NCBI RefSeq assembly: GCF_015493435.1
Contig: NZ_WGDD01000029.1
Coordinates: 62,001 to 126,000 of the forward strand
Origin: Sulfurovum sp.
Lineage (GTDB): Bacteria; Campylobacterota; Campylobacteria; Campylobacterales; Sulfurovaceae
Reading direction: 5' to 3'
Length of the DNA stretch: 64,000 nt
The position numbers and the translations under genes are program-made. The notes under the pieces were generated by a model, which was not told the DNA's origin, searched no databases, and worked only from the letters and a program-made list of their open reading frames with translations. Of the stretch, positions 1 through 64,000 are shown one piece after another (position 1 is the stretch's first letter; every line of letters starts with the position of its first letter).

Positions 1-740
1 AAATCATAGAGTGTCACAGCCGGTATGGGAACACGTATGCTTTTAGCTTGCATTTTATCCCTTAAATGCGGAAAAAAATAAGCCGTTGCCCGGGCAGCAC
101 TGCTCATAAGGGGAATCGTATTTAGCGTAGCAGATCGTGTTCTGCGTATATCCCGGGAATAGTGTTTGTTGTCAAGCAGGTTTTGATAGCTCGTATAACT
201 GTGATACATACTCATTATAGCCCCCTGTATCCCAAAATGTTTATCCACTATTTGAAACAGTGGGACAATAGCATTTGCAGAACAACTGGAGTTTGAGATT
301 ATGGATTCCCCGTTATAACGCTTATGGTTCACTCCGTAAATATAGGTTGGCATATCATCTGATGCAGGTGCAGACACGATCACTTTTTTTGCCCCATTTT
401 TGATCAAAGGCATATTAGACTCTGCCGTTAAGAACATCCCGCTGCATTGCAGCACCACATCTACCTCGAGTGATCGCATGTCCATCTTCTCAGAATTTGA
501 TTCGGAAAAAAGTTTCACTTCTTTTTCATCCACAAAGAGTGTATTGTCCTCTACTTTTATCGTATATGGCAAGGTAGGGTAAATAGAGTCATATTTTAAA
601 AGATATGCCATCTGTTCATAGCTGTAGAGATCATTAATACCAACCAGTTCCACACTGCTCTCTTCAAGTATGATACGTGCAGCACTTCTGCCTATTCGCC
701 CAAATCCATTGATAAAAATCCGCACTTTCCTCTCATTCAT
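1..740 (-). CDS. gap: Glyceraldehyde-3-phosphate dehydrogenase family protein (3' end cut by window)
   Basis: NAD-dependent oxidation of a phosphorylated aldehyde, most likely glyceraldehyde-3-phosphate. About 246 residues are present and the C-terminus lies outside the window. A Rossmann start (INGFGRIGR, residues 10-18) is followed by GINDLYS and by the catalytic cysteine C153 in NSSCSANA, which differs from the usual NASCTTN. The later RRTRSAT and RVPIPAVTLYD segments also recall erythrose-4-phosphate dehydrogenase, so that activity is an alternative. The start is the ATG at 740. The gene diverges from nrdB across a 159-base gap holding two FNR-type boxes. Confidence 0.85.
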   Translation of the reverse strand, partial: MNERKVRIFINGFGRIGRSAARIILEESSVELVGINDLYSYEQMAYLLKYDSIYPTLPYTIKVEDNTLFVDEKEVKLFSESNSEKMDMRSLEVDVVLQCSGMFLTAESNMPLIKNGAKKVIVSAPASDDMPTYIYGVNHKRYNGESIISNSSCSANAIVPLFQIVDKHFGIQGAIMSMYHSYTSYQNLLDNKHYSRDIRRTRSATLNTIPLMSSAARATAYFFPHLRDKMQAKSIRVPIPAVTLYD

Positions 741-811
741 TATCTCTTCCTTCCCTCTTCTTCACTGCTTTTCTCATAATTCGAGTATAGTCAACAATAT
801 TATTTTTGTTC

Positions 812-842
812 TTGATACTTGTCAAAACTTGACACTTATCAA
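812..842. promoter_or_regulatory. Tandem FNR/CRP-type boxes between gap and nrdB
   Basis: Two 14-bp dyads lie side by side: TTGATACTTGTCAA (812-825) and TTGACACTTATCAA (829-842). Each matches the FNR-family pattern TTGAT-N4-ATCAA with one changed base, and their centres are 17 bp apart. They sit 57 bp before the nrdB start and 71 bp before the divergent gap start, so they could control either or both. Which family member binds is not shown by the sequence. Confidence 0.6.
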
Positions 843-899
843 CGGATTTAAAAATCTAACAGGATAAAATGATAGACTTACACATTACAGGAGAACTTC

Positions 900-1913
900 A
901 TGGATGTCAAACACTATTACAACCCCCACGGTGAAGAGATACTCGACGAAAAGATTTATGGCGGTTCCCCCACGGGATTTGTCGATTTCAACCGTTCCAA
1001 ATACCGATGGGACAGCAATATTTATGACCTGATGAATGCCAACACCTGGTTCCCCAGCGAAGTCAATACTTCTACAGAAAAGAAGAACTTCGAAGGCCTT
1101 ACAGAGAATGAACAGTCCATCTACAAAATGACCTTTGCACAGTTGAGCTTCAACGATTCGGCACAGGAGGAGTACCTCAGCGACTTCAGACGCCTGGCAA
1201 ACAACCGTCTGGTTAAGTCGGTGATCTCCCTTCAGATCATGCAGGAGGTCAACCACTCCAAATCGTATGCGGTACTGCTCGATGCCTGCGGGAATTCCGA
1301 AGAAGTCTTCAACCTGTACAAATATGATGCCGCCCTTAACAAAAAGAACCAGCAGGTTGCCGAACAGTTTGCCAAATATATCGACGGGGGTTCTGCGGAC
1401 AAGATGCTGCTCTCTGCTATGGCAAGTGTGAATCTCGAAGGAATCTACTTCCTGCTCGGTTTCTCCTATATCTACCTGCTGGGAGACAAAGTACCCGGTG
1501 CAAGAGATATGATCAAGTTCATCGCCCGGGACGAACTCAATACACACCTGCCCCTTTTTGCCAACATCTTCAAGACCATACAGAAAGAGAACAATATTGC
1601 GGCATCCACCATAGATGCAGCTTACAGGATGATCGGAGATGCCGTCAAGATCGAATTGGAATACGGACACTACCTTCTCGACCAGTTCCCCATTATGGGA
1701 GTGACGCATGAACTCATGGAGCAGACGGTATACAACTACGCCAATGACCGCCTTAAAAAAATAGGACTCGATCCTGTTTTTGATGAGAGTGCAACAACCT
1801 ATCTTCAGAAACTGGTCACCAAACATCTGGAAATGAACGAAGTCAAAAGCAATTTCTTCGAAAGCAACGTATCGAACTATGCCAAATCAAGCATTGACCT
1901 GAACGACTTCTGA
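900..1913 (+). CDS. nrdB: Class I ribonucleotide reductase, beta subunit
   Basis: Small subunit of ribonucleoside-diphosphate reductase; it houses the dinuclear metal site and the tyrosyl radical used by NrdA to make deoxyribonucleotides in the cytoplasm. In the 337-residue protein the expected metal ligands D86, E116, H119, E180 and E212 are visible, and radical Tyr123 lies in the HSKSY motif with the canonical E-x2-H-x3-Y spacing. The second E/H pair reads RDELNTH, so E212 and H216 are four apart rather than the usual three. nrdA is not adjacent. Its stop overlaps the next start by one base (TGATG), so the two are translationally coupled. Tandem FNR-type boxes lie upstream. Confidence 0.93.
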   Translation: MDVKHYYNPHGEEILDEKIYGGSPTGFVDFNRSKYRWDSNIYDLMNANTWFPSEVNTSTEKKNFEGLTENEQSIYKMTFAQLSFNDSAQEEYLSDFRRLANNRLVKSVISLQIMQEVNHSKSYAVLLDACGNSEEVFNLYKYDAALNKKNQQVAEQFAKYIDGGSADKMLLSAMASVNLEGIYFLLGFSYIYLLGDKVPGARDMIKFIARDELNTHLPLFANIFKTIQKENNIAASTIDAAYRMIGDAVKIELEYGHYLLDQFPIMGVTHELMEQTVYNYANDRLKKIGLDPVFDESATTYLQKLVTKHLEMNEVKSNFFESNVSNYAKSSIDLNDF

Positions 1914-2821
1914 TGATGACACCCGAAGCATTCCTTCCCTACCTCAAATGTGTAGGTACCGGCCCGAAACGAAATCGCGACTTGAGCAAAGAAGAGATGA
2001 AAACCGTTATCCGCGCTTTTCTGAAACAGGAGGTCATTCCCGAACAGATCGCTGCTTTCATGCTGGGCTGGAGGGTCAAAGGAGAAAGTATCGATGAGTT
2101 TGCAGGAGCCATCGAAGTCTTTGACGAATTCATCAAACATGACCCCCTGCCAAACACTATCGAATTTGGCTACCCCTATGACGGCAAAGTAAAGAACCCC
2201 TATCTGCTTCCGCTTACGGCAAAGTATCTCCAGGAACTCGACATCCCGATTTCACTGCATGGCGGATTGCTGCAGCCGGCCAAAGGCGGCATCACGCTCA
2301 AAGAGGTCTGCGACCGTGTCAGCCTGCCCTCCAATGTACATTTCTATGACAGGAAAACATACTTCCCGGAACTCTACACATTCAGTGACATCCGGGAAAA
2401 ACTGGGGCTGCGTTCTTCCTTCAATACCATCGAAAAACTACTGGGCATCACCCAAAGCAATACTGCCATTATCGGAGCATTTCACAAACCTTTCATTGAA
2501 AAGTACATTGCACTCTACAAAGACCGCTATAAGAAACTGATCATCATCAAGGGCAATGAAGGCACACCGGAAATTTTCAGCAAATGCAGTATTACCATTG
2601 TACAGAACGATACAGTGGAAGAGATCAAAGTCGATCCCCGGGAGTTCGGTATTTCCTATCAGAAATCCAGGGAGCCGCTCTCCCTTGAAAAATCCCTGGA
2701 ACGCATACAAAACCCCAGTGACGAACTTCTGAAACTGGCCAAACTCAATGCTGCGGTCATTCATTTTCTGCATCATTCCGACAAGAGTATAAAAGATGTC
2801 TATCATCGTTTAAAACCCTGA
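1913..2821 (+). CDS. TrpD2/YbiB-like glycosyltransferase-3 family protein
   Basis: The 302-residue protein resembles anthranilate phosphoribosyltransferase (TrpD), and more closely the TrpD2/YbiB branch. An N-terminal helical bundle (about 1-75, with LSKEEM and GWRVKGES) is followed by a nucleoside-phosphoribosyl-type domain with SLHGG near residue 115. The GTGGD PRPP loop of true TrpD is replaced by GTGPKRN at the N-terminus, so anthranilate transferase activity is doubtful. Some YbiB proteins bind nucleic acid rather than catalyse. It is coupled to nrdB by a one-base overlap, which suggests a link to nucleotide metabolism. The family call is firm; the function is unknown. Confidence 0.75.
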   Translation: MMTPEAFLPYLKCVGTGPKRNRDLSKEEMKTVIRAFLKQEVIPEQIAAFMLGWRVKGESIDEFAGAIEVFDEFIKHDPLPNTIEFGYPYDGKVKNPYLLPLTAKYLQELDIPISLHGGLLQPAKGGITLKEVCDRVSLPSNVHFYDRKTYFPELYTFSDIREKLGLRSSFNTIEKLLGITQSNTAIIGAFHKPFIEKYIALYKDRYKKLIIIKGNEGTPEIFSKCSITIVQNDTVEEIKVDPREFGISYQKSREPLSLEKSLERIQNPSDELLKLAKLNAAVIHFLHHSDKSIKDVYHRLKP

Positions 2822-2905
2822 ATTTCCATTTCGGGATTTAGCTTACAGCAAACTGTGAGCATTTTATTCTATAATACTTTAATCTCTGACCTCAAAGGAA
2901 ACATC

Positions 2906-3304
2906 ATGGAACAATTCAATCGTTACTTTTTAGACACCATTAAAAACAGGTATGCCCAATTTGGCGGCAGGGCTTCGCGCAGTGAATTTTGGTACTTTAC
3001 ACTTTTTTATTTCCTTGCCGACATTGTTGCTGCTGTCATCGATGCGTTTGTCCTGGGCCCTATACTGGGCATGACACCGGAACAAGTCTCGCAAGGCGGT
3101 TATTTACAAATGATTCTGGTACTGGGACTGTTCATTCCTTCCATTGCGTTAGCTGTCAGAAGGCTGCATGACATCGGTAAAAGCGGATGGTGGTACTTGC
3201 TTGTATTCATCCCTTTTATTGGATGGGTTGTACTGATTTACTTCTATGTACTGGACTCTCAGCCGGGAACAAACGAGTACGGAGAAAACCCTAAAGGGTT
3301 CTGA
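2906..3304 (+). CDS. DUF805 membrane protein
   Basis: A 132-residue inner-membrane protein of unknown function. It has the DUF805 hallmarks: an N-terminal soluble stretch with GRASRSEFWYF, several membrane helices, the RRLHDIGKSGWWYLL motif near residue 90, and a polar tail ending PGTNEYGENPKGF. The ATG at 2906 is chosen because AAAGGA precedes it at normal spacing; an upstream GTG at 2855 lacks a ribosome site. It stands alone, convergent with the thioredoxin-like gene. Confidence 0.82.
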   Translation: MEQFNRYFLDTIKNRYAQFGGRASRSEFWYFTLFYFLADIVAAVIDAFVLGPILGMTPEQVSQGGYLQMILVLGLFIPSIALAVRRLHDIGKSGWWYLLVFIPFIGWVVLIYFYVLDSQPGTNEYGENPKGF

Positions 3305-3368
3305 TCCTTCCCTGCTCTTTGTCTTTGGAGAGCAGATCAATACATGCAGGCTGTTGCTTTCATCTGCT

Positions 3369-3779
3369 TCAATCCAAAATTTCATTCAAATATTTTTCCA
3401 CTGCTTCCCCGTTGATCTCTTGGCCGTATAAAGGCTGTTTGAATATAATCTCTTTCCTGCTGTCAACAAAAAAAAGTGTAGGAAAAACCGTTGTGTAGTA
3501 CATCTCTGACGGGTAGGAAGCTTCCCCTTCGTAAGTCACAATCACCGCAACCGTCTTCTTGTTGATAGTCTTCACATATTTCCGGTTCATAAAAACTGTT
3601 TTAATGATATGGTTTGAATCGGGTGAGTTTTGTTTCAGAACAAGTACAAGCAGGGGCTTATGTGCTTTTAACGCTCTTGCATGAGCCGTGTCGTAGTCAC
3701 CCAGCCAATGTACAAAATCGGCTGACAGGAAAAGAGGGATCAGCCAAAGCCAAAGAAGCTTTAACGGCTGTATGTGCAT
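3369..3779 (-). CDS. Exported thioredoxin-fold protein lacking CXXC
   Basis: A 136-residue protein with an N-terminal signal segment (LKLLWLWLIPLFLSA) and a thioredoxin-like body: a helix of the Trx core, VAVIVTYEG, and the cis-proline region TVFPTLFFVDSRKEIIF. Where a redox protein would carry CXXC it reads NSPDSN, so thiol-disulfide catalysis is unlikely. It lies three bases after the NirF-like gene and is probably co-transcribed with it, which hints at a periplasmic chaperone or heme-handling role. That role is inference from position only. Confidence 0.7.
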   Translation of the reverse strand: MHIQPLKLLWLWLIPLFLSADFVHWLGDYDTAHARALKAHKPLLVLVLKQNSPDSNHIIKTVFMNRKYVKTINKKTVAVIVTYEGEASYPSEMYYTTVFPTLFFVDSRKEIIFKQPLYGQEINGEAVEKYLNEILD

Positions 3780-3782
3780 ATG

Positions 3783-4883
3783 CTATTTTTTCTTTTTGGA
3801 CTCATAGAGGAAAATACCGGAAGGATGTTCTATCTGGAAGATATCGCGCTCAAGCTTCCAGTTCCGTGTATCGATCACGCTGACCTGATTGGCATCATTT
3901 ACTGAAACGTAAAGATCAGGGTACTCTTTTGACCATCTCACATGCAGTACTTTTCCCGGGAAGGTGAATGTTTTGATGATCTTGAGTGTTTTGGTATCAA
4001 TAATCTGGATCGTCGGAAAATTTTTGCCGGAAAACGTTACGGCAAGGTATTTCTGGTCAGGACTCAACGAGGTAAAGACAGGCAAACCTTTGACATCTAT
4101 ATTCTTGATGAAATGGAATTTCTTGTCATACACAAGTACTTTGTTGTCTCCTACTGCCGGAATGAATGTTTTGTCATGGCTGAGACTCCAGAAACCGAAA
4201 TGCGGTACTTTCAGTACCGGCTTGTTGCCTTCGGCTGTTACTTTGATCAGTTTATATTTCATCGTATCAAGATTGATCACACCGAAGCCTTTTGTCAGAA
4301 AGAACCCTACGATGTAGGTATGCCCCTGTATCATAGCATCAAAAGGCATTTTTCCGACATTGAACTCTTTGAATATTTTGAATTTCGGCAAACCTTTTCC
4401 CTGGTTTTCATTTTTCAGGACAGCTACTTTGTCATTGTCCATCTCTGCAAAAATGATCATATTCTTATAGATTTTGATACCCACATTTTTTGAACCTGTC
4501 ACGATCTTCTGTATCGGTTTGAGATCACGGGTAAGGATATCGACCGATTTGTCATCATAATTGGCCACAGCCACATAATTCTTCCCTATTACGAATCCGA
4601 TGGCAGATTTGCTTGTTTTATACTCTGCTTCTTTCTTTTCCGTCTTGGGATCGAACTTTACCACATATCCGTCACGACTGATCAGATAGGCATCTTTGCC
4701 GGCAAACTTGATGATACCGTGGTTCATATTGTGCATGTGCCTCATATGCCGTTTGGCAAGTCCGTCTTCTATGACAGCCACAGACTCATTCTCCCGTTCC
4801 ACCACAAAGTACTTCTCTTTCGCACTCAGTGTCATGGTAAAAAATGTTGTACCCAAAAGCAGCACAGACAGTAAAACTTTCAT
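3783..4883 (-). CDS. NirF-like heme d1 / YncE-type beta-propeller protein
   Basis: A 366-residue periplasmic protein with a signal peptide (cleavage near LSA-KEKYF) followed by repeated propeller blades such as YVVKFDPKTEKKEAEY and IQIIDTKTLKIIKTF. The pattern fits the cytochrome-d1-domain/NirF group that acts in heme d1 biosynthesis for NirS. A methionine- and histidine-rich stretch (MRHMHNMNHG, about residues 46-55) could bind metal or heme. It is encoded 4 kb from nirS. An FNR-like dyad lies 56 bp upstream of the start. A general YncE-like propeller is the alternative. Confidence 0.65.
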   Translation of the reverse strand: MKVLLSVLLLGTTFFTMTLSAKEKYFVVERENESVAVIEDGLAKRHMRHMHNMNHGIIKFAGKDAYLISRDGYVVKFDPKTEKKEAEYKTSKSAIGFVIGKNYVAVANYDDKSVDILTRDLKPIQKIVTGSKNVGIKIYKNMIIFAEMDNDKVAVLKNENQGKGLPKFKIFKEFNVGKMPFDAMIQGHTYIVGFFLTKGFGVINLDTMKYKLIKVTAEGNKPVLKVPHFGFWSLSHDKTFIPAVGDNKVLVYDKKFHFIKNIDVKGLPVFTSLSPDQKYLAVTFSGKNFPTIQIIDTKTLKIIKTFTFPGKVLHVRWSKEYPDLYVSVNDANQVSVIDTRNWKLERDIFQIEHPSGIFLYESKKKK

Positions 4884-4938
4884 TCATTTATCCTTCATGT
4901 GTTATTTGGCACTATTGTACTCAAAAAGATATAACAGC

Positions 4939-4952
4939 TCGACATATGTCAA
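4939..4952. promoter_or_regulatory. FNR-like dyad upstream of the NirF-like gene
   Basis: TCGACATATGTCAA contains the perfect palindrome GACATATGTC and fits an FNR/NNR-type site with one imperfect outer base. It lies between the end of trkH and the start of the NirF-like gene, 56 bp from the latter. Support comes mainly from similar boxes at the nor-nir and pet units. Confidence 0.4.
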
Positions 4953-4953
4953 A

Positions 4954-6408
4954 TTAAAACTTTTTCCAAAAGCTTCTGCTGAAGAGCAGAAAGACTGTAT
5001 AGAATTCAAGTCTTCCGATGATCATGGCAAACGAAAGTATCACTTTGTCCACATCAGCAAAAAAAGCATAATTATGCGCCGGACCGGTCAGGGAAAACCC
5101 CGGACCGATATTCCCCACCGTTGCCAATGCCGTCGAGATCGCCGTCAAAGCATCAAATCCCCTGGCAAAGAGATAAAGTGTTACGAACATATTGGTCATG
5201 ATAAAAAGAAAAATAAACCCTGTGGTCGAACTGATGATTTGCCCCGAAATCTTCTGTCCGTCAATAAAAACCCCTATAATAGCACTGGGGTGCAGGGTTT
5301 TTTTCATCTGCAGCGCAAGGTTTTTGAACAAAACAATATAACGGATCACTTTGACACCGCCCGCAGTCGAACCGGCATTGCCGCCTACAAGCATGGCTAT
5401 AAAAATGATACTGACAGCAATAGGCCCCCACTGCTCATAATTGAGTGTGGCAAACCCCGTGGTCGTCAGTACCGAAGCGATCGTGAAAAACGAATGGGTG
5501 AAGCCGTGAAAAACCGTATCATGGTCAAAGAACATGTCTACACTGCTCAGAAGCAGAGAAAGCACCACAAAGATCAGCAGATACACCAGGACTTCTTCGC
5601 GTTTGTATCCCCCGCTGTCTCCCGTACTCAGAAATTTAAGATGTGCCAGAAAGTTGATGCCCGAAATCAGCATGAAAAAGGTGGTAATCCAAATGATCAG
5701 GTCGGAATGGTAATACCCCAAAGAAGCATTTTTGGTTGAAAAGCCCCCGGTAGAGATGGTTGAGAAGGCATGATTGACCGCATCAAACACTGTCATGCCC
5801 GACATTTTCAAGGCAATGGCATCAAGCACGGTAAAAAGCAGATAGACCCCCCAGAGTCTGAGAGCCGTATCTTTGACCTTGGGCGTGATCTTCTCCATTT
5901 TAATACCCGTGGATTCTGCTTTGAAAAGTGCCATCGAGCCACTCGGGTTGATAAGTGAAAAAAGCCCTACGCCAAGAACAATAATACCCATACCTCCCAG
6001 CCAGTGTGTAAGGCTTCTGAGATAGAGTATTGCTTTGGGCAGTGATTCTATATCAGTATAGATCGTTGCACCTGTTGTGGTAAAACCGCTGATCGATTCA
6101 AAAAAAGCATCTGCCGGCGTCACATGAGTATACAGCAGCAGCGGTATTGCACCGGCAACACCGAGCAGTATCCAGATAAGATTGACAGAGAGGATGCCCC
6201 CCTTGATGCTCAGCTTCATCGTATGCCCCCTCAGCAGTAAAAAAGGAATGGCATTAAAAAGGAACAAACCTGCGTCAAACATAAGAAATGCCGACATGTC
6301 TTCATGATAGATCCACCCGACAACAATGGCACTGAACAGGAACAGGCTCAGGGCAACCCCTATGACAGAGACAAATTTGACAATATTTTTTAAAGCGTGT
6401 ATATCCAC
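4954..6408 (-). CDS. trkH: Trk system potassium uptake protein, membrane subunit
   Basis: K+-translocating subunit of the Trk/Ktr family in the inner membrane. The 484-residue protein has many membrane helices and the four pore-loop signatures, seen as SGFTTTGATIY, STISTGGFST, SVLTTTGFATLN and ALATVGNIGPG. It begins with a GTG at 6408, inside the last 19 bases of trkA, so translation is coupled. TrkA supplies the nucleotide-gated control. The paired order trkA-trkH is common. Confidence 0.93.
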   Translation of the reverse strand: MDIHALKNIVKFVSVIGVALSLFLFSAIVVGWIYHEDMSAFLMFDAGLFLFNAIPFLLLRGHTMKLSIKGGILSVNLIWILLGVAGAIPLLLYTHVTPADAFFESISGFTTTGATIYTDIESLPKAILYLRSLTHWLGGMGIIVLGVGLFSLINPSGSMALFKAESTGIKMEKITPKVKDTALRLWGVYLLFTVLDAIALKMSGMTVFDAVNHAFSTISTGGFSTKNASLGYYHSDLIIWITTFFMLISGINFLAHLKFLSTGDSGGYKREEVLVYLLIFVVLSLLLSSVDMFFDHDTVFHGFTHSFFTIASVLTTTGFATLNYEQWGPIAVSIIFIAMLVGGNAGSTAGGVKVIRYIVLFKNLALQMKKTLHPSAIIGVFIDGQKISGQIISSTTGFIFLFIMTNMFVTLYLFARGFDALTAISTALATVGNIGPGFSLTGPAHNYAFFADVDKVILSFAMIIGRLEFYTVFLLFSRSFWKKF

Positions 6409-7715
6409 TGCTGTATCTCTTCTTTCTCTTCAATTTTTCCAAATACGACAAGAATATCACCCTGTTCGACCGTTTCTATTTCATTAAGCATGTACTGGGT
6501 TTCTTCTCTCAAAAGCATAGAAATGGTACGTATGGCATCCGGTGCTTTGATGCTACGCCCTATCAGTGCAGATGCAGCATAAATCTTGCGCATGAACAAC
6601 ACACCTCTCCCTCCGCAGAAATGTCTTTGTGTTACAATGGAACTTGAAGAAATATTTTCCAAAATGGCATAATGTGCTCCTGCTTTGCTTCCCCTGACCA
6701 CCACTATACCCAGCTTATGCATCAAATTGTAGTAATCTTTGTCATTGTTCACCGCAACCACTTTTTCAACACCGTACTCTTTTGCTTCGATACATTTGAC
6801 AATATTTTTTTCATCATTCTGTCCTGCCGCTATGATCATATCTGCACTTTTGAGCCCCTCCTCCTCGAAAAGACGATGATCTTCATACGCAGAATTGATC
6901 ACCGTTACCTTTCCCTGCAGAAAGTTTGAAGCTGTTTGGCAGTGTGCAAGATCTTTTTCAATCATTTTGATTTCCAGATTCTTATCGAGCAATGCTTTGG
7001 CAATCTTCTGTGCCAGAGTATTGGCGCCGAAGATCACAACTCTTTTAATGGAAGTAGGCATTTTTGTATCAAATTTTTCAGAAAGCGCTTCAATGTCATC
7101 AACGCGGCCGAAAAGATAGACAAGGTCATCCTGGTGTATTTCATCATCCATAGAGGGAATAAAAAAAGCTTTTTCCCTTTCTATTCCGACGACAGAAACG
7201 TGTCCGTTGCTGAACTCACCTGCACGATACAGGACTTCGCTGTCATACTGTACCCTGATGGAAATCATTTTGTGTTTCGTCTGATGAAAAGTTTTCACAT
7301 TGTTCGCCCGGGGGAAGGTAAAAAGCGATTTGATCTTGTTTGCTGTTGTGATATCGGGGAAAACAGCATAGTCAATGGCAAGTTTGTCGATCACCCGGCT
7401 TGTAAGAAAACCGTCATTTTTCAGCCTGATGATCTTTCGATCGACCTCTACCACATCTTCTACGATCAGTGTGGAAAGCAGATTCGCTTCATCCGAATCG
7501 GTCACAGCAATAAAAAGATCTACGCTGTCAAAGTTGAAAGACTGGTATGTTTTGGGATTTTCTATATCTCCATGCAGTACCATAATGTCTATATCTTCGT
7601 CCAGCTTGTTCAGTTTGCTGATATCTTTGTCTATAACGATCACATTGTGTTTGTAGGAAAGTGTCTGGGCAAGAGAATATCCTACCGTTCCCGCACCTGC
7701 TATCATAATATCCAT
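6390..7715 (-). CDS. trkA: Trk system potassium uptake protein, NAD-binding regulatory subunit
   Basis: Cytoplasmic gating subunit for TrkH. The 441 residues hold two RCK units: an N-terminal Rossmann fold (MIAGAGTVGYSLAQ, VIVIDKD) with its TrkA-C domain near 130-215, and a second Rossmann (RVVIFGANTLAQKIAKALLDK) from about 225 with its own TrkA-C domain. Length fits full-length TrkA. It is the first gene of a two-gene unit with trkH and lies 43 bases downstream of the five-heme cytochrome gene. Confidence 0.93.
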   Translation of the reverse strand: MDIMIAGAGTVGYSLAQTLSYKHNVIVIDKDISKLNKLDEDIDIMVLHGDIENPKTYQSFNFDSVDLFIAVTDSDEANLLSTLIVEDVVEVDRKIIRLKNDGFLTSRVIDKLAIDYAVFPDITTANKIKSLFTFPRANNVKTFHQTKHKMISIRVQYDSEVLYRAGEFSNGHVSVVGIEREKAFFIPSMDDEIHQDDLVYLFGRVDDIEALSEKFDTKMPTSIKRVVIFGANTLAQKIAKALLDKNLEIKMIEKDLAHCQTASNFLQGKVTVINSAYEDHRLFEEEGLKSADMIIAAGQNDEKNIVKCIEAKEYGVEKVVAVNNDKDYYNLMHKLGIVVVRGSKAGAHYAILENISSSSIVTQRHFCGGRGVLFMRKIYAASALIGRSIKAPDAIRTISMLLREETQYMLNEIETVEQGDILVVFGKIEEKEEIQQWIYTL

Positions 7716-7758
7716 AATATAGATTCCTTTGTTTAAAGACAGAGAAAAGATTACTCTT

Positions 7759-8880
7759 TTATAACTTTAATATTTCTTGTTTCATGAGCTGAGGCTCTAC
7801 CAGTAATCTGTTTTTCAAATCGATCACCCTGGCACAGTCACTCTTTGCCAGGCGGACATAGAGTGACACGACAATCCTGTCTCCTTTTTTCAGGGGAGGC
7901 ATATCGTAAATCAGTGTTTGCTTTTCTTTGCTGTCAAGGTTGTGTACACTGCCTTGCGTAGCCGTTGCCGGAATAACGATCTTTTTTCCGTTTTTTTTGA
8001 AACTGTAGGCAAAGTATCCCTGGGCATCTTCTTTCGGTGATTTCCTGTAGTTTTTCCAAATACATTTTCCGTCTCTCAAGACTTCTATTTTCAGAAATTT
8101 TGCCCGTGCTGGCTGGATGATGAGCGGGTGCCCCATTTTATTGGCAAGTACAACAGTGAGTTTTCGGTGTTTTACAGAAATATTGATATCAACCCCTGTT
8201 TTTCTGAATGCTTTGTCATGAATGCCGAGAAATTTGTGGCTGGCATGGTGCCCTCTGGCCCTTTTGTCCATTTTCTCCGCCCCGCCCTCCGTTTCCGGCA
8301 TATGGCATTTGATACATCCCAGACTGTTCTGATTTTCTTTCATTGCCCGGAAAATAGTGACATTGTTGTCATTGAGTTTATGGGAGTGACACCCCATACA
8401 GACTTTTTTTGCATACACAGGGTTGGAAGCCGAAGAATGCTTATCGCTTTCGTCGGGATGATTCAGTCTTCCGTACAGTGTGGGTTTGTAATGTTCTGCC
8501 TGTCTCGCTTTGGTATTGATATTGAATTTGTGTGCTTTTTTAACATAGGCGATCGTATGACAAAAATAACAGCTTATCGCATCTGTCTGGGTCACATTGT
8601 TTTTGTCCGGCCTTGCCTTGCCTGACAGCAGTGCTTTCAAATTGTCAGCCATCGGCATATGGCAGGTGGCACATTCATACTTTTTCCTGCTGGCGGCATT
8701 AGCGACTTTCCTGTGCAGCTCATCGTTGAAATAACTTTTGGAATGCATGGAACCTTGGTATTCATTGTAAATACCTTCATGACACTCTTTACAGGAATGG
8801 TTGTCGAGGTATTTTGCCTCAAGCGTTGTAAAAAGGAGGGGAAACAGAAAAAAGAGTTGCAGATAAAATAAACGGTTCAT
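7759..8880 (-). CDS. Periplasmic five-heme cytochrome c
   Basis: A 373-residue exported multiheme cytochrome. After the signal peptide (to about residue 22) five CXXCH sites are visible at C30-H34, C70-H74, C104-H108, C161-H165 and C189-H193, followed by a heme-free beta-rich domain (about 225-373). The arrangement recalls cytochrome c554-type proteins. The ATG at 8880 is chosen because it opens a signal peptide and has AAAGAGA before it; a start at 9003 would overlap the nirS 3' end and add a non-signal leader. It follows nirS by 91 bases, so a role in electron delivery to, or product handling from, nitrite reduction is plausible but unproven. Confidence 0.82.
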   Translation of the reverse strand: MNRLFYLQLFFLFPLLFTTLEAKYLDNHSCKECHEGIYNEYQGSMHSKSYFNDELHRKVANAASRKKYECATCHMPMADNLKALLSGKARPDKNNVTQTDAISCYFCHTIAYVKKAHKFNINTKARQAEHYKPTLYGRLNHPDESDKHSSASNPVYAKKVCMGCHSHKLNDNNVTIFRAMKENQNSLGCIKCHMPETEGGAEKMDKRARGHHASHKFLGIHDKAFRKTGVDINISVKHRKLTVVLANKMGHPLIIQPARAKFLKIEVLRDGKCIWKNYRKSPKEDAQGYFAYSFKKNGKKIVIPATATQGSVHNLDSKEKQTLIYDMPPLKKGDRIVVSLYVRLAKSDCARVIDLKNRLLVEPQLMKQEILKL

Positions 8881-8971
8881 AGTTTCTCTTTGGTAGCTTA
8901 TGGGGATCATTTTTAAATGACCCCCATAAACAACCACCCTCTTCCAAAAAGGAAGAAGAGCGATATTCCCA

Positions 8972-10714
8972 TTAAGCACCGGGGATATGCTGTCTGTGCT
9001 CAACAGAATAAGTAAATGTAGGTGTTGTCAAGTTTTCAATATACTTAACAAATTTACCAGTCTCAGATTCATAAATTCCAATACGTCCGGTTGTCCACTC
9101 AGAGATCATTGTCCACTTGCCGTGGTTCGCAGGCTCAGCGTGAAGCAGTCTCGGCTGTACAGGATGCTTCACTGCTTTACCAATGTGATCAGGTACCGGC
9201 ATAATTTTTTCTTTGCCGAATTTTTTCTCATTGACAGGTACTCTTTTATGCTGTGTAGCATCCCATGTCTGGAGTACTTTTCCTGTCTTCGCATCGATCA
9301 GTTTACCCTCTTTTTTACCGACTTCAATAATACGGTCAGTCTCAAGTGTCTGCTTGTTGATAAGGTAGACTTTATTGTAATTCTTCGGTTTGCCGAGAAC
9401 ACAGTCAGACCAGATCCAAGGTGTATCTTCCCCGGTTCCTACAAACAGACCGCCACCGGCAGTTTTAACCTTTTTGATAACCTTCCAGCCCGGAGAATCC
9501 CAGATAACAACCGAACCAAAGTTCATAGAGTTCGTTGCATTCAGCTGTTTGTCAAGTTTTTTGTTGAACCAGCTTGAACCCTGTCCAGGGTGCGGTTTGG
9601 ACTTTTCACCGGTATAGACTTTGGCTGCCAGTTTCTTTGTCTTGAAGTCAACGATACCCATCAGGTCAGACCCCTGGGAAGCGATCATAAAGTATCTACC
9701 GAAATTTTCGCCTTTGTTTTCATTTTCGAAACAGTCATGCAGAATCTTACCGATATTCGGTACATCGCCCACAATAGGGAAGTCAGGCTTGCTGTAATCA
9801 ATAATATACACACGTCCTGCATCTTTCAGTGCCATAGCAAAATATGGTCCGTACGGTGTATCGGCAATACCTGCAACTCTTGACGGTCCGATCTGTCCGT
9901 CTATATCAATCACACGGCTGGTGTCATACACTTTGAGCGGCTCAAGTGTATGTGCATCACACAATACTGCACCACCCGGGTTGTAGTTACCGGCAAGGAT
10001 GTATTTACCATCAGGAGAAACTGCAAGACCGCGTGATTCCTGACCTACCTGTACCGATGCCAGTGCCGGCTGTCCTGGAGCAGCAATGTCAAACATTGTC
10101 AATTTTCCTGAACGTGAAATAGAATACGCATATCTTGGTTCAAATTTATTGGTCACGGTTACGTGTACCGCAAATCCGGCTTTATGGCGAGACAGTACTT
10201 TACCTGTTGTTGAGTCAATAAAGTCAACCAGGGAAGCATCTCTTTCTGTGGCAAATGTAATATCTTTTACATTCTTGACAGCGCCGCCATCATATTTGAG
10301 TTTACCGTCTGCCGATACAGGGTATACTTTTGCCAAACCCTCTCTGTCAGCCAGCTTTGTCCATGACTTATGCACCTGATCAAAAGAAAGCGTCAGTTCA
10401 ACTGTATTTTTCCAGTCCATCAGCCAATCAACCATACCCGTAGCATCATCTTTGCTGAATTTTGCTTTCCAGGAAGGCATTGCTGTATTTTCTCTACCGT
10501 TGAGAATTGTTTCCGCAAGGAATTCACGGTTTTTCTTTTTCAGTGCTTTTGGTCTGAGGTCTGACCCGACACCACCCTGGTGAATCGGCCCGTGACAGCC
10601 CTGACACTCTTTTTCGTACATTTTGGCAAAGTCCATCTTCGATGTCCCCGCTATTGCCAGTGTTGCTACAAGACTTGTTGCAGCGGCTAACCCTAAAATT
10701 CTATTTAGTTTCAT
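8972..10714 (-). CDS. nirS: Cytochrome cd1 nitrite reductase (NO-forming)
   Basis: Reduces nitrite to nitric oxide in the periplasm. The 580-residue precursor has a signal peptide (to about A22), a cytochrome c domain with CQGCH (37-41) and a likely axial Met in AMPSW, then an eight-bladed heme d1 propeller. The d1 proximal His is H184 (FAVHVTV) and the two active-site histidines are H326 (ILHDC) and H375 (PHPGQG), all at positions expected for NirS. An insertion near 460-520 makes the C-terminal part longer than in Pseudomonas NirS. All catalytic histidines being present favours NirS over the paralogue NirN. It lies in the nor-nir array downstream of norB. Confidence 0.9.
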   Translation of the reverse strand: MKLNRILGLAAATSLVATLAIAGTSKMDFAKMYEKECQGCHGPIHQGGVGSDLRPKALKKKNREFLAETILNGRENTAMPSWKAKFSKDDATGMVDWLMDWKNTVELTLSFDQVHKSWTKLADREGLAKVYPVSADGKLKYDGGAVKNVKDITFATERDASLVDFIDSTTGKVLSRHKAGFAVHVTVTNKFEPRYAYSISRSGKLTMFDIAAPGQPALASVQVGQESRGLAVSPDGKYILAGNYNPGGAVLCDAHTLEPLKVYDTSRVIDIDGQIGPSRVAGIADTPYGPYFAMALKDAGRVYIIDYSKPDFPIVGDVPNIGKILHDCFENENKGENFGRYFMIASQGSDLMGIVDFKTKKLAAKVYTGEKSKPHPGQGSSWFNKKLDKQLNATNSMNFGSVVIWDSPGWKVIKKVKTAGGGLFVGTGEDTPWIWSDCVLGKPKNYNKVYLINKQTLETDRIIEVGKKEGKLIDAKTGKVLQTWDATQHKRVPVNEKKFGKEKIMPVPDHIGKAVKHPVQPRLLHAEPANHGKWTMISEWTTGRIGIYESETGKFVKYIENLTTPTFTYSVEHRQHIPGA

Positions 10715-10761
10715 TTTCTCTCCTTTTTTAAAAACGTCAAATCTTTCCCAAGATTTTCACA

Positions 10762-10791
10762 GGCAGGTACAGACACGGGGTCTGTCCTGCC
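10762..10791. other. Strong intercistronic hairpin upstream of nirS
   Basis: GGCAGGTACAGAC and GTCTGTCCTGCC form a 12-bp stem with one bulged base and a loop of about 5 bases. It lies between the 54-aa membrane protein gene and nirS. No T-run follows on the minus strand, so it looks less like a simple terminator than an mRNA-processing or stability element that could set nirS levels apart from norCB. Confidence 0.5.
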
Positions 10792-10815
10792 ACAGATTAT
10801 ACATATAAACAGTTT

Positions 10816-10980
10816 TTACTGCTCTTTCTGCAATCTTTTCTTTTCACTGAAATAAATCCAGAACATTGGCAATACAATAAGTGTATGCAAGAAAATAGTT
10901 AATGTCATCGGACCCTGGTTGAGCCATCCGAAGAAACTCGGTACCACATCTGTAAATGGCGTAAAGAGTTCAAAGTTCAT
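10816..10980 (-). CDS. 54-residue membrane protein between norB and nirS
   Basis: A short gene with a good ribosome site (AGGAG) before the ATG at 10980. The 54-residue product begins MNFELFTPFTDVVPSFFG, has one membrane helix (about 24-43, MTLTIFLHTLIVLPMFWIYF) and ends in a charged tail (SEKKRLQKEQ). I do not recognise a family. Its position 50 bases after norB and before nirS suggests a small subunit or assembly factor for NO or nitrite reductase, by analogy with the single-helix subunits of heme-copper oxidases. Confidence 0.7.
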   Translation of the reverse strand: MNFELFTPFTDVVPSFFGWLNQGPMTLTIFLHTLIVLPMFWIYFSEKKRLQKEQ

Positions 10981-11030
10981 TTTTTCTCCTTTAATTAAAT
11001 ATCATGCGGAAGAGCAAGCCCTCCTCGCAT

Positions 11031-12482
11031 TTATTCTGCGGCAGCCTGCGCTGCTTTAGCGTGTTTTCCGATAGTCAAAAGATCCCATACAAGGTAAATG
11101 AACCCGACAAAGGTCACAACACCCATCATGGCTCTCCATACCTGTGCCTGGATATACCATGGCAGATCCTGTGCTGCAAAGAAGGCAGTCCATCCGCCGC
11201 CAAGCTCAGCTCTTTCAACAAGTACCTGCTCGTACCCTGCGATAGTCAGGGCAACCGTCATTCCCAGTACACCGAATACGATGAGGAAAATAGCCATTTT
11301 TGACTTGAATGTCGATGTAAGCTTTTTAACCCCATAGGCGTACTGCACACCCAAATACATCATCCCGATAAGGATTGTTGCATAGGCACCGAAGAATGCC
11401 AGGTGACCGTGTGCCGCTGTAAACTGTGTACCATGCGTATAAATGTTTACCTGAGGCAGGGTATGGAAGAATCCCCATATACCGGCTCCAAGGAAGTTTC
11501 CAAATGCGTTGGTCACGATCCATGCCATAGCCGGACCGTTGTTCATTACTGCACCTGGATGACCTTCGGCTTTTGCTTTTCCTTGTTCTTTACCCCAGTC
11601 ATAGAGGACGTGAACGAACATCGCTACCAATGGTACCGGTTCCAATGCTGAGAATAGCGCACCGATCTCCCACCAGTACTCAGGTGTACCGATCCAGAAG
11701 TAGTGGTGACCCAGACCGAGAATACCTGAACCAAAAAGCATCAATACTTCGATCCACAGCCACATCTCGACAATTTCCCGTTTTGCACCGATGATCTTGA
11801 TAAGTGCATAGGCGGCAAGGGCACCGACAAATACTTCCCAGGTTGCTTCAACCCACAGGTGTATGACCCACCACCACCAGAATTGATCCATAGAGATATT
11901 GTCCGTAAAGAACATACCTGCCAGATACAAACCTGCAAGGGCGAACAAGTCTGCAATAAGTACAGTCATGATACCTGTCTGCTTACCTTTCATATAGGTA
12001 GCGAACACGTTCCAGTAGAAAGTCAGAACAACCACAACAATACCGATATCGGCCCATCTTGGTGCTTCAAGGTATTCTCTACCTTCGTTGATCAGCCAGA
12101 TCGATGTTTCTGTTCCTGAACCTACCTGAATAAAGATAAATACCAGTACAACGACTGTGACTGCGGCAGTGAGTACCCAGAAAGCCAGCTTTCCAAGCCC
12201 GATACCGACGGTTTCGACCCCTGTTTCATCAGGCAGCATAAAATAAACCGACCCGATCATCGCGTAAAGCATCCAGACAACCAGTGCATTGATGTGTACC
12301 ATTCTCGCTACCGAGAAATCGAACAGTTCAAACAAGAATCCCGGTACGATGAACTGGATAGCTGCGATGAGTCCCATCAAAAGCTGTGCACCGAAGAGTA
12401 TAAGTGCAACTCTAAAGTACATCATCCCCAATTCTTTGGATTTGTCTCCTCTAAATTCATTCGTTTTAATACTAGTGAGCAT
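11031..12482 (-). CDS. norB: Nitric oxide reductase, large subunit (cNOR)
   Basis: Membrane heme-copper-family enzyme reducing NO to N2O. The 483-residue protein has 12 expected helices. Heme b ligands are H63 and H349-region histidines (H358 and H360 in AAHGHLAFFG), FeB ligands are H208, H259 and H260, and the characteristic glutamates E212, E216 and E281 are present. Numbering is nearly the same as in Pseudomonas NorB. The ATG at 12482 is preferred over 12509 because AGGAG stands 8 bases before it. It overlaps the end of norC by 11 bases. The pairing with NorC marks the cytochrome c-dependent type rather than qNOR. Confidence 0.95.
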   Translation of the reverse strand: MLTSIKTNEFRGDKSKELGMMYFRVALILFGAQLLMGLIAAIQFIVPGFLFELFDFSVARMVHINALVVWMLYAMIGSVYFMLPDETGVETVGIGLGKLAFWVLTAAVTVVVLVFIFIQVGSGTETSIWLINEGREYLEAPRWADIGIVVVVLTFYWNVFATYMKGKQTGIMTVLIADLFALAGLYLAGMFFTDNISMDQFWWWWVIHLWVEATWEVFVGALAAYALIKIIGAKREIVEMWLWIEVLMLFGSGILGLGHHYFWIGTPEYWWEIGALFSALEPVPLVAMFVHVLYDWGKEQGKAKAEGHPGAVMNNGPAMAWIVTNAFGNFLGAGIWGFFHTLPQVNIYTHGTQFTAAHGHLAFFGAYATILIGMMYLGVQYAYGVKKLTSTFKSKMAIFLIVFGVLGMTVALTIAGYEQVLVERAELGGGWTAFFAAQDLPWYIQAQVWRAMMGVVTFVGFIYLVWDLLTIGKHAKAAQAAAE

Positions 12483-13143
12483 TTGTGTCTCCTGCTTTGA
12501 ATTGAGCAACTGTTTTCGAGAAGTTTCTCGGGAAACCGTTGGTGTCGATACTACTCATATGCTTGAGGAACGCTACCAGTCCTTTTGCTTCTTCTGCAGT
12601 AATACCGAGATTTGGCATCATACGTGCATGAGTAGGGTACTGTGACGGATGCTGCAAGAATTCAGCCATAGCTTCTTCTACAGTATTTTTTCCTGTCATA
12701 CCCTGCATAGGTCCGCCCTTCTGCCATGCCGGATCGAGCCATGCTTTGGTAAGATCCGGAGCATAATAGGCACCATTTCCCAAAAGTGTATGACAATCCA
12801 TACAGTTCTTTGCCTGTTCTGTCAGCTTTCCGAGACGCAGCAGTGCTTCAGCATCTTTAGGGCTCCACTCTTTACCGAAGAATAGCTGTTTTTCACCGAT
12901 GACCGGTACTTCATGCCCTCTTTTCTTGTTCATCTTGTAATCAATATGATAATTGATAACCGTTGCGGCCGGCACTCTTTTGTCAACCCCGTTCTTCAAA
13001 TCTGCATTCGTACCCATTGTGATCTGTCCAATGGTATCGAATGAAAGCCAGATAAGCAGAATGGTTGCAAACCCTGTTACCCAGGCTGCTGAACGACGCC
13101 AAAATTGTATATCTGTCCAAACAGAAACTTTTTTGTTTGCCAT
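12472..13143 (-). CDS. norC: Nitric oxide reductase, cytochrome c subunit
   Basis: Membrane-anchored monoheme cytochrome c that passes electrons to NorB. The 223 residues begin with a short cytoplasmic end and one helix (about 19-36), then a periplasmic domain with CMDCH (114-118) and the likely axial Met in ARMMPNLG. The usual NorC is about 150 residues; here about 65 extra residues separate the helix from the heme domain. It lies between a small membrane protein gene and norB. Confidence 0.93.
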   Translation of the reverse strand: MANKKVSVWTDIQFWRRSAAWVTGFATILLIWLSFDTIGQITMGTNADLKNGVDKRVPAATVINYHIDYKMNKKRGHEVPVIGEKQLFFGKEWSPKDAEALLRLGKLTEQAKNCMDCHTLLGNGAYYAPDLTKAWLDPAWQKGGPMQGMTGKNTVEEAMAEFLQHPSQYPTHARMMPNLGITAEEAKGLVAFLKHMSSIDTNGFPRNFSKTVAQFKAGDTNAH

Positions 13144-13154
13144 GTATCCTCCTT

Positions 13155-13505
13155 TTATTTTGTATCCTGCATGCTTTCGTCATTGTCTTCGTAACGCTCA
13201 TCCGCTGCACTTATCAGATAAAAATACAAATGCGGAACAAAGAGATACGCGATCATCGTAACCATCAGCACTTTCATCGTAAAGTGGTTACTGTGGATCA
13301 ACATTGCGAAATCATACAGGAAGTAAGTTTGTAATGCCCAAAATAGATATCCTACAGGCATCCACTTTTTGGAAAAGTATCCCATTTTGGCAAGAGTGAT
13401 GATTGCTGCATACCCTACACCGAAAACAAGTACCAGTGTCGACTCTATAAAAATCGGCAAGAATTGGTCTAACGCGATCTCAGGTCGAACGATTAACTGT
13501 TCCAT
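13155..13505 (-). CDS. Small three-helix membrane protein, first gene of the nor-nir array
   Basis: The 116-residue protein has three hydrophobic segments (about 18-40, 50-68 and 76-100) and an acidic C-terminus (AADERYEDNDESMQDTK). No family is recognised. It starts 11 bases before norC and is the first gene downstream of an FNR-type box, so it is probably part of NO reductase expression or assembly. A distant relation to NorE/NorF-type accessory proteins is possible but not visible in the sequence. Confidence 0.7.
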   Translation of the reverse strand: MEQLIVRPEIALDQFLPIFIESTLVLVFGVGYAAIITLAKMGYFSKKWMPVGYLFWALQTYFLYDFAMLIHSNHFTMKVLMVTMIAYLFVPHLYFYLISAADERYEDNDESMQDTK

Positions 13506-13593
13506 CCATGTCTCCTGTTTGAATCTCTATTTACTGAAGGGGTCAAAGCCCTAGAGCATGAGGGTATTATGACAGTTTAACACTGAAATGGAA

Positions 13594-13607
13594 TTGACAT
13601 ATATCAA
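13594..13607. promoter_or_regulatory. FNR/NNR-type box upstream of the nor-nir array
   Basis: TTGACATATATCAA matches TTGAT-N4-ATCAA with one changed base. It is 88 bp before the start of the first gene in the array, a fitting place for an activator site. The rest of the 200-base gap to the next gene is AT-rich with no gene. Family knowledge: nor and nir genes are commonly controlled by FNR, NNR or DNR proteins. Confidence 0.65.
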
Positions 13608-13706
13608 GAAAAGAAGGAAAAGTCATTTAAATTGAAAGGCATGTTAAGTATAAATTATAGTTTCATTTAATAACTACAACTTATACTTTTGTGGAGTAGG
13701 TGCAGA

Positions 13707-14111
13707 CTACTTGACGATGCACCGTGCAGAGAAAAAAGGCCGAACATAATTGGGTGAGACAAAATTATCGTCTTTCAAAGACCATTCGTTCGCTTTCTCC
13801 ACATAAACCACCTGTGCTACTTTGCGCTGCATCCTGCTTTCGCACAAGATCGTTTTTCCGTTCTCAAAAGCTGCCTGAACCGTTTTCATTCTATGCGTAG
13901 TAAGCTTGTAGTGTGCCCCTATCAGCACGGCAAGGACGACAGAAACCCAGAAAAGTCCTTTTTTCCAAGCCCCTTTTGGCATGAACGGCCGCGTGGAAAC
14001 AAACAGTGTAACAAGGAGAATAATCCCGCCGATAATCAGATAGGCGCCTTCAAGATAAAAAAAGTTTTTCATTGCAAAAATATCCATTTCATTATTTATT
14101 TTGACAATCAT
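13707..14111 (-). CDS. Small membrane protein near the nor-nir region
   Basis: A protein of up to 134 residues with two hydrophobic segments (about 20-40 and 51-66), followed by a soluble, probably periplasmic part with two cysteines. The start is uncertain: ATGs at 14111, 14087 and 14072 are all possible and none has a strong ribosome site. No family is recognised. A perfect FNR consensus box lies 25 bp upstream of the first ATG. Confidence 0.6.
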   Translation of the reverse strand: MIVKINNEMDIFAMKNFFYLEGAYLIIGGIILLVTLFVSTRPFMPKGAWKKGLFWVSVVLAVLIGAHYKLTTHRMKTVQAAFENGKTILCESRMQRKVAQVVYVEKANEWSLKDDNFVSPNYVRPFFSARCIVK

Positions 14112-14135
14112 ACCACAGTTTTTATGGCGGCAAGA

Positions 14136-14149
14136 TTGATGTTTATCAA
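14136..14149. promoter_or_regulatory. Perfect FNR consensus box in a divergent gap
   Basis: TTGATGTTTATCAA is an exact match to TTGAT-N4-ATCAA. It lies 25 bp from the minus-strand membrane protein gene and about 90 bp from the plus-strand gene at 14239. The distances better suit activation of the plus-strand pair, with possible repression of the minus-strand gene. Confidence 0.7.
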
Positions 14150-14238
14150 TCGCTTTTCAAGTGAATAGGTCTATACTGTCACCATATGTTTGCCTGCAAC
14201 CGATGCAGGACCCTAGAATCCCGCAAGGATATGACCTA

Positions 14239-14622
14239 ATGGACAAAATAAGAAAATACCTTTTCCCTGCCCTTTTTCTGGGCTTTCTTATCGTAGGAAT
14301 CAGTGCATTCCTGCAAAGCAGACCCAGTGCAAAAAACAAACGTGTCTACCAGACAGTCAGGCAGTTCAGCCCGTATGTGCTGGAAAAACGTTTCGGCGGT
14401 CTCGAGATCGTCAACAAGGAAAACCCGGACTTCAAAGAAAAACCCAACAATATGACTGTTTTTAAAGAATTCGAACGGCTTGAAAAAGCATGGGGGAAAA
14501 AACACTTGAAACTGAAGAACAATCAGCTGATCATTGAGAACAATAACGGAAAAACCATACATACACTCCTCCTGAAGACCAGAGAGGAAGCAGCGTTCGT
14601 TCACCGCTACTACGGGATATAG
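14239..14622 (+). CDS. Membrane-anchored hypothetical protein
   Basis: A 127-residue protein with one N-terminal helix (YLFPALFLGFLIVGISAFL) and a basic, extracytoplasmic domain with no cysteines. I recognise no family. The ATG at 14239 is chosen because AAGGAT precedes it; an upstream start at 14161 would place a non-signal leader ahead of the helix. It is followed by another membrane gene after three bases and lies downstream of the perfect FNR box. Confidence 0.65.
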   Translation: MDKIRKYLFPALFLGFLIVGISAFLQSRPSAKNKRVYQTVRQFSPYVLEKRFGGLEIVNKENPDFKEKPNNMTVFKEFERLEKAWGKKHLKLKNNQLIIENNNGKTIHTLLLKTREEAAFVHRYYGI

Positions 14623-14625
14623 ACT

Positions 14626-14817
14626 ATGATGATAGATATCGTTCTTACACTGGTTTTTTCCATTGTTATGCTTGTCTTCATGGCTTTCCCTGCTATGAAA
14701 ATCGTGGACTGGATTGAAACAAAAGTCCATATTCCCGAAAAATGGCATAATCCGCTGCTTCTGTCAACGGTCGTGATGCTTTCTTTATTCATCGGTCTTT
14801 TCCTCAAATTTGCATGA
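14626..14817 (+). CDS. 63-residue two-helix membrane protein
   Basis: The product has two hydrophobic helices (about 3-22 and 43-62) joined by a polar loop (KIVDWIETKVHIPEKWHNP). No family is recognised. It starts three bases after the preceding gene and is presumably co-transcribed under the same FNR-type box. It could be one of a group of small proteins serving respiration. Confidence 0.6.
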   Translation: MMIDIVLTLVFSIVMLVFMAFPAMKIVDWIETKVHIPEKWHNPLLLSTVVMLSLFIGLFLKFA

Positions 14818-14892
14818 CCGCTTATTAATAACAATTTAGCTAAAATTATCCATTAATTTTAACATCTGCCGCAGATGTCGTGGAGCATAACA

Positions 14893-15807
14893 ATGAATGA
14901 AGCAAAATATATTTGGATGGATGGCGAGTTGATAGACTGGAAAGACGCCAAAGTGCATATTCTGACACATACAGTACATTACGGAAATGCTGTTTTTGAA
15001 GGTACAAGAGCCTATCAGACAGCAGACGGACTGGCAATTTTCAGGCTGGAAGACCACTGCAAAAGACTTTACAACTCGGCCAAAATTGTCGCAATCAAAC
15101 CAAATATGGCGTATGAAACTGTCAAACAGGCACATATTGACGTACTCAGGAGCAATGATTTTACCAAAAATGTATATATGAGGCCTCTCATTTTTCTGGG
15201 CTACGGTCAAATGGGCGTTCACCATGTCAAAGCACCGGTAAGGACAGCCGTTGCCGCCTGGGAATGGGGAGCATATCTTGGTGATGAAGGTCTTGAAAAG
15301 GGTATCAAGGTCTGTACCTCTTCCATTACACGAAACCCGAACCGTTCCACTTTCGGAAAAGCCAAAGCAGCGGCGAATTACCTCAACAGCCAAATGGCCA
15401 AATATGAAGCCATTGAAAATGGTTTCGAAGAAGCATTGATGCTTGATGAAAACGGGTTTGCGGCAGAAGGGACCGGAGAATGCCTTTTTATCGTCAGAAA
15501 CGGTGTTTTAATTTCACCGCCAAATGACAATTCTCTGGAGTCGATCACACAGGAAACGGTCCTGGAACTTGCCAGAGACAGCCATATTCCTATAGAGCGA
15601 AGAAATATTACCAGAGATGAGATATACATCTGCGATGAAGCCTTCTTCACCGGAACAGCAGCAGAAGTCACACCGATCAATTCACTCGATCACAGGGTGG
15701 TCGGCAATGGCAAAAGAGGACCAATGACAGAACAGCTTCAAAGCGCCTATTTTGATGTTGTTTTTGGAAGAAATGAAAAATACAAGCACTACCTGACCTA
15801 CATTTAA
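14893..15807 (+). CDS. ilvE: Branched-chain amino acid aminotransferase
   Basis: PLP enzyme of fold type IV that transaminates 2-oxo acids to valine, leucine and isoleucine in the cytoplasm. The 304 residues show HTVHYGNAVFEGTRAY, the RNPNRSTFGKAKAAANYLNSQ region, the EALMLDENGFAAEGTGECLFIV segment, and FFTGTAAEVTPI, all typical of IlvE. The ATG at 14893 follows GGAG; an earlier ATG at 14875 would only add six residues. A hairpin follows the stop. Confidence 0.93.
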   Translation: MNEAKYIWMDGELIDWKDAKVHILTHTVHYGNAVFEGTRAYQTADGLAIFRLEDHCKRLYNSAKIVAIKPNMAYETVKQAHIDVLRSNDFTKNVYMRPLIFLGYGQMGVHHVKAPVRTAVAAWEWGAYLGDEGLEKGIKVCTSSITRNPNRSTFGKAKAAANYLNSQMAKYEAIENGFEEALMLDENGFAAEGTGECLFIVRNGVLISPPNDNSLESITQETVLELARDSHIPIERRNITRDEIYICDEAFFTGTAAEVTPINSLDHRVVGNGKRGPMTEQLQSAYFDVVFGRNEKYKHYLTYI

Positions 15808-15822
15808 CAACAAGGCCCTTCT

Positions 15823-15856
15823 GCCTGCTTACAGCCTATGAGGACTGAAAGCGGGC
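15823..15856. other. Hairpin between ilvE and the SPFH gene
   Basis: GCCTGCTT and AAGCGGGC pair as an 8-bp stem with one G-T pair around an 18-base loop, 16 bases after the ilvE stop. No T-run follows, so factor-independent termination is uncertain. Confidence 0.35.
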
Positions 15857-15892
15857 AACTACATACACAGATACCAAATCAAAAGGAATGCA

Positions 15893-16990
15893 ATGCCGGC
15901 AGACATGAACGACTATTTTAAGAAAAAAAGACCCAGCCAGAACAATCAATCAAACAATGATAACGGGAACGGCAGCCAGAATTTCACTAATCCATTCAAC
16001 AATATGGGAGGCAAAGGTGCCTCATGGATATTTCTCGTCATCGCCGTTGTTTTTGGGATTTTCCTGCTCAAACCTTTTGCCATCATCAATTCCGGAGAGG
16101 TAGGAATCAAAATCAATACCGGTAAATTCGAATCTACGCCGCTGCAGCCCGGACTGCATTTCTATATTCCTATACTGCAAAAAATCGTACCGGTCAATAC
16201 ACGTATCAGGCTCATTACCTATTCGGATGTTTCAACCGGTTCACTTGGTGACGGATATAAGAATTACGAAGGCGGACTCAAGCGGAACCCTGCCATTACC
16301 GTCCTTGACAGACGCGGACTGACCGTCAACATCGACCTTGCTGTCCAATACCGTCTGCGTGCAGCTGCTGCACCGGAAACCATTGCAAAATGGGGTACAA
16401 GCTGGGAAGAAAAGATCATCAACTCCAAAGTACGCGAAGTGGTACGTGATGTTGTAGGCCAGTATACAGCAGAACAACTCCCGGAAATGCGTAACGAAAT
16501 TGCTGCGGCCATTGAAAAAAAGATCAAACAGAGTGTACAGGAGCTGCCGGGCAAACCGGTTATCCTTACTTCTGTAGAGCTCAGGACGATCAACCTTCCC
16601 AAAAAGATCAAAGAACAGATCGAACGTGTACAGATTGCCAAGCAGGATGTGACGATTGCAGAGCAAAAAAAAGAGAAAGCGAAGCAGGAAGCCCAGCGCA
16701 AAGCAGAGATCGCACGAGGGGAAGCAGAAAAGAACCGTATCGAAGCCCAGGGAGAGGCAGACAAGATCCGTATTGAAGCGGAAGAACAGGCAAAAGCCAA
16801 CCATCTTCTCTCCAGTTCCCTTACCCCTGAACTTCTCCAGCTTGAGCAGATCAAGACACAGGGAAAATTCAACGATGCGCTCAAAGTCAACAAAGACGCA
16901 CAGATTTTCCTCACTCCCGGCGGTGCGGTACCGAACATCTGGGTCAATGCAAAAGGTAAAGAGCAGAGAGCCGTATCGGCACAACAATAA
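15893..16990 (+). CDS. SPFH/band 7 (prohibitin-like) membrane protein
   Basis: A 365-residue inner-membrane protein. An Asn-rich N-terminal tail (about 1-40) precedes one helix (WIFLVIAVVFGIFLL), then the SPFH domain (about 65-235, with INSGEVGIKINTGKFE and LQPGLHFYIPI), then a long coiled coil rich in Lys, Glu and Ala (about 235-310). Domain order fits prohibitin/HflK-type scaffolds that organise membrane proteases or microdomains. No NfeD or HflC partner is adjacent. Confidence 0.85.
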   Translation: MPADMNDYFKKKRPSQNNQSNNDNGNGSQNFTNPFNNMGGKGASWIFLVIAVVFGIFLLKPFAIINSGEVGIKINTGKFESTPLQPGLHFYIPILQKIVPVNTRIRLITYSDVSTGSLGDGYKNYEGGLKRNPAITVLDRRGLTVNIDLAVQYRLRAAAAPETIAKWGTSWEEKIINSKVREVVRDVVGQYTAEQLPEMRNEIAAAIEKKIKQSVQELPGKPVILTSVELRTINLPKKIKEQIERVQIAKQDVTIAEQKKEKAKQEAQRKAEIARGEAEKNRIEAQGEADKIRIEAEEQAKANHLLSSSLTPELLQLEQIKTQGKFNDALKVNKDAQIFLTPGGAVPNIWVNAKGKEQRAVSAQQ

Positions 16991-16992
16991 AC

Positions 16993-17053
16993 GTAGGGTG
17001 TTGTGCCCTCACAACACCTTCACCATTGGTGCTGTAAGGGTACAGCACCCTAC
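16993..17053. repeat. Dispersed double-hairpin repeat, copy 1
   Basis: A 61-bp element with 8-bp inverted ends (GTAGGGTG and CACCCTAC). Inside are two hairpins: GGTGTTGTG/CACAACACC and GGTGCTGTA/TACAGCACC. Related copies are at 22655-22720, 28685-28708 and 42585-42664. It begins two bases after the SPFH stop and ends before the hisIE ribosome site. Confidence 0.7.
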
Positions 17054-17065
17054 ATTGGAGAAATC

Positions 17066-17731
17066 ATGCAAATCGATTGGAACAAAACCCCCCTCATCCC
17101 CGCCATAGCCCAGGACAATGAAACAAACGACGTCCTGATGCTTGCCTATATGAATGAAGAAGCCTATAACCTAACCCTTTCTACAGGGTACGCCCACTAC
17201 TTCAGCCGAAGCAGGCAGCGCATATGGAAAAAGGGTGAAAGCTCCGGACATACGCAGGAAGTGAAAGATGTACTGCTTGACTGTGATGCCGACACTGTTG
17301 TCCTCAAGATCAAACAGAACGGCGTAGCCTGTCACACAGGACGAAAAAGCTGTTTCTTCACCTCTGTCATGCAGGAGAGGGTCATTCTGGACAAAGAAGT
17401 GGATACTGATGCTATCTATGGTGTGGTCGACACCCTCTATCATACGATCCTTGAACGGAAAAATGCACCGGCAGAACAAAAGTCATGGACAAAAAAACTG
17501 CTGGATGACAAAACATTGATGCTTAGCAAAATACGTGAAGAGGCAGACGAGGTCTGCGTTGCCATCGATGAAGAGAGTGATGAACAGGTTATTTACGAAA
17601 GTGCCGATCTGCTCTACCATACCCTTGTAGGACTCGGATACAGGAACATCTCGCCGGACAGGGTCAAGCAGGAACTCGCACGTAGATTTGGTATGTCAGG
17701 GATTGTGGAAAAAGAAAGTAGAAAATCGTAA
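17066..17731 (+). CDS. hisIE: Bifunctional phosphoribosyl-AMP cyclohydrolase / phosphoribosyl-ATP pyrophosphatase
   Basis: Catalyses steps two and three of histidine synthesis. The 221 residues contain the HisI domain first (about 1-115, with SRSRQRIWKKGESSGH and the zinc-binding CDADTV, CHTGRKSCFF) and the HisE helical domain second (about 120-215, with KIREEADEVCVAID and DLLYHTLVGL). The ATG at 17066 follows TTGGAG; the longer reading frame starts inside the upstream repeat and is rejected. Other his genes are not adjacent. Confidence 0.93.
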   Translation: MQIDWNKTPLIPAIAQDNETNDVLMLAYMNEEAYNLTLSTGYAHYFSRSRQRIWKKGESSGHTQEVKDVLLDCDADTVVLKIKQNGVACHTGRKSCFFTSVMQERVILDKEVDTDAIYGVVDTLYHTILERKNAPAEQKSWTKKLLDDKTLMLSKIREEADEVCVAIDEESDEQVIYESADLLYHTLVGLGYRNISPDRVKQELARRFGMSGIVEKESRKS

Positions 17732-17732
17732 A

Positions 17733-17751
17733 GTGCTGCAAGGCACAGCAC
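17733..17751. repeat. Short hairpin after hisIE, related to the dispersed repeat
   Basis: GTGCTG and CAGCAC pair around a seven-base loop just after the hisIE stop, before convergent purF. The arms match part of the second hairpin of the dispersed element, so it may be a decayed half-copy or a shared transcription end. Confidence 0.35.
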
Positions 17752-17767
17752 CCCATGCAGGAGAAGG

Positions 17768-19138
17768 TTAACACCCGCCGGCACACCCCGGACTTTCGGC
17801 ACTTCCGCCTGCAAAATAATTCCCGTCAAAACTGACCAGTGAATAGGTTCTATCTTCTCCGAGAGACTCTGTAAGCCCTTTCACAGAGAGAAATCCCAAA
17901 GAGTCTGCACCCATATTTTCGGCGATCTCCTCAGCATTGTACCGGGTCGATACCAATTCTTCTTTTGTAGGGGTATCAATACCGTACCGGCAGGGATATT
18001 TTATTTCTGGTGCCGCGATACGCATGTGTACCTCTTTTGCCCCTGCTTCCTTAAGCATACGCACAATCTGACGTGATGTCGTACCTCTCACCAGCGAATC
18101 ATCAATGATCGCAACCCGTTTGCCTTCAATAAGATGCTTTATCGGAGAGAGCTTCAGCTTGACCTTAAGATCACGTATCTCCTGTGTCGGCTCGATAAAG
18201 GTTCTGCCGACATAATGGTTACGCACGATCCCCATTTCAAACGGTACGCCCAAACCTTCCGCATAGCCTTTAGCCGCAGCAACACCGCTGTCAGGCACAG
18301 GCAGTACCAAGTCAACATCAGCAGGTGTCTCTTCTGCCAGCTTTCTGCCCATATTTAAACGCATTTGATACACATTTTTGCCGTCAATGATAGAGTCAGG
18401 TCTTGCAAAATAAATATATTCAAAAGCACAGGGATGATAATCCGGCTCAAATATCTGTTCCGAAACAGGCTCTCTGTCCTCTTCAAAAATAAGCATTTCT
18501 CCCGGCCTGACATCACGTATGAACTCAGCCCCTACCAGATCGAAAGCACATGTCTCTGACGCTACGATCCAGCCGCCGTCCTTGAGTTTTCCAAGGCTCA
18601 GCGGACGAATACCGAAACGGTCACGGATCACGAACATTTTGGAACGGCTCTGAATCGCCAGACAATAGGCACCTTCAATTTTTGTCAGCATATCTTTAAT
18701 ACGGTCCACCAAAGAATCGTTCTGTGATTTGGCAATAAGATGTATGATATTTTCCGTATCCATATCTGTCTGAAAAATGGCACCGCGGCCTATGAGTTCG
18801 TTACGGACTTCCAGCTTGTTGACAAGGTTTCCGTTATGCACTACAGAAATTTCACCCAGCTTGTATTTGGCAAACACGGGCTGTGCATCCCCCGCAGATT
18901 CACTTCCTGCCGTAGAGTAGCGGTTATGTCCTACGGCACATTCGCCTGCCAGTGCGTCAAGGGTTGGCTGAGAAAAGACATCTGCTACCATTCCGCGTTT
19001 TTTGTACACGGTAATATGCTCTTCATTGGCCGCAGAAATACCTGTTGCCTCCTGTCCTCTGTGCTGCATGGAAAAAAGAGAATAATACGCTATGGTGGAA
19101 GCTTTTTTTGCCCCGAATACTCCAACGATCGCACACAT
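17768..19138 (-). CDS. purF: Amidophosphoribosyltransferase
   Basis: First committed enzyme of purine synthesis; it moves the glutamine amide to PRPP. The 456 residues have the Ntn glutaminase domain first, with catalytic C2 exposed after Met removal (MCAIVGVFG) and no propeptide, followed by the PRTase domain with the PRPP loop VAIIDDSLVRGTTS. A C-terminal end rich in Gly and Cys (SPGCAGGC) is present. It is convergent with hisIE and lies upstream of dapB on the other side. Confidence 0.95.
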   Translation of the reverse strand: MCAIVGVFGAKKASTIAYYSLFSMQHRGQEATGISAANEEHITVYKKRGMVADVFSQPTLDALAGECAVGHNRYSTAGSESAGDAQPVFAKYKLGEISVVHNGNLVNKLEVRNELIGRGAIFQTDMDTENIIHLIAKSQNDSLVDRIKDMLTKIEGAYCLAIQSRSKMFVIRDRFGIRPLSLGKLKDGGWIVASETCAFDLVGAEFIRDVRPGEMLIFEEDREPVSEQIFEPDYHPCAFEYIYFARPDSIIDGKNVYQMRLNMGRKLAEETPADVDLVLPVPDSGVAAAKGYAEGLGVPFEMGIVRNHYVGRTFIEPTQEIRDLKVKLKLSPIKHLIEGKRVAIIDDSLVRGTTSRQIVRMLKEAGAKEVHMRIAAPEIKYPCRYGIDTPTKEELVSTRYNAEEIAENMGADSLGFLSVKGLTESLGEDRTYSLVSFDGNYFAGGSAESPGCAGGC

Positions 19139-19183
19139 TAGACACCTCCCTGGAAAGTAAGTGAAGAATTTGTATATTTCATG

Positions 19184-19951
19184 TTAAATTCCCAGACAGT
19201 CATTGATGGTATAAAAACCGGCAGGCTGCTCTACCAGCCATTTGGCCGCCCTGATCGCACCTTTGGAAAATGTTTCTCTGCTCGTTGCAGTATGGTTGAG
19301 TTCAAGAAATTCACCGTCATTGTAAAAACCTACCGTATGACGGCCTACAATGTCTCCTCCGCGCAGTGCCATAATGGCAATTTCATCTTTGCTTCGGGCA
19401 CCGACCTGCCCGTCTCTGCCGCTTACACGCACATCCTCAAGTTCCAGTCCGCGTCCTTTGGCAGCAAATTCGCCCAGTGTCAATGCCGTACCGCTTGGTG
19501 CATCCACTTTGTGCCGGTGATGCTGCTCAACGATTTCAATATCAAAATCTTTCAGAGTAGACGACACCTGCTCTACCAGTTGTTTGAGCAGCGCAATTCC
19601 CGCTGACATATTCGAAGAATAGAGGACCGGCATTTCTTTGGAAGCTTCCGTCAAAAGATTTTGCTGGTGTTCGGTGAAACCTGTTGTCGCAACGACAAGC
19701 GGTGTAGGGTTTTTCAATGCTGCTTCACACAGGGCTTCCGTCGCTACAGGTGCCGAAAAATCGATGATGACATCACAGGCTTCAAGCAGGGCATCCATAC
19801 TGTTGGTAATGAGCACATCACCCGGTACATCCACTTTGAGCTCATCGAACACATGCAGTCCGGCCAATGTCAACGACTCATCCTCAAGTATATTTTTAAT
19901 AAGGTGTTCCCCCATTCTTCCCGTGCTGCCTACAATACCTACTTTTACCAT
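19184..19951 (-). CDS. dapB: 4-hydroxy-tetrahydrodipicolinate reductase
   Basis: Reduces HTPA with NAD(P)H on the diaminopimelate/lysine pathway. The 255 residues begin MVKVGIVGSTGRMG (nucleotide loop), contain ATTGFTEHQ, the substrate motif EQHHRHKVDAPSGTA near residue 145, and ALRGGDIVGRHTVGF. The ATG at 19951 is preceded by GAAGGA; a longer frame from 20032 would run into trxB. It is 13 bases from trxB, so the two may be co-transcribed. Confidence 0.95.
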   Translation of the reverse strand: MVKVGIVGSTGRMGEHLIKNILEDESLTLAGLHVFDELKVDVPGDVLITNSMDALLEACDVIIDFSAPVATEALCEAALKNPTPLVVATTGFTEHQQNLLTEASKEMPVLYSSNMSAGIALLKQLVEQVSSTLKDFDIEIVEQHHRHKVDAPSGTALTLGEFAAKGRGLELEDVRVSGRDGQVGARSKDEIAIMALRGGDIVGRHTVGFYNDGEFLELNHTATSRETFSKGAIRAAKWLVEQPAGFYTINDCLGI

Positions 19952-19964
19952 TTTATTATCCTTC

Positions 19965-20906
19965 TTATGCCTGTTCTTGTATATATGAAATAACCTGTAA
20001 CGCTGCCGTAGCACCGTCACCTGCTGCCACAACCACCTGTTTGGGGGCCTCTATGCGAAGGTCGCCTGCGGCAAAAAGACCTTCCACCGATGTTCTCATG
20101 CTCAAATCGACCTTTACCTGGCCCCAGTCATTCATCTCGCAGATAAATCCGCTATTTACGTCTTTAAGTACCCCGTTATTGACATCATGTCCCACAAAAA
20201 CGAAAAGTCCCGGTGTTTCAAGTATCTTCGTTTCATTGGTTTTGACATTTTTTACCCTGACCGAAGTCACGCCCATCGCATCTCCGAGTACTTCATCGAC
20301 CACAGAGTCAAGTACCGGATGTATGTTCTCTTTCTTCATGACCCGCTCAACTGTTGAAGGTGCCGCCCTGAAAGTATCGCGCCGGTGTACCAGATAGACA
20401 TCCGAAACGATATTGGAAAGATAGTACGCTTCTTCCAGTGCCGTATCCCCTCCGCCAAGTACCGTGACAGGTTTTCCTTTATAGAAGAATCCGTCACAGG
20501 TCGCACAGGTGCTCACACCTTTCCCGAAAAAGGCATCTTCTCCCTTGAAACCCGCTCTTTTGGGTGTGGAACCGGTACAGACGATTACTGTTTTGGCTTC
20601 GGCAGTCTCTCCGCCTTCGAGGGTAACCGTGAAATACTCACCTGTTTTGGCAACACGTTCCACCTTTTTCATCTCATGTTTGAGACCAAAGTGAAAACAC
20701 TGTTTCTGCCATCCATCCATAAAATCCATCCCTGTTTTGTCATGCTCGAAAAAGCCCGGATAATTCTCTATCTCCGAACTCTGGGTGATCTGACCGCCGG
20801 GCATGCCCGTTTCAAACATAGTCACATTCCTAAGCCCGCCTCTGGTTGCATAAAGGCCTGCCGTAAGTCCCGCCGGTCCGCCGCCGATGATTGCACAGTC
20901 TAACAT
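19965..20906 (-). CDS. trxB: Thioredoxin reductase
   Basis: NADPH-dependent flavoenzyme that keeps thioredoxin reduced in the cytoplasm. The 313 residues show the FAD loop [13 protein letters not shown] (8-20), the redox-active CATC at 134-137, and the NADPH loop [10 protein letters not shown] (151-160). The C-terminal FAD motif [13 protein letters not shown] is present. It lies downstream of trxA and upstream of dapB; a likely terminator separates it from trxA. Confidence 0.95.
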
Positions 20907-20989
20907 GATAAATCCTTAAAATTTTTAAACAAATAATTATTAGAATTATACACTTTAAATACTTGGTTAATAATTTTCAGGAGAAGGTT

Positions 20990-21027
20990 TAAAAAGAAGC
21001 GACCGGGAAGAGGAACTTCCGGCCGGT
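20990..21027 (-). terminator. Probable terminator of trxA
   Basis: On the minus strand ACCG plus GGAAG pair with CTTCC plus CGGT, interrupted by a three-base bulge, and the stem is followed by CTTCTTTTT. It begins 11 bases after the trxA stop. Confidence 0.6.
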
Positions 21028-21037
21028 AAAATACAGC

Positions 21038-21355
21038 TTACAGCTGTGCGTTGATTTTTTCTGCAAATGCATCTTTGGAAGCTGCACCTACCATTTGGTC
21101 TACCACTTCGCCGTTCTTGAAGAAAAGGATCGCAGGGATAGATCTGATACCGTATTTTACAGCCAGTTCCTGCTGCTCGTCCGTATTTACTTTTGCGATA
21201 GTCGCTTTGCCTTCATACTCTTCTGCCAACTCTTCCACTACCGGAGCGATCATTCTGCAAGGTCCGCACCATGGGGCCCAGAAGTCTACCATTGTTACAC
21301 CTTCTGCAACAGTTGCATCAAAGTTTTCATTTGTCAATTCTACATATTTTGCCAT
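21038..21355 (-). CDS. trxA: Thioredoxin
   Basis: A 105-residue cytoplasmic dithiol protein. The active site WCGPC has its cysteines at 30 and 33, within FWAPWCGPCRMIAP, and the cis-proline loop is RSIPAILFF. Length and motifs are those of a standard TrxA. It is encoded next to its reductase TrxB, with a terminator between them. Confidence 0.96.
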   Translation of the reverse strand: MAKYVELTNENFDATVAEGVTMVDFWAPWCGPCRMIAPVVEELAEEYEGKATIAKVNTDEQQELAVKYGIRSIPAILFFKNGEVVDQMVGAASKDAFAEKINAQL

Positions 21356-21475
21356 ATTTAATTCCTTTTATTTGGGTTTTGATCTTAAGATTATATCTTA
21401 AATTCATTAATGAGTTATAGCTTATATTTATTATTTTGTCAACTTTTTTTTGATGTTTACCAAAATTTACACTTT

Positions 21476-22258
21476 TTAATCCAGAGGTACTTCCTCATAG
21501 GCTGTCGAGCGTGTTCCTTCTATCGCTTTATTGCTGCATCCTTTGACGGTATAGACAAAGGAGATCTTGGGTGCGTCCGTCATATTCCGGTTGGCCCGGT
21601 GCAGCAGCTTGCAGTGAAAAAGCACGACATCTCCTTTTCGCAGGGGATGGCTTACTCTTTTGGCAACGATCTCGCGGTTCTGCGGCAGGGTATCGGAAAA
21701 ATATTCCTTCTCGTCAAACTGTGAAAGATCAAACGACATCTTGTGACTTCCGGGAATGAATTCCAGTACCCCGTTGTCACTGTTCTCTTCATCTAACGCC
21801 AGCCAGACACTGACCAGATTGTCATTTTCAAAACTCCAGTAACGAAAATCCTGATGCCATCTCGTTTCCGTGGAAGTATGCGGCATTTTGGTCATAATGG
21901 AATTATGATGGGCGATGGTAATGACCGGTGCCTCTCCCAGTACCTGCCTGAGTACAGGTCTGATCTTTTTATTTTCCATCCAGTGTCTAAACACAATATC
22001 CCGATGATATACCTGTCTGAGACGGCGTACGGTAATGCGTCCTTCGGCAAGATGGGCTTTGCCGTCTGTAATGTATTTGCGTTCTTCTTTGCTTTTTCCC
22101 ACATATTCCGTCTCTGTTTCAACAGGGGGTACTTTATGCTTGAGGTGTGCATTGGCAATATCTTTAATCGTATTGCAGAGTTCATGCTCAGCAAATTCCG
22201 GTAAGAGCAAAAAGCCGTTCTCTTCAAACATTTGAAGCTGTTCTTCTGTCAGTGTCAT
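21476..22258 (-). CDS. Phytanoyl-CoA dioxygenase (PhyH) family protein
   Basis: A 260-residue Fe(II)/2-oxoglutarate oxygenase-like protein. The metal triad is visible as HQD (in TRWHQDFRYW) and the distal His in LLHRANRN, with the nearby Arg likely binding 2-oxoglutarate. GVLEFIPGSHKMSFDL is a typical PhyH segment. The substrate is unknown. It stands between trxA and yraN with ordinary spacing and no clear partner. Confidence 0.85.
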   Translation of the reverse strand: MTLTEEQLQMFEENGFLLLPEFAEHELCNTIKDIANAHLKHKVPPVETETEYVGKSKEERKYITDGKAHLAEGRITVRRLRQVYHRDIVFRHWMENKKIRPVLRQVLGEAPVITIAHHNSIMTKMPHTSTETRWHQDFRYWSFENDNLVSVWLALDEENSDNGVLEFIPGSHKMSFDLSQFDEKEYFSDTLPQNREIVAKRVSHPLRKGDVVLFHCKLLHRANRNMTDAPKISFVYTVKGCSNKAIEGTRSTAYEEVPLD

Positions 22259-22289
22259 AATGCACTCTTTTTATTTGGATTAGAAGTGA

Positions 22290-22631
22290 TTATAGCGTAA
22301 CATTCTCAATGAATTCAAGCTCATCACCACGTATCACAAGTGCATCCACAGAAAAAAGCACATCAATATTTTTACGCTTCATATAATAGTGTGCCGAGTT
22401 GATCACTTTTCTGAGTTTTGCCGGCGTCACATTGTATACGGGGTCGAAGTCAGCTTTCCCGGATTTCACTTCAATAAAATGAAGTACCTCATCCTTTTGT
22501 GCAATAATATCGATCTCCCCAAGTTTTCGGGCAAAATAGTTTCGTTCAATAACAAGGTAGCCTTCCTGCTCAAGGAACAGCGCAGCAAGATCTTCGCTCT
22601 GATCACCGAAAAGCTTTGGGAGTTCTCTCAT
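22290..22631 (-). CDS. YraN/UPF0102 family nuclease-like protein
   Basis: A 113-residue protein of the UPF0102 family with an endonuclease-like fold. The core motifs GEIDIIAQKDEVLHFIEVKSG match the PD-(D/E)XK pattern (E-I-D ... E-V-K). The family's cellular role is unsettled. The gene ends the minus-strand group next to the PhyH gene; a repeat and a gene remnant lie upstream. Confidence 0.88.
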   Translation of the reverse strand: MRELPKLFGDQSEDLAALFLEQEGYLVIERNYFARKLGEIDIIAQKDEVLHFIEVKSGKADFDPVYNVTPAKLRKVINSAHYYMKRKNIDVLFSVDALVIRGDELEFIENVTL

Positions 22632-22654
22632 TTTTAGTCTTTCTATATTTATAT

Positions 22655-22720
22655 GTAGGGTGTTGTGCCCTCACAACACCATGAATTGAAGCATTTAGTG
22701 TTATGAGAATACAACACTAC
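22655..22720. repeat. Dispersed double-hairpin repeat, copy 2
   Basis: A 66-bp element sharing the first 26 bases of copy 1 (GTAGGGTGTTGTG... through CACAACACC), then a second hairpin with GTGTT and AACAC arms, ending CACTAC. Its right end lies inside the ORF6N remnant and supplies that frame's last codons and stop, which suggests insertion. Confidence 0.7.
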
Positions 22721-22949
22721 GAGAATCTATGTTTTCCAAGGTCACAAATTGTGACCTTAAAGAACCATATTCCTCACCAGTCAATTGAAATATAAAATCA
22801 TCAGGAAATCTTTCATTGTTTCTTTTCACTGCTTGGTTAAAAACTTTTGTTTTCACTTCATACAACGATGCCAAATCTTCATCAAGCATGATTTGTTTAC
22901 CATGCAGTGTGTAGATTTTATGGTGTATGGGGATGGTTAATTCATTCAT
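22701..22949 (-). pseudogene. ORF6N-domain gene remnant truncated by a repeat
   Basis: The 82 residues start like a full ORF6N (phage-type DNA-binding) protein: IPIHHKIYTLHGKQIMLDEDLASLY, then NQAVKRNNERFPDDFIFQL and LRSQFVTLEN. ORF6N proteins normally continue with a YLPYAFTEQG segment, which is missing. The homology stops at the border of the repeat copy 2, which provides the final residues SVVFS and the TAA. The rest of the gene is not found beyond the repeat, so a deletion accompanied or followed insertion. ORF6N genes are common on phages and islands. Confidence 0.8.
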
Positions 22950-23053
22950 AGGCGCTCCTCATGGATTATATTATGAAAGTATAGAATAGAAAAAACAGCA
23001 AAGAGGAAAATATGTCAGATTGTCATATTTTTACTTCAAATTCTTAAAATAAG

Positions 23054-23086
23054 AAACCTTATAAAGTTATATATTGTATAAGGTTT
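23054..23086. repeat. Left flanking palindrome of the methyltransferase-ArsR cassette
   Basis: AAACCTTATA and TATAAGGTTT are perfect 10-bp inverted arms around a 13-base AT-rich centre. The same arm sequence, AAAACCTTATAA, recurs at 26062 and 26143 on the other side of the cassette. The gap 22950-23133 holds nothing else that I can identify. Confidence 0.5.
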
Positions 23087-23133
23087 TGTATGTCTAAGAT
23101 ATTTGATCTTTTACGATCATATCAATTTTGTAT

Positions 23134-24498
23134 CTACACTTTTTCAATCATGAAAAATCTAAAAGACTGTTCTGTCTCTTTAGGTGTAGTATGGATAACT
23201 TCCATACTTTCCACCAACTTCAAGTTATCTCCCAATTCTAATTTCAATTTTTTTTCATTGTACTGCACAATATCCAAACCACTACACTGAAGCGGTCCTT
23301 TTTCACTAAAGGTACCAATGAGAGCGGTACCGGACTCTTCCAATGAACGGTAGAGAACTTCAAAATACTTTTTTCTATCTTTCGCATCCAGTAAAAAATG
23401 GAAAACGGCTCTGTCATGCCAGAATTTATATTTTTTTGAAGTTTCAAAAGTAGTAATATCGGAACAGGCATAGTCTATTTTATCAGATGTATTGCCCAGC
23501 CTCTCTGTTACAATGTCCAATGCTGTTTGAGATACATCAAGCAGCGTGATATTACTATATCCCTCTTTAAGTAGTTCATCCACCAGAAATGAAGCACCAC
23601 AACCGATGTCAATAATGGCATCCTCTTTTGATTCAGTATGCAATTTGATCTTCTTGAGTGAAAATTCAGGTGAGTTTTGATGCCATAAAACCTGGGTATA
23701 GTCCTTGGTCTCAAAGATCTTGTTCCAATGTTCTTTTCTTACGTTTTCTGCCGGTATTTTTATGGCTGAAAATGTAGCACCTTGTGTTGTATCGGCAGTG
23801 GAATAATGGGTCAGCCCGGTACAAACCACATCTGTAAAGCCAGCCTTTTTTATGATCTCTATGAACTCATCCTGACGAAGTGTCCCTGCAACACAGTTTG
23901 CCCAGTCTTCTTTCTCAGCATCACAACAGCTGCTTTTTTCTACAGCACAACAGGCACCTTCATCTACGGAGATGTCTATCATGTCAGCAAAATAGATCTT
24001 TCCGTTAGGTTTTAGTACCCTGTAAATTTCTGCAAAGACAGACTCTTTACAGGAAGTCAGGTTAATCGCACCATTTGAAATGACCACATCAACCGATTCA
24101 TCCTCAATATCGATAGTATCGAAACTGCTCTCCAAAATTTCAATATTTGAAAATCCTGCAAGTGCTGCATGTTCTCTGGCTTTCTCAACCATTTTAGGTG
24201 TAATATCTACACCAATGACTTTCCCGCTCTCTCCTACAAGTAAACGCGATACCAGAACATCGACACCTGCACCACAGCCAAGGTCTAAAACAGTTGCCCC
24301 TTCAGGTATGTCTCCCACAGAAAAAGGATTGCCCACTGCTGCACAATATTCCCAGACTTTTGAGGGAAGTGCCTCTATCCATTCCTGCGTATAACCATGT
24401 GCTTTCGCATTCTCCAAACCCTTTTCCCAACCAAAATCTTTCTCTGGATTTTCTGCCAACTCCGAATAGAGTTCAATGATCTGTTTGTTGTCTGCCAT
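23134..24498 (-). CDS. Two-domain SAM methyltransferase, N-terminal half ArsM-like
   Basis: A 454-residue fusion of two class I methyltransferases. The first half (about 1-250) resembles arsenite methyltransferase: VLDLGCGAGVDVLV (70-83), GVDITPKM, and conserved cysteines including C202 in NCVAGTL, plus extra pairs C183/C184 and C191/C192. The second half (about 255-454) is a separate SAM domain with IIDIGCGASFLVDELL and FWHDRAVFHFLL. The ATG at 24498 is chosen because GGAGG stands nine bases before it. It follows the MerT-rhodanese gene by one base. Substrate is inferred as trivalent arsenic or a related metalloid. Confidence 0.75.
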   Translation of the reverse strand: MADNKQIIELYSELAENPEKDFGWEKGLENAKAHGYTQEWIEALPSKVWEYCAAVGNPFSVGDIPEGATVLDLGCGAGVDVLVSRLLVGESGKVIGVDITPKMVEKAREHAALAGFSNIEILESSFDTIDIEDESVDVVISNGAINLTSCKESVFAEIYRVLKPNGKIYFADMIDISVDEGACCAVEKSSCCDAEKEDWANCVAGTLRQDEFIEIIKKAGFTDVVCTGLTHYSTADTTQGATFSAIKIPAENVRKEHWNKIFETKDYTQVLWHQNSPEFSLKKIKLHTESKEDAIIDIGCGASFLVDELLKEGYSNITLLDVSQTALDIVTERLGNTSDKIDYACSDITTFETSKKYKFWHDRAVFHFLLDAKDRKKYFEVLYRSLEESGTALIGTFSEKGPLQCSGLDIVQYNEKKLKLELGDNLKLVESMEVIHTTPKETEQSFRFFMIEKV

Positions 24499-24499
24499 T

Positions 24500-25516
24500 T
24501 TATTCATCCTCCACTTTTACTACAATACCCAGACCGGAATCAAAAGGCAAACCTGCTTTTGCCCAGGCTTTCAGACCGCCTTTGAGTGTATAGACATTGT
24601 TGTAGCCCATTTCTTTCAAAGTTTCTGCAGCCAAGAGCCCTCTCCCTCCTGTACGATCGTAAGTCACGATCACCGCATCTTTGTTTTTGATTTTGTTCAT
24701 GATCATAAATTCAAGATCACCCCTTGTCATTTGCACGACATCATCGGCATAGATCTCACCTTCAGAGCGCTGTGCCACTTCTCTGACGTCAAGCAGGATG
24801 AATTCATCTTCATTGTCTATCATCTTTTTCAATACGATCGGAGACATCTCTTCCACTTTGCTTCTGGCATCAGCCATCATCCCGTCTATTTCCGGACGAC
24901 CATAACCTGTACAGGCTTTTTGTTTATAGGGTGTAGGATGGAGTTTTTCATTCTGCATATACTTAAATACTGTCAATGCCTTTTCATCTGTCGGCTTTTT
25001 TGATTCAGGTCTTTTGATGGCATTTTTAAATGGTTTTGCATTGCAATCAGACTTTGTCTGACAACCTGCCCCCATTTTTGCAGAAGCAACTGCAGCAGTC
25101 TTGAACTTTGCCTCTTTTACTGTTGTTTTCTCTTGACCAACTGTACTCTCGCAGGCGCCACTTGCGCAACTTTCCGCACTGGGTGCAGTATCGAACACTT
25201 TATTGCCCCATTGAGGAAAGGAGAGCATGATGACAGAAAAAACTGTCACAATAGCCAGAAATTTTTTACTTGAGAAAAAACCTGTTTTTGCATCACAGTC
25301 ACAGTCAATCTCTTTTGAAGGCTTCAATTTGTCATACCATGCATAGAGCAGTACCAAAACTGTGAACCAGACCAGATAACTATGGTAAGGTGCCAGCCAT
25401 GAAAATGAAGAAGCCAAAGTACTCGAACCTGCAAGTACTGCCAACACAGGGGTAATACAACATAAGGATGCTGCAATGGTGGCAGTAATGACTGCCAGTA
25501 TTTTTTTATTATTCAA
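24500..25516 (-). CDS. MerT-like membrane domain fused to a rhodanese-like domain
   Basis: The first ~105 residues resemble the mercuric transporter MerT: helices with the vicinal C19-C20 in ASLCCITPVLAVLAG and a second cysteine pair C72/C74. A Cys-rich linker (C117, C122, C152, C158) leads to a C-terminal rhodanese-like domain (about 225-330, with FILLDVREVAQRSEGEI). In the active loop the catalytic Cys is replaced by D287 (YDRTGGR), so sulfur transfer is unlikely. It may bind or move a thiophilic metal across the inner membrane and pass it to the methyltransferase encoded next. That chain is inference. Confidence 0.75.
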   Translation of the reverse strand: MNNKKILAVITATIAASLCCITPVLAVLAGSSTLASSFSWLAPYHSYLVWFTVLVLLYAWYDKLKPSKEIDCDCDAKTGFFSSKKFLAIVTVFSVIMLSFPQWGNKVFDTAPSAESCASGACESTVGQEKTTVKEAKFKTAAVASAKMGAGCQTKSDCNAKPFKNAIKRPESKKPTDEKALTVFKYMQNEKLHPTPYKQKACTGYGRPEIDGMMADARSKVEEMSPIVLKKMIDNEDEFILLDVREVAQRSEGEIYADDVVQMTRGDLEFMIMNKIKNKDAVIVTYDRTGGRGLLAAETLKEMGYNNVYTLKGGLKAWAKAGLPFDSGLGIVVKVEDE

Positions 25517-25541
25517 TAGATTTTCCTTTTTATTAGCAAAT

Positions 25542-25630
25542 AAGCTAAATAGCTTTGTTATACTACATAGATATTTCTTAAACTGTAGTTAATTATCTAA
25601 ATTGCTAAATAGATTTATTTTTGCTATAAT
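25542..25630. promoter_or_regulatory. ArsR-type operators and promoter between the divergent genes
   Basis: AAGCTA-AA-TAGCTT (25542-25555) is a perfect 14-bp dyad. GCTAAATAG occurs in it at 25544 and again at 25604, exactly 60 bp apart; the second copy sits within ATCTA/TAGAT arms (25595-25614). For arsR, TTGCTA (25602) and TATAAT (25625) are spaced by 17 bases, so the second operator covers the -35. Binding by the neighbouring ArsR protein is inference. Confidence 0.6.
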
Positions 25631-25657
25631 TTATCAAAATTACTGTGGGGTGACACT

Positions 25658-26029
25658 ATGTTAAATATGGAAGATAAAATTAAAATTTTTAAAGCCCTGG
25701 GAAATGAAACACGATTTAAGATATTCAAGAATATATTTACGGGCGGTTACGCCTGTTCCATAGACGACAGTCAGCCCAAAGACGATATTATCGCACAAGC
25801 CACCTGTGTGACCAGTATTGCCGAACAGTTTGATTTTGCCCTACCGACAATCTCACGACATCTCAAAGAGATGAAAGATGCCAAGATCATCACGATGACC
25901 AAAAGCAAGAACAAAATATATATTGAACCCAATATCAAAACGATGAAAGAAATAGCGGAGTGTTTTGGAAAGTTGGTTGAAGAATATGAATCAGGAGTTG
26001 TGTATCAGTTTGATAATACTAAACGTTGA
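25658..26029 (+). CDS. ArsR-family transcriptional regulator
   Basis: A 123-residue winged-helix repressor. ALGNETRFKIFKNI opens the fold, and the recognition region is TSIAEQFDFALPTISRHLKEMKDAKII. Two cysteines, in YACSID (C33) and ATCVTS (C49), could sense metal, but the classic ELCVCDL box is absent, so the sensing site differs from E. coli ArsR. It diverges from the MerT-rhodanese gene across paired operator motifs and probably represses the cassette. Confidence 0.85.
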   Translation: MLNMEDKIKIFKALGNETRFKIFKNIFTGGYACSIDDSQPKDDIIAQATCVTSIAEQFDFALPTISRHLKEMKDAKIITMTKSKNKIYIEPNIKTMKEIAECFGKLVEEYESGVVYQFDNTKR

Positions 26030-26061
26030 TATGCTAAAAGAGATAATTCGAATTAAAAACT

Positions 26062-26182
26062 AAAACCTTATAATCTAACATATTTTATAACGTTTATTGT
26101 TGTAGCGACGTTTATGGACCATAAATATGTAACATCCATTTCAAAACCTTATAAAATGTTCCATATGGAAGGTTTTATAAGG
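26062..26182. repeat. Right flanking repeats and 36-bp palindrome of the cassette
   Basis: AAAACCTTATAA occurs exactly at 26062 and 26143. The second begins a 36-bp near-perfect palindrome (26147-26182): arms CCTTATAAAA and TTTTATAAGG around the core TTCCATATGGAA. It lies between convergent arsR and the formate dehydrogenase gene and could also stop transcription. The matching arms at 23054-23086 bound the cassette on its other side. Confidence 0.55.
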
Positions 26183-26189
26183 AAAATAC

Positions 26190-28301
26190 TTAACTACACG
26201 CGATCTCGTCACCCACGGGGACAACATCCACCTTCACAGATTTGAATCTGGCGGTGAAGATCAGTTCGTCACATTCATCTCCGAAGAGAGCATTGATGCG
26301 GCTTTTGGCATGATGGAAGGTACAGAAAAGTGTTTTTGCCCTTACTTTGTTCGTATATTTGACTGTCAGGGCTTCGCTTTCGCCGTATTCACTCTTCAAT
26401 ATTACTTTGTCACCGAACTTCTCTTCATCTTCAAGCGGTGCGAGGAGAACATCTTCATCATATTTCGTATCGAGTTTGGAACTCCTTTTGGTCTGGGCTG
26501 CATTGTTGTAATGTGCCAGGGTGCGGCCTGTTGTCAGATAGTACCCTTCCAGTGAATCATTATAGAACTTCTTCTCCACTATCTCCTGCACCATACCTCT
26601 TGGCTCATACTGTTTGTAGACATATTTCCCCAATCCGTCTTCTGTACGAAAATCAAGCAGGTGCAGTACGGGAGTGTCTTCATGATAGATCGGCCATTGC
26701 ATTCCTCTTTTTCTGTGGCGTGCCAAACGGTAATACGCTGCACCGGAAAAACGCCTCGGTGCCACTTCTCTGACTTCGTTCCATACATCTTCAGACGTCT
26801 TGAAATCGAAATTATCTTCATCTCCAAGTTTTTTGGCCATCTCTCTCAATACTTCCCAATCATCCGGAAGATCACTTTTGACCAAAGGCTGGGAAAGATG
26901 CAGTCTGCGCATGGCATTGACATACACTCCCGTCTTCTCATAGGCAGACCGTACCCCTATCACGATATCTGCTTTTTGTGCGATCTCTGTCATAAAGAGT
27001 TCCTGGCTCATAATAAATTCAAGCTGGGCAATGGCTTTTTCCGTTTTATTGACATTGGGATGAATATGTACAATGTCTTCTCCCATATTCAAGAGTGCCT
27101 TGATCTTTCCTTCCATCATGGCATCCATCAGCTGCGGTGTCATCAGACCCTCTGTTTTCGGCTTTTGATAATCGGGCGCAAAATACGGCAAACAGCCCAT
27201 ATCACAGGCTCCCTGTACATTGTTCTGTCCGCGAAGTGGCATCAGCCCTGCACCTGTTTTTCCAACATTCCCTGTCATCAAAGCAAGATGGGTAATAGCC
27301 ATGACCGCATAGGAGCCGTCCAAATGTTCGGTAATACCCAGACCCCAGAAGATCATCGATTTTTTGACTGCGTATTCTCTGGCGATGTTGGGAATCATTT
27401 TGGCAAGATATTCATACCCTTCCACTTCTTTGAAGAAATCCGGATTGGCATAGGGATCATTCAATATATGGTCTTTGAACGCATCAAACCCTTTAGTCCG
27501 GTTATTAATGAAACTTTCATCATACAATTCTTCCTCAATGATCACATAAGCCATCATATTGAGCACAAGGAGATTTGCCTCGTAGGGGATCACACAATGA
27601 TGTTTGGCCAGTCTTGCCATCTTTGTTTCACGTACATCGATCACTGCAAGATTGTTGTATTTTTTGGCCATATCTACGATGCGGTTTGCGATGATCGGGT
27701 GCGCTTCCATTGTATTGGAACCGATCACGATCATGAATTCTGCCTCATAAATATCGTTGTAGGGATTGGTCGCTGCCCCTTCGCCCATCGTTGCTCTCAT
27801 ACCCTTAAGACTGGGAGAGTGGCAAACTCTGGCACAGTTGTCTACATGGGGAGAGTCCATTGTCTCACGGCAGAATTTCTGAAATGCGTAGGCAGATTCA
27901 CAGGAAGTTCTTGCCCCGCCGATGGCACAGAAACTGTCACCTCCATACTGTTTCTTGATCTCGGAGAGTTTCATCGCAGCAATGGTCGTAGCCGTATCAA
28001 GATCACAGGTCACATAGGCAGAGTCAAACTCTATTATTTTGTCAGCTACAGCTTTTTGAATAGCCGGATTTTTGTCTAAAAAAGTTTTTTTGATACGCGG
28101 TTCACGAATACGGTCTTTGGCATCGACGAAGTCATACCCGTACTTTCCTTTAATGCAGAGTTTACCCTCAGAGACCACACCGTCTTTTTGAGCAAAGATC
28201 TTAACAATCTTATTGTCCTCAACCACGCCTGTAATGTCACATCCTACACCACAATAGGTACATACACTCTCAATCTCTTCTCTCTCATGTTTCTTTGTCA
28301 T
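26190..28301 (-). CDS. fdhA: Formate dehydrogenase alpha subunit, cysteine type
   Basis: A 703-residue molybdopterin oxidoreductase. An N-terminal 4Fe-4S site is formed by C14, C17, C21 and C49 (CTYCGVGC ... CIKGKYG). The active-site motif NCARVCHSP has C160 in the place of selenocysteine and the catalytic H161. The [28 protein letters not shown]-type segment is present as two shorter runs, and a C-terminal molybdopterin-binding domain follows. No signal peptide is seen, so it is cytoplasmic, close to FdhF or NAD-linked types. Partner subunits are not adjacent. A 29-bp operator lies 35 bp before the start. Confidence 0.87.
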   Translation of the reverse strand: [703 protein letters not shown]

Positions 28302-28335
28302 ATTGTGCCTTTTTGATCAAAATGCTTCTTTTTTA

Positions 28336-28364
28336 CTAAATAGGAGTAAAGTTATCCTATTTAG
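28336..28364. promoter_or_regulatory. 29-bp palindromic operator, copy 1
   Basis: Half-sites CTAAATAGGAGTA and TTATCCTATTTAG are separated by AAG. The outer ten bases are perfectly inverted. It lies between the divergent formate dehydrogenase gene and the 81-residue protein gene and could serve both. Two more copies of this architecture are at 37738 and 61249. Confidence 0.65.
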
Positions 28365-28432
28365 GCTTAAAATCAAGTTTTCTTAAGCCCATCTCGTTAT
28401 TGTTGAAGACAATTATATCAAAAAGGATAAAT

Positions 28433-28678
28433 ATGTTTACAATTAATATAGAAAAAGAGTGTGGATGTTTCAAAAAGAGTGATCTTGAAAACAACCAAAG
28501 TTTTGAGGATAAAGATGATGCGCTTATAGAAGCCATGAATATGGTGAATTTCATGAACGAAGCGTTTTGCCAGAAACATGATTTTATATTCAGTGAAGAT
28601 GGCCACAACTTTCAAATAGCAGTCAATGAAAAAGCAAAAACGCATTCAGGGTGTTGCGGTGGTGGACACTGTTCGTAA
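28433..28678 (+). CDS. Small protein with a Cys/Gly/His-rich tail
   Basis: An 81-residue soluble protein of unknown family. It starts at the ATG at 28433, which AAGGAT precedes. It contains ECGCF near residue 10 and ends in a likely metal- or cluster-binding tail, SGCCGGGHCS. It diverges from the formate dehydrogenase gene and shares its operator region, so a role in iron-sulfur or molybdenum enzyme maturation is a reasonable guess, nothing more. Confidence 0.65.
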   Translation: MFTINIEKECGCFKKSDLENNQSFEDKDDALIEAMNMVNFMNEAFCQKHDFIFSEDGHNFQIAVNEKAKTHSGCCGGGHCS

Positions 28679-28684
28679 AATATA

Positions 28685-28708
28685 GGGTGTTGTCCTGCGA
28701 CAACACCC
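28685..28708. repeat. Dispersed hairpin repeat, copy 3 (single hairpin)
   Basis: GGGTGTTGTC and GACAACACCC form a perfect 10-bp stem with a CTGC loop. It shares the GGGTGTTGT arm with the longer copies. It lies between the convergent 81-residue gene and yajQ and may end transcription from both, although no T-run is seen. Confidence 0.65.
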
Positions 28709-28715
28709 TGCAATA

Positions 28716-29213
28716 CTACTTGAAGTTTCCGAAAACAAGCGGTGCTTTAAGATCAAGCGTCTTCACTTCAGCCATTACCGCCTGAAGATCATCTATCTTC
28801 TTTCCGCTTACACGTACTTCATCACCCTGAATGGAAGGGCTTACTTTTACTTTCATCGCTTTGATCGCCTTCACGATCTGCTTCGCCTCTTCTTTGTCTA
28901 TGGTATCTACTATACGATAGACCACTTTTGTGTTACCGCCTGAGATACCTTCTGTCTTTACCTCTTCGAGTGATTTTCCCGCAATCCCTCTTTTAATAAG
29001 CTTGGAAATAAGAATATCTTTAAGTGCATCGATCTTCTGATCGCTTGAAGAACTCAGAGAGAGGGTTTTTGCCTGTTCATTCAAGTCAATTTCCGCCTTG
29101 ACCCCTTTGAAGTCAAAACGTGTCGCGACCTCTTTCTGCGCCATGACGATCGCATTCTTCATCTCCATCATATCAAGCTTTGCCGTGATATCAAAATAAT
29201 GGTCTTTTGCCAT
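28716..29213 (-). CDS. yajQ: YajQ family nucleotide-binding protein
   Basis: A 165-residue cytoplasmic protein of the YajQ/UPF0234 family; some members bind c-di-GMP. Typical segments are FDITAKLDMMEMKNAI, EVATRFDFKG near residue 30, SPSIQGDEVRVSGKKIDDLQAV and the C-terminal PLVFGNFK. It ends the hom-yajQ group and starts nine bases after hom. Confidence 0.92.
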   Translation of the reverse strand: MAKDHYFDITAKLDMMEMKNAIVMAQKEVATRFDFKGVKAEIDLNEQAKTLSLSSSSDQKIDALKDILISKLIKRGIAGKSLEEVKTEGISGGNTKVVYRIVDTIDKEEAKQIVKAIKAMKVKVSPSIQGDEVRVSGKKIDDLQAVMAEVKTLDLKAPLVFGNFK

Positions 29214-29222
29214 ATTGTTTCC

Positions 29223-30485
29223 TTATTTCTCGATTCTCATCATCGCCACATTCCCATGCACCACCGCAAGCGCCTTGAGCGCTGTGATGGCATCCTGCAT
29301 CTTGCTCTCCTGGGTCTTGTGTGTCGTAAAGAGCAGTTTGGCAATACGCTCGTCCCTGGTCGGTTTCTGCAGCATGGACTCTATGGAGATACCAAACTCA
29401 CCGAGTGTCGAAGTAATAACAGCCAATACACCGCTCTGGTCATCGACTTCCAGTCTGATATAGTATTGTGTCACTATGGCATCTCTGCTCAGCAGCTTGA
29501 GCCCGCTTTCCAGCCCCCGTTTGTACCCGAGCATCGGACCGTTATTTCCCCGGACGATGTCTACGATATCGGCAATGACCGCTGAAGCTGTCGCATCCCC
29601 GCCTGCACCGGGACCGTAGTACATCGTTTCACCGACTCTGTCACCCACCACAGTCACGGCATTCATAACGCCGTCTACTTTGGCGATCATACTCTCCGAA
29701 GGTATCATCGTCGCATGCACACGAAGCTCTACCCCTTTTCCTACTTTTTTGGCGATACCCAGCAGTTTGATCTCATAGCCGAACTCTTTTGCGAATGCCA
29801 CATCGGTCTGCGTAATATTTTCGATGCCTTCTATCAGAATATCTTCAGGTTTTGCATCCAGTCCGTAGGCAATAGAAGCAAGGATCAGCAATTTGTGCGA
29901 AGCATCAAAACCGCCGACATCAAAGGTAGGATCTGCTTCGGCATATCCCAGTTCCTGTGCCTCTTTGAGTATTTCGTCATACTGTGCGCCTTCATTGATC
30001 ATCTTGGTAAGCATGTAGTTGCAGGTGCCGTTCATAATCCCCTGGATAGAGTCAATATGATTTGCGGAAAGACCGCTGCGCAGAGCACCGATCACAGGAA
30101 TACCTCCTGCCGTACTCGCTTCATACATCAAAGGAATATCCCCTGCGATCTCCTGAAGTTCATAACGGTGATAGGCAAGCAGGGCTTTGTTCGCAGTGAC
30201 GACCGCTTTACCATTCTCAAGCGCTCTTTTAACCAGCGCATAGGGCTCTTCCACCCCCCCCATCAGTTCAACCACAATATCGATTTCAGGATCATCTATT
30301 ACATCATTCGGATTATCGCTTAAAAGAATCGAAACATCTCTTTTTTTACCGAGATTTTTAACGACACCTGATTTGACAACAATCTTTTTTCCTGCACGCG
30401 CTTCGATAATATCACCGTTCTCTTCAAGTATCTTTGCAACACTTGCTCCCACAGTTCCTACACCGAGAATTCCTATTTTTACCAT
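29223..30485 (-). CDS. hom: Homoserine dehydrogenase
   Basis: NAD(P)H-dependent reduction of aspartate semialdehyde to homoserine for threonine and methionine. The 420 residues show the nucleotide loop GILGVGTVGASVAKIL, the catalytic GIMNGTCNYMLTKM and DVGGFDASHKL segments, and a C-terminal ACT domain (about 345-420) for feedback control. It lies 12 bases after the aminotransferase gene on the same strand. Confidence 0.95.
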   Translation of the reverse strand: MVKIGILGVGTVGASVAKILEENGDIIEARAGKKIVVKSGVVKNLGKKRDVSILLSDNPNDVIDDPEIDIVVELMGGVEEPYALVKRALENGKAVVTANKALLAYHRYELQEIAGDIPLMYEASTAGGIPVIGALRSGLSANHIDSIQGIMNGTCNYMLTKMINEGAQYDEILKEAQELGYAEADPTFDVGGFDASHKLLILASIAYGLDAKPEDILIEGIENITQTDVAFAKEFGYEIKLLGIAKKVGKGVELRVHATMIPSESMIAKVDGVMNAVTVVGDRVGETMYYGPGAGGDATASAVIADIVDIVRGNNGPMLGYKRGLESGLKLLSRDAIVTQYYIRLEVDDQSGVLAVITSTLGEFGISIESMLQKPTRDERIAKLLFTTHKTQESKMQDAITALKALAVVHGNVAMMRIEK

Positions 30486-30497
30486 ATTATGACTCTT

Positions 30498-31733
30498 TCA
30501 CTTTTTTTCCGGATTTCCAGTTTCAAGTTCTTTGAGGAACTTCTTTATGTTTCTTGCAGCCTGACGGATACGCTTCTCGTTTTCTATCAGGGCGATGCGT
30601 ACATACTGGTCACCATATTTTCCGAATCCTATACCCGGACTCACTGCCACCCCTGCATGCAGAAGCAGTTGTTTCGAAAACTCCAGAGACCCCATTTCTC
30701 TTGCCACTTCGGGGATCTTTCCCCAAATAAACATCGAAGCATTTGGTTTTGCCAGAGGCCAGCCCGCATTGGTAAAGGCTTTGACCATAACATCACGTCT
30801 TTTTGCATAAAGAGGAATGATCTGTTCATCAGGCACGTTGTAATGCTCGTTCAGTGCTACGGTAGCTGCCACCTGAATAGGGGTGAACATACCGTAGTCA
30901 AGCCAGGATTTGATCGACTGGAGGGCACCGATAAGTTTTTTGTTTCCCACCACAAAACCGACTCTCCAGCCTGCCATATTGTAAGACTTTGAAAGTGTAT
31001 AGGATTCAACTGCCACTTCTTTGGCACCTTTAACCGCCATGATGGAAGGTGTTCTGTATCCGTCAAAAGTAATATCCGCATAAGCAATATCAGAGATGAT
31101 ATAGAAACGCTTCTCTCTGGCCAGGGCTACCAGTCTTTCATAGAACTGAGGCGTTACCGTCGCCGTGGTCGGATTGTGCGGAAAATTCACTACAAGGAAC
31201 TTTGCCTGAGGGACGGAATTGTCCAGGGCCTCTTCAAGATCTGAGAAGAAACGGTTTTCATCCACTTCAAATGTCTCCTCATCGAAGATCAGCTGCATTT
31301 TTTCGACATTTGCGCCTGCGAGAATAAATGCCTGTGAATGGATTGGATAGGTAGGGTCCGGTACGATGGCCACATCTCCGGGATTGGAAATAGCCTGTAC
31401 CAGGTGGACATATCCTTCTTTGCTTCCCATGGTCGCAACGATCTCGGTATCCGGATCAAGATCTGCATTGTACTTTCTTTTATACCAGTCACTCATGGCC
31501 AGTCGCAGTTTATATATCCCTTTACTGGCGCTGTAGCCGTGCGTTTTGGAACGGTTTGCTACTTCGCAGAGTTTGTCAATGATAGGCTGCGGTGTATCTG
31601 CATCCGGATTTCCCATGGAAAAATCGATAATATCCTGCCCTTTCCGCCTCAAGTCCATTTTTAACTCATTGATCTCTGCAAAAAGATATTTCGGCAATCG
31701 GTTTATCTTTTCAAATTGTATTTCGTTAAACAT
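30498..31733 (-). CDS. Class I aminotransferase (AlaC / LL-DAP aminotransferase type)
   Basis: A 411-residue PLP enzyme of fold type I. PLP-binding features are HGYSASKGIYKLR, NFPHNPTTATV, and the lysine in SKSYNMAGWRVGF. The closest types are AlaC and LL-diaminopimelate aminotransferases; a precise substrate cannot be assigned from sequence alone. It lies directly upstream of hom, which fits the aspartate family or glutamate-dependent alanine synthesis. Confidence 0.85.
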   Translation of the reverse strand: MFNEIQFEKINRLPKYLFAEINELKMDLRRKGQDIIDFSMGNPDADTPQPIIDKLCEVANRSKTHGYSASKGIYKLRLAMSDWYKRKYNADLDPDTEIVATMGSKEGYVHLVQAISNPGDVAIVPDPTYPIHSQAFILAGANVEKMQLIFDEETFEVDENRFFSDLEEALDNSVPQAKFLVVNFPHNPTTATVTPQFYERLVALAREKRFYIISDIAYADITFDGYRTPSIMAVKGAKEVAVESYTLSKSYNMAGWRVGFVVGNKKLIGALQSIKSWLDYGMFTPIQVAATVALNEHYNVPDEQIIPLYAKRRDVMVKAFTNAGWPLAKPNASMFIWGKIPEVAREMGSLEFSKQLLLHAGVAVSPGIGFGKYGDQYVRIALIENEKRIRQAARNIKKFLKELETGNPEKK

Positions 31734-31748
31734 TCTTTTCTCTCTTAA

Positions 31749-32270
31749 TCATTTTTCTGAATTGTTTTGTTCATTCTCATGCTCAGGTACTGCAACGGTA
31801 CTCTTTTCTGTATCTATTGCCTCTTTAATACTGAGTGGTTCATTTGTATTTACTGTGTTGTCAGGAGCTATACTGTCCATACTTTTGGATTCATTGAAAG
31901 GAAGCAGGCTTTTCAGCTGGGACTGATCAAACTGGGTAAGGAAATACCAGGATGCATAGCCTAAAAGAATTGCGACAAGCAGCCAAAGCCACTTGGATCT
32001 GCCGCTCTTTTCTTCCACAACTATAGGCAGACCGAGCGTCACATTCTCATTCTTATCATGCTCGGCATAGTAGGCAAGAGCATCCTCTCTCAACTTGCTC
32101 AGGTCTATATGGTATTCTCTTTCGAGAATAGAGATAAATCCCAAAGTCTTTACTTTTTTGATGGCACCGAAATCATTATTCATAAGATATTCAATATTAT
32201 CTTCCGAGATTTTGGTTTTTTGACTTATCGTTTTTGTACTGTTTTCTTCAAGTAACTCATTTAACTGCAT
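31749..32270 (-). CDS. RodZ-like HTH and single-helix membrane protein
   Basis: A 173-residue protein with an N-terminal helix-turn-helix-like domain (about 1-70, LLEENSTKTISQKTKISEDNIEYL), one membrane helix (WLWLLVAILLGYASWYFL, about 94-111) and a disordered acidic periplasmic tail. The layout resembles a short RodZ, a cell-shape protein that links MreB to the membrane, but sequence support is modest. It overlaps the end of rlmB by 14 bases. Confidence 0.6.
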   Translation of the reverse strand: MQLNELLEENSTKTISQKTKISEDNIEYLMNNDFGAIKKVKTLGFISILEREYHIDLSKLREDALAYYAEHDKNENVTLGLPIVVEEKSGRSKWLWLLVAILLGYASWYFLTQFDQSQLKSLLPFNESKSMDSIAPDNTVNTNEPLSIKEAIDTEKSTVAVPEHENEQNNSEK

Positions 32271-32943
32271 AACCCATCCTGTGTATTAAAATTGCGGCGG
32301 CGGCACTGACATTCAAAGAGTCAAATGCATGTTTCATTTCAATCGAAACCAAATGATCTATTTTCCCCTGTGCCTTTTTTGAAAGCCCTTTTCCTTCACT
32401 TCCCAGTATCAGTGCCCGTTTACGCTCGAACTCCATCGATTGTACCGCTTCGCCTTCCATCGCTGCGCCATACAGCTTGAAACCTACCTGGTGAAGTTCA
32501 TTGCAGACATCAAGTATGTTGGGAATGATGAGGAACGGCATATCGAGAAGTGCCCCCGAACTGCTCCGTACTATTGCTTCCGCATTCAACTGCCTGACCC
32601 CTGTGGCGATTACGGCATCGGCCCCCAGGGCATAAGCACTGCGTACGATCGCACCCATGTTTCCTACATCTGTCAGTCCGTCAAATATAACAAGGAAATC
32701 TTCACGTTTCACTGCTGAAAGTGCAGGCTGTTCAAGCTCGCTGATCTCCAGAAGCAGCCCCTGGTGGTTTCCGCCCTTGCTCATGGACTGCGCCCATTTC
32801 TCTTCAAGAAACTTTATCTTGTCATGGAACTGATGAAAAAGCTTTTGCGGCAAGATGCCCTTTTTGGCAACATAAACAGTACTGACGGTCTCTGGGTGTT
32901 TCTCCAAAGCATAGAGGCACACCTGCTTTCCATAAATAATCAT
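32257..32943 (-). CDS. rlmB: SpoU/TrmH-family rRNA 2'-O-methyltransferase
   Basis: A 228-residue SPOUT methyltransferase, most like RlmB, which methylates G2251 of 23S rRNA. An N-terminal substrate-binding domain (about 1-75) precedes the knotted domain with DGLTDVGNMGAIVRSA, ILGSEGKGLSK and SLNVSAAAAILIH. The ATG at 32943 is taken; a TTG six codons earlier has no better ribosome site. It sits in a run of rRNA-modification genes with rsmI and rsmE. Confidence 0.87.
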   Translation of the reverse strand: MIIYGKQVCLYALEKHPETVSTVYVAKKGILPQKLFHQFHDKIKFLEEKWAQSMSKGGNHQGLLLEISELEQPALSAVKREDFLVIFDGLTDVGNMGAIVRSAYALGADAVIATGVRQLNAEAIVRSSSGALLDMPFLIIPNILDVCNELHQVGFKLYGAAMEGEAVQSMEFERKRALILGSEGKGLSKKAQGKIDHLVSIEMKHAFDSLNVSAAAAILIHRMGYAVK

Positions 32944-32984
32944 AAGGTAGATTTTATCCAATTTTTACTTGAAATCTGCGTGTA

Positions 32985-33797
32985 CTATTTTTGGATTAAA
33001 CTTTGATACCACTCTTTGACCGGCCTGTCGCTAAGCTGGGCCAACAACTTTGCCTTGATCTTGGGCGGCAGATCGAGGGTAAATACTTCATCGAAACTGA
33101 GAGATTTGTGCAGACTTTTTTTCGCTTTGATGACCACAACCCACTCACCCCGTATCGTTATGGTCTGAAACGCATCCCGCAGCGTTCCGGCACTTCCCCT
33201 GTAGTAATGCTGATATTTCTTACTGATCTCTTTTGCCATAAAAAGTTCACGTTCTTCATCTATTGAGACGATTTCATCCAACAATTTTTCCAAACGGTGG
33301 GGCGCTTCGTAAAGTACGGTATTGTACCCGTTGTTCATGGCTTCACTCAATGCACTGCTTCGCTCTTTGCCCTTGTGGGGCAAAAAGGCATAAAAAAGGA
33401 ATTTTCCCTCTTCAAATCCCGATGCGGCATAGGCAGTAGTCACGGCGGAAGCACCCGGAAGCACATCATACATAATATTGTTTTGCTGACAGTATGCCAC
33501 TAACAACTGCCCCGGATCGGAAATGACAGGCATACCGGCATCACTCACATACACTACTTCTCTGTCCGGCAGACTGTCTCCGAATTCATTCAGTCTTTCT
33601 CTGCCGTTATGTTCGTTGAAAGAATGAAATTCTGCCTCGGGATACACCATACCGAACCGCTCTTCAAGCAGTCTTAAAAGCCGTTTGGTCTGGCGTGTGT
33701 CTTCACACAGAAAAAGTTCTGCTTTTTCAAAAAGCTTCATAGCACGTACAGTGATATCCTGCGGATTTCCGATGGGGGTTGGAACAAATGTGAGCAT
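32985..33797 (-). CDS. rsmI: 16S rRNA (cytidine1402-2'-O)-methyltransferase
   Basis: A 270-residue enzyme of the tetrapyrrole-methylase fold. FVPTPIGNPQDITVRA opens the protein, with CEDTRQTKRLL, YVSDAGMPVISDPGQLLV and PGASAVTTAYAASGF following in the usual order, then YEAPHRLEKLL. It modifies the ribosomal P-site region. The gene lies between rpmE and rlmB. Confidence 0.94.
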   Translation of the reverse strand: MLTFVPTPIGNPQDITVRAMKLFEKAELFLCEDTRQTKRLLRLLEERFGMVYPEAEFHSFNEHNGRERLNEFGDSLPDREVVYVSDAGMPVISDPGQLLVAYCQQNNIMYDVLPGASAVTTAYAASGFEEGKFLFYAFLPHKGKERSSALSEAMNNGYNTVLYEAPHRLEKLLDEIVSIDEERELFMAKEISKKYQHYYRGSAGTLRDAFQTITIRGEWVVVIKAKKSLHKSLSFDEVFTLDLPPKIKAKLLAQLSDRPVKEWYQSLIQK

Positions 33798-33841
33798 TGT
33801 ATTACTTTTAGGGGTTTAGGGGAAGGAAAGTTCAGGTTTTG

Positions 33842-33862
33842 TGCTCCGCGTTCCGCGGAGCA
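33842..33862. other. Perfect hairpin between rpmE and rsmI
   Basis: TGCTCCGCG and CGCGGAGCA form a 9-bp GC-rich stem with a TTC loop, 16 bases after the rpmE stop on the minus strand. No T-run follows. It may be an attenuator or processing site that lowers rsmI relative to rpmE. Confidence 0.5.
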
Positions 33863-33878
33863 GTACATCAGAAAGAAA

Positions 33879-34079
33879 TTAACCGAGGTTGTATTTTTTC
33901 TTAAACTTGTCGACTCTACCTGCCGCATCGAGGATCTTCTCAGAACCAGTAAAGAACGGGTGACATTCATTACAGATATCGATAGACATTTCCGGTTTGT
34001 TCGATCTTACTTCGAACTTGTTGCCGCATGCACATGTTACTTTACACTCCATATATTCAGGGTGAATACCTTTTCTCAT
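33879..34079 (-). CDS. rpmE: 50S ribosomal protein L31, zinc-binding type
   Basis: A 66-residue ribosomal protein starting MRKGIHPEY. The cysteines in TCACG and [10 protein letters not shown] make this the zinc-carrying (C+) form. An AAAAGG ribosome site precedes the ATG at 34079. A GC-rich structured leader of about 160 bases lies upstream. Confidence 0.96.
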
Positions 34080-34105
34080 TTTAACACCTTTTCATCGTTA
34101 TTTTT

Positions 34106-34260
34106 AGACGCAATTGCTTGCGTGGGTTTCCCTCCGAGGGGGAACCATGCGTGACAGGCAACTAACCTGTTCCGGCCGTCAGACCCTTCCGTCATCGTGA
34201 AGATACGGGTCGCTGCAACGCTTCCTGGAGCGAGACAGCAGTTTTAAGAGCAGTATTATA
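34106..34260 (-). ncRNA. Structured leader or small RNA upstream of rpmE (identity unknown)
   Basis: This gene-free, GC-rich stretch can fold into several stems on either strand, including ACAGG/CCTGT (14-base span), GACCC/GGGTC, GGTTCCCCCTC with GAGGGAAACC, and ACGCAA/TTGCGT. On the minus strand a TATAAT (34253-34258) fits a promoter, which would give an RNA of roughly 165 bases leading into rpmE. I could not match it to SRP RNA, RNase P RNA, tmRNA, 6S RNA or a riboswitch I know. The strand is inferred. Confidence 0.45.
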
Positions 34261-34294
34261 CCCAACTGCTTTTAAAAAAAAATTAAACAGGTAC

Positions 34295-34963
34295 TCAGAG
34301 CAGCAGTTTTGACGCCGCGGCACATACAGCACTTTCACTCTTCAGAATTAAAGGCGTATCGAAACCGATAATATCATCTTGGTCAAAAAGTGCTGCTTCT
34401 TCTTCATGAAAACCGCCTTCACAGCCTATCACAATGGTGCCAGGGCCGCTATTTCCAATAAAGTTGTTCTCGGAAAAATGCAACATTTTACTTTGCGGAT
34501 ATTGCTCTTTGAACTCTTTCAGGTTCTCTGCCATCTCAAGCTGCATCATAACCGAACGCCCGGACTGCTGTGAAGAGTTCAAAAGTATTTTTTCCAAACG
34601 TTTAAAGTCCGGTTTGAAACTTTTCTGTGAACGCCGGCAGTAAATGAAGGTGATCTTTGCCACTCCCATTTCATTGAGGGAGGGAAGCACTTTTTCAATA
34701 TTTTTGGGGTCAATGACACACCAGCCTATGTGCAGTACCCTGCGTGCTTTGACTTCAAGAGCAGTACTCTCTTCCAAAACCAGCAGGGCAGTCCGTTTAT
34801 CCATAGATACAATGCGGTAACGGTACAGCAACCCGTCTTTCAGGTTGCGCAGATACAGCGTATCGTCCGTTTTGTGTCTGCGTACCCTGAAAATATAGCG
34901 ATGATCATCACCCTCAAGTATCAGCTGCGGCGTACCTGCCGATTCATTATAAAGATATTGCAC
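34295..34963 (-). CDS. rsmE: 16S rRNA (uracil1498-N3)-methyltransferase
   Basis: A SPOUT-fold enzyme of 222 residues. It has an N-terminal PUA-like domain (QYLYNESAG, HRYIFRVRRHK) and the knotted SAM domain with YCRRSQKS, SQQSGRS, IVIGCEGGFHEEE and ILKSESAVCAAASKLLL. The GTG at 34963 is preferred because it gives the usual short N-terminus and GGAAG lies six bases before it. It overlaps the end of the upstream membrane gene by 17 bases. Confidence 0.92.
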   Translation of the reverse strand: MQYLYNESAGTPQLILEGDDHRYIFRVRRHKTDDTLYLRNLKDGLLYRYRIVSMDKRTALLVLEESTALEVKARRVLHIGWCVIDPKNIEKVLPSLNEMGVAKITFIYCRRSQKSFKPDFKRLEKILLNSSQQSGRSVMMQLEMAENLKEFKEQYPQSKMLHFSENNFIGNSGPGTIVIGCEGGFHEEEAALFDQDDIIGFDTPLILKSESAVCAAASKLLL

Positions 34964-35372
34964 CTTTGGCTTCCATGATCTTAAAGACAACCATCACAAC
35001 AATCAGAAAAACTTCTACCGCTGAAATTTTGTAAAAAAGGCTTTTAAGCAAAGCATGCTTGGCAGGATTTTCAACCTCTGTTGTTTTAATTACTTTGTAC
35101 TTTTTGATCTCGATAAACATCAATGCCGCCCAGATAAGGATCATTAAAATAATACTGAGAGAAAAATCATATTTTCCTACAACCATAGCTACAATCCCGG
35201 TAAACGCGATCATAGTTGCGATGGCCTGAAAAATCATCGTATAGATAAAACTTGCTTTTCTAAACTTCAAAGGGTGTTTGGATGTCATTTTCGGAATAAA
35301 AAATCCTGCCAATATAAATACCAGAAAAACCTTGACTAAAATGCTGTGTGTTGCAATGATCTGTGCTACCAT
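34947..35372 (-). CDS. Hypothetical four-helix membrane protein
   Basis: A 141-residue protein with four hydrophobic segments (about 9-28, 42-64, 70-88 and 117-134). The basic loop after helix 1 (KMTSKHPLKFRKAS) and the loop after helix 3 are probably cytoplasmic. I recognise no family. It overlaps rsmE and follows queD by 46 bases, so it is likely co-transcribed with rsmE. Confidence 0.65.
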   Translation of the reverse strand: MVAQIIATHSILVKVFLVFILAGFFIPKMTSKHPLKFRKASFIYTMIFQAIATMIAFTGIVAMVVGKYDFSLSIILMILIWAALMFIEIKKYKVIKTTEVENPAKHALLKSLFYKISAVEVFLIVVMVVFKIMEAKGAISL

Positions 35373-35418
35373 ATAAAAACTCCTGTAATGTTAAATGTAA
35401 AGCGGATTATATCCTCTT

Positions 35419-36000
35419 TTATACTTTTTTGGGATTGACAAGCATTTGGTGTTTCAAAAGATGCTCCCAAAGCTCCGGATCACTCCACTCCGAGCGGATC
35501 TGCTCTGAAAAAACGATCTCTTCCAAAGCGATCTTTCCCATCAGTTCGCTGTGGGCATCTTCTTCAAACCCCTGCGCATACCCTGTTTCTGTTTCATGCA
35601 CGATAATACTGTGCAGTTTCACCTCTTTCTCTCCGTTACGCATTTCCGTGCATGCCAGTACACGTTCCACCATCAGGTAGATCACACGGGAAAACTGTTC
35701 GGCGGAAGGGGAGACAGGCAATTCTATCCAGCGGCTGCTGTGTGCTTTCATCGCTTCAAGATACGTTCTTTCATCCTCTTTCCAAAGCGTGATCCCATGG
35801 TCAAAAGCATCTATAAGCTCCTTAATGTAGCGTTTGGTCAATCCAAAATCATACACCATCTGCCCGTCATCGAGATAGTTCGATTCGAGCAGCACTTCAA
35901 CTTTATAGGAGTGCCCGTGAATATTTTCACTGCATCGCCTTGTTGAGCAGTCACGCACGATATGTGCATTCTCAAATTTAAAGAGTTTTCGTATTCTCAT
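35419..36000 (-). CDS. queD: 6-carboxy-tetrahydropterin synthase (queuosine pathway) family
   Basis: The 193 residues carry the zinc histidines of the PTPS/QueD fold: one in FENAHIV and two in the HGHSY motif near residue 30, with C24 in CSTRRCSENIHGHS as a likely catalytic region. FDHGITLWKEDE and SPSAEQFSRVIY also fit. The protein is longer than E. coli QueD (about 120 residues) owing to inserts in the middle. QueE is encoded 5 kb away. AGAGG precedes the ATG. Confidence 0.85.
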   Translation of the reverse strand: MRIRKLFKFENAHIVRDCSTRRCSENIHGHSYKVEVLLESNYLDDGQMVYDFGLTKRYIKELIDAFDHGITLWKEDERTYLEAMKAHSSRWIELPVSPSAEQFSRVIYLMVERVLACTEMRNGEKEVKLHSIIVHETETGYAQGFEEDAHSELMGKIALEEIVFSEQIRSEWSDPELWEHLLKHQMLVNPKKV

Positions 36001-36059
36001 CTGTACCTCTTGTCTGGATCTATGGTTTTGATTTTAACGAAGATAGCTTAATCCCGCCT

Positions 36060-36422
36060 CTATTGTGCACCCTTGACAAAAATACCTTTGACCTTGTCCC
36101 AAAGGCTGGTCTCTGCAAGCTCTTCCTCCGTATCATTTTCATCAAAATAGTAAATTTCAGGCAAGGCATTCTCCGGTGTGCCGTCCACATTGACCACGAC
36201 AAGTTCCGGATGGATCAATTCTCTGAGCTTCTTCTGAACGACCATTTTTGTCGTCATCAGACTCATGGCACAGCCATGGCATGTTCCGGTCAGTTCTATG
36301 TAAACCGTACCGTCTTTCACACCAAGCAGCCGGATAGCCCCTCCGTGGGATTCCACATACTCATTGACTGTCGGCAAATGATGTTTGACCGCTTCATAAA
36401 TATCTTTGTCTGAAAATGTCAT
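36060..36422 (-). CDS. NifU C-terminal (Nfu) domain protein, copy 1
   Basis: A 120-residue iron-sulfur scaffold or carrier of the Nfu type. The cluster motif TCHGC has its cysteines at 48 and 51, with HGGAIRLLGVKDGTVYIEL before it. After the Nfu fold it has an acidic extension and a short basic tail (about 90-120). It is a close paralogue of the gene at 37359-37682; the first ~90 residues differ at only about one position in six. It ends a small operon with a flavin reductase and cytochrome. Confidence 0.88.
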   Translation of the reverse strand: MTFSDKDIYEAVKHHLPTVNEYVESHGGAIRLLGVKDGTVYIELTGTCHGCAMSLMTTKMVVQKKLRELIHPELVVVNVDGTPENALPEIYYFDENDTEEELAETSLWDKVKGIFVKGAQ

Positions 36423-36453
36423 TTTTATCCTTCCTGTTATGTATTTATCTAAA

Positions 36454-37050
36454 TCAGGGTATTGTCGGAGCTTCTATTTCCTCACCCAGAAAGGCATAAC
36501 TCTTGCCTATACGAGCCACAGGGGAAAAAGAAATACTCAACTGTTCTTTGTCAGTGATAACGGCATCATCCACAAAGATCTGTTTGACATTCAAAACCAG
36601 AGGAATCGTTGTTCCTCCGCCAAGATCTATCTCCTGGTTCAGTTCGCAGACATAGGCACAGGGTACTCCTTTGATCATAGGGGGATACCCCTCTGCCAGT
36701 GTTTCGGTCTCGATGGAAAAAATTTCTGCCTCACTCACCTTTTTGTCCAGTCCTTTGGAAGAAAAATGCATTTTCTCAAGTGCTTTCTCTTCTACCATAC
36801 AGATGGTACATTTTTTATGTTTACGTATATTGGCAAGCGTATCTTTAGGGCTGCCGTCAGGCTTATGCCCTACCGAAATAAGCACAGAAGCGGGGTCGGA
36901 GGACAAGCCTATGAAGTAGGAAAAAGGAGCAATATTCACTACCTCCTCATCTTCCGTCACCACCCATGCAACGGGTCGGGGAATAATGGTCTGCGCCATC
37001 AGTTTATATGTCTCATTTACCTCTTTGTCCTGTGTCAGATCAAATAACAT
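36454..37050 (-). CDS. Flavin reductase-like, FMN-binding split-barrel protein
   Basis: A 198-residue protein of the flavoredoxin/flavin reductase family: QTIIPRPVAWVVTEDEEVVNIAPFSYF at the start, then VGHKPDGSPKDTLANIRKH, and a C-terminal barrel with ARIGKSYAFLGEEIE. It probably binds FMN and may exchange electrons with the linked redox proteins. It starts inside the last 11 bases of the upstream cytochrome c-type gene. Confidence 0.85.
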   Translation of the reverse strand: MLFDLTQDKEVNETYKLMAQTIIPRPVAWVVTEDEEVVNIAPFSYFIGLSSDPASVLISVGHKPDGSPKDTLANIRKHKKCTICMVEEKALEKMHFSSKGLDKKVSEAEIFSIETETLAEGYPPMIKGVPCAYVCELNQEIDLGGGTTIPLVLNVKQIFVDDAVITDKEQLSISFSPVARIGKSYAFLGEEIEAPTIP

Positions 37051-37393
37051 GTTTCACCTTCCATGGGGTTTCTTTTATATTCTCGGCAGGTATTGCCTTT
37101 TGTATTTTGCTGCTGCATGTTCCTATCCACTTCTGCAGGGTATACAGATCTTTCTCTGTCATTCTGCTTTTAAACGCAGGCATCATGACATGAAAACCTT
37201 TCCATTTACCCTGACTTCCATTCTTAATAGTATCTCTTATTTCCTTGGCATCTCTTTTGGAAATCTGTGCAAAAGAAGGTGCTATCACAGATTTGTCCAG
37301 AGCATGACAGTTAAAACATCCGTTCCGTCGTGCCAGCTGTTCTCCTTTGGGAAGAGCATCAAAGGCAGCTTTTTTCTGCATCTGCTTTAACAT
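37040..37393 (-). CDS. Monoheme cytochrome c domain protein without a signal peptide
   Basis: About 117 residues with CFNCH near residue 26, the likely axial Met in FHVMMPAF, and a class I cytochrome c body. No signal peptide is visible from any start, yet c heme is attached outside the cytoplasm. Its 5' end lies out of frame within the last 35 bases of Nfu copy 2 (ATG at 37393 or 37381). The simplest reading is that duplication of the Nfu segment replaced its true N-terminus, leaving a gene that may no longer yield a mature cytochrome. Frameshifting from Nfu is an alternative. Confidence 0.55.
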   Translation of the reverse strand: MLKQMQKKAAFDALPKGEQLARRNGCFNCHALDKSVIAPSFAQISKRDAKEIRDTIKNGSQGKWKGFHVMMPAFKSRMTEKDLYTLQKWIGTCSSKIQKAIPAENIKETPWKVKHVI

Positions 37394-37682
37394 TTTCTGC
37401 TTCGGTATAGTATGTATCGGGCAATATATTCTCCGGTGTACCATCGACATTAATCACCGACAGTTCCGGATGGATCAATTCTCTGAGCTTCTTCTGGACG
37501 ACCATTTTGGTTGTCATCAAACTCATGGAACAGCCATGACAGGTACCGGTAAGTTCAATATAAACACCCCCGTCTTTGACACCAAGCAACCTGATATCAC
37601 CGCCATGCGAATTGACATATTCTTTTACTGCGGGAAGATGATATTTTACAGCTTCATAAATATCCTGATCTGAAAAAGTCAT
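37359..37682 (-). CDS. NifU C-terminal (Nfu) domain protein, copy 2
   Basis: A 107-residue paralogue of copy 1 with the same TCHGC cluster site at 48-51 and nearly the same sequence to residue 90; the tail differs (YYTEAENVKADAEKSCL). It is the first gene after a perfect 14-bp inverted operator and leads the cytochrome, flavin reductase and Nfu copy 1. This makes the unit a likely iron-sulfur supply or repair operon. Confidence 0.88.
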   Translation of the reverse strand: MTFSDQDIYEAVKYHLPAVKEYVNSHGGDIRLLGVKDGGVYIELTGTCHGCSMSLMTTKMVVQKKLRELIHPELSVINVDGTPENILPDTYYTEAENVKADAEKSCL

Positions 37683-37737
37683 TTTATAATCCTTAATAAT
37701 CTATTGTATAAGCTATATCAATATAGTACTCTTTTAC

Positions 37738-37766
37738 TTAAATAAGACTAAAATAGTCTTATTTAA
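37738..37766. promoter_or_regulatory. 29-bp palindromic operator, copy 2 (Rrf2/IscR-like)
   Basis: Half-sites TTAAATAAGACTA and TAGTCTTATTTAA are separated by AAA, and the perfect inversion extends one base further on each side (37737-37767). The core GACTAAAATAGTC fits the published E. coli IscR type 1 pattern GACTRWWWYAGTC exactly. It lies 55 bp before the Nfu copy 2 start. It could also form an RNA hairpin after the small gene at 37770. Confidence 0.72.
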
Positions 37767-37769
37767 GCC

Positions 37770-37931
37770 TTAGTGCTGGACGAATCTGTCATCAGATTTT
37801 TTTCTGCTCACCTCATCAAGGCTTGCCTGCATCCGTCCCGACCTTGCATCTGTCTCTACTTTATCAAAATTTTCTATATAGGGTTTAATATCCAGCAGCG
37901 GCGTAGCGATCTGCTTCAGGGTAAAATGCAT
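37770..37931 (-). CDS. 53-residue hypothetical protein
   Basis: A short soluble, charged protein (MHFTLKQIATPLLDIKPYIE at its start). AAGGG lies at the right distance before the ATG at 37931, and the gene begins two bases after the membrane methyltransferase gene, so it is probably the last gene of the yajR operon. No family is recognised. Confidence 0.6.
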   Translation of the reverse strand: MHFTLKQIATPLLDIKPYIENFDKVETDARSGRMQASLDEVSRKKSDDRFVQH

Positions 37932-37933
37932 TT

Positions 37934-38458
37934 TTACCCTTTGTTTTTAAAAAGTTTTCTTAAACACTCAAACTTGAAGGAAACCATAGGTACTTCTTTA
38001 CGATACGATTTATATGCTTCACCAAATTTTCTCTTCACTTCCATCTCCTCAAAAATGATCACCATAAAAACGATAAAAAGCATCTCCGCAGGGGCAATCA
38101 GCCTAATGAAGGTAGGACTTCCAATCAGCAGTGCCCAGCCCAGGGGCAGAAGTGTCAGACCAAACAGCATAGGATGCCGCATACAGCTGTAAATTCCCGT
38201 GGTGACAAGCCGGTTGGTTTCCATACGGGGAATATTCCCTACACGACCTTTGGTCAATTCTCTTCCGCCATTTCCCGCTGCATTGAATGCCAGTTTGAGT
38301 ATCACTATTCCGAACAGAGCACTGAAAATATGAAAAGAGATATTGGAAAAAAGCGGAGTACCCCAGTCTTTGAGCAGAGCATATACCGTACCTCCCACGA
38401 TCATGACAAACCACAATATGAGACGGATTACAACAGAAAATGAGGTTTTTATCTGCAT
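37934..38458 (-). CDS. Isoprenylcysteine/phospholipid methyltransferase-type membrane protein
   Basis: A 174-residue integral membrane protein of the ICMT/PEMT superfamily. The SAM-binding signature GIYSCMRHPMLFG (about 89-101), the later EEMEVKRKFGEAYKSYRKEVPM, and four to five helices are typical. Bacterial members methylate diverse or unknown substrates. It lies three bases after the DUF1858/DUF2249 gene in the same operon. Confidence 0.8.
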   Translation of the reverse strand: MQIKTSFSVVIRLILWFVMIVGGTVYALLKDWGTPLFSNISFHIFSALFGIVILKLAFNAAGNGGRELTKGRVGNIPRMETNRLVTTGIYSCMRHPMLFGLTLLPLGWALLIGSPTFIRLIAPAEMLFIVFMVIIFEEMEVKRKFGEAYKSYRKEVPMVSFKFECLRKLFKNKG

Positions 38459-38461
38459 AAT

Positions 38462-38971
38462 CTATTTTTTGATATAGGTGATAAAATGATTTGGTGCCAC
38501 CTCCCGGGAGAAAACCTCATGTCCCGCCTTCAGCATTTCATCCATCAGCGGTTCCGGCTGAAAATCTGCTTCTATGGTGATCACCTCACCCTCGGCTATT
38601 GCTTTGAGTGCTTTATGCAGTTCGGCCAGGGGGTTGCGTTCTTCATCAAGTATCTCATTGGCATTGAGTGTCTGTTTTGATTCTTTCAATATCCATTCCG
38701 GTGCTTCTTCCGCTTCCACTTCCCCTTGGGGCGTTGTCATATCGACCGGTGTTTGTCCGACGGCCGTTCTGAGCTGATTGAGCAGATCAAGAGGGTCCAT
38801 TCCACCGACAACTGCTGCCTGTCTGACTCCTGCAATTTTTGCCAGGGTACGTCTCAAAACGGGATTATTCAATTTTTTAAATTTGGGATTAATCTTAATG
38901 AGGATATCTTTCATCCCCTCATAATTATTTAAAAGATCCGCTATTTTTGTTTCAAGTGTGATCTCTTTCAT
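38462..38971 (-). CDS. DUF1858 plus DUF2249 domain protein
   Basis: A 169-residue soluble protein. The first ~65 residues fit DUF1858 (ETKIADLLNNYEGMKDILIKINPKF and LAKIAGVRQAAV), a fold linked to nitrogen- and sulfur-metabolism proteins. The C-terminal part (about 115-169, LAELHKALKAIAEGEVITIEADFQPEPLMDEML) fits DUF2249, a SirA-like fold. Function is unknown. It overlaps the yajR stop region by four bases. Confidence 0.75.
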   Translation of the reverse strand: MKEITLETKIADLLNNYEGMKDILIKINPKFKKLNNPVLRRTLAKIAGVRQAAVVGGMDPLDLLNQLRTAVGQTPVDMTTPQGEVEAEEAPEWILKESKQTLNANEILDEERNPLAELHKALKAIAEGEVITIEADFQPEPLMDEMLKAGHEVFSREVAPNHFITYIKK

Positions 38972-40311
38972 TTTTCCGCACCTTCTTCTTTGAGAAATGC
39001 TTTGATATGTTCTTCATTGACTTCTTCCGCATCATATTTGATCACGATCAGACCTTCCGTTTCATTGACATAGAAATCTGTCACCCCATCAAGCGTTTTA
39101 AGTCCCTGGAGTTTTGTTTTGTCATAGGTATCGAAATCTAAAAAAAGATTGGCCCTGAGCCCCGGATTTCGCATACCGATGATCCAGAGTGTCCAAAATA
39201 CCGAAAGAATAACAACAAAGACTGCGACACCTTCTGCACTGTAGTGTCCGTAGATCCAACCACCGATCGCACCGCCGAGGAAGACTCCTACATACGCAAA
39301 AGTATTTGCCACACCCAGAGCAGCACCTTTTTGGTGTACTTTGGCAAACTTGGCGACAAAACTCTGAAGCAAAGGTTCAAACATATTGAAACCGATGAAA
39401 AAGAAAGTAGCGCCGACTGCAAACCAAATGAACCTGCCTGCAAATCCCATTAAGAGAAAGGAGGCAACAATAAAGCCGATGGAAGTGAGGAAAACTTCTT
39501 TCCCTTTACTGTACTTTTCTCCGAAAATCGCAGCCGGAGCCATGGCAAGAATACCGAAAAATACGGCAGGCAGATACACTTTCCAGTAATCCATGGTGGT
39601 CATATCGAACTTCTCTTTCATCACAAGAGGAATAATAAAAAAGGCGATCGCCATCGTTCCGCTGTGAAAAAGGAACGTAATATACATTCTTACCAGATCT
39701 TTGTCTTTGAAAACATGTTTGATCTTTGCTTCTTCTTCACTGTAGTGATGAACGATCTTCGGTGGTTCCGGTACTGCTGTAAAAAGGATAACCAGCGCAC
39801 TGATAGATAAAATAGCTGTCAGCCAGAACAGGGACGGTACACTGAAATACCCTGCCATGAGCGGCCCGATGATCATCGCAGCGGCAAAACTCATTGCGAT
39901 TACCATACCCATGACCGCCATGGCATGGGCTCTCTGGTCTTCTCGAACCTGGTCTGCGATCATCGCTGTAACAACAGAACCTATCGCACCTGCCCCCTGG
40001 AGAAAACGTCCCAAAAGCAAGATATAGATATTGTCAGCCATTGCCGCGACAACCGAACCTGCCGCAAAAAGCAGCAAACCGAACAAAATAGTCTTTTTAC
40101 GGCCGATCTTGTCACTCATTACACCAAAAGGTACCTGAAGCACTGCCTGGGTCAAAGCATAGCCACCCAGGGCAATACCCGCAAGAAATGCGGTTCCTCC
40201 CTGAATATCTTTGGCATACTGTGACAATACGGACAGGACAATAAACAACCCGAAAAACCTTAGGGCAACAATTAAACTTAACGGTAAAACTTTTCTAACG
40301 ATCTCTTTCAT
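38968..40311 (-). CDS. yajR: YajR-type MFS transporter with C-terminal ferredoxin-like domain
   Basis: A 447-residue drug:H+ antiporter-type MFS protein. Motif A is seen as GVMSDKIGRKKT, motif C-like residues follow in helix 5, and 12 helices end near residue 385. The last ~55 residues (DGVTDFYVNETEGLIVIKYDAEEV) form the small alpha-beta domain that marks YajR. The substrate is not known. It is the first gene of a four-gene minus-strand operon and has a near-perfect 16-bp palindrome upstream. Confidence 0.85.
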   Translation of the reverse strand: MKEIVRKVLPLSLIVALRFFGLFIVLSVLSQYAKDIQGGTAFLAGIALGGYALTQAVLQVPFGVMSDKIGRKKTILFGLLLFAAGSVVAAMADNIYILLLGRFLQGAGAIGSVVTAMIADQVREDQRAHAMAVMGMVIAMSFAAAMIIGPLMAGYFSVPSLFWLTAILSISALVILFTAVPEPPKIVHHYSEEEAKIKHVFKDKDLVRMYITFLFHSGTMAIAFFIIPLVMKEKFDMTTMDYWKVYLPAVFFGILAMAPAAIFGEKYSKGKEVFLTSIGFIVASFLLMGFAGRFIWFAVGATFFFIGFNMFEPLLQSFVAKFAKVHQKGAALGVANTFAYVGVFLGGAIGGWIYGHYSAEGVAVFVVILSVFWTLWIIGMRNPGLRANLFLDFDTYDKTKLQGLKTLDGVTDFYVNETEGLIVIKYDAEEVNEEHIKAFLKEEGAEK

Positions 40312-40356
40312 TGATACTCCTGCAAATCAATTTAACCCAAACGTGTGTCATAAAAT

Positions 40357-40372
40357 TACCGAATATCCGGTA
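40357..40372. promoter_or_regulatory. Near-palindrome upstream of yajR
   Basis: TACCGAATATCCGGTA is a 16-bp palindrome with one mismatched pair, 46 bp before the yajR start. The remainder of the 273-base gap to queE is AT-rich; a weak CCCGG/CCGGG hairpin at 40503-40520 is the only other structure I see. Confidence 0.35.
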
Positions 40373-40584
40373 TTGTTGGGGTCAATAAAGATAATATTAC
40401 TCCGATTTGAATATAATTTACCTTATATCATATTCACAGCTTATGTTTTTTATTATTTTATCTTATTTATGGAAACCGTTTGTAAATGAGCCGGATTAAA
40501 ACCCCGGCATGGCTTCCGGGACAAATCTATATTTTTTTTCTGAAAGCGATAGGAATAAACTGAAGTTATAGTGTTACTACATTA

Positions 40585-41343
40585 TCATACACCCTGAGTT
40601 GTATCAAATACCCGGATATGCAACCTATCACTGTACCGGAAATTGTGTTTCATACAGAACTCGAAGACCGCTCTGTCATTTCTCCATATCGTGTCTCTGC
40701 TTTCTCCTACAGGCATACAGAACACTTCCGGATCCGGCAGGATCTCTCTTATCTCACTGATCTCGTCAAAAGCACTTGTCTCAACCAGAGCTTTGTCAAT
40801 AGTGAATTTCAGAAATGTCTCTTTGGAAGAGATTTGAATATTTTTAAGTGCCTGGGGCACAATACGCCGGGAAGCAGGCTCCCCGCTGTTAGCCAGTTTT
40901 ATGGAAAGCGCAAAAATACAGGATTTGTACGCAGGGTACCGGTCAAAATTGATCTTCATGGTCCCGTTTGTCTCAAAGGTGATCTGAATACCTTCTTCCA
41001 CCAGCCATGTGATTACTTCATAAAATGTTTTGTCACTATGGTACATCAAAGGTTCCCCTCCTGTAATAACAACATCCGGGTTGTACCCTATGGTTTTGAA
41101 TTCCTGCTTCAGATGCTTTATCAGAACAGTACTTTCAAGTACTTTGCTCCATTGCCTGGCATAGGCACTGTCTACAGCAAAATAAGTATCACAGCCGTAA
41201 CGTACTTCACCCTCCACTTCATAAGCGGCAGCAAAACCGGGACAGGAAAGGTTACATCCCCCGGTCCGTAGAAAATAGGAGGGCACACCGGCATATTTTC
41301 CTTCACCCTGAATAGAGAAAAATTGCTCCGTCAGATAAAACAA
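40585..41343 (-). CDS. queE: 7-carboxy-7-deazaguanine synthase (radical SAM)
   Basis: Radical SAM enzyme forming the deazaguanine ring for queuosine. It opens FYLTEQFFSIQGEGKYAGVPS, then carries the cluster region GGCNLSCPGFAAA followed by GCDTYFAVD. The cysteines are spaced C-x3-C-x16-C rather than the usual C-x3-C-x2-C. VITGGEPLMY is also present. The TTG at 41343 is favoured because AAAGGA stands six bases before it; an ATG at 41370 lacks a ribosome site. queD is encoded 5 kb away. Confidence 0.85.
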   Translation of the reverse strand: MFYLTEQFFSIQGEGKYAGVPSYFLRTGGCNLSCPGFAAAYEVEGEVRYGCDTYFAVDSAYARQWSKVLESTVLIKHLKQEFKTIGYNPDVVITGGEPLMYHSDKTFYEVITWLVEEGIQITFETNGTMKINFDRYPAYKSCIFALSIKLANSGEPASRRIVPQALKNIQISSKETFLKFTIDKALVETSAFDEISEIREILPDPEVFCMPVGESRDTIWRNDRAVFEFCMKHNFRYSDRLHIRVFDTTQGV

Positions 41344-41480
41344 AAGGAGTCCTTTTGTTTTATCGTGCATCGTTTAAGTTTACATTGCTGCACGATGTTA
41401 CTGTTTAAAAAAGCAGTATGAATATTTTGCTTTGTATAATTTAGCGCGGACAAAAGCTTTTCAAAGAAAAGATTACTGTA

Positions 41481-41510
41481 ATTCCCCATTCCCCATTCCT
41501 CATTCCTCAC
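41481..41510. repeat. Seven-base tandem repeat
   Basis: Four units, ATTCCCC twice then ATTCCTC twice, follow each other directly before the moaA stop. A looser relative (reverse complement) is near 50831-50858. It resembles slippage-prone filler repeats. Confidence 0.5.
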
Positions 41511-41515
41511 TGATA

Positions 41516-42496
41516 TCATCCGCCTGTTTCATAAAAAGCACGGCTGGAAACTTCCTGCCCTTCTTCAAGTTCACCTTCGATCCAGCGGTTTTCTTTAGGT
41601 TTGTCCTTGAGCACTGTGGCGAGGACTTGCGATGCACCTTCGATATCGCCTTTTTTCACGGCATCTGCAATACTGAGTGCCTCATCAAAATAGAGACAGG
41701 GGATCAGAAAACCTTCTGCTGTCAGTCTGATACGATTACAGCTTTCACAAAAATCGTGTTTATGGGGGTCAATAAGTCCGAATTCATAACCGGTTTCTTC
41801 AATGATATAGTTGAAAGAAGGACTTGCCCCCTCTCTTCCAAGTGCTCTGATCGTATATTTTTCTTTTACTTTTGAAAGAATTTCTTTGCCGTGCATACCT
41901 CTTAGACTTGCATTGGCATGACGGTTTTCCATATATTCGATAAAACGTACTTTAATTTGACGCTCCTGGCAATATGCCATAATATCGAGAATTTCACCAT
42001 CGTTGATACCCTTGAGCGGTACCATATTGATTTTCACGCCCAGACCGACTTCCAGTGCTTTGTCTATTCCTTTGAGCACTTGTGCCAGAACATCTTTTTG
42101 TGCGATTTGATGTGCAATTTCAGGTTTAAGCGAATCCAGTGAAATATTCAACCGTTTTAAACCTGCATCTTTGAGCCTTTGTGCAGTCTGCGGCAGCAGA
42201 TAGGCATTGGTGGTCAATGCCAGATCGATATCCGGCTTGTAGTCATGTATCATTTTGACAAACGAATCGAGATCTTCTCTCAACAGCGGTTCACCGCCGG
42301 TAATACGGATCTTGTTCACACCTTCATCCATGGCTACTTTCATGAACAGAAAAAGTTCTTCGAAACTCAGCAGGTTTTCTTTGGGTACCCAGGAGAAAGG
42401 TTTTTCCGGCATACAGTACTGGCATCTGAAATTACAACGCTCTGTCACTGAAACTCTCAAATAGTTAACGGTTCGACCGTGTCCGTCTATTAGCAT
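41516..42496 (-). CDS. moaA: GTP 3',8-cyclase, molybdenum cofactor synthesis
   Basis: Radical SAM enzyme for the first step of molybdopterin synthesis. The 326 residues carry the SAM cluster cysteines C21, C25 and C28 (CNFRCQYC), ITGGEPLLR, the C-terminal cluster site [18 protein letters not shown], and the functional C-terminal Gly-Gly. Cofactor would serve formate dehydrogenase in this window. A weak FNR-like dyad lies 55 bp upstream. Confidence 0.95.
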
Positions 42497-42550
42497 AATT
42501 ATCCAATATATTGTTTTTTGTTAGGGTATCCAAATGTAGATAAAAAGGGG

Positions 42551-42564
42551 ATGATATACGTCAA
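42551..42564. promoter_or_regulatory. Weak FNR-like box upstream of moaA
   Basis: ATGATATACGTCAA departs from TTGAT-N4-ATCAA at the first base and one inner base. Its spacing from moaA (55 bp) is like that of the better boxes in this window, which is the main reason to list it. Confidence 0.3.
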
Positions 42565-42584
42565 GAAATAAAGGGGGTATAAAT

Positions 42585-42664
42585 GCAGGGTGTTGCAGGA
42601 ACACAACACCCACTTTCATAATTATATGCAGCTTGCAGGATGTTATCGGAAGACAGTACCCTGC
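42585..42664. repeat. Dispersed double-hairpin repeat, copy 4
   Basis: An 80-bp element with inverted ends GCAGGGT and ACCCTGC. The first inner hairpin has GGGTGTTG/CAACACCC arms as in the other copies; the second half is more decayed. It ends ten bases from the petC stop and may act in transcription ending there. Confidence 0.6.
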
Positions 42665-42673
42665 GACATCTTT

Positions 42674-43645
42674 TTAATGATGCCCTTTCCACATAGATTT
42701 CTTCCATAGATACGCAAGTATCGAGAAGATAAAGAAGAACAGAAGTACCCATGGTCCGACGGCTTCTCTTTTTGGTTTGCTTGGATCACCTGTCTTTTCA
42801 AGGTAAGCCATGACTTTTTCCATACCTTCTTTGTCAAGACCTGTTCTCGGCATTGCAGTTCCCGGAAGTTCAGACTGAGGGTTTTCAACAAATACATGCA
42901 TAAAGTGTTCATTTCTGGCTCTGATCATAATAGAGAGATCAGGAGGAAGTGTACCGAGATATTCAGCCAATGACGCCTGTTCCTCAGCTACTTTCTCTTT
43001 ATACTTCAGTGCACCTATGTCTTGACCGGTTTTAATATTTGACTTGGTCTTAGGAATCTCACCCAGTTGAGTCAAATGACCATAACGGTTGGCATGACAT
43101 CGGCTACATGCTTCAATATATGCTTCTTTGGGCGTTACTTCACCCGCTTTTTTCGCTTTTAGGTAAGCAACAACATTCGCGATATCCTGCGGTGCTGTAA
43201 CCATTGTCATCACAGGTCCCATTGGGTGTGCAATAGTACCGCCTACAGGGTATTTATGTGCCACATTGGTAGCAAGCGCAGGGTCTTTGATCAACGCGAT
43301 CAGGAAGTTCTTGTCATAGATCGCACCGGCATGGTCAAGGCTTGGTGGTGTTACACCGCCCATATTTGCCGCCCCTTTCATATGACAACCTGCACACATG
43401 GCAAAAGTTGCTTCACCCGCAACCGGGTCACCTTTGAGTTTGGAAATCTGTGCTACATCATTCCAAAATTTCTTTTCAATCTCTTTTCTGTCTTTTGAAG
43501 CTTCTTTAATGTCCGCTTTCCCGTCATATACCAGTCCATGTCCTTCGACATGTTTGTGCATTTGAGAATGTGCGAACGGTTCTACTCCCCAGTAAAGGAT
43601 AAGAGTAAAGACTGCTACAATTCCAAATATTTTTAATTCTTTCAT
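42674..43645 (-). CDS. petC: Ubiquinol-cytochrome c reductase, diheme cytochrome c subunit
   Basis: Cytochrome c subunit of the bc1 complex, with the diheme form usual in Campylobacterota in place of classical cytochrome c1. The 323 residues have an N-terminal helix, CAGCH (84-88), CSRCH (180-184) and a C-terminal membrane anchor (VGPWVLLFFFIFSILAYLW). It passes electrons from the Rieske protein to periplasmic cytochromes and NirS/NorC. It is the last gene of petABC. Confidence 0.93.
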   Translation of the reverse strand: MKELKIFGIVAVFTLILYWGVEPFAHSQMHKHVEGHGLVYDGKADIKEASKDRKEIEKKFWNDVAQISKLKGDPVAGEATFAMCAGCHMKGAANMGGVTPPSLDHAGAIYDKNFLIALIKDPALATNVAHKYPVGGTIAHPMGPVMTMVTAPQDIANVVAYLKAKKAGEVTPKEAYIEACSRCHANRYGHLTQLGEIPKTKSNIKTGQDIGALKYKEKVAEEQASLAEYLGTLPPDLSIMIRARNEHFMHVFVENPQSELPGTAMPRTGLDKEGMEKVMAYLEKTGDPSKPKREAVGPWVLLFFFIFSILAYLWKKSMWKGHH

Positions 43646-43655
43646 ACTCTACCCC

Positions 43656-44876
43656 TTATAGTTTTTTTTCTTTTATCGTAATGATTGGAAGCAATATCCA
43701 CAAACCGATAAACGTCAGTGCTGCAACAAAACCGACTGTACTCCAAATACCTTCCGGAGGCAATTTACCCATGAAGGTCAGTACAATCATATCGATCAGA
43801 AGTGCCCAGAACCAGAGGTTGAACAATCCTCTTCTCTTCGCCGGTGCCACATTTGGACTCCTGTCAAGGAACGGAAGGAAGAAAAAGATCATCTGTGCAA
43901 AAGCAAAGGCGATCAGACCAACATTGGTTGAGAACGGTCTCAGAATTTCATAACTCCACAGGAAGTACCACTCAGGATAAATATGTGTCGGTGTTTTCAG
44001 CCCGTTTGCAGGGTCGAAGTTCACCGGATCCATAGCAAATTCGAAATGGTAAAATACCAGGTAGAAGAAAATGATAAAGTAAATTCCCATGACAAAAATA
44101 TCTTTGCTCAGGAAGACAGGACTGAACGGAATAACCTTTGAGTGTTTCACATCACCTGCTTTATACATCTCTGCAGATTCTTCAAAGTCAAATTCTTCAC
44201 CTTCCTGGTTGTTTACGTGAGGGATTCTCAGTGTACCAAAGTGCAATACGATCACACCGATAATCGCCAACGGTACGAGAAGGACATGCAGCATGAAGAA
44301 TCTGTTAAGGAACGCCTGTCCCGGTACATAGTCTCCTCTGATCCATTCAACCAAACCGTTCGCATGCAGTGATCCGCCTGAGAAAAGGTTGGTAATAACC
44401 ATACCTGCCCAGTAACTCATCTGTCCCCATGGAAGCATGTATCCGGAGAATGCTTCAGCAGAGAAAAGAACAAAAAGAAGCATACCTGAAAGCCAGATCA
44501 GTTCTCTTCCTCTTTTGTACGAACCATAATAGATACCTGTAAACATGTGAATATAAATAATCAGGAATACAACAGATGCCCCGACCGCATGGACATGCCG
44601 CCACAGCCAGCCATAGCCCACTTCACTCATGATCGTATAGTTGACACTGTCAAAAGCCAAATGTGTATTTGGCTGGTAATACATCAAAAGGAAAATCCCC
44701 GAAATAAGCAATACTCCGAATGTAGCAGCGAGTACCATACCCATTGCCCACAGGAAGTTAATATTTTTGGGAATCCAATATTCAGTCGATAATACACGCT
44801 TGAGTGTATCTACAGCAAGTCTTTCGTTCATCCATTTATGGCTGAACGGTTTTGCATTTTCATCAAAATGTGCCAT
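43656..44876 (-). CDS. petB: Ubiquinol-cytochrome c reductase, cytochrome b subunit
   Basis: Quinol-oxidising membrane subunit of bc1. The 406 residues include paired heme histidines in WRHVHAVGASVVF and in MLHVLLVPLAIIGVIVLHFG, and the quinol-site motif PEWYFLWSYEILR. A loop rich in acidic residues (about 229-250) interrupts the usual layout. It lies between petA and petC with ten-base gaps. Confidence 0.95.
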   Translation of the reverse strand: MAHFDENAKPFSHKWMNERLAVDTLKRVLSTEYWIPKNINFLWAMGMVLAATFGVLLISGIFLLMYYQPNTHLAFDSVNYTIMSEVGYGWLWRHVHAVGASVVFLIIYIHMFTGIYYGSYKRGRELIWLSGMLLFVLFSAEAFSGYMLPWGQMSYWAGMVITNLFSGGSLHANGLVEWIRGDYVPGQAFLNRFFMLHVLLVPLAIIGVIVLHFGTLRIPHVNNQEGEEFDFEESAEMYKAGDVKHSKVIPFSPVFLSKDIFVMGIYFIIFFYLVFYHFEFAMDPVNFDPANGLKTPTHIYPEWYFLWSYEILRPFSTNVGLIAFAFAQMIFFFLPFLDRSPNVAPAKRRGLFNLWFWALLIDMIVLTFMGKLPPEGIWSTVGFVAALTFIGLWILLPIITIKEKKL

Positions 44877-44886
44877 TTAACTCTCC

Positions 44887-45456
44887 TTATACCGGCATTG
44901 TAATGCCGTCAGCCAGCATTTTTTTGTATTCTGGACCTTCTTCACCCAGTACAAGCTTGGTTCCGTCAATTTTAAATGGAGGAATATCCAAACCTCTTGG
45001 CGGTGGAGATTTTGTTACCATGCCTGTATCGTCATACATACCGCCGTGGCATGCACAAAGAAAACTTTTATCTTCAGGTGTATATCCCGGAATACAACCC
45101 AGGTGGGTACAAAGTCCCACACATACCATATAATACGCATCACCAACTTTGATAAGTCGTTTCTTATCCATCGCTTCTGTCGTTTTTCCGGTCAGGAGAC
45201 TCATATTTTTATTTTCAGTATCCAGCATCTCTTTGGACTGCTTTAAAACAAAGATGGGTTTTCCTCTCCATTTCTCCACTGCCAGTTCATTCTCTTTGTA
45301 TATTGTCATATCCAAAGTTGTAAATCCAGCTGCTTTAACGCTGGGCAGAGGATCCCACGTACGCTTCATTGCATAGAGTGCACCAAGACCGCCCAAAGCC
45401 GTAAAACCACCCAGGGCCATGCCCATAAAGTCTCGACGTTTAGTATCATTAGCCAT
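44887..45456 (-). CDS. petA: Ubiquinol-cytochrome c reductase, Rieske iron-sulfur subunit
   Basis: 2Fe-2S subunit of bc1. A twin-arginine-like start (KRRDFMG) leads into the membrane anchor, and the cluster boxes are CTHLGCIPGY and CACHGGMYDDTG in the 189-residue protein. It is the first gene of the operon and has a perfect FNR consensus box 65 bp before its start. Confidence 0.95.
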   Translation of the reverse strand: MANDTKRRDFMGMALGGFTALGGLGALYAMKRTWDPLPSVKAAGFTTLDMTIYKENELAVEKWRGKPIFVLKQSKEMLDTENKNMSLLTGKTTEAMDKKRLIKVGDAYYMVCVGLCTHLGCIPGYTPEDKSFLCACHGGMYDDTGMVTKSPPPRGLDIPPFKIDGTKLVLGEEGPEYKKMLADGITMPV

Positions 45457-45520
45457 ACTACTACCTTCCTTCTAATTTATTTTTAGCCATTAATTATAGG
45501 AGAAAAGTGCTTAAATCGGA

Positions 45521-45534
45521 TTGATACAGATCAA
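45521..45534. promoter_or_regulatory. Perfect FNR consensus box upstream of petABC
   Basis: TTGATACAGATCAA matches TTGAT-N4-ATCAA exactly and lies 65 bp before petA. Together with the boxes at 13594 and 14136 it ties the bc1 complex to the same control as NO and nitrite reduction. Confidence 0.7.
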
Positions 45535-45571
45535 ATATATTACAATCTATTCTTATAATTATAATATCTGC

Positions 45572-46429
45572 CTATTTATATACACTGATCAAACGATTTA
45601 GGTCAAATTTTTCTACCGGTTTTTTGGTTTTATTGCTGTTTTGTTTCAGTAAATGCTTCAAAACTTCAGCATCAAACCCTTTCATACAGTCAATGCCGTA
45701 CCGTTCAAGCAATGCCGCGGGATAGAGAGATACCTGCTGTATATCAATATAGATCACTTTTGCACCGGCTGCCCTGGCTTCCAGTGCGGTCTGTGCAGAT
45801 GCCGTTATGACAGTCCTGCTGCTTTTAATCAGGTCCATATACTCTTCCGGTTCATGCAGAGCGGAGAAGCATTGTGCCAGGAGCCCCTCATACTTGACAA
45901 AGAAGTAATTGCCCAGCAGCAGTTCCATAGGAAAGGCTTCAAAGAAAGGTGCATGGCGCAGAATGGTCTTGTCATGGTCCATGTCCTGCAAAAAGAAAAG
46001 CACACGCTCCTCTTTTTCTTCTATGTCAAAGTAGGCATCATCCACGATCACTGCATTCAGACAATCCTCCTCCCTGCAGTCTGCCCTGAAGAGGGTTTCC
46101 CCGTGGATAGATCGGTCATCGGGATCATGCTCGAAACGCCATACGTGGGTAAAGTCCGAACAGTACTTTACCAGCCTGCCGTGTTCATCCTCATCCGAAT
46201 CGATGATCACGGAATCCCCCCTTGCGGCAACCGCATCAATATCCTGTATCGTTTCTATCGTGACATATTCTTTGATTCCCAGGTCTCTGGCAGCCAGTCC
46301 TGCTCTGAAATCATTCAGAAGCAATCTGCATTCGATCCCCTCTCCGGCAAGCCGTTTTATGACTGCGGCTGCTCTTCTTAACCTGTCCAAACCTATCTTG
46401 TGCCCTGTATGGGCATAGTAATACAACAT
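45572..46429 (-). CDS. Hypothetical protein, possible GT-B fold (PseG/MurG-like)
   Basis: A 285-residue soluble protein. The start [27 protein letters not shown] and the later SSRTVITASAQTALEARAAGAKVIYI resemble the two Rossmann halves of GT-B or PseG-type enzymes, with a glycine-poor first loop. I cannot name a substrate. It overlaps the mnmG stop by one base and is probably co-translated with it, although the functional link is unclear. Confidence 0.6.
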   Translation of the reverse strand: MLYYYAHTGHKIGLDRLRRAAAVIKRLAGEGIECRLLLNDFRAGLAARDLGIKEYVTIETIQDIDAVAARGDSVIIDSDEDEHGRLVKYCSDFTHVWRFEHDPDDRSIHGETLFRADCREEDCLNAVIVDDAYFDIEEKEERVLFFLQDMDHDKTILRHAPFFEAFPMELLLGNYFFVKYEGLLAQCFSALHEPEEYMDLIKSSRTVITASAQTALEARAAGAKVIYIDIQQVSLYPAALLERYGIDCMKGFDAEVLKHLLKQNSNKTKKPVEKFDLNRLISVYK

Positions 46430-48300
46430 TATATTTTTCCTCGTTGAGTCATTTTTATATAGACATGGATGATCTCCAAAGCCGCCGGTGTCACTCCTGA
46501 TATCTCGGAGGCTGCAAACAGTGTCGTCGGATTGGCTTTTTCAAGCTTTTCTACAATCTCATTGCTAAGCCCTGAAACATTTCTATAGGTGAAATCCTCA
46601 GGGATCTTTATTTTGAGCATATCTTTCATCTGATCGATCTGTATTTGCTGTTTCTCAATATAGCGGCTGTATTTGGCTTCTACGAGTATCTGCTCCATCA
46701 CGGCATCGTCATATTTGTCAAATGCTGGAAGCAGTGAGACCAGTTTTTCCCTGTTAAAATCACCCCTGCCGATCACATCGATCCAGCAGGTTCTGTCATT
46801 GATCTTTACTGCCCCGATCTGTTCAAGTCTGGAAAGGAACGCTTTGGTCGGTGTAACATAGTTCTCCCGCAAATAACTCAGGGCCTCTTCAATATTTCTC
46901 TGCTTCTCTTCAAATGCGGCAATATATACATCATCCAAAAGCCCCAATACTTTTCCATATCTGGAAAGTCTCATATCTGCATTGTCTTCACGCAGCAGCA
47001 GCCTGTACTCTGCGCGGCTGGTAAACATACGATAGGGCTCTTTCGTCCCTTTGGTGACCAGGTCATCGATAAGCACACCGATGTAAGCTTCGTCACGTCT
47101 GAGGATAAGCGGTTCCCTGTCCTGTACGCTCAAAGCGGCATTGATACCGGCCATCAGCCCCTGCGCCGCAGCTTCTTCATAGCCGGTTGTCCCGTTGATC
47201 TGGCCTGCGGTATAGAGCCCTTTGATCTTTTTGGTTTCCAGTGTATGTTTCAACTCTGTAGGATCTACATAATCATATTCGATCGCGTACCCGTAGCGTA
47301 CGATCCTGGCATTTTCCATCCCTTTGACCGAGCGTATCATTTCCAGCTGTACATCGATCGGCAGAGAAGTACTCATACCGTTAATGTAATATTCTGTCTC
47401 ATCCATTGTTTGAGGTTCTACAAAGATCTGATGCCTCGGTCTGTCACGAAAACGGTTGATCTTGTCTTCGATACTCGGACAGTAGCGCGGTCCGACACCA
47501 TCGATCTGGCCGGAAAAAAGCGGTGCTCTGTAAAAGTTGCTTTCAATGATCTCATGTGTTGTTTCATTGGTATAGGTCACGTAGCACGGCAGCTGTCTGG
47601 GGTGAAATGTTTTTCGGTCTGTCCTAAAAGAGAATGGCGGAGGCGGTGTATCACCGGGCTGGACCTCCATCACGGAAATATCAACCGATTTGGCATCTAT
47701 GCGCGCGCAGGTACCTGTTTTAAGACGCCCGATATTCAGTCCCAGCCCTTTAAGATACTCCGCCAGTTCAACAGAAGCAAATTCTCCCTGCCTTCCTGCC
47801 GTCTGCTTTTTGTCTCCGATGTGGATCAGTCCATTCAGGAAAGTACCGGCTGTAATAATGACTTTTGATGCCGTATAACGGTTCCCAAGCTGTGTCGTCA
47901 CCCCTTTCACTTCACCGTCTTCAACCATCAATCCGTCAGCGATCTCCTGCTTGACATCCAGGTTATCCGTGTTCAGCACCACATTGCGCATATAGATACG
48001 GTACCGGTCCATGTCTATCTGTGCTCTGCTTCCGCGTACGGCAGGCCCTTTGGATGCATTGAGTGTCCTGAACTGTATACCTGTCACATCGGTACAAAGT
48101 CCCATCTCACCGCCAAGAGCATCCACTTCCCGTACCAAATGTCCTTTGGCAAGGCCGCCAATGGCAGGATTGCAGGAACTTGCCCCTATCTGCTCCGCCA
48201 AAATTGTGATCATCAGTGTTTTGACACCCATACGTGCCGAAGCAAGTGAAGCTTCTATCCCTGCATGCCCGCCACCAATGACGATTACATCATAATTCAT
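46429..48300 (-). CDS. mnmG: tRNA uridine-5-carboxymethylaminomethyl modification enzyme
   Basis: FAD-dependent partner of MnmE that modifies U34 of several tRNAs. The 623 residues begin [22 protein letters not shown] and contain [47 protein letters not shown] and [17 protein letters not shown], the expected motifs. Length is standard. mnmE is not in the window, but an MnmC-type methyltransferase for the same tRNA position is encoded 0.9 kb away. Confidence 0.96.
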
Positions 48301-48415
48301 TCAAAACTCCGTTTTAAAAATGAAAAGCGAGAAATAAAAAATCTCTATTCCACACTCAATATTTTCTGTTATAATTAAGCGAATTATATCCAAAATAGAT
48401 AAGGAGCCATCTCCC

Positions 48416-48538
48416 ATGATAAACAGCAGCTTTTTGCAAAAAAGCATACCCGTACTATGCACCATTCACCCCAAGGGCACTTGTTCCTTCGGTCGGGCGC
48501 ACTATGCACTATTCACTCAATCTCAAAGAGGTCATTGA
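48416..48538 (+). CDS. Possible 40-codon upstream reading frame of ribE
   Basis: An ATG at 48416 preceded by AAGGAG at nine bases opens a 40-codon frame whose TGA overlaps the ribE ATG (TGATG). The product has no recognised motif. It contains a near-direct repeat (ACTATGCACCATTCAC and ACTATGCACTATTCAC), so it could be chance over repeat-type filler sequence. A translated leader that couples to ribE is the alternative. Confidence 0.3.
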   Translation: MINSSFLQKSIPVLCTIHPKGTCSFGRAHYALFTQSQRGH

Positions 48539-49155
48539 TGTTTACAGGTCTCATTCGTGAAATCGGTACGGTCAAAAGCTACAAAAACAATATTCTGAGC
48601 ATCCGTTCAAAGCATAAAGCCAAACGGGGTGACTCCATTGCCGTCAATGGTGTCTGCCTGACTGTCATCAAAGTCAACAGTGACGGCTTCGACCTGGAAG
48701 TGGCGGATGAGACACGTTCCATTGTACCGCCTGAAAAATTTCAGGGCAAAGTCCACATTGAACCTGCTATGAAAATGGATGACCGTTTTGAGGGGCATAT
48801 CGTGCAGGGGCATGTCGACTGCATCGGTGAAATAGTAAAAATCACCGAACGGGAGAACGGAACGGACTTTATCATCAAAGTGGATCCCAAAATTATCGCC
48901 CATATCATTCCCAAAGGGTCCATTACTATTGACGGTATCTCATTGACTGTGAATGATGTTTATGACGACAGTTTTCGTATTACTATCATCCCGCATACCT
49001 TGAAAAATACACTGATAAAGCATTATAAAGTGGGAACAAAGCTGAATATAGAGACCGATGTCTTTGCACGGTATATTGACCATATATTGGCACATCGAAG
49101 CGCTAAAAAATCCATGTCCTGGGAGGATGTTGACACTATGCAGATGACGTATTAA
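48538..49155 (+). CDS. ribE: Riboflavin synthase
   Basis: Joins two lumazines to give riboflavin. The 205 residues hold two lumazine-binding repeats, starting MFTGLIREIG and, near residue 97, FEGHIVQGHVDCIGEI, with the paired GDSIAVNGVCLTV and KGSITIDGISLTV segments. The ATG at 48538 is the family's usual start; a frame from 48457 would add an unrelated leader. Confidence 0.94.
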   Translation: MFTGLIREIGTVKSYKNNILSIRSKHKAKRGDSIAVNGVCLTVIKVNSDGFDLEVADETRSIVPPEKFQGKVHIEPAMKMDDRFEGHIVQGHVDCIGEIVKITERENGTDFIIKVDPKIIAHIIPKGSITIDGISLTVNDVYDDSFRITIIPHTLKNTLIKHYKVGTKLNIETDVFARYIDHILAHRSAKKSMSWEDVDTMQMTY

Positions 49156-49174
49156 CCGTTATGTATTCATGAGG

Positions 49175-49210
49175 CGTGCAGGTCGGGGAGAGGACACCCC
49201 GACCTACACG
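49175..49210. repeat. Second-family hairpin repeat, copy 1
   Basis: CGTGCAGGTCGGGG and CCCCGACCTACACG form a 14-bp stem with one mismatch and an eight-base loop. It lies between convergent ribE and the MnmC-type gene, and its right arm contains that gene's stop codon. A related element is at 50957-50984. Confidence 0.6.
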
Positions 49211-49989
49211 TAATTTTTATCTTTCATGCTTTCAGCTGTAGGGTTTCTCTTTTTTTTCAATTCCATATCAATATATTCCAGTCCATCCAGCATTTTCAAA
49301 GATGCAACGGTAGAGTAACGCATCATCTCTGCACGATGTACAAAGATAAAGAAACCGTTTTCATATAAGCCTAAACGTATCGCTGCCGCAGTTGAATAGG
49401 TTGTAAGCAGAGCATCCTCTCTACAAATAGCCCGTACATCAGAGAACCACTCTTTTGTCCATAGAAGAGGATTATGCGCCGGAGAGAAAGCATCCTGGTA
49501 GACCACATCGATCTTCTCTTTTATCTGGGGAATACTTTTACGGGCATCCCCCGGCAGTATCTCTATTTTAAACTGTTCATCTTCATATCTTAAATTCTCT
49601 GATACCGCTTCTATCATATGTTTTATCATGTCAAATTCAGGAGGAAACTCAAAAGTACGCAGTGAGTGTACAAGTTCCTCATCAAATTCGGGAGAGAGAA
49701 TATGCACTTTGGTATTTAAACGATTCTTTTTGATGTAGTAGAGTGTGGCAAACGTATTATACCCCAGACCAAAACAGATATCCAGAATGATTAATGCTGT
49801 TTTTCCTCGGCTGAGAGATAAAGACGGTTTGACATGTTTTTCCAAAGATTCATGCAGGGCTCCGTCTTTGGTGGAGTGGTACGGTTCATCAAATTCTTTG
49901 GAGTAGAGGGTATTGGTGCCGTCTTCACAGAGAATAAGCTCTTTTTGAGATCTTAAAGTTTCATTGTACACTTTATAAACCGATTTCAT
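49204..49989 (-). CDS. MnmC/MnmD-type tRNA 5-methylaminomethyl-2-thiouridine methyltransferase
   Basis: A 261-residue SAM methyltransferase matching the N-terminal half of MnmC (DUF752); the FAD oxidase half is absent. ILDICFGLGYNTFA is the SAM loop and VVYQDAFSPAHNPLLWTKEWF is the hallmark motif. The ATG at 49989 overlaps the preceding gene by 17 bases. The stop codon lies inside a palindromic repeat, so the natural C-terminus may have been changed. Confidence 0.85.
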   Translation of the reverse strand: MKSVYKVYNETLRSQKELILCEDGTNTLYSKEFDEPYHSTKDGALHESLEKHVKPSLSLSRGKTALIILDICFGLGYNTFATLYYIKKNRLNTKVHILSPEFDEELVHSLRTFEFPPEFDMIKHMIEAVSENLRYEDEQFKIEILPGDARKSIPQIKEKIDVVYQDAFSPAHNPLLWTKEWFSDVRAICREDALLTTYSTAAAIRLGLYENGFFIFVHRAEMMRYSTVASLKMLDGLEYIDMELKKKRNPTAESMKDKNYV

Positions 49990-50278
49990 CCAGTTCTTTG
50001 AATTTGAACGCTTCAATGATATCTTCAATACTCTCTTCTTCGCGTACGACCAAAACCATCATACCCTCGTTCATATAGTCCAGATAATTCTCATATTTGT
50101 TGGCAAGAATGATGAAATCCACCCATTCGCCACCCAACTCGTCTATGGTATTGTAAAACTTGACAGACTGTACTTCACCGGCATCAAAATCTACCAGTGC
50201 CCACTGTTTCACTTCCAGCTGCGGCACAACTTTGGAAGCTTTTGCGTCATTTCCATCCACCGGGATCCAGATGAGCAT
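49973..50278 (-). CDS. Hypothetical 101-residue protein, possibly NifX/NifB-tail-like
   Basis: A small acidic soluble protein, beginning MLIWIPVDGNDAKASKVVP. The alternation of strands with a D-G at the start and a long acidic end faintly resembles the dinitrogenase iron-molybdenum cofactor fold, but support is thin. It lies one base after luxS and overlaps the MnmC-type gene, so all three share a transcript. Confidence 0.6.
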   Translation of the reverse strand: MLIWIPVDGNDAKASKVVPQLEVKQWALVDFDAGEVQSVKFYNTIDELGGEWVDFIILANKYENYLDYMNEGMMVLVVREEESIEDIIEAFKFKELDEIGL

Positions 50279-50279
50279 C

Positions 50280-50789
50280 CTACAGTCCTTTTAAAAGCTT
50301 TTTACTGAGTGTCAACTTTTTGTTGTTCATAATGCCGACACCTTTGTCCAGCACATTTTTCGCAATCTCTTTTGCCTCTTTGAGTGAATGCATCTTGTAG
50401 GAGCCGCACTGATATACGTTCAGTTCAGGAATATCTTTCTGTGATTTTACCTTCAGAACATCTTTCATCGATGCTTCCCATGCTTTGGCGACCCTCTTGG
50501 ATTTTGGTGTACCCAAAAGCGACATATAGAACCCTGTTCGGCACCCCATAGGCGAAATATCGATGATTTCCACCTTTTTGGAGTTAAGATGTTCTCTCAT
50601 AAAACCTGCAAAAAGATGCTCAAGTGTATGTATCCCTTTGGAAGGGAGTCGTTCTTCATTGGGTTTGCAGAAACGCAGATCAAAAACGGTAATATCATCT
50701 CCGCAGGGTGTTTTCATTTTTTTGGCAACTCGCACTGCCGGTGCGGTCATCCTGGTATGGTCAACGGTAAAACTGTCTAATAATGGCAT
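50280..50789 (-). CDS. luxS: S-ribosylhomocysteine lyase
   Basis: Splits S-ribosylhomocysteine into homocysteine and the AI-2 precursor. The 169 residues contain the metal site HTLEH (H54, H58, with E57) and the third ligand cysteine in [22 protein letters not shown] is also typical. Size is standard. It heads a three-gene minus-strand unit. Confidence 0.95.
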
Positions 50790-50956
50790 TGTACTTTCCT
50801 TTTATTATTTTTCAAATTATAACGAAATAAATGGGGAATAAGGAGTTAAGAATTAGGAATGATTCAAAATGGGTAAAAAATTTATATTTTATACCTCTAT
50901 TAAAAGCATAGAAATCTTTTGTAAGTTTATAGCAAATTGGGCTTAATGGGAGGATA

Positions 50957-50984
50957 CAGGCCGGAGTACCCGCACCCCGACCTG
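50957..50984. repeat. Second-family hairpin repeat, copy 2 (imperfect)
   Basis: CAGGCCGGAG pairs imperfectly with CACCCCGACCTG. It shares the block CACCCCGACCT with the copy at 49175. It lies in the 225-base gap downstream of porB and upstream of luxS, which otherwise has no gene; a filler repeat rich in ATTCC-type units is near 50831. Confidence 0.45.
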
Positions 50985-51014
50985 CAAAAATAAAGAATCT
51001 GTAAAGATGAACGT

Positions 51015-51968
51015 TTAGATTCTTGCTTCTTCACGTCGCTGAAGCATTTCCCAGTTCTTGTCAATATCACTCTGAATACGCTCAATGACATGCTTGTTCT
51101 CTGGCTTGAAGAGATGTCTGTAACGTCCCTGTGCACCGAGGTAGTCTTCCACTTTCAGTATGTTCTTCGGTCTGTAAAGAATGTTGAGTTCGTGACCGTC
51201 AATAATTTCATAGATCGGGAACATCAGTGTATCCGTTGCAAGATCTGTAATGTGGATCGTGTCTTTCGGGTCAAATTTCCATTCCGTGGTACAGGCAGAA
51301 ACCGTGTTGATAAAACAAGGACCTTCTGTTTCAAGGGCTTTCTGGAAACCTTTTGCCATGGATTTCCATTTGTTCGGTGCCAGTTGTGCCACATACGGTG
51401 CACCATGGGCTGCCATAATCGCTACAATATCTTTTTTCTTCTGTTTTTTACCATAAGAGTGGCTTCCGGCCTGCGCTGTTGACGTATTTGCGCCTATCGG
51501 TGTGGCTGAAGACCTCTGTCCGCCGGTATTGGCATAGTTTTCGTTGTCAAGACAAATATAGGTAAAGTCATGACCTCTCTCCATCGCACCGGAAAGCCAC
51601 TGGAAACCAATATCGTAGGTAGAGCCGTCACCGCCGAAAGCAACAAATTTTACAGGTGCATCATTGTCTTTGAGTGTGCCTTTTCTCTTTCTTGCTTTGT
51701 ACATGGATTCGGCACATGAAGCAGCCGTTGCCGCATTTTCAAAACCAATGTGTATCCAGGAAGTATCCCATGAAGTATAGGGGTATACTGCTGTTGATAC
51801 TTCCAGACATCCCGTATTTGATGCGATAACCAGATTGTCATCCGTACAGTTCATCAGCTCTCTGACGATCATAGAGTGTGCACAGCCGGGACACAGTAAG
51901 TGTGAACCTTCGAACCTGTCATTGTTCGTTGAAAATTCTTTTAAGTTTTTAATTGATGTAATTGCCAT
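51015..51968 (-). CDS. porB: Pyruvate:ferredoxin oxidoreductase, beta subunit
   Basis: Thiamine-diphosphate subunit of the four-part enzyme. The 317 residues contain LLCPGCAHSM, the ThDP-binding GDGSTYDIG followed by NENYANTGGQRSSATP, and cluster-binding cysteines. In organisms with the reductive TCA cycle the enzyme fixes CO2 onto acetyl-CoA. It is the last gene of porCDAB, two bases after porA. Confidence 0.94.
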   Translation of the reverse strand: MAITSIKNLKEFSTNNDRFEGSHLLCPGCAHSMIVRELMNCTDDNLVIASNTGCLEVSTAVYPYTSWDTSWIHIGFENAATAASCAESMYKARKRKGTLKDNDAPVKFVAFGGDGSTYDIGFQWLSGAMERGHDFTYICLDNENYANTGGQRSSATPIGANTSTAQAGSHSYGKKQKKKDIVAIMAAHGAPYVAQLAPNKWKSMAKGFQKALETEGPCFINTVSACTTEWKFDPKDTIHITDLATDTLMFPIYEIIDGHELNILYRPKNILKVEDYLGAQGRYRHLFKPENKHVIERIQSDIDKNWEMLQRREEARI

Positions 51969-51970
51969 TC

Positions 51971-53212
51971 TTAATCCCTTCTTGTCTGGAAGAATCCAAG
52001 TTTCGGACCTCTAAGTCCAGAGAACTGCTGGATATCTGTCGTAATATGTCCTGCATCGGCATGTGCCTTCTGCTCTTTAAAGATTCTTTTCGCTTCATCT
52101 ACCGCAAAATCGCGTCCGCCAAGACCATAAATATAATTGGTCATCATTGGTCTTGCTTTGGTTGTATACACTGCGGCAGAAACTTCATTGAACAATGCTC
52201 CCATGGCACCGCCGGGAGCTGATTTGTCCAGACAGCTTACCGCTTTTAGCGTTGGAATATCCAACGCATCTCTTACCAGGTCATAAGGGAAAGGTCTGAA
52301 ACATCGTGGTGAAACCACCCCTGCTTTGATCCCCTCTTCCTCTCTAAGCTGCTTGGCAGCAAGTACTGCAGTTTCTACAGAAGATCCCAGTACAACAATG
52401 GCTACTTCGGCATCATCCATCAGGTAGGATTCTACCCTTTTGTATTCTCTGCCTGTCAGTGCCTTAAAATCTGCAAATACCTCATCGATGACCGTTCTGG
52501 AATCCATCAAAGCTTTATGCTGTTTTGCTTTATGCTCATAGTGCCAGTCTTCTTCCGTCTGTGCACCATGGGTAACCGGTCTGCTAAAGTCAAGCATATC
52601 GTTCACCGGGACATAGTCACCGACAAAGGCATAAGCCACTTCATCTTTAAGCGGCGTAACATTCTGTGCTTTGTGCGAAGTGGTAAATCCGTCCTGGTGC
52701 ACCATCACAGGGAGTCTTACATCCAAATGTTCTCCCATTCTGAAAGCACAGAGTGTCAGGTCATACGCTTCCTGCGGATTGAACGCATCGATCTGTATCC
52801 AGCCGCTGTCACGCCCGAGATACATATCGGAGTGGTCCCCGCGTACGTTAAGCGGAGAAGCCAGTGCCCTGTTTACAACAGTCAGAACGATAGGAAGTCT
52901 CATCCCTGACGCCTGGTAGAGAACTTCCACCATCAAAGCAAATCCCTGGGATGAAGTTGCCGTAGCAACACGTCCGCCTGAAGCGGCAGCACCTACACAA
53001 CCGGACATCGCTCCATGTTCAGATTCTACCATTACAAATTCACCGTCAACATAGCCATTGGCTACATAGGAACCGTATCCTTCGACAATCGGTGTCGAAG
53101 GGGTAATAGGATATGCTGCAACAACATCAATCTGTGCTTGTCTCAATGCCTGGGAGGCAGCATAGTTGCCATCCCAAACTTCTACTTCATTTAAATCAAA
53201 TTCTTTTGCCAT
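51971..53212 (-). CDS. porA: Pyruvate:ferredoxin oxidoreductase, alpha subunit
   Basis: A 413-residue subunit forming the pyrimidine-binding part of the ThDP site. AAYPITPSTPIVEGY, ESEHGAMSGCVGAAASGGR and ATSSQGFALMVEVLYQASG are its signature runs. The C-terminal part holds the second transketolase-like domain. It lies between porD and porB. Confidence 0.94.
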   Translation of the reverse strand: MAKEFDLNEVEVWDGNYAASQALRQAQIDVVAAYPITPSTPIVEGYGSYVANGYVDGEFVMVESEHGAMSGCVGAAASGGRVATATSSQGFALMVEVLYQASGMRLPIVLTVVNRALASPLNVRGDHSDMYLGRDSGWIQIDAFNPQEAYDLTLCAFRMGEHLDVRLPVMVHQDGFTTSHKAQNVTPLKDEVAYAFVGDYVPVNDMLDFSRPVTHGAQTEEDWHYEHKAKQHKALMDSRTVIDEVFADFKALTGREYKRVESYLMDDAEVAIVVLGSSVETAVLAAKQLREEEGIKAGVVSPRCFRPFPYDLVRDALDIPTLKAVSCLDKSAPGGAMGALFNEVSAAVYTTKARPMMTNYIYGLGGRDFAVDEAKRIFKEQKAHADAGHITTDIQQFSGLRGPKLGFFQTRRD

Positions 53213-53225
53213 AATTATCCTTTAC

Positions 53226-53675
53226 CTACTTCGTTTTTTTCTCTTTTTCAGGCCACTCTTCCAATGCATCTTCATTCTCTTTTGCTTCAGAGAACATCAA
53301 AAGTGATTTTGGGTTGGTCGGACATACTTCTACGCATACACCGCACCCTTTACAGTGGTCATAGTCGATCCCGAGCATCTGCTTGTCTCTTGAAATGATC
53401 GAAGTATCCGGACACCAAACCCAGCAGTTCTGGCAGTCAATACAGATATCTCTGTTAAAAACGGGTTTGATGATCCTCCATGATGCAACTGTTGCTACAT
53501 ATGAATTGAAATCCGAATAGTCTCTCTCTTCCGCTTTTTTATGTGCAATATCTAACGCTTCACCGTCAAAAGAGTTAAGTACGACACCGCGTGTTACTTC
53601 ATCCCAGCCTACTTTCTCTTCGGCACCTAATTCTCGTATCCCTCTTTTATCTGTTCCTAATACACCTGTACTCAT
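53226..53675 (-). CDS. porD: Pyruvate:ferredoxin oxidoreductase, delta (ferredoxin) subunit
   Basis: A 149-residue protein with two 4Fe-4S sites: CIDCQNCWVWCPD and CKGCGVCVEVCP. An N-terminal extension of about 75 residues precedes them, longer than in many PorD. It carries electrons between the ThDP subunits and external ferredoxin. It lies between porC and porA. Confidence 0.93.
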   Translation of the reverse strand: MSTGVLGTDKRGIRELGAEEKVGWDEVTRGVVLNSFDGEALDIAHKKAEERDYSDFNSYVATVASWRIIKPVFNRDICIDCQNCWVWCPDTSIISRDKQMLGIDYDHCKGCGVCVEVCPTNPKSLLMFSEAKENEDALEEWPEKEKKTK

Positions 53676-53686
53676 AACTGTTTCTC

Positions 53687-54250
53687 CTACTTCACTTCAT
53701 TATATGCTCTGGTAATCGCTTCCATATTGGCATCGATTATCTTTTGCGGGAATTTGGAAAGCACTTTTTTCATGTTTTCCAAAAAGAAATCAAGATCATA
53801 CATCTTTGATACTTTCATAAATGCCCCCAAAATCGGTGTATTCGGCATTGCTCTGCCTATCGTATCGAGTGAGATCTGCATACAGTCAACCACATGCACT
53901 CTGTCTGCTTTATCCTGCAGCGCAGGAATCTGGGCAATCAATTCATCTTTTGAAAAATGTGTTGTAATGATATATTGCGTATCGGGCTTGTCATTTTTGG
54001 TAATATCATCCGTAAATGCCAATGCCGGATCGATCACAAAAACATAGTCAGGAAACATTTTAGTTTCCTGGTTGGTGATAGGCTCATCATCAATTCTATT
54101 GTATGCGTTCATTGCGGCTCCACGTTTTGCAGAACCGTACAGTGCATATGCCTGTACCTGTTTTCCTGTTGTAGCCACAACAGAACCTAATCCTTTTGCA
54201 CCCGTTACGGCACCTTGACCTGCACGTGAGTGCCATCTAATTTCTACCAT
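53687..54250 (-). CDS. porC: Pyruvate:ferredoxin oxidoreductase, gamma subunit
   Basis: A 187-residue subunit, beginning VEIRWHSRAGQGAVTGAKGLG, with QAYALYGSAKRGAAMNAYNRID and the CoA-binding character of the family. It is the first gene of the operon. The 90-base gap upstream carries an AT-rich stretch with TATAAT on the minus strand that may be its promoter, but I see no clear -35. Confidence 0.93.
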   Translation of the reverse strand: MVEIRWHSRAGQGAVTGAKGLGSVVATTGKQVQAYALYGSAKRGAAMNAYNRIDDEPITNQETKMFPDYVFVIDPALAFTDDITKNDKPDTQYIITTHFSKDELIAQIPALQDKADRVHVVDCMQISLDTIGRAMPNTPILGAFMKVSKMYDLDFFLENMKKVLSKFPQKIIDANMEAITRAYNEVK

Positions 54251-54340
54251 ATTTTCTCCTCGATAGTATTATCAAACATGAAGTATTGTAATGTCCGCAC
54301 TCTTAAAGTGTGTTGAAATTATAATTTTTTTAATCCCATA

Positions 54341-54982
54341 CTATTTCTTTGCTATAAATGTAACGGCTTCAAGGGCATTGGCGCATATCTGCACACTGCA
54401 TTCAGCTAACTGTTCCCTTGTAGCATATCCACAGCTTACAGCAATTCCCTTAATATCGGCTGACCTGGCAGCAAGCATATCCATACAGGTGTCTCCGATC
54501 ATCCAGGCTTCACCGCTGACTTCCGGCAGTTCAGACAATGCCTTATAGATAGGTTCGGGATGGGGTTTGGGGTGTTCCACCTGCTCTCTTCCGATGAGAA
54601 CCTCAAAATAGGACATGAGTCCCATATGCTCCAAAAGCTCTACGGAATACTCAGCTGTTTTCGTTGTCACTACCCCCAAAACGGCAAATTCTGCTGCTGC
54701 CTCTACTGCCGCCTTGGCATCCGGAAGCAACACCGTTTTAGCTTTGCTTATCTTTCTGTAATGTTTTTTGTAGGCTGCCACATAGTCCCAGATCTTTTCA
54801 TCTGCAACACCGAGCTTCAAAAACATCCAGTCAAGCGGATGTCCTATCTGCGCTTTGATCTTGTCATCGGACGGAACGTCTTTGCCAAATGCATGAAAAG
54901 CCACGTCAAAACTTTCAAGGATCGCTTCGGTTGAGTCTATGAGTGTTCCATCCAGATCAAACAGTATAACGGTATTCATCAT
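54341..54982 (-). CDS. gph: HAD phosphatase, phosphoglycolate phosphatase type
   Basis: A 213-residue HAD-family hydrolase. Motif I is FDLDGTLIDS, motif II is VTTKTAEY, and motifs III/IV lie in HPKPHPEPIY and MIGDTCMDMLAARSADIKGIAV. The sequence is closest to phosphoglycolate phosphatases, but other sugar phosphates are possible. It overlaps the ABC ATPase stop by four bases (ATGA), so it is the last gene of the peptide-transport operon. Confidence 0.82.
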   Translation of the reverse strand: MMNTVILFDLDGTLIDSTEAILESFDVAFHAFGKDVPSDDKIKAQIGHPLDWMFLKLGVADEKIWDYVAAYKKHYRKISKAKTVLLPDAKAAVEAAAEFAVLGVVTTKTAEYSVELLEHMGLMSYFEVLIGREQVEHPKPHPEPIYKALSELPEVSGEAWMIGDTCMDMLAARSADIKGIAVSCGYATREQLAECSVQICANALEAVTFIAKK

Positions 54983-56619
54983 TCTTCCTTTGTCAAATCC
55001 GGCTGATACTCCGGGTGTCTAAAAATTTCTATTTTGGGTGCTGAAGCCAGCAGCAGTTTTGTATAGTCGTGCTGCGGATTTTTCAGGACCGATTCTACGC
55101 TTCCCTGTTCTACCAGTCTGCCTTCCTTCATTACAGCCACCCTGTCTGCAATCGCGGGAATAATGGAAAGATCATGCGTAATGAAAAGATAGGAAACACC
55201 TGTCTCTTCCTGAAGTTTTTTCAAAAGGGCCAGTACTTGCGCACGCACCGTTACATCGAGTGCAGAAGTCGGCTCATCGCAAATAATCAGTTCGGGTTCC
55301 ACGGCCAGAGCCCGTGCAATACCGATACGCTGACGCTGTCCGCCCGAAAATTCATGCGGATACCGCGATCTGTATGTTCCCGGCAGTCCCACCTTTTCCA
55401 GCAGCGCGATGATCCGTTTATCCTGTACCGTTTTATCCTGTACCCCCACTTTCAGACTGACCATCCCCTCACGAATGATCTCTCCTACGGTCATACGGGG
55501 ATTGAGTGCCGAATAGGGATCCTGAAACACTACCTGAATTTTGCTTCTGTAGGCTTTGAGCGACTTTTCTTTCAGTGCAGCAATGTTCACACCTCTGTAA
55601 TCGATCTTGCCTCCGTTTGCATCAACAAGACGGAGGATCGCCTGCCCAATCGTACTTTTGCCGCTGCCGGACTCTCCAACCAGAGCAAGTGTTTTCCCTT
55701 TTGGAATACGAAAGGTCACTCCGTCAACTGCCTTGATATACCCCGCAGTTTTCTGAAAAAAACCTTTTTTCACCGGAAAATACACTTTCAAGTCTTTGAC
55801 TTCAAGCAGTGTTTCCGCAGTCATATCATTTTTTTTCTCTCTTGCCTGCATAGCAGAAGCATCATTGAGAAGCTGCCGGCTGTAGGGATGTTCCGCTCCG
55901 CCGAAAAAGCGGTTCCGTTCCGCTGTTTCAAGCAGTGTACCCTCTTTCATTACGGCAACACGATCTGCCATTTGTGACACAACGCCCATATCATGTGTGA
56001 TGAAGAGTATGGAAAGTCTGCGTTTCTTCCGGATGCGTTTCAAGAGTGTCAGTACCTGGGCCTGTATCGTGACATCGAGCGCCGTTGTCGGTTCATCGGC
56101 AATCAGCAGATCGGGTTCGCAGGCAAGTGCCATAGCGATCATCACACGCTGTTTCTGTCCCCCCGAAAGCTGATGCGGATAACGGCGGTAATGTTCTTCC
56201 GGGGTACCCAGTGACACTTCTTCAAAAAGCGAAATAACTTTGGCTTTCACTGCCTCTTTTTTCAGTCCGAGATGCAGCCTGATCACTTCTGCCACCTGCT
56301 CGCCTACAGTCATGACCGGGTTGAGTGCAGACATAGGCTCCTGGAAGATCATTGCAACAGATCGCCCCCGTATTTTTTGCATTTCAAACTCCGGCAGGAC
56401 AAAAAGAGAACTGCCGTGCAGCACCACATCACCGCCGGTCACATGAACAGTCGGAGGCAGCAGACGCATGATCGCAAGTGAAGTCAGCGATTTTCCGCTT
56501 CCGGATTCCCCTACAAGTGCAAATATTTCACCTTTTCCTATTTCGAAGCTGATCTTGTCGAGCAGCACAGTACTCCCAGCCGACAAAGAGAGGTTCGTCA
56601 CCTTTAGTATTCTGTTCAT
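54979..56619 (-). CDS. yejF: Peptide ABC transporter, fused dual ATPase (YejF/OppDF type)
   Basis: A 546-residue protein with two complete ABC modules. Each has a Walker A (GESGSGKSLTS and GESGSGKSTIG), the signature LSGGQKQR or FSGGQRQR, and Walker B (DLLIADEPT, ELIICDEPT). The first powers one permease side and the second the other. Fusion of both ATPases marks the YejF type. It overlaps the permease stop upstream by four bases. Confidence 0.92.
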   Translation of the reverse strand: MNRILKVTNLSLSAGSTVLLDKISFEIGKGEIFALVGESGSGKSLTSLAIMRLLPPTVHVTGGDVVLHGSSLFVLPEFEMQKIRGRSVAMIFQEPMSALNPVMTVGEQVAEVIRLHLGLKKEAVKAKVISLFEEVSLGTPEEHYRRYPHQLSGGQKQRVMIAMALACEPDLLIADEPTTALDVTIQAQVLTLLKRIRKKRRLSILFITHDMGVVSQMADRVAVMKEGTLLETAERNRFFGGAEHPYSRQLLNDASAMQAREKKNDMTAETLLEVKDLKVYFPVKKGFFQKTAGYIKAVDGVTFRIPKGKTLALVGESGSGKSTIGQAILRLVDANGGKIDYRGVNIAALKEKSLKAYRSKIQVVFQDPYSALNPRMTVGEIIREGMVSLKVGVQDKTVQDKRIIALLEKVGLPGTYRSRYPHEFSGGQRQRIGIARALAVEPELIICDEPTSALDVTVRAQVLALLKKLQEETGVSYLFITHDLSIIPAIADRVAVMKEGRLVEQGSVESVLKNPQHDYTKLLLASAPKIEIFRHPEYQPDLTKEE

Positions 56620-58013
56620 TCCTCGTTCCTTGGATCAAGTACTGTCTGTACTCTGTCGGAAAAAAGGTTGGCGGCCAGCACCAGAATGAACATGAAGATA
56701 AACGCGGAGAAGAGCGACCACCAGACCATTGGTTCTCGTGCCATTTCAAGCCTTGCCTGGTTGATCATGTTCCCCCAGCTGTACATCGTCGGATCGACGC
56801 CCACACCGACATAGGAAAGTACCGCTTCTGCCAATACCAGTGCACTGAAGTCAAGGACTACGGAAATAAGGATGATATGCATCAGATTAGGCATGATATG
56901 ACGAAAAATGATCTTCCATTTGCTTACACCGAAAGCTCTTGCAGCAGTCACGAATTCCACCCGAGAAATCTTCAGCGTTTCTGCACGCAGCAGACGGCAA
57001 AGCCCTGTCCAGCTTGTCATTCCCAGTATCAGAATTAAAAAGAGCAGACGCAGATCGGAACGTTCCAGTGTTGTTTCGAACCATTGAGGATGGTTATCCA
57101 TCATAACTTGCGTGACCAGCACCGCACCGGCGATCAGCAGTACACCGGGGATCGAATTGAGTGTCGTATAAATGTACTGTATGACATCATCAATCCGTCC
57201 GCCGAAGAATCCGGCAGAAATTCCGAGTGTGATCGACACCGGCAGCATCACCAGCGTGGTCAAAATACCGATCAGCACACCGGTACGAATACTTTTTACG
57301 CTTTGGTAAAAAACATCTCCCCCTACCTTATCTGTTCCGAGTACATGGTAATGATAGCTCAGCAGATACATCCATACAAATGTCATAAGCATCAGGGTAA
57401 AGGTCACATATGCCGTTCTCCAGGGAAGTGCCGTTTCTCCTCTGCGCAATACATTCAACTTGGAAACAAAGGTGCCCCGGCCTTTCAATGCCAAATGCAC
57501 CGCGATAAGAAGCAGGCTTACAAGCAAACCGGCAAAAAGGGCAAAAAGCGATTTTTTAACGATGTCGCCTGCCACACTCTCCCCTTTTGGCACATGCACA
57601 TATTTGAGCGGCAGATAGACCTGCCTGCTGACATTATTTTTGTCTACTACGATCGATTTGGCATATTCGTGCGTGGCGAACGGTGCAGAGTAGGTGCGCT
57701 CGGTATGGCTCAGAGTATGCTTAAAAAGCAGATCGAGCAGACTGACCATATCCCCCTCATAATGGATACTTTTGCTTGTTTCCCCGCCACCGGGATGGGT
57801 TTCGACGGTAAAGCGCATGTGTACCGAATCGAGCAGTGCAAAGAAAAGGTAAAAAAGCAGCACAATGGCCGATGCCATGGCAATACCCGATTTGAAAATA
57901 CTGTGCCACTGCTTTCTGATCTGCGGTGAACGCGAAAGGATCCATCCCCAGACTGCCAATGCAGCGACAAGCAGCCATACCATCATATCTGTCCACAGAA
58001 GCGTAATGGTCAT
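56616..58013 (-). CDS. yejE: Peptide ABC transporter, permease (YejE type)
   Basis: A 465-residue permease. It begins with one helix and a large periplasmic insert (about 65-155), then further helices; the EAA loop ATPase contact is in the ARAFGVSKWKIIFRHIMPNLMHI segment. The ATG at 58013 overlaps the yejB stop (ATGA); an upstream frame to 58433 runs antisense-like through yejB and is rejected. It pairs with YejB. Confidence 0.88.
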   Translation of the reverse strand: MTITLLWTDMMVWLLVAALAVWGWILSRSPQIRKQWHSIFKSGIAMASAIVLLFYLFFALLDSVHMRFTVETHPGGGETSKSIHYEGDMVSLLDLLFKHTLSHTERTYSAPFATHEYAKSIVVDKNNVSRQVYLPLKYVHVPKGESVAGDIVKKSLFALFAGLLVSLLLIAVHLALKGRGTFVSKLNVLRRGETALPWRTAYVTFTLMLMTFVWMYLLSYHYHVLGTDKVGGDVFYQSVKSIRTGVLIGILTTLVMLPVSITLGISAGFFGGRIDDVIQYIYTTLNSIPGVLLIAGAVLVTQVMMDNHPQWFETTLERSDLRLLFLILILGMTSWTGLCRLLRAETLKISRVEFVTAARAFGVSKWKIIFRHIMPNLMHIILISVVLDFSALVLAEAVLSYVGVGVDPTMYSWGNMINQARLEMAREPMVWWSLFSAFIFMFILVLAANLFSDRVQTVLDPRNEE

Positions 58014-58987
58014 GAGAGTTTCACCCGCGGATCGAACAGTGTGTAGGAGATATCGGTCAGTATCAGTCCCGCGATATAGAGTACGGAGCCCAGAAAGACC
58101 ATGGCCTTGACAATAGCAAAGTCCTGCGCATTGATCGCATCGATCGTATAGGAACCCAGACCGGGGATACCGAAGAAAGACTCCATAATAAGGCTGCCCA
58201 TGAACAAAGAAGGGATCACCACCACAATTCCGGTCAGAATGGGCAGCATACCGTTCTTGAGTACATGCTTGAAAAGCACTGCGATCTCGGAGAGTCCTTT
58301 TGCCCTTGCCGTACGGACATAATCCTGATTGACCTGTTCGAGAAAGATACTCCGATACCATCGCATTCCCGCACCTAGACCGGCAAAGACACCGATCAGT
58401 ACCGGAAGGATGACAAACTTGACTGCTCCCCATCCGGGTTCATAGCCGGAGATGGGTACCCAGTGCCAGATCTTTGAAAAGAGGACCTGCCCCGCAATAA
58501 TATAAAAAAGCCCGGAAACGGACATAATCATTACCGCAATGACCATCATTCCCATATCGAGCGCTGAACCTCTAAAGAGCACCAGCAGCAGGGCAAGCGA
58601 AATATTGGTGACCAGTGCGATAAAAAATGTCGGCAGAGCAATTGCCAAACTCGGCCCCATACGTTCCTTAATATCTTCTGCGATGTCCCGGTTTGCGTCG
58701 GACACACCGAAATCAAAAGCGAAAAGCTTCAGCGATTCCTGCATAAACAGGGTATCTTCGATCTTCTCTATACCTGAAGCCTCCGGATTGAAAAAAAGCG
58801 GTTTGTCATATCCCTTTTCCACTTTCCATGCTTCTATCATTTGCGGTGTGGTCTGTTTGGCCCCCAACTGGGCCCTTGCCATATCATCAGGTGTGTTGAT
58901 CATAAAAAAAAGCATGAAAGTGATCAGATTGACCCCGATCAGAATAGGAACAGCATAAAGCAGTCTGCGTATAATATAAGCCAGCAT
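58010..58987 (-). CDS. yejB: Peptide ABC transporter, permease (YejB type)
   Basis: A 325-residue DppB-like permease. It opens MLAYIIRRLLYAVPILIGVNLITFMLFF in the manner of the family and has the EAA loop RTARAKGLSEIAVLFKHVLKNGMLP. It lies one base after the solute-binding protein gene. Confidence 0.92.
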   Translation of the reverse strand: MLAYIIRRLLYAVPILIGVNLITFMLFFMINTPDDMARAQLGAKQTTPQMIEAWKVEKGYDKPLFFNPEASGIEKIEDTLFMQESLKLFAFDFGVSDANRDIAEDIKERMGPSLAIALPTFFIALVTNISLALLLVLFRGSALDMGMMVIAVMIMSVSGLFYIIAGQVLFSKIWHWVPISGYEPGWGAVKFVILPVLIGVFAGLGAGMRWYRSIFLEQVNQDYVRTARAKGLSEIAVLFKHVLKNGMLPILTGIVVVIPSLFMGSLIMESFFGIPGLGSYTIDAINAQDFAIVKAMVFLGSVLYIAGLILTDISYTLFDPRVKLS

Positions 58988-58988
58988 C

Positions 58989-61169
58989 TTATTTCTCCTC
59001 TCGCAGGATCACTGTTTTCTGTCTGCTGCTGTAGGCACGGTAGAGCAGCCAGCCCAACAGTATCACAGAAACGAAAAGCAGTATCAGAGGCAGAATCACA
59101 GGCTGATTCCATTCCTGCTGTTTTTTCACTCTGAGTGCCGCATTTATCTTTTTGTACTTGAGTGTGTTGTTCGCCATGGCATTTGGCTCTACATTGCCGA
59201 ACCAGGCCTGGGAAAGTGCCAGTGATTTGGGGTGAAAGCCCCATACCCAGGGGGCATCTTCCCTTGCTATATTCAACATTTTTTGTATCTTTTCCAGACG
59301 TTCGGGCGTATTCTTCATTGTCTTGATCTCATTGAACAGTTTGTCAAATTCCGGATTTTTATAATTGGCACTGTTGATGCCTGCTCCGTTGGTATCAACG
59401 GAAGCATTGCCCCCATAGAGCAGAAAAAGAAAATTTTCCGGATCGGGATAATCTGCATTCCAGCCCCATGAAAAGAGCTGTGTTTTGCCTTTTCTGATTT
59501 TTGCCTGGAAGCGGTTATAGTCTGTTGCCCGGATCACAAGCTGTATGCCCAGTTTGGCGAACTGCTTGCGTCTCCAGTCCATCAGCGCCCTGTCATCCGG
59601 ACCTGTTGCCGTCGAATCATAAAAAAGTTTGAGCTGTTTGCCTGTTTTAAGGGAAATACCGTCAGGATAGCCTGCTTCGGCAAGAAGTTTTTTGGCAACA
59701 CTCAGCGGCTTTCTGACCCTTTTGCCGTTTATCCAGTCATACACCACTTTGTTCGTTCCCGCTTCTCCGGGTTCACAGCCGAATATTCCCGGAGGGATGG
59801 GCCCCTGCGCAGGAATACCGCGTTCATTCAAAAAGATGGAAATATATTCTTCTTCATCCTGTGCGATGCTGATCGCCTGACGCAGCTTTTTAGCCGACTC
59901 GGAATATCCGCCTACCACGGGATCGACCATATTGAAAGCCATATAAAAGATAGAAGGCTGCACTGAACTTTTCAGCACAATGCCTTTTTTACGCATTGTA
60001 TCACTCAGGCCCATTGTTCCCGAAGAGGATATTTGCACTGCCTGGTCAAACGCTTCGGAAGAAATACCCGAAGCATCATAGTAGCCCTGCAGAAATTTGT
60101 TCCACAGCGGAATGTTCTCTTTTTCCAGAGAATAAATGACTTCATTGATAAAAGGCAGTTTCTTCCCGGCGTCTCTGCGCAGTGCAGAAGAAATACCGGC
60201 AGCTTTTGCCTCCCCGTCACTCAATACCGGATAATATTCTTTATGGAAATTGGGATTGGCTTTTAACCGTATCACACGGTTGGGATCATTCTGTGCCAGA
60301 TAGTAGGCACCGGTACCTACCGGATACCAGTTCAAAGTAATATTTTTTGCCATGAGTCCTTTTTGCTGATAGAACAAATCTGCTTCCCAGGGGACCGGTG
60401 CGAAAAAATTCATGGAAAGCCAGTAGAGAAACTGCGGATAGCGCCCCTTTATTGTTATCACCAATGTCCTGTCGTCAAGTACTTTTACGCCTTTGATATG
60501 ATAAGAACGAAGGTCAAGTATTTCTCCTTTTTTCTCTTTTTCCCGGGCAATATGGCTGATATGCTTTGAAAAGCTTTTTAACCCGACAATGTATGCCATC
60601 ATGGTATCCAGCACGGGTGAGTGATTCTGTCTGACAGCCATACGTTTAATGGCATAGGCATAATCCTCCGCTTTCAGCGTACGGGTTGCCTGCTTTTTAA
60701 AATCTGCAAGAGAATCAATGGAAGACAATGCCTCCTCATCAAGCCTGCCGTAGAACAGCCGGCCTTTTTTATCTTTCACAAACGCAGGATGGTTCTGATA
60801 GCGGATATGCTTTTTCAATATCAGTTTGTATGCCGTATAGGCAACCCTGCTGCTGTTTTCATCTACCTCTGTATGGTTGGCATCGAGATAATGTACTATC
60901 GGCATCTGTGTCAGGGTCAGCGGCTCCAGTGTGTATGGACGTTTGAGATAATTGTATTGCAAAGGCGGTTCATAGATCTGTCCGATAAAAGCCCACTCAT
61001 TGGCACTGTAGGAAATAACCGGATCAAGCCGTTTGGGCGGTAGGGAAAATGCAGCGAAAAGTATATTTTTTTTTGCCTCGCCGCTCTGGTGCGGACTGTT
61101 CCAGACAGCACTCTGCAACATCACTGTCAAACCGATCAACAGCAGGAAGGTATGAAAAATACGATTCAT
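58989..61169 (-). CDS. Peptide-binding protein of the ABC transporter, with a C-terminal membrane anchor
   Basis: A 726-residue family 5 solute-binding protein (SBP_bac_5 type). The N-terminal signal (IFHTFLLLIGLTVMLQSA) is followed by the binding fold with FSLPPKRLDPVISYSANEWAFIGQIYEPP and LFSWGWNADYPDPENFL. Unusually, the C-terminus carries a membrane helix (VILPLILLFVSVILLGWLLY) and a basic tail. The ATG at 61169 is chosen to open the signal peptide; the longer frame adds a non-signal stretch. It is the first gene of the operon. Confidence 0.87.
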   Translation of the reverse strand: MNRIFHTFLLLIGLTVMLQSAVWNSPHQSGEAKKNILFAAFSLPPKRLDPVISYSANEWAFIGQIYEPPLQYNYLKRPYTLEPLTLTQMPIVHYLDANHTEVDENSSRVAYTAYKLILKKHIRYQNHPAFVKDKKGRLFYGRLDEEALSSIDSLADFKKQATRTLKAEDYAYAIKRMAVRQNHSPVLDTMMAYIVGLKSFSKHISHIAREKEKKGEILDLRSYHIKGVKVLDDRTLVITIKGRYPQFLYWLSMNFFAPVPWEADLFYQQKGLMAKNITLNWYPVGTGAYYLAQNDPNRVIRLKANPNFHKEYYPVLSDGEAKAAGISSALRRDAGKKLPFINEVIYSLEKENIPLWNKFLQGYYDASGISSEAFDQAVQISSSGTMGLSDTMRKKGIVLKSSVQPSIFYMAFNMVDPVVGGYSESAKKLRQAISIAQDEEEYISIFLNERGIPAQGPIPPGIFGCEPGEAGTNKVVYDWINGKRVRKPLSVAKKLLAEAGYPDGISLKTGKQLKLFYDSTATGPDDRALMDWRRKQFAKLGIQLVIRATDYNRFQAKIRKGKTQLFSWGWNADYPDPENFLFLLYGGNASVDTNGAGINSANYKNPEFDKLFNEIKTMKNTPERLEKIQKMLNIAREDAPWVWGFHPKSLALSQAWFGNVEPNAMANNTLKYKKINAALRVKKQQEWNQPVILPLILLFVSVILLGWLLYRAYSSRQKTVILREEK

Positions 61170-61248
61170 CCGAAACAAATATCCCTTGCACAAAATATAA
61201 ATGAATTTTATCACAGAGGGACTTCTATAAACATATGGGATACTTTGT

Positions 61249-61277
61249 TTAAATAAGATAATTTTTATCCTATATTC
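61249..61277. promoter_or_regulatory. 29-bp palindromic operator, copy 3
   Basis: Half-sites TTAAATAAGATAA and TTATCCTATATTC are separated by TTT, with the same 13-3-13 layout as copies 1 and 2 but less perfect symmetry. It lies 80 bp before the peptide-binding protein gene and 179 bp before the SQR-type gene. The rest of this 286-base gap is AT-rich; a dyad ATCAA/TTGAT at 61278-61292 directly abuts the operator. Confidence 0.5.
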
Positions 61278-61455
61278 ATCAATTAATTTGATTATCATGT
61301 TTTATAAAATGACGTAATAAGCACTATTTTTTGCTAAACATAATTTAAACTATAAATTACGATTATAAAAATAATTAAATTATAAGATTTAATTTAGTTT
61401 TAAAAGAGGTTGGCCTAAAATGACTATGTCTAAAATTAATTTACGAAGGAAGGAT

Positions 61456-62907
61456 ATGGCACGATTAATAGTTATGGGCGGTGGTGTCTCAGGACACACT
61501 GCTGCAACATTTGCAAAAGATTGGCTGGGTGACGAACACGAAGTAGTGGTTGTTACTCCAAATTCACAATGGAACTGGATCCCATCAAATATATGGGTAG
61601 GTGTAGGCCAGATGACCAAAGAGGAAGTTGTCTTCTCTCTGGCACCTGTCTATGAAAAAGCAGGTATCGACTACAGACAGGCCAAAGCGGTATCGATCCA
61701 TCCGAACGGCGGAGAGAACGGTGACAAAGAATATATCACTATCGAATATACTGGACAGGGCAAAGAGGGTCAGACCGAAGAGCTTACCTATGATTATCTC
61801 ATCAATGCAACCGGTCCGAAACTGAACTTCGGTGCGACTCCGGGTCTTGACGAAGGTCATACGGTGTCTGTCTGTACCGCTGACCATGCCGTACATGCGA
61901 ACCTTGAGCTCAAAAAAATCTTTGAGAAAGCAAAAACAGAAAAGCAGAAAATCCTTGTGGGTACCGGTCACGGTATGTGTACCTGCCAGGGGGCGGCATT
62001 CGAATACATTTTCAATATCGAACATGAAGCGAACAAAGCAGGTGTCAGAAACAACCTTGAAATCAAGTGGATCTCCAATGAATCCTTCCTTGGAGACTTC
62101 GGTATCGGCGGTCTTCATATGAAGCGCGGCGGTTATGCTGCCTCTTCAAGACTGTTTGCTGAATCTCTCTACTCTGAGAGAGGTATCCCCTGGATCATCG
62201 GGGCACATGTTTCAAAAGTAGAAGCAGGCAAAGCACATTATGAGCTTCTTGACGGTACAACAGGTGAAGAAGAGTTTGACTTTGCAATGCTTATCCCGCC
62301 ATTTGCCGGTGTGGGACTTAAAGCCTACGACAAAGACGGTTCCGATATCACTGACACTATTTTTGCACCAAACGGATTTATGAAAGTCGATGCAAAATAT
62401 GATGCCGGTGCCTATGAGAACTGGAAAGCATCTGACTGGCCGAGAACCTATCAGAACCCGACATACGCAAATATGTTCGCCTGTGGTATTGCTTTTGCAC
62501 CGCCGCACCTGATCTCAAAACCAATGACTTCGCCAAACGGAACCCCGATCAACCCGACACCGCCAAGAACAGGTATGCCGTCAGGTATTATCGGTAAAGC
62601 CGTTGCACATTCCGTATGTGACCTTATCAGAGAAGGCAATAATGCCCATCTGCATGAAGCCTCTATGGCAGAAATGGGTGCAGCCTGTGTTGCCTCTGCA
62701 GGTAAAGGTCTTACAGACGGTACCGCTGCGGCATTGACCGTCTATCCTGTAGTTCCGGACTTCGAGAAATATCCGGGACTTGGACGTGACCTTGACTATA
62801 CCTTCGGTGAGATCGGACTTGCAGGACACTGGATCAAGCATATCCTGCATCATATGTTCCTATACAAAGCAAAACTCAAGCCGGGCTGGACACTCATCCC
62901 TGAGTAA
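61456..62907 (+). CDS. sqr: Sulfide:quinone oxidoreductase-type flavoprotein
   Basis: A 483-residue FAD enzyme of the SQR/flavocytochrome c family that probably oxidises sulfide and reduces quinone at the membrane. MARLIVMGGGVSGHTAATFAK is the FAD loop; redox-active cysteine candidates are C140 (SVCTADH), C175 and C177 (HGMCTCQGA) and one in MFACGIAFAPP. The C-terminal region includes an amphipathic stretch suited to membrane attachment. Exact SQR type is not assigned, and other flavoprotein roles remain possible. The ATG at 61456 follows AAGGA at five bases. A 53-aa gene follows. Confidence 0.8.
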   Translation: MARLIVMGGGVSGHTAATFAKDWLGDEHEVVVVTPNSQWNWIPSNIWVGVGQMTKEEVVFSLAPVYEKAGIDYRQAKAVSIHPNGGENGDKEYITIEYTGQGKEGQTEELTYDYLINATGPKLNFGATPGLDEGHTVSVCTADHAVHANLELKKIFEKAKTEKQKILVGTGHGMCTCQGAAFEYIFNIEHEANKAGVRNNLEIKWISNESFLGDFGIGGLHMKRGGYAASSRLFAESLYSERGIPWIIGAHVSKVEAGKAHYELLDGTTGEEEFDFAMLIPPFAGVGLKAYDKDGSDITDTIFAPNGFMKVDAKYDAGAYENWKASDWPRTYQNPTYANMFACGIAFAPPHLISKPMTSPNGTPINPTPPRTGMPSGIIGKAVAHSVCDLIREGNNAHLHEASMAEMGAACVASAGKGLTDGTAAALTVYPVVPDFEKYPGLGRDLDYTFGEIGLAGHWIKHILHHMFLYKAKLKPGWTLIPE

Positions 62908-62974
62908 GAAAATATCATAGACAGGGACAAGTGTCTCTGTCTATCCATACAACTATAAAAATAAAGGAGATTTT

Positions 62975-63136
62975 ATGCAAAGAATAGAAGAAACAGTAAA
63001 ACCGTATGACCAAAACTTTACAACGATGGTCCCGACAGGTTTTGTAAAATTTATGAGAACATGCCTTATCTGGCAATTTATCAGATTTATCGCCATCAAC
63101 ATTAAAATGATCATTGTGGTAGGCAAAAGCCACTAA
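62975..63136 (+). CDS. 53-residue protein downstream of the SQR-type gene
   Basis: A short gene with AAAGGAG before the ATG at 62975. The product begins MQRIEETVKPYDQNFTTMVP and has an aromatic, basic, hydrophobic second half (GFVKFMRTCLIWQFIRFIAINIK, as two shorter runs) that could lie on or in the membrane. No family is recognised. It shares a transcript with the SQR gene, as a hairpin follows it and none separates the two, and may anchor or stabilise the enzyme. Confidence 0.65.
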   Translation: MQRIEETVKPYDQNFTTMVPTGFVKFMRTCLIWQFIRFIAINIKMIIVVGKSH

Positions 63137-63142
63137 CCCTTC

Positions 63143-63173
63143 ATACAGATACCTTTTCAAACGGTATCTGTAT
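63143..63173 (+). terminator. Probable terminator of the SQR unit
   Basis: ATACAGATACC and GGTATCTGTAT form a perfect 11-bp stem with a nine-base loop, followed by CTCTTTC. It lies seven bases after the 53-aa gene. Confidence 0.6.
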
Positions 63174-63247
63174 CTCTTTCCGTTCATATAAATATTTTTA
63201 AAATTTCATAGATTTATTAACTTTTACAAGTATTTACAGGAGACAAA

Positions 63248-64000
63248 ATGGTACAAAAACTGGTTATCTACCCTGACGACAGAATGAACTGCACTTCAAC
63301 AGATGTACGCTCATTCAATCAAACGCTCTGGGATGTCATAGAAGATATGCGCGATACGATGCAGGCACATGATTTCAATGCCATGGCTGCTATGCAGATT
63401 GCCTACCCTTACAATATTATCCTCATCAAAGAGGGTGAAAATTATCACGAGTATATCAACCCGCGCATCATCAAAAATGAAGATCTTTTTGATTCAGAAG
63501 AGAGCAGTATCCATTATCCGGATGTCACAGTTTCCATACCGCGCTACGGAAAGATCAAACTGGTGTATGAAGACCGGAACGGACAGGTACACTACGAAGA
63601 TATTGATGACCGGGAACTTGCCGCAACGCTGCAAAGAAAGATAGACATTACCTTTGGCGGGAATATCCTTGACAAGGTCAACAAAAATACCAGAGAGAAA
63701 ATACTCAGTGCTCTTGCAGGCAAAGGGCTTATGCCCCAGACAGATGATGTATGTCCGACTTTTTCAAAAAAAGACTATTTTGTCAGTTTCACGGACAAAC
63801 TGCTCATTCTGATGGGACTTTCTCTTTTCACACCTCTGTTCAAGTTTTCAAAGGAAACCGTAGAGAATATCTATACTTTCGACAAAATCGCCTTTCCCCT
63901 CATCATTGCCTTGATGATAAGCTTTTTCTTTTATGCACAGTACGAAGCCAAAAAGTACAAACAATGCAGTTCCTGCCAGATAGGGAATAATATCGGCGTG
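63248..64000 (+). CDS. Degenerate peptide-deformylase-like protein with membrane helices (3' end outside window)
   Basis: 251 codons are visible without a stop. The first ~150 residues align with peptide deformylase: FNAMAAMQ (43-50) for the GxGLAAxQ motif keeps Gln50. The metal ligands are lost: EGC becomes ESS in EESSIHYP (84-91), and HExDH becomes RKIDI (130-134). Catalysis by a metal-dependent deformylase is therefore not expected. The C-terminal part has two hydrophobic segments (about 183-197 and 214-230) and a CSSC pair (240-243). AGGAG precedes the ATG at 63248. Function is unknown; a regulatory or binding role is a guess. Confidence 0.7.
   Translation, partial: MVQKLVIYPDDRMNCTSTDVRSFNQTLWDVIEDMRDTMQAHDFNAMAAMQIAYPYNIILIKEGENYHEYINPRIIKNEDLFDSEESSIHYPDVTVSIPRYGKIKLVYEDRNGQVHYEDIDDRELAATLQRKIDITFGGNILDKVNKNTREKILSALAGKGLMPQTDDVCPTFSKKDYFVSFTDKLLILMGLSLFTPLFKFSKETVENIYTFDKIAFPLIIALMISFFFYAQYEAKKYKQCSSCQIGNNIGV

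Follow-up and report, generated by a model that had tools for sequence, protein, structure and literature searches.

Nitric oxide reductases and their small subunits

Denitrification at vents, seeps and redoxclines owes much to Campylobacterota (Sulfurimonas, Sulfurovum), whose N2O is made by NOR. Among the haem-copper enzymes, the cbb3 oxidases, the oxidase family nearest to NOR, have a small one-helix subunit, CcoQ/FixQ (PF05545). In proteobacterial nor operons, small membrane proteins are encoded together with NOR as well, namely NorF (COX4_pro, PF03626) and NorE, which are COX4/COX3-like proteins. In the B-family oxidases of the ba3 type, a one-helix subunit IIa accompanies a subunit II with one helix but not a subunit II with two (PMC3128077).

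As regards cNOR itself, the subunits in the solved structures found here are NorB and NorC alone. In Thermus thermophilus, the enzyme is heterotrimeric, i.e. NorCBH with NorH as third subunit (PMC5748679, citing Bricio 2014). Besides the subunits, maturation proteins have been described: in Paracoccus, NorQ and NorD are essential for the insertion of FeB into cNOR (PMC9976466, PMC13036017), and qNOR needs neither of them (PMC9976466).

The nor/nir cassette of Sulfurovum sp.

In the window (the whole 64,000-nucleotide stretch of Sulfurovum DNA that was analysed), the genes follow one another on the minus strand in the order of a gene for a 116-aa membrane protein (13155-13505), norC (12472-13143), norB (11031-12485), a 54-aa gene (10816-10980) and nirS (8972-10714). 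Pfam assigns COX1 to norB, cytochrome c to norC and Cytochrom_D1 to nirS, the latter encoding the cytochrome cd1 nitrite reductase. The closest solved relatives of the catalytic subunit NorB are 3o0r and 4xyd, and alignment with them identifies the enzyme as a cNOR, with the FeB His/Glu motif, the haem histidines and the haem c site of NorC in place; in NorB of this kind, hereafter type 1 (about 65% or more identical to the window NorB among 397 Campylobacterota genomes), the FeB-binding histidines and glutamate as well as the catalytic motifs are intact. NorC, the cytochrome c subunit, has 223 aa and, from alignment and helix prediction, one N-terminal helix.

The 54-aa gene, named norX here for convenience, reads from 10980 down to 10816 on the minus strand (54 codons plus stop, with an ATG start), co-directional with norB and nirS on either side, and its product is MNFELFTPFTDVVPSFFGWLNQGPMTLTIFLHTLIVLPMFWIYFSEKKRLQKEQ. 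The first-pass annotation had pointed out at this place an unrecognised single-helix protein with a good ribosome site inside the NO/nitrite reductase array. Its location is as claimed, the ribosome-binding site AAGGAG lies at 10986-10991 (minus strand) directly 5' of the ATG, and the protein is indeed unrecognised as far as Pfam and NCBIfam, where it has no significant family, and the papers searched are concerned.

A conserved gene under purifying selection

Close copies of the 54-aa gene occur in many of the 60 near relatives searched, and a profile search of the 397 Campylobacterota genomes returned 73 strong matches to its product (E about 5e-24 or lower). Across 84,980 species genomes, 251 loci encode a relative, the best 80 of which belong to Campylobacterota, except two labelled just 'bacterium', and mostly to Sulfurimonas and Sulfurovum, together with Nitratifractor and one Arcobacter. 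Sampling outside the Campylobacterota thus consists of plasmids and of these best 80 of the 251 loci from one genome scan; no relatives of the protein were present in the plasmid and viral collections searched.

The chance that such a short frame is a mere accident, or a by-product of DNA conserved for an RNA element or an overlapping signal, has to be considered in the first place, especially as a hairpin is located after it. Each of the 176 homologous frames begins with ATG, and a clear ribosome site of its own precedes 172 of them; together the frames encode 140 distinct proteins of 47-59 aa, which align almost without gaps. Where synonymous sites are unsaturated, the median dN/dS is 0.12, and the entropies of codon positions 1, 2 and 3 (0.58, 0.33 and 1.31, respectively) make the third position the most variable. 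The +1 frame is closed in each of the 152 distinct DNA rows; taken together, the alternative forward frames are broken in all rows or in most of them. In the face of the low dN/dS, the third-position variability, the closed alternative frames and the ribosome site kept in nearly all relatives, an accidental or by-product frame is hardly credible: the 54-aa frame is a real gene under strong purifying selection.

A constant companion of one kind of NOR

Among the 397 Campylobacterota genomes, type 1 NorB is found in 74, a canonical cNOR in 15 (NorB 37-42% identical to the window NorB) and a qNOR-like protein of about 750 aa in 11 (31-34% identical to the window NorB), with type 1 and canonical cNOR together in five. 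Of the 74 type-1 genomes, 73 contain the 54-aa gene, which no other genome of the 397 has at a meaningful score; in the sole type-1 genome lacking it, the contig stops one base past the matched end of norB. None was found in the genomes with a canonical cNOR or a qNOR alone, nor was there any convincing copy in the canonical cNOR and qNOR loci searched. The frame is therefore kept in related nor loci, on which the first-pass annotation had made its proposal depend.

The arrangement is as regular as the distribution. In 175 of the 177 inspected loci norB stands directly before the 54-aa gene, the remaining two loci beginning at a contig edge, and the order norH-like gene, norC, norB and 54-aa gene is fixed across the inspected loci. 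In the genomes G009 and G032, which have two type-1 NOR cassettes each, every cassette includes its own 54-aa gene. In short, the 54-aa protein always accompanies one kind of NOR in Campylobacterota.

The downstream neighbour behaves otherwise: nirS usually follows the cassette, but several loci lack it or have divergent copies instead, and the 54-aa gene is retained without nirS at the next position or with divergent nirS-like genes (L063, L096, L107, L173, L174 and L199). As the gene is constant with norB while nirS varies, its link is with NOR rather than with NirS. This bears on the suggestion that the protein connects NOR to NirS or to an electron donor, by docking or NO hand-over, and is dispensable for NOR itself. 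Such a role would suit a gene that usually lies between norB and nirS and a protein that probably exposes its N-terminal part to the periplasm, the compartment of NirS; it is nonetheless improbable, considering that the gene persists in loci with no nirS, or a divergent one, at the next position, whereas no locus dispenses with norB, and that the co-occurrence is with NorB.

The Thermus branch and the place of NorH

In the plasmid collection, the best match to the window NorB is that of T. thermophilus with 53% identity, the others reaching at most 42% among the matches listed. The Thermus cluster consists of norC, norB, a gene for a 98-aa hypothetical protein and nirS, with neither NorQ nor NorD within, and the 98-aa protein occupies the position of NorH, directly after norB. 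In a maximum-likelihood tree of NorB, to be read with caution as long branches meet in it, type 1 and Thermus are joined (95/95) apart from the canonical cNORs and norCBQD enzymes (100/100). The NorC proteins of Thermus and of the window are 56% identical and have in common a long insert before the haem domain, which canonical NorC is without.

Within this branch, the 54-aa protein resembles NorH in several respects, both being small membrane proteins encoded directly downstream of norB, before nirS, in a norCB operon whose NOR has no NorQD. This shared operon place invites the reading that the 54-aa protein is itself a relative of NorH, the known third subunit. Yet NorH is a 98-aa protein with several helices and has no similarity to the 54-aa protein by BLASTP (E 1.2) or profile comparison (hhalign probability 0.1%). 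It matches instead the 116-aa protein encoded upstream of norC, none of the 1000 hydropathy-keeping shuffles scoring as well, and kinship of the 54-aa protein with NorH is thus very improbable.

The match between the 116-aa protein and NorH has an hhalign E of 1.3e-4 over 76 columns, and NorH is what the 116-aa profile matches best in a six-frame translation of the Thermus locus. Its score of 12.5 bits exceeds the best of 1000 full shuffles (11.2) and the best of 1000 hydropathy-keeping ones (8.5), i.e. none of the 2000 shuffles scores as well. The gene is the first of the cassette wherever the contig extends far enough, and a confident four-helix AlphaFold2 model (pLDDT 86) was obtained for the protein, for which nothing significant was found in Pfam or NCBIfam. 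On this moderate evidence, to which operon membership adds, the 116-aa protein is probably a relative of Thermus NorH.

The slot of the third subunit being taken by this NorH-like protein, the 54-aa protein becomes a candidate fourth component. The first-pass annotation had suggested from its position a third NOR subunit or an assembly factor; the tie to NOR stands, and the rank of third subunit passes to the 116-aa protein.

NOR without NorQ and NorD

In the 397 Campylobacterota genomes, NorQ and NorD each occur in exactly the 15 genomes with a canonical cNOR, so that most Campylobacterota cNORs are NorQD-free; neither protein was found in the 69 genomes whose sole cNOR is type 1, the window's own genome included. 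In the canonical loci used as control, norC and norB are followed by adjacent genes for NorQ and NorD. Within Campylobacterota, canonical loci are those designated L213-L220, L222 and L224.

The FeB ligands are kept in type-1 NorB, yet these 69 genomes have to dispense with NorQ and NorD, and it is conceivable that the 54-aa protein, along with the NorH-like protein, replaces them as an assembly factor, helping to load FeB and then leaving. Conserved polar residues, namely T26, T28, H32, Y43 and E46, could handle the metal. Against this, the NOR of the same branch in Thermus has a NorQD-less cluster and apparently no 54-aa gene on the 440-kb plasmid that carries it, so the gene does not seem to be generally required for NorQD-free loading. 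Besides, qNOR is likewise independent of NorQD (PMC9976466), and a one-helix protein is more usual as a stable subunit than as a chaperone. An assembly factor that departs after loading is therefore rather unlikely, albeit the most serious of the rival explanations. A subunit is favoured, a choice that sequence alone does not settle.

Topology and conserved residues of the 54-aa protein

As the first-pass annotation had it, the 54-aa protein has one strong predicted transmembrane segment (residues 26-44). Across its relatives, the mean number of lysines and arginines is 0.04 before the helix and 3.9 after it, and with almost no positive charge on one side and about four on the other, the N-terminus should be outside. 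Two cysteines are found in 19 of the 140 sequences, at aligned positions 9 and 14 (a few shifted by one) and never singly, a constant pairing that fits a periplasmic disulfide.

P24, L27, L31, H32, P38, M39, Y43, E46 and K47 are invariant in the 140 sequences and, judging from the alignment, exceed what a bare membrane anchor would need. A one-sided stripe of conservation along the helix is weakly supported (p about 0.04-0.05). The structure predicted without an alignment comprises helices at residues 7-20 and 24-53, with a mean pLDDT of 83. Fold searches with the models of the 54-aa and 116-aa proteins gave nothing useful; for the former, Foldseek returned no match, a weak test given how hard a single helix is to match, and PDB chains searched by sequence yielded no match except designed proteins at E 0.02.

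A putative one-helix subunit beside NorC

Altogether, the preferred reading makes the 54-aa protein a small structural subunit of the Campylobacterota cNOR that has no NorQD, standing beside NorC and completing NorCB, which we consider fairly likely; this NOR probably has, then, a small subunit not yet named. In this model, the helix of about residues 24-46 would span the membrane, leaving the N-terminus periplasmic and the basic C-terminus (EKKRL) cytoplasmic, and the short second helix (7-20) would lie at the periplasmic surface. The transmembrane helix would pack against NorB and the one anchor helix of NorC, taking the place of an extra N-terminal helix present in the Thermus NorC chain. 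The protein would thereby stabilise or complete NorCB, and perhaps also hold the enzyme in a state able to take up FeB without NorQ and NorD. The analysis establishes the real gene, its fixed cassette, its exclusive association with this NOR and the predicted topology of the product; its physical presence in the complex, its place beside NorC and its effect on stability or metal loading are what we infer.

Thermus NorC has two predicted N-terminal helices, the extra one running in the same predicted direction as the 54-aa helix, and the Thermus plasmid with the cluster apparently has no 54-aa gene. The alignment shows one anchor region in the sampled type-1 NorC as against these two helices in Thermus NorC, a comparison that has Thermus as its sole outside lineage and in which a simple hydropathy cut-off calls the single NorC helix in just 21 of 112. 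That the 54-aa protein might be akin in sequence to the N-terminus of Thermus NorC was considered and discarded, about 16-17% of shuffles scoring as well, and the proposed equivalence consequently relies on topology, helix count and one outside lineage.

Together with this extra helix, subunit IIa of the ba3-type oxidases, which stands in for a helix that subunit II lacks, provides the precedent for proposing the 54-aa protein as a IIa-like structural helix beside NorC. Both are one-helix proteins associated with enzymes of the haem-copper superfamily, supernumerary in the case of IIa; in both cases the gene is short, easily overlooked and located in the operon. The CuA subunit that IIa accompanies has a single helix (PMC3128077), as the cytochrome subunit NorC probably does. 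No sequence or fold match places the 54-aa protein in the IIa family itself. The differences are that IIa has 34-41 aa and another sequence, and that its gene lies upstream of that of subunit II (PMC3128077); moreover, the placement of IIa is proven by structure, whereas that of the 54-aa protein is inferred. CcoQ/FixQ is comparable as a small subunit with one helix, but identity with it was rejected, no PF05545 match being obtained up to E 0.1-1 in the 19 members tested. With NorE and NorF, the 54-aa protein shares the small size, the membrane location and the association with NOR; relatedness to NorF/COX4_pro was likewise rejected, as there was no match.

A more extensive proposal can be put forward tentatively, its chances standing a little short of even: a four-protein cNOR made of the NorH-like protein, NorC, NorB and the one-helix subunit, with NorQD-free iron assembly, in which the enzyme could not be stable or metal-loaded unless the one-helix subunit were there. 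If the 54-aa protein is indeed a subunit, the main NOR of Campylobacterota would have two membrane components absent from Pfam and NCBIfam, and a heterologously expressed type-1 NOR would be incomplete without the 54-aa gene. The occurrence of NorQD-dependent and NorQD-free cNORs within one phylum also offers a natural experiment on FeB entry.

Flanking genes and signals

Between the 54-aa gene and nirS, at 10762-10791 on the minus strand, there is a stable RNA hairpin that has no U tail (z-score -2.97) and may be a processing or attenuation element separating nor from nir expression. Upstream of the nor cassette, Sulfurovum-type loci encode a conserved membrane protein that reaches 134 aa (13707-14111 in the window, on the minus strand); it has no clear family, Pfam DUF308 appearing at just E 0.014. 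In many type-1 cassettes, divergent nirS-like genes, 20-30% identical to the window NirS at the protein level, replace the usual nirS, and one or two of them follow the cassette in L178, L179, L182, L184, L185, L193 and L194. Downstream of nirS, a multihaem cytochrome (cytochrome c554/c7-like) is encoded at 7759-8880 on the minus strand, an arrangement found after nirS in many relatives.
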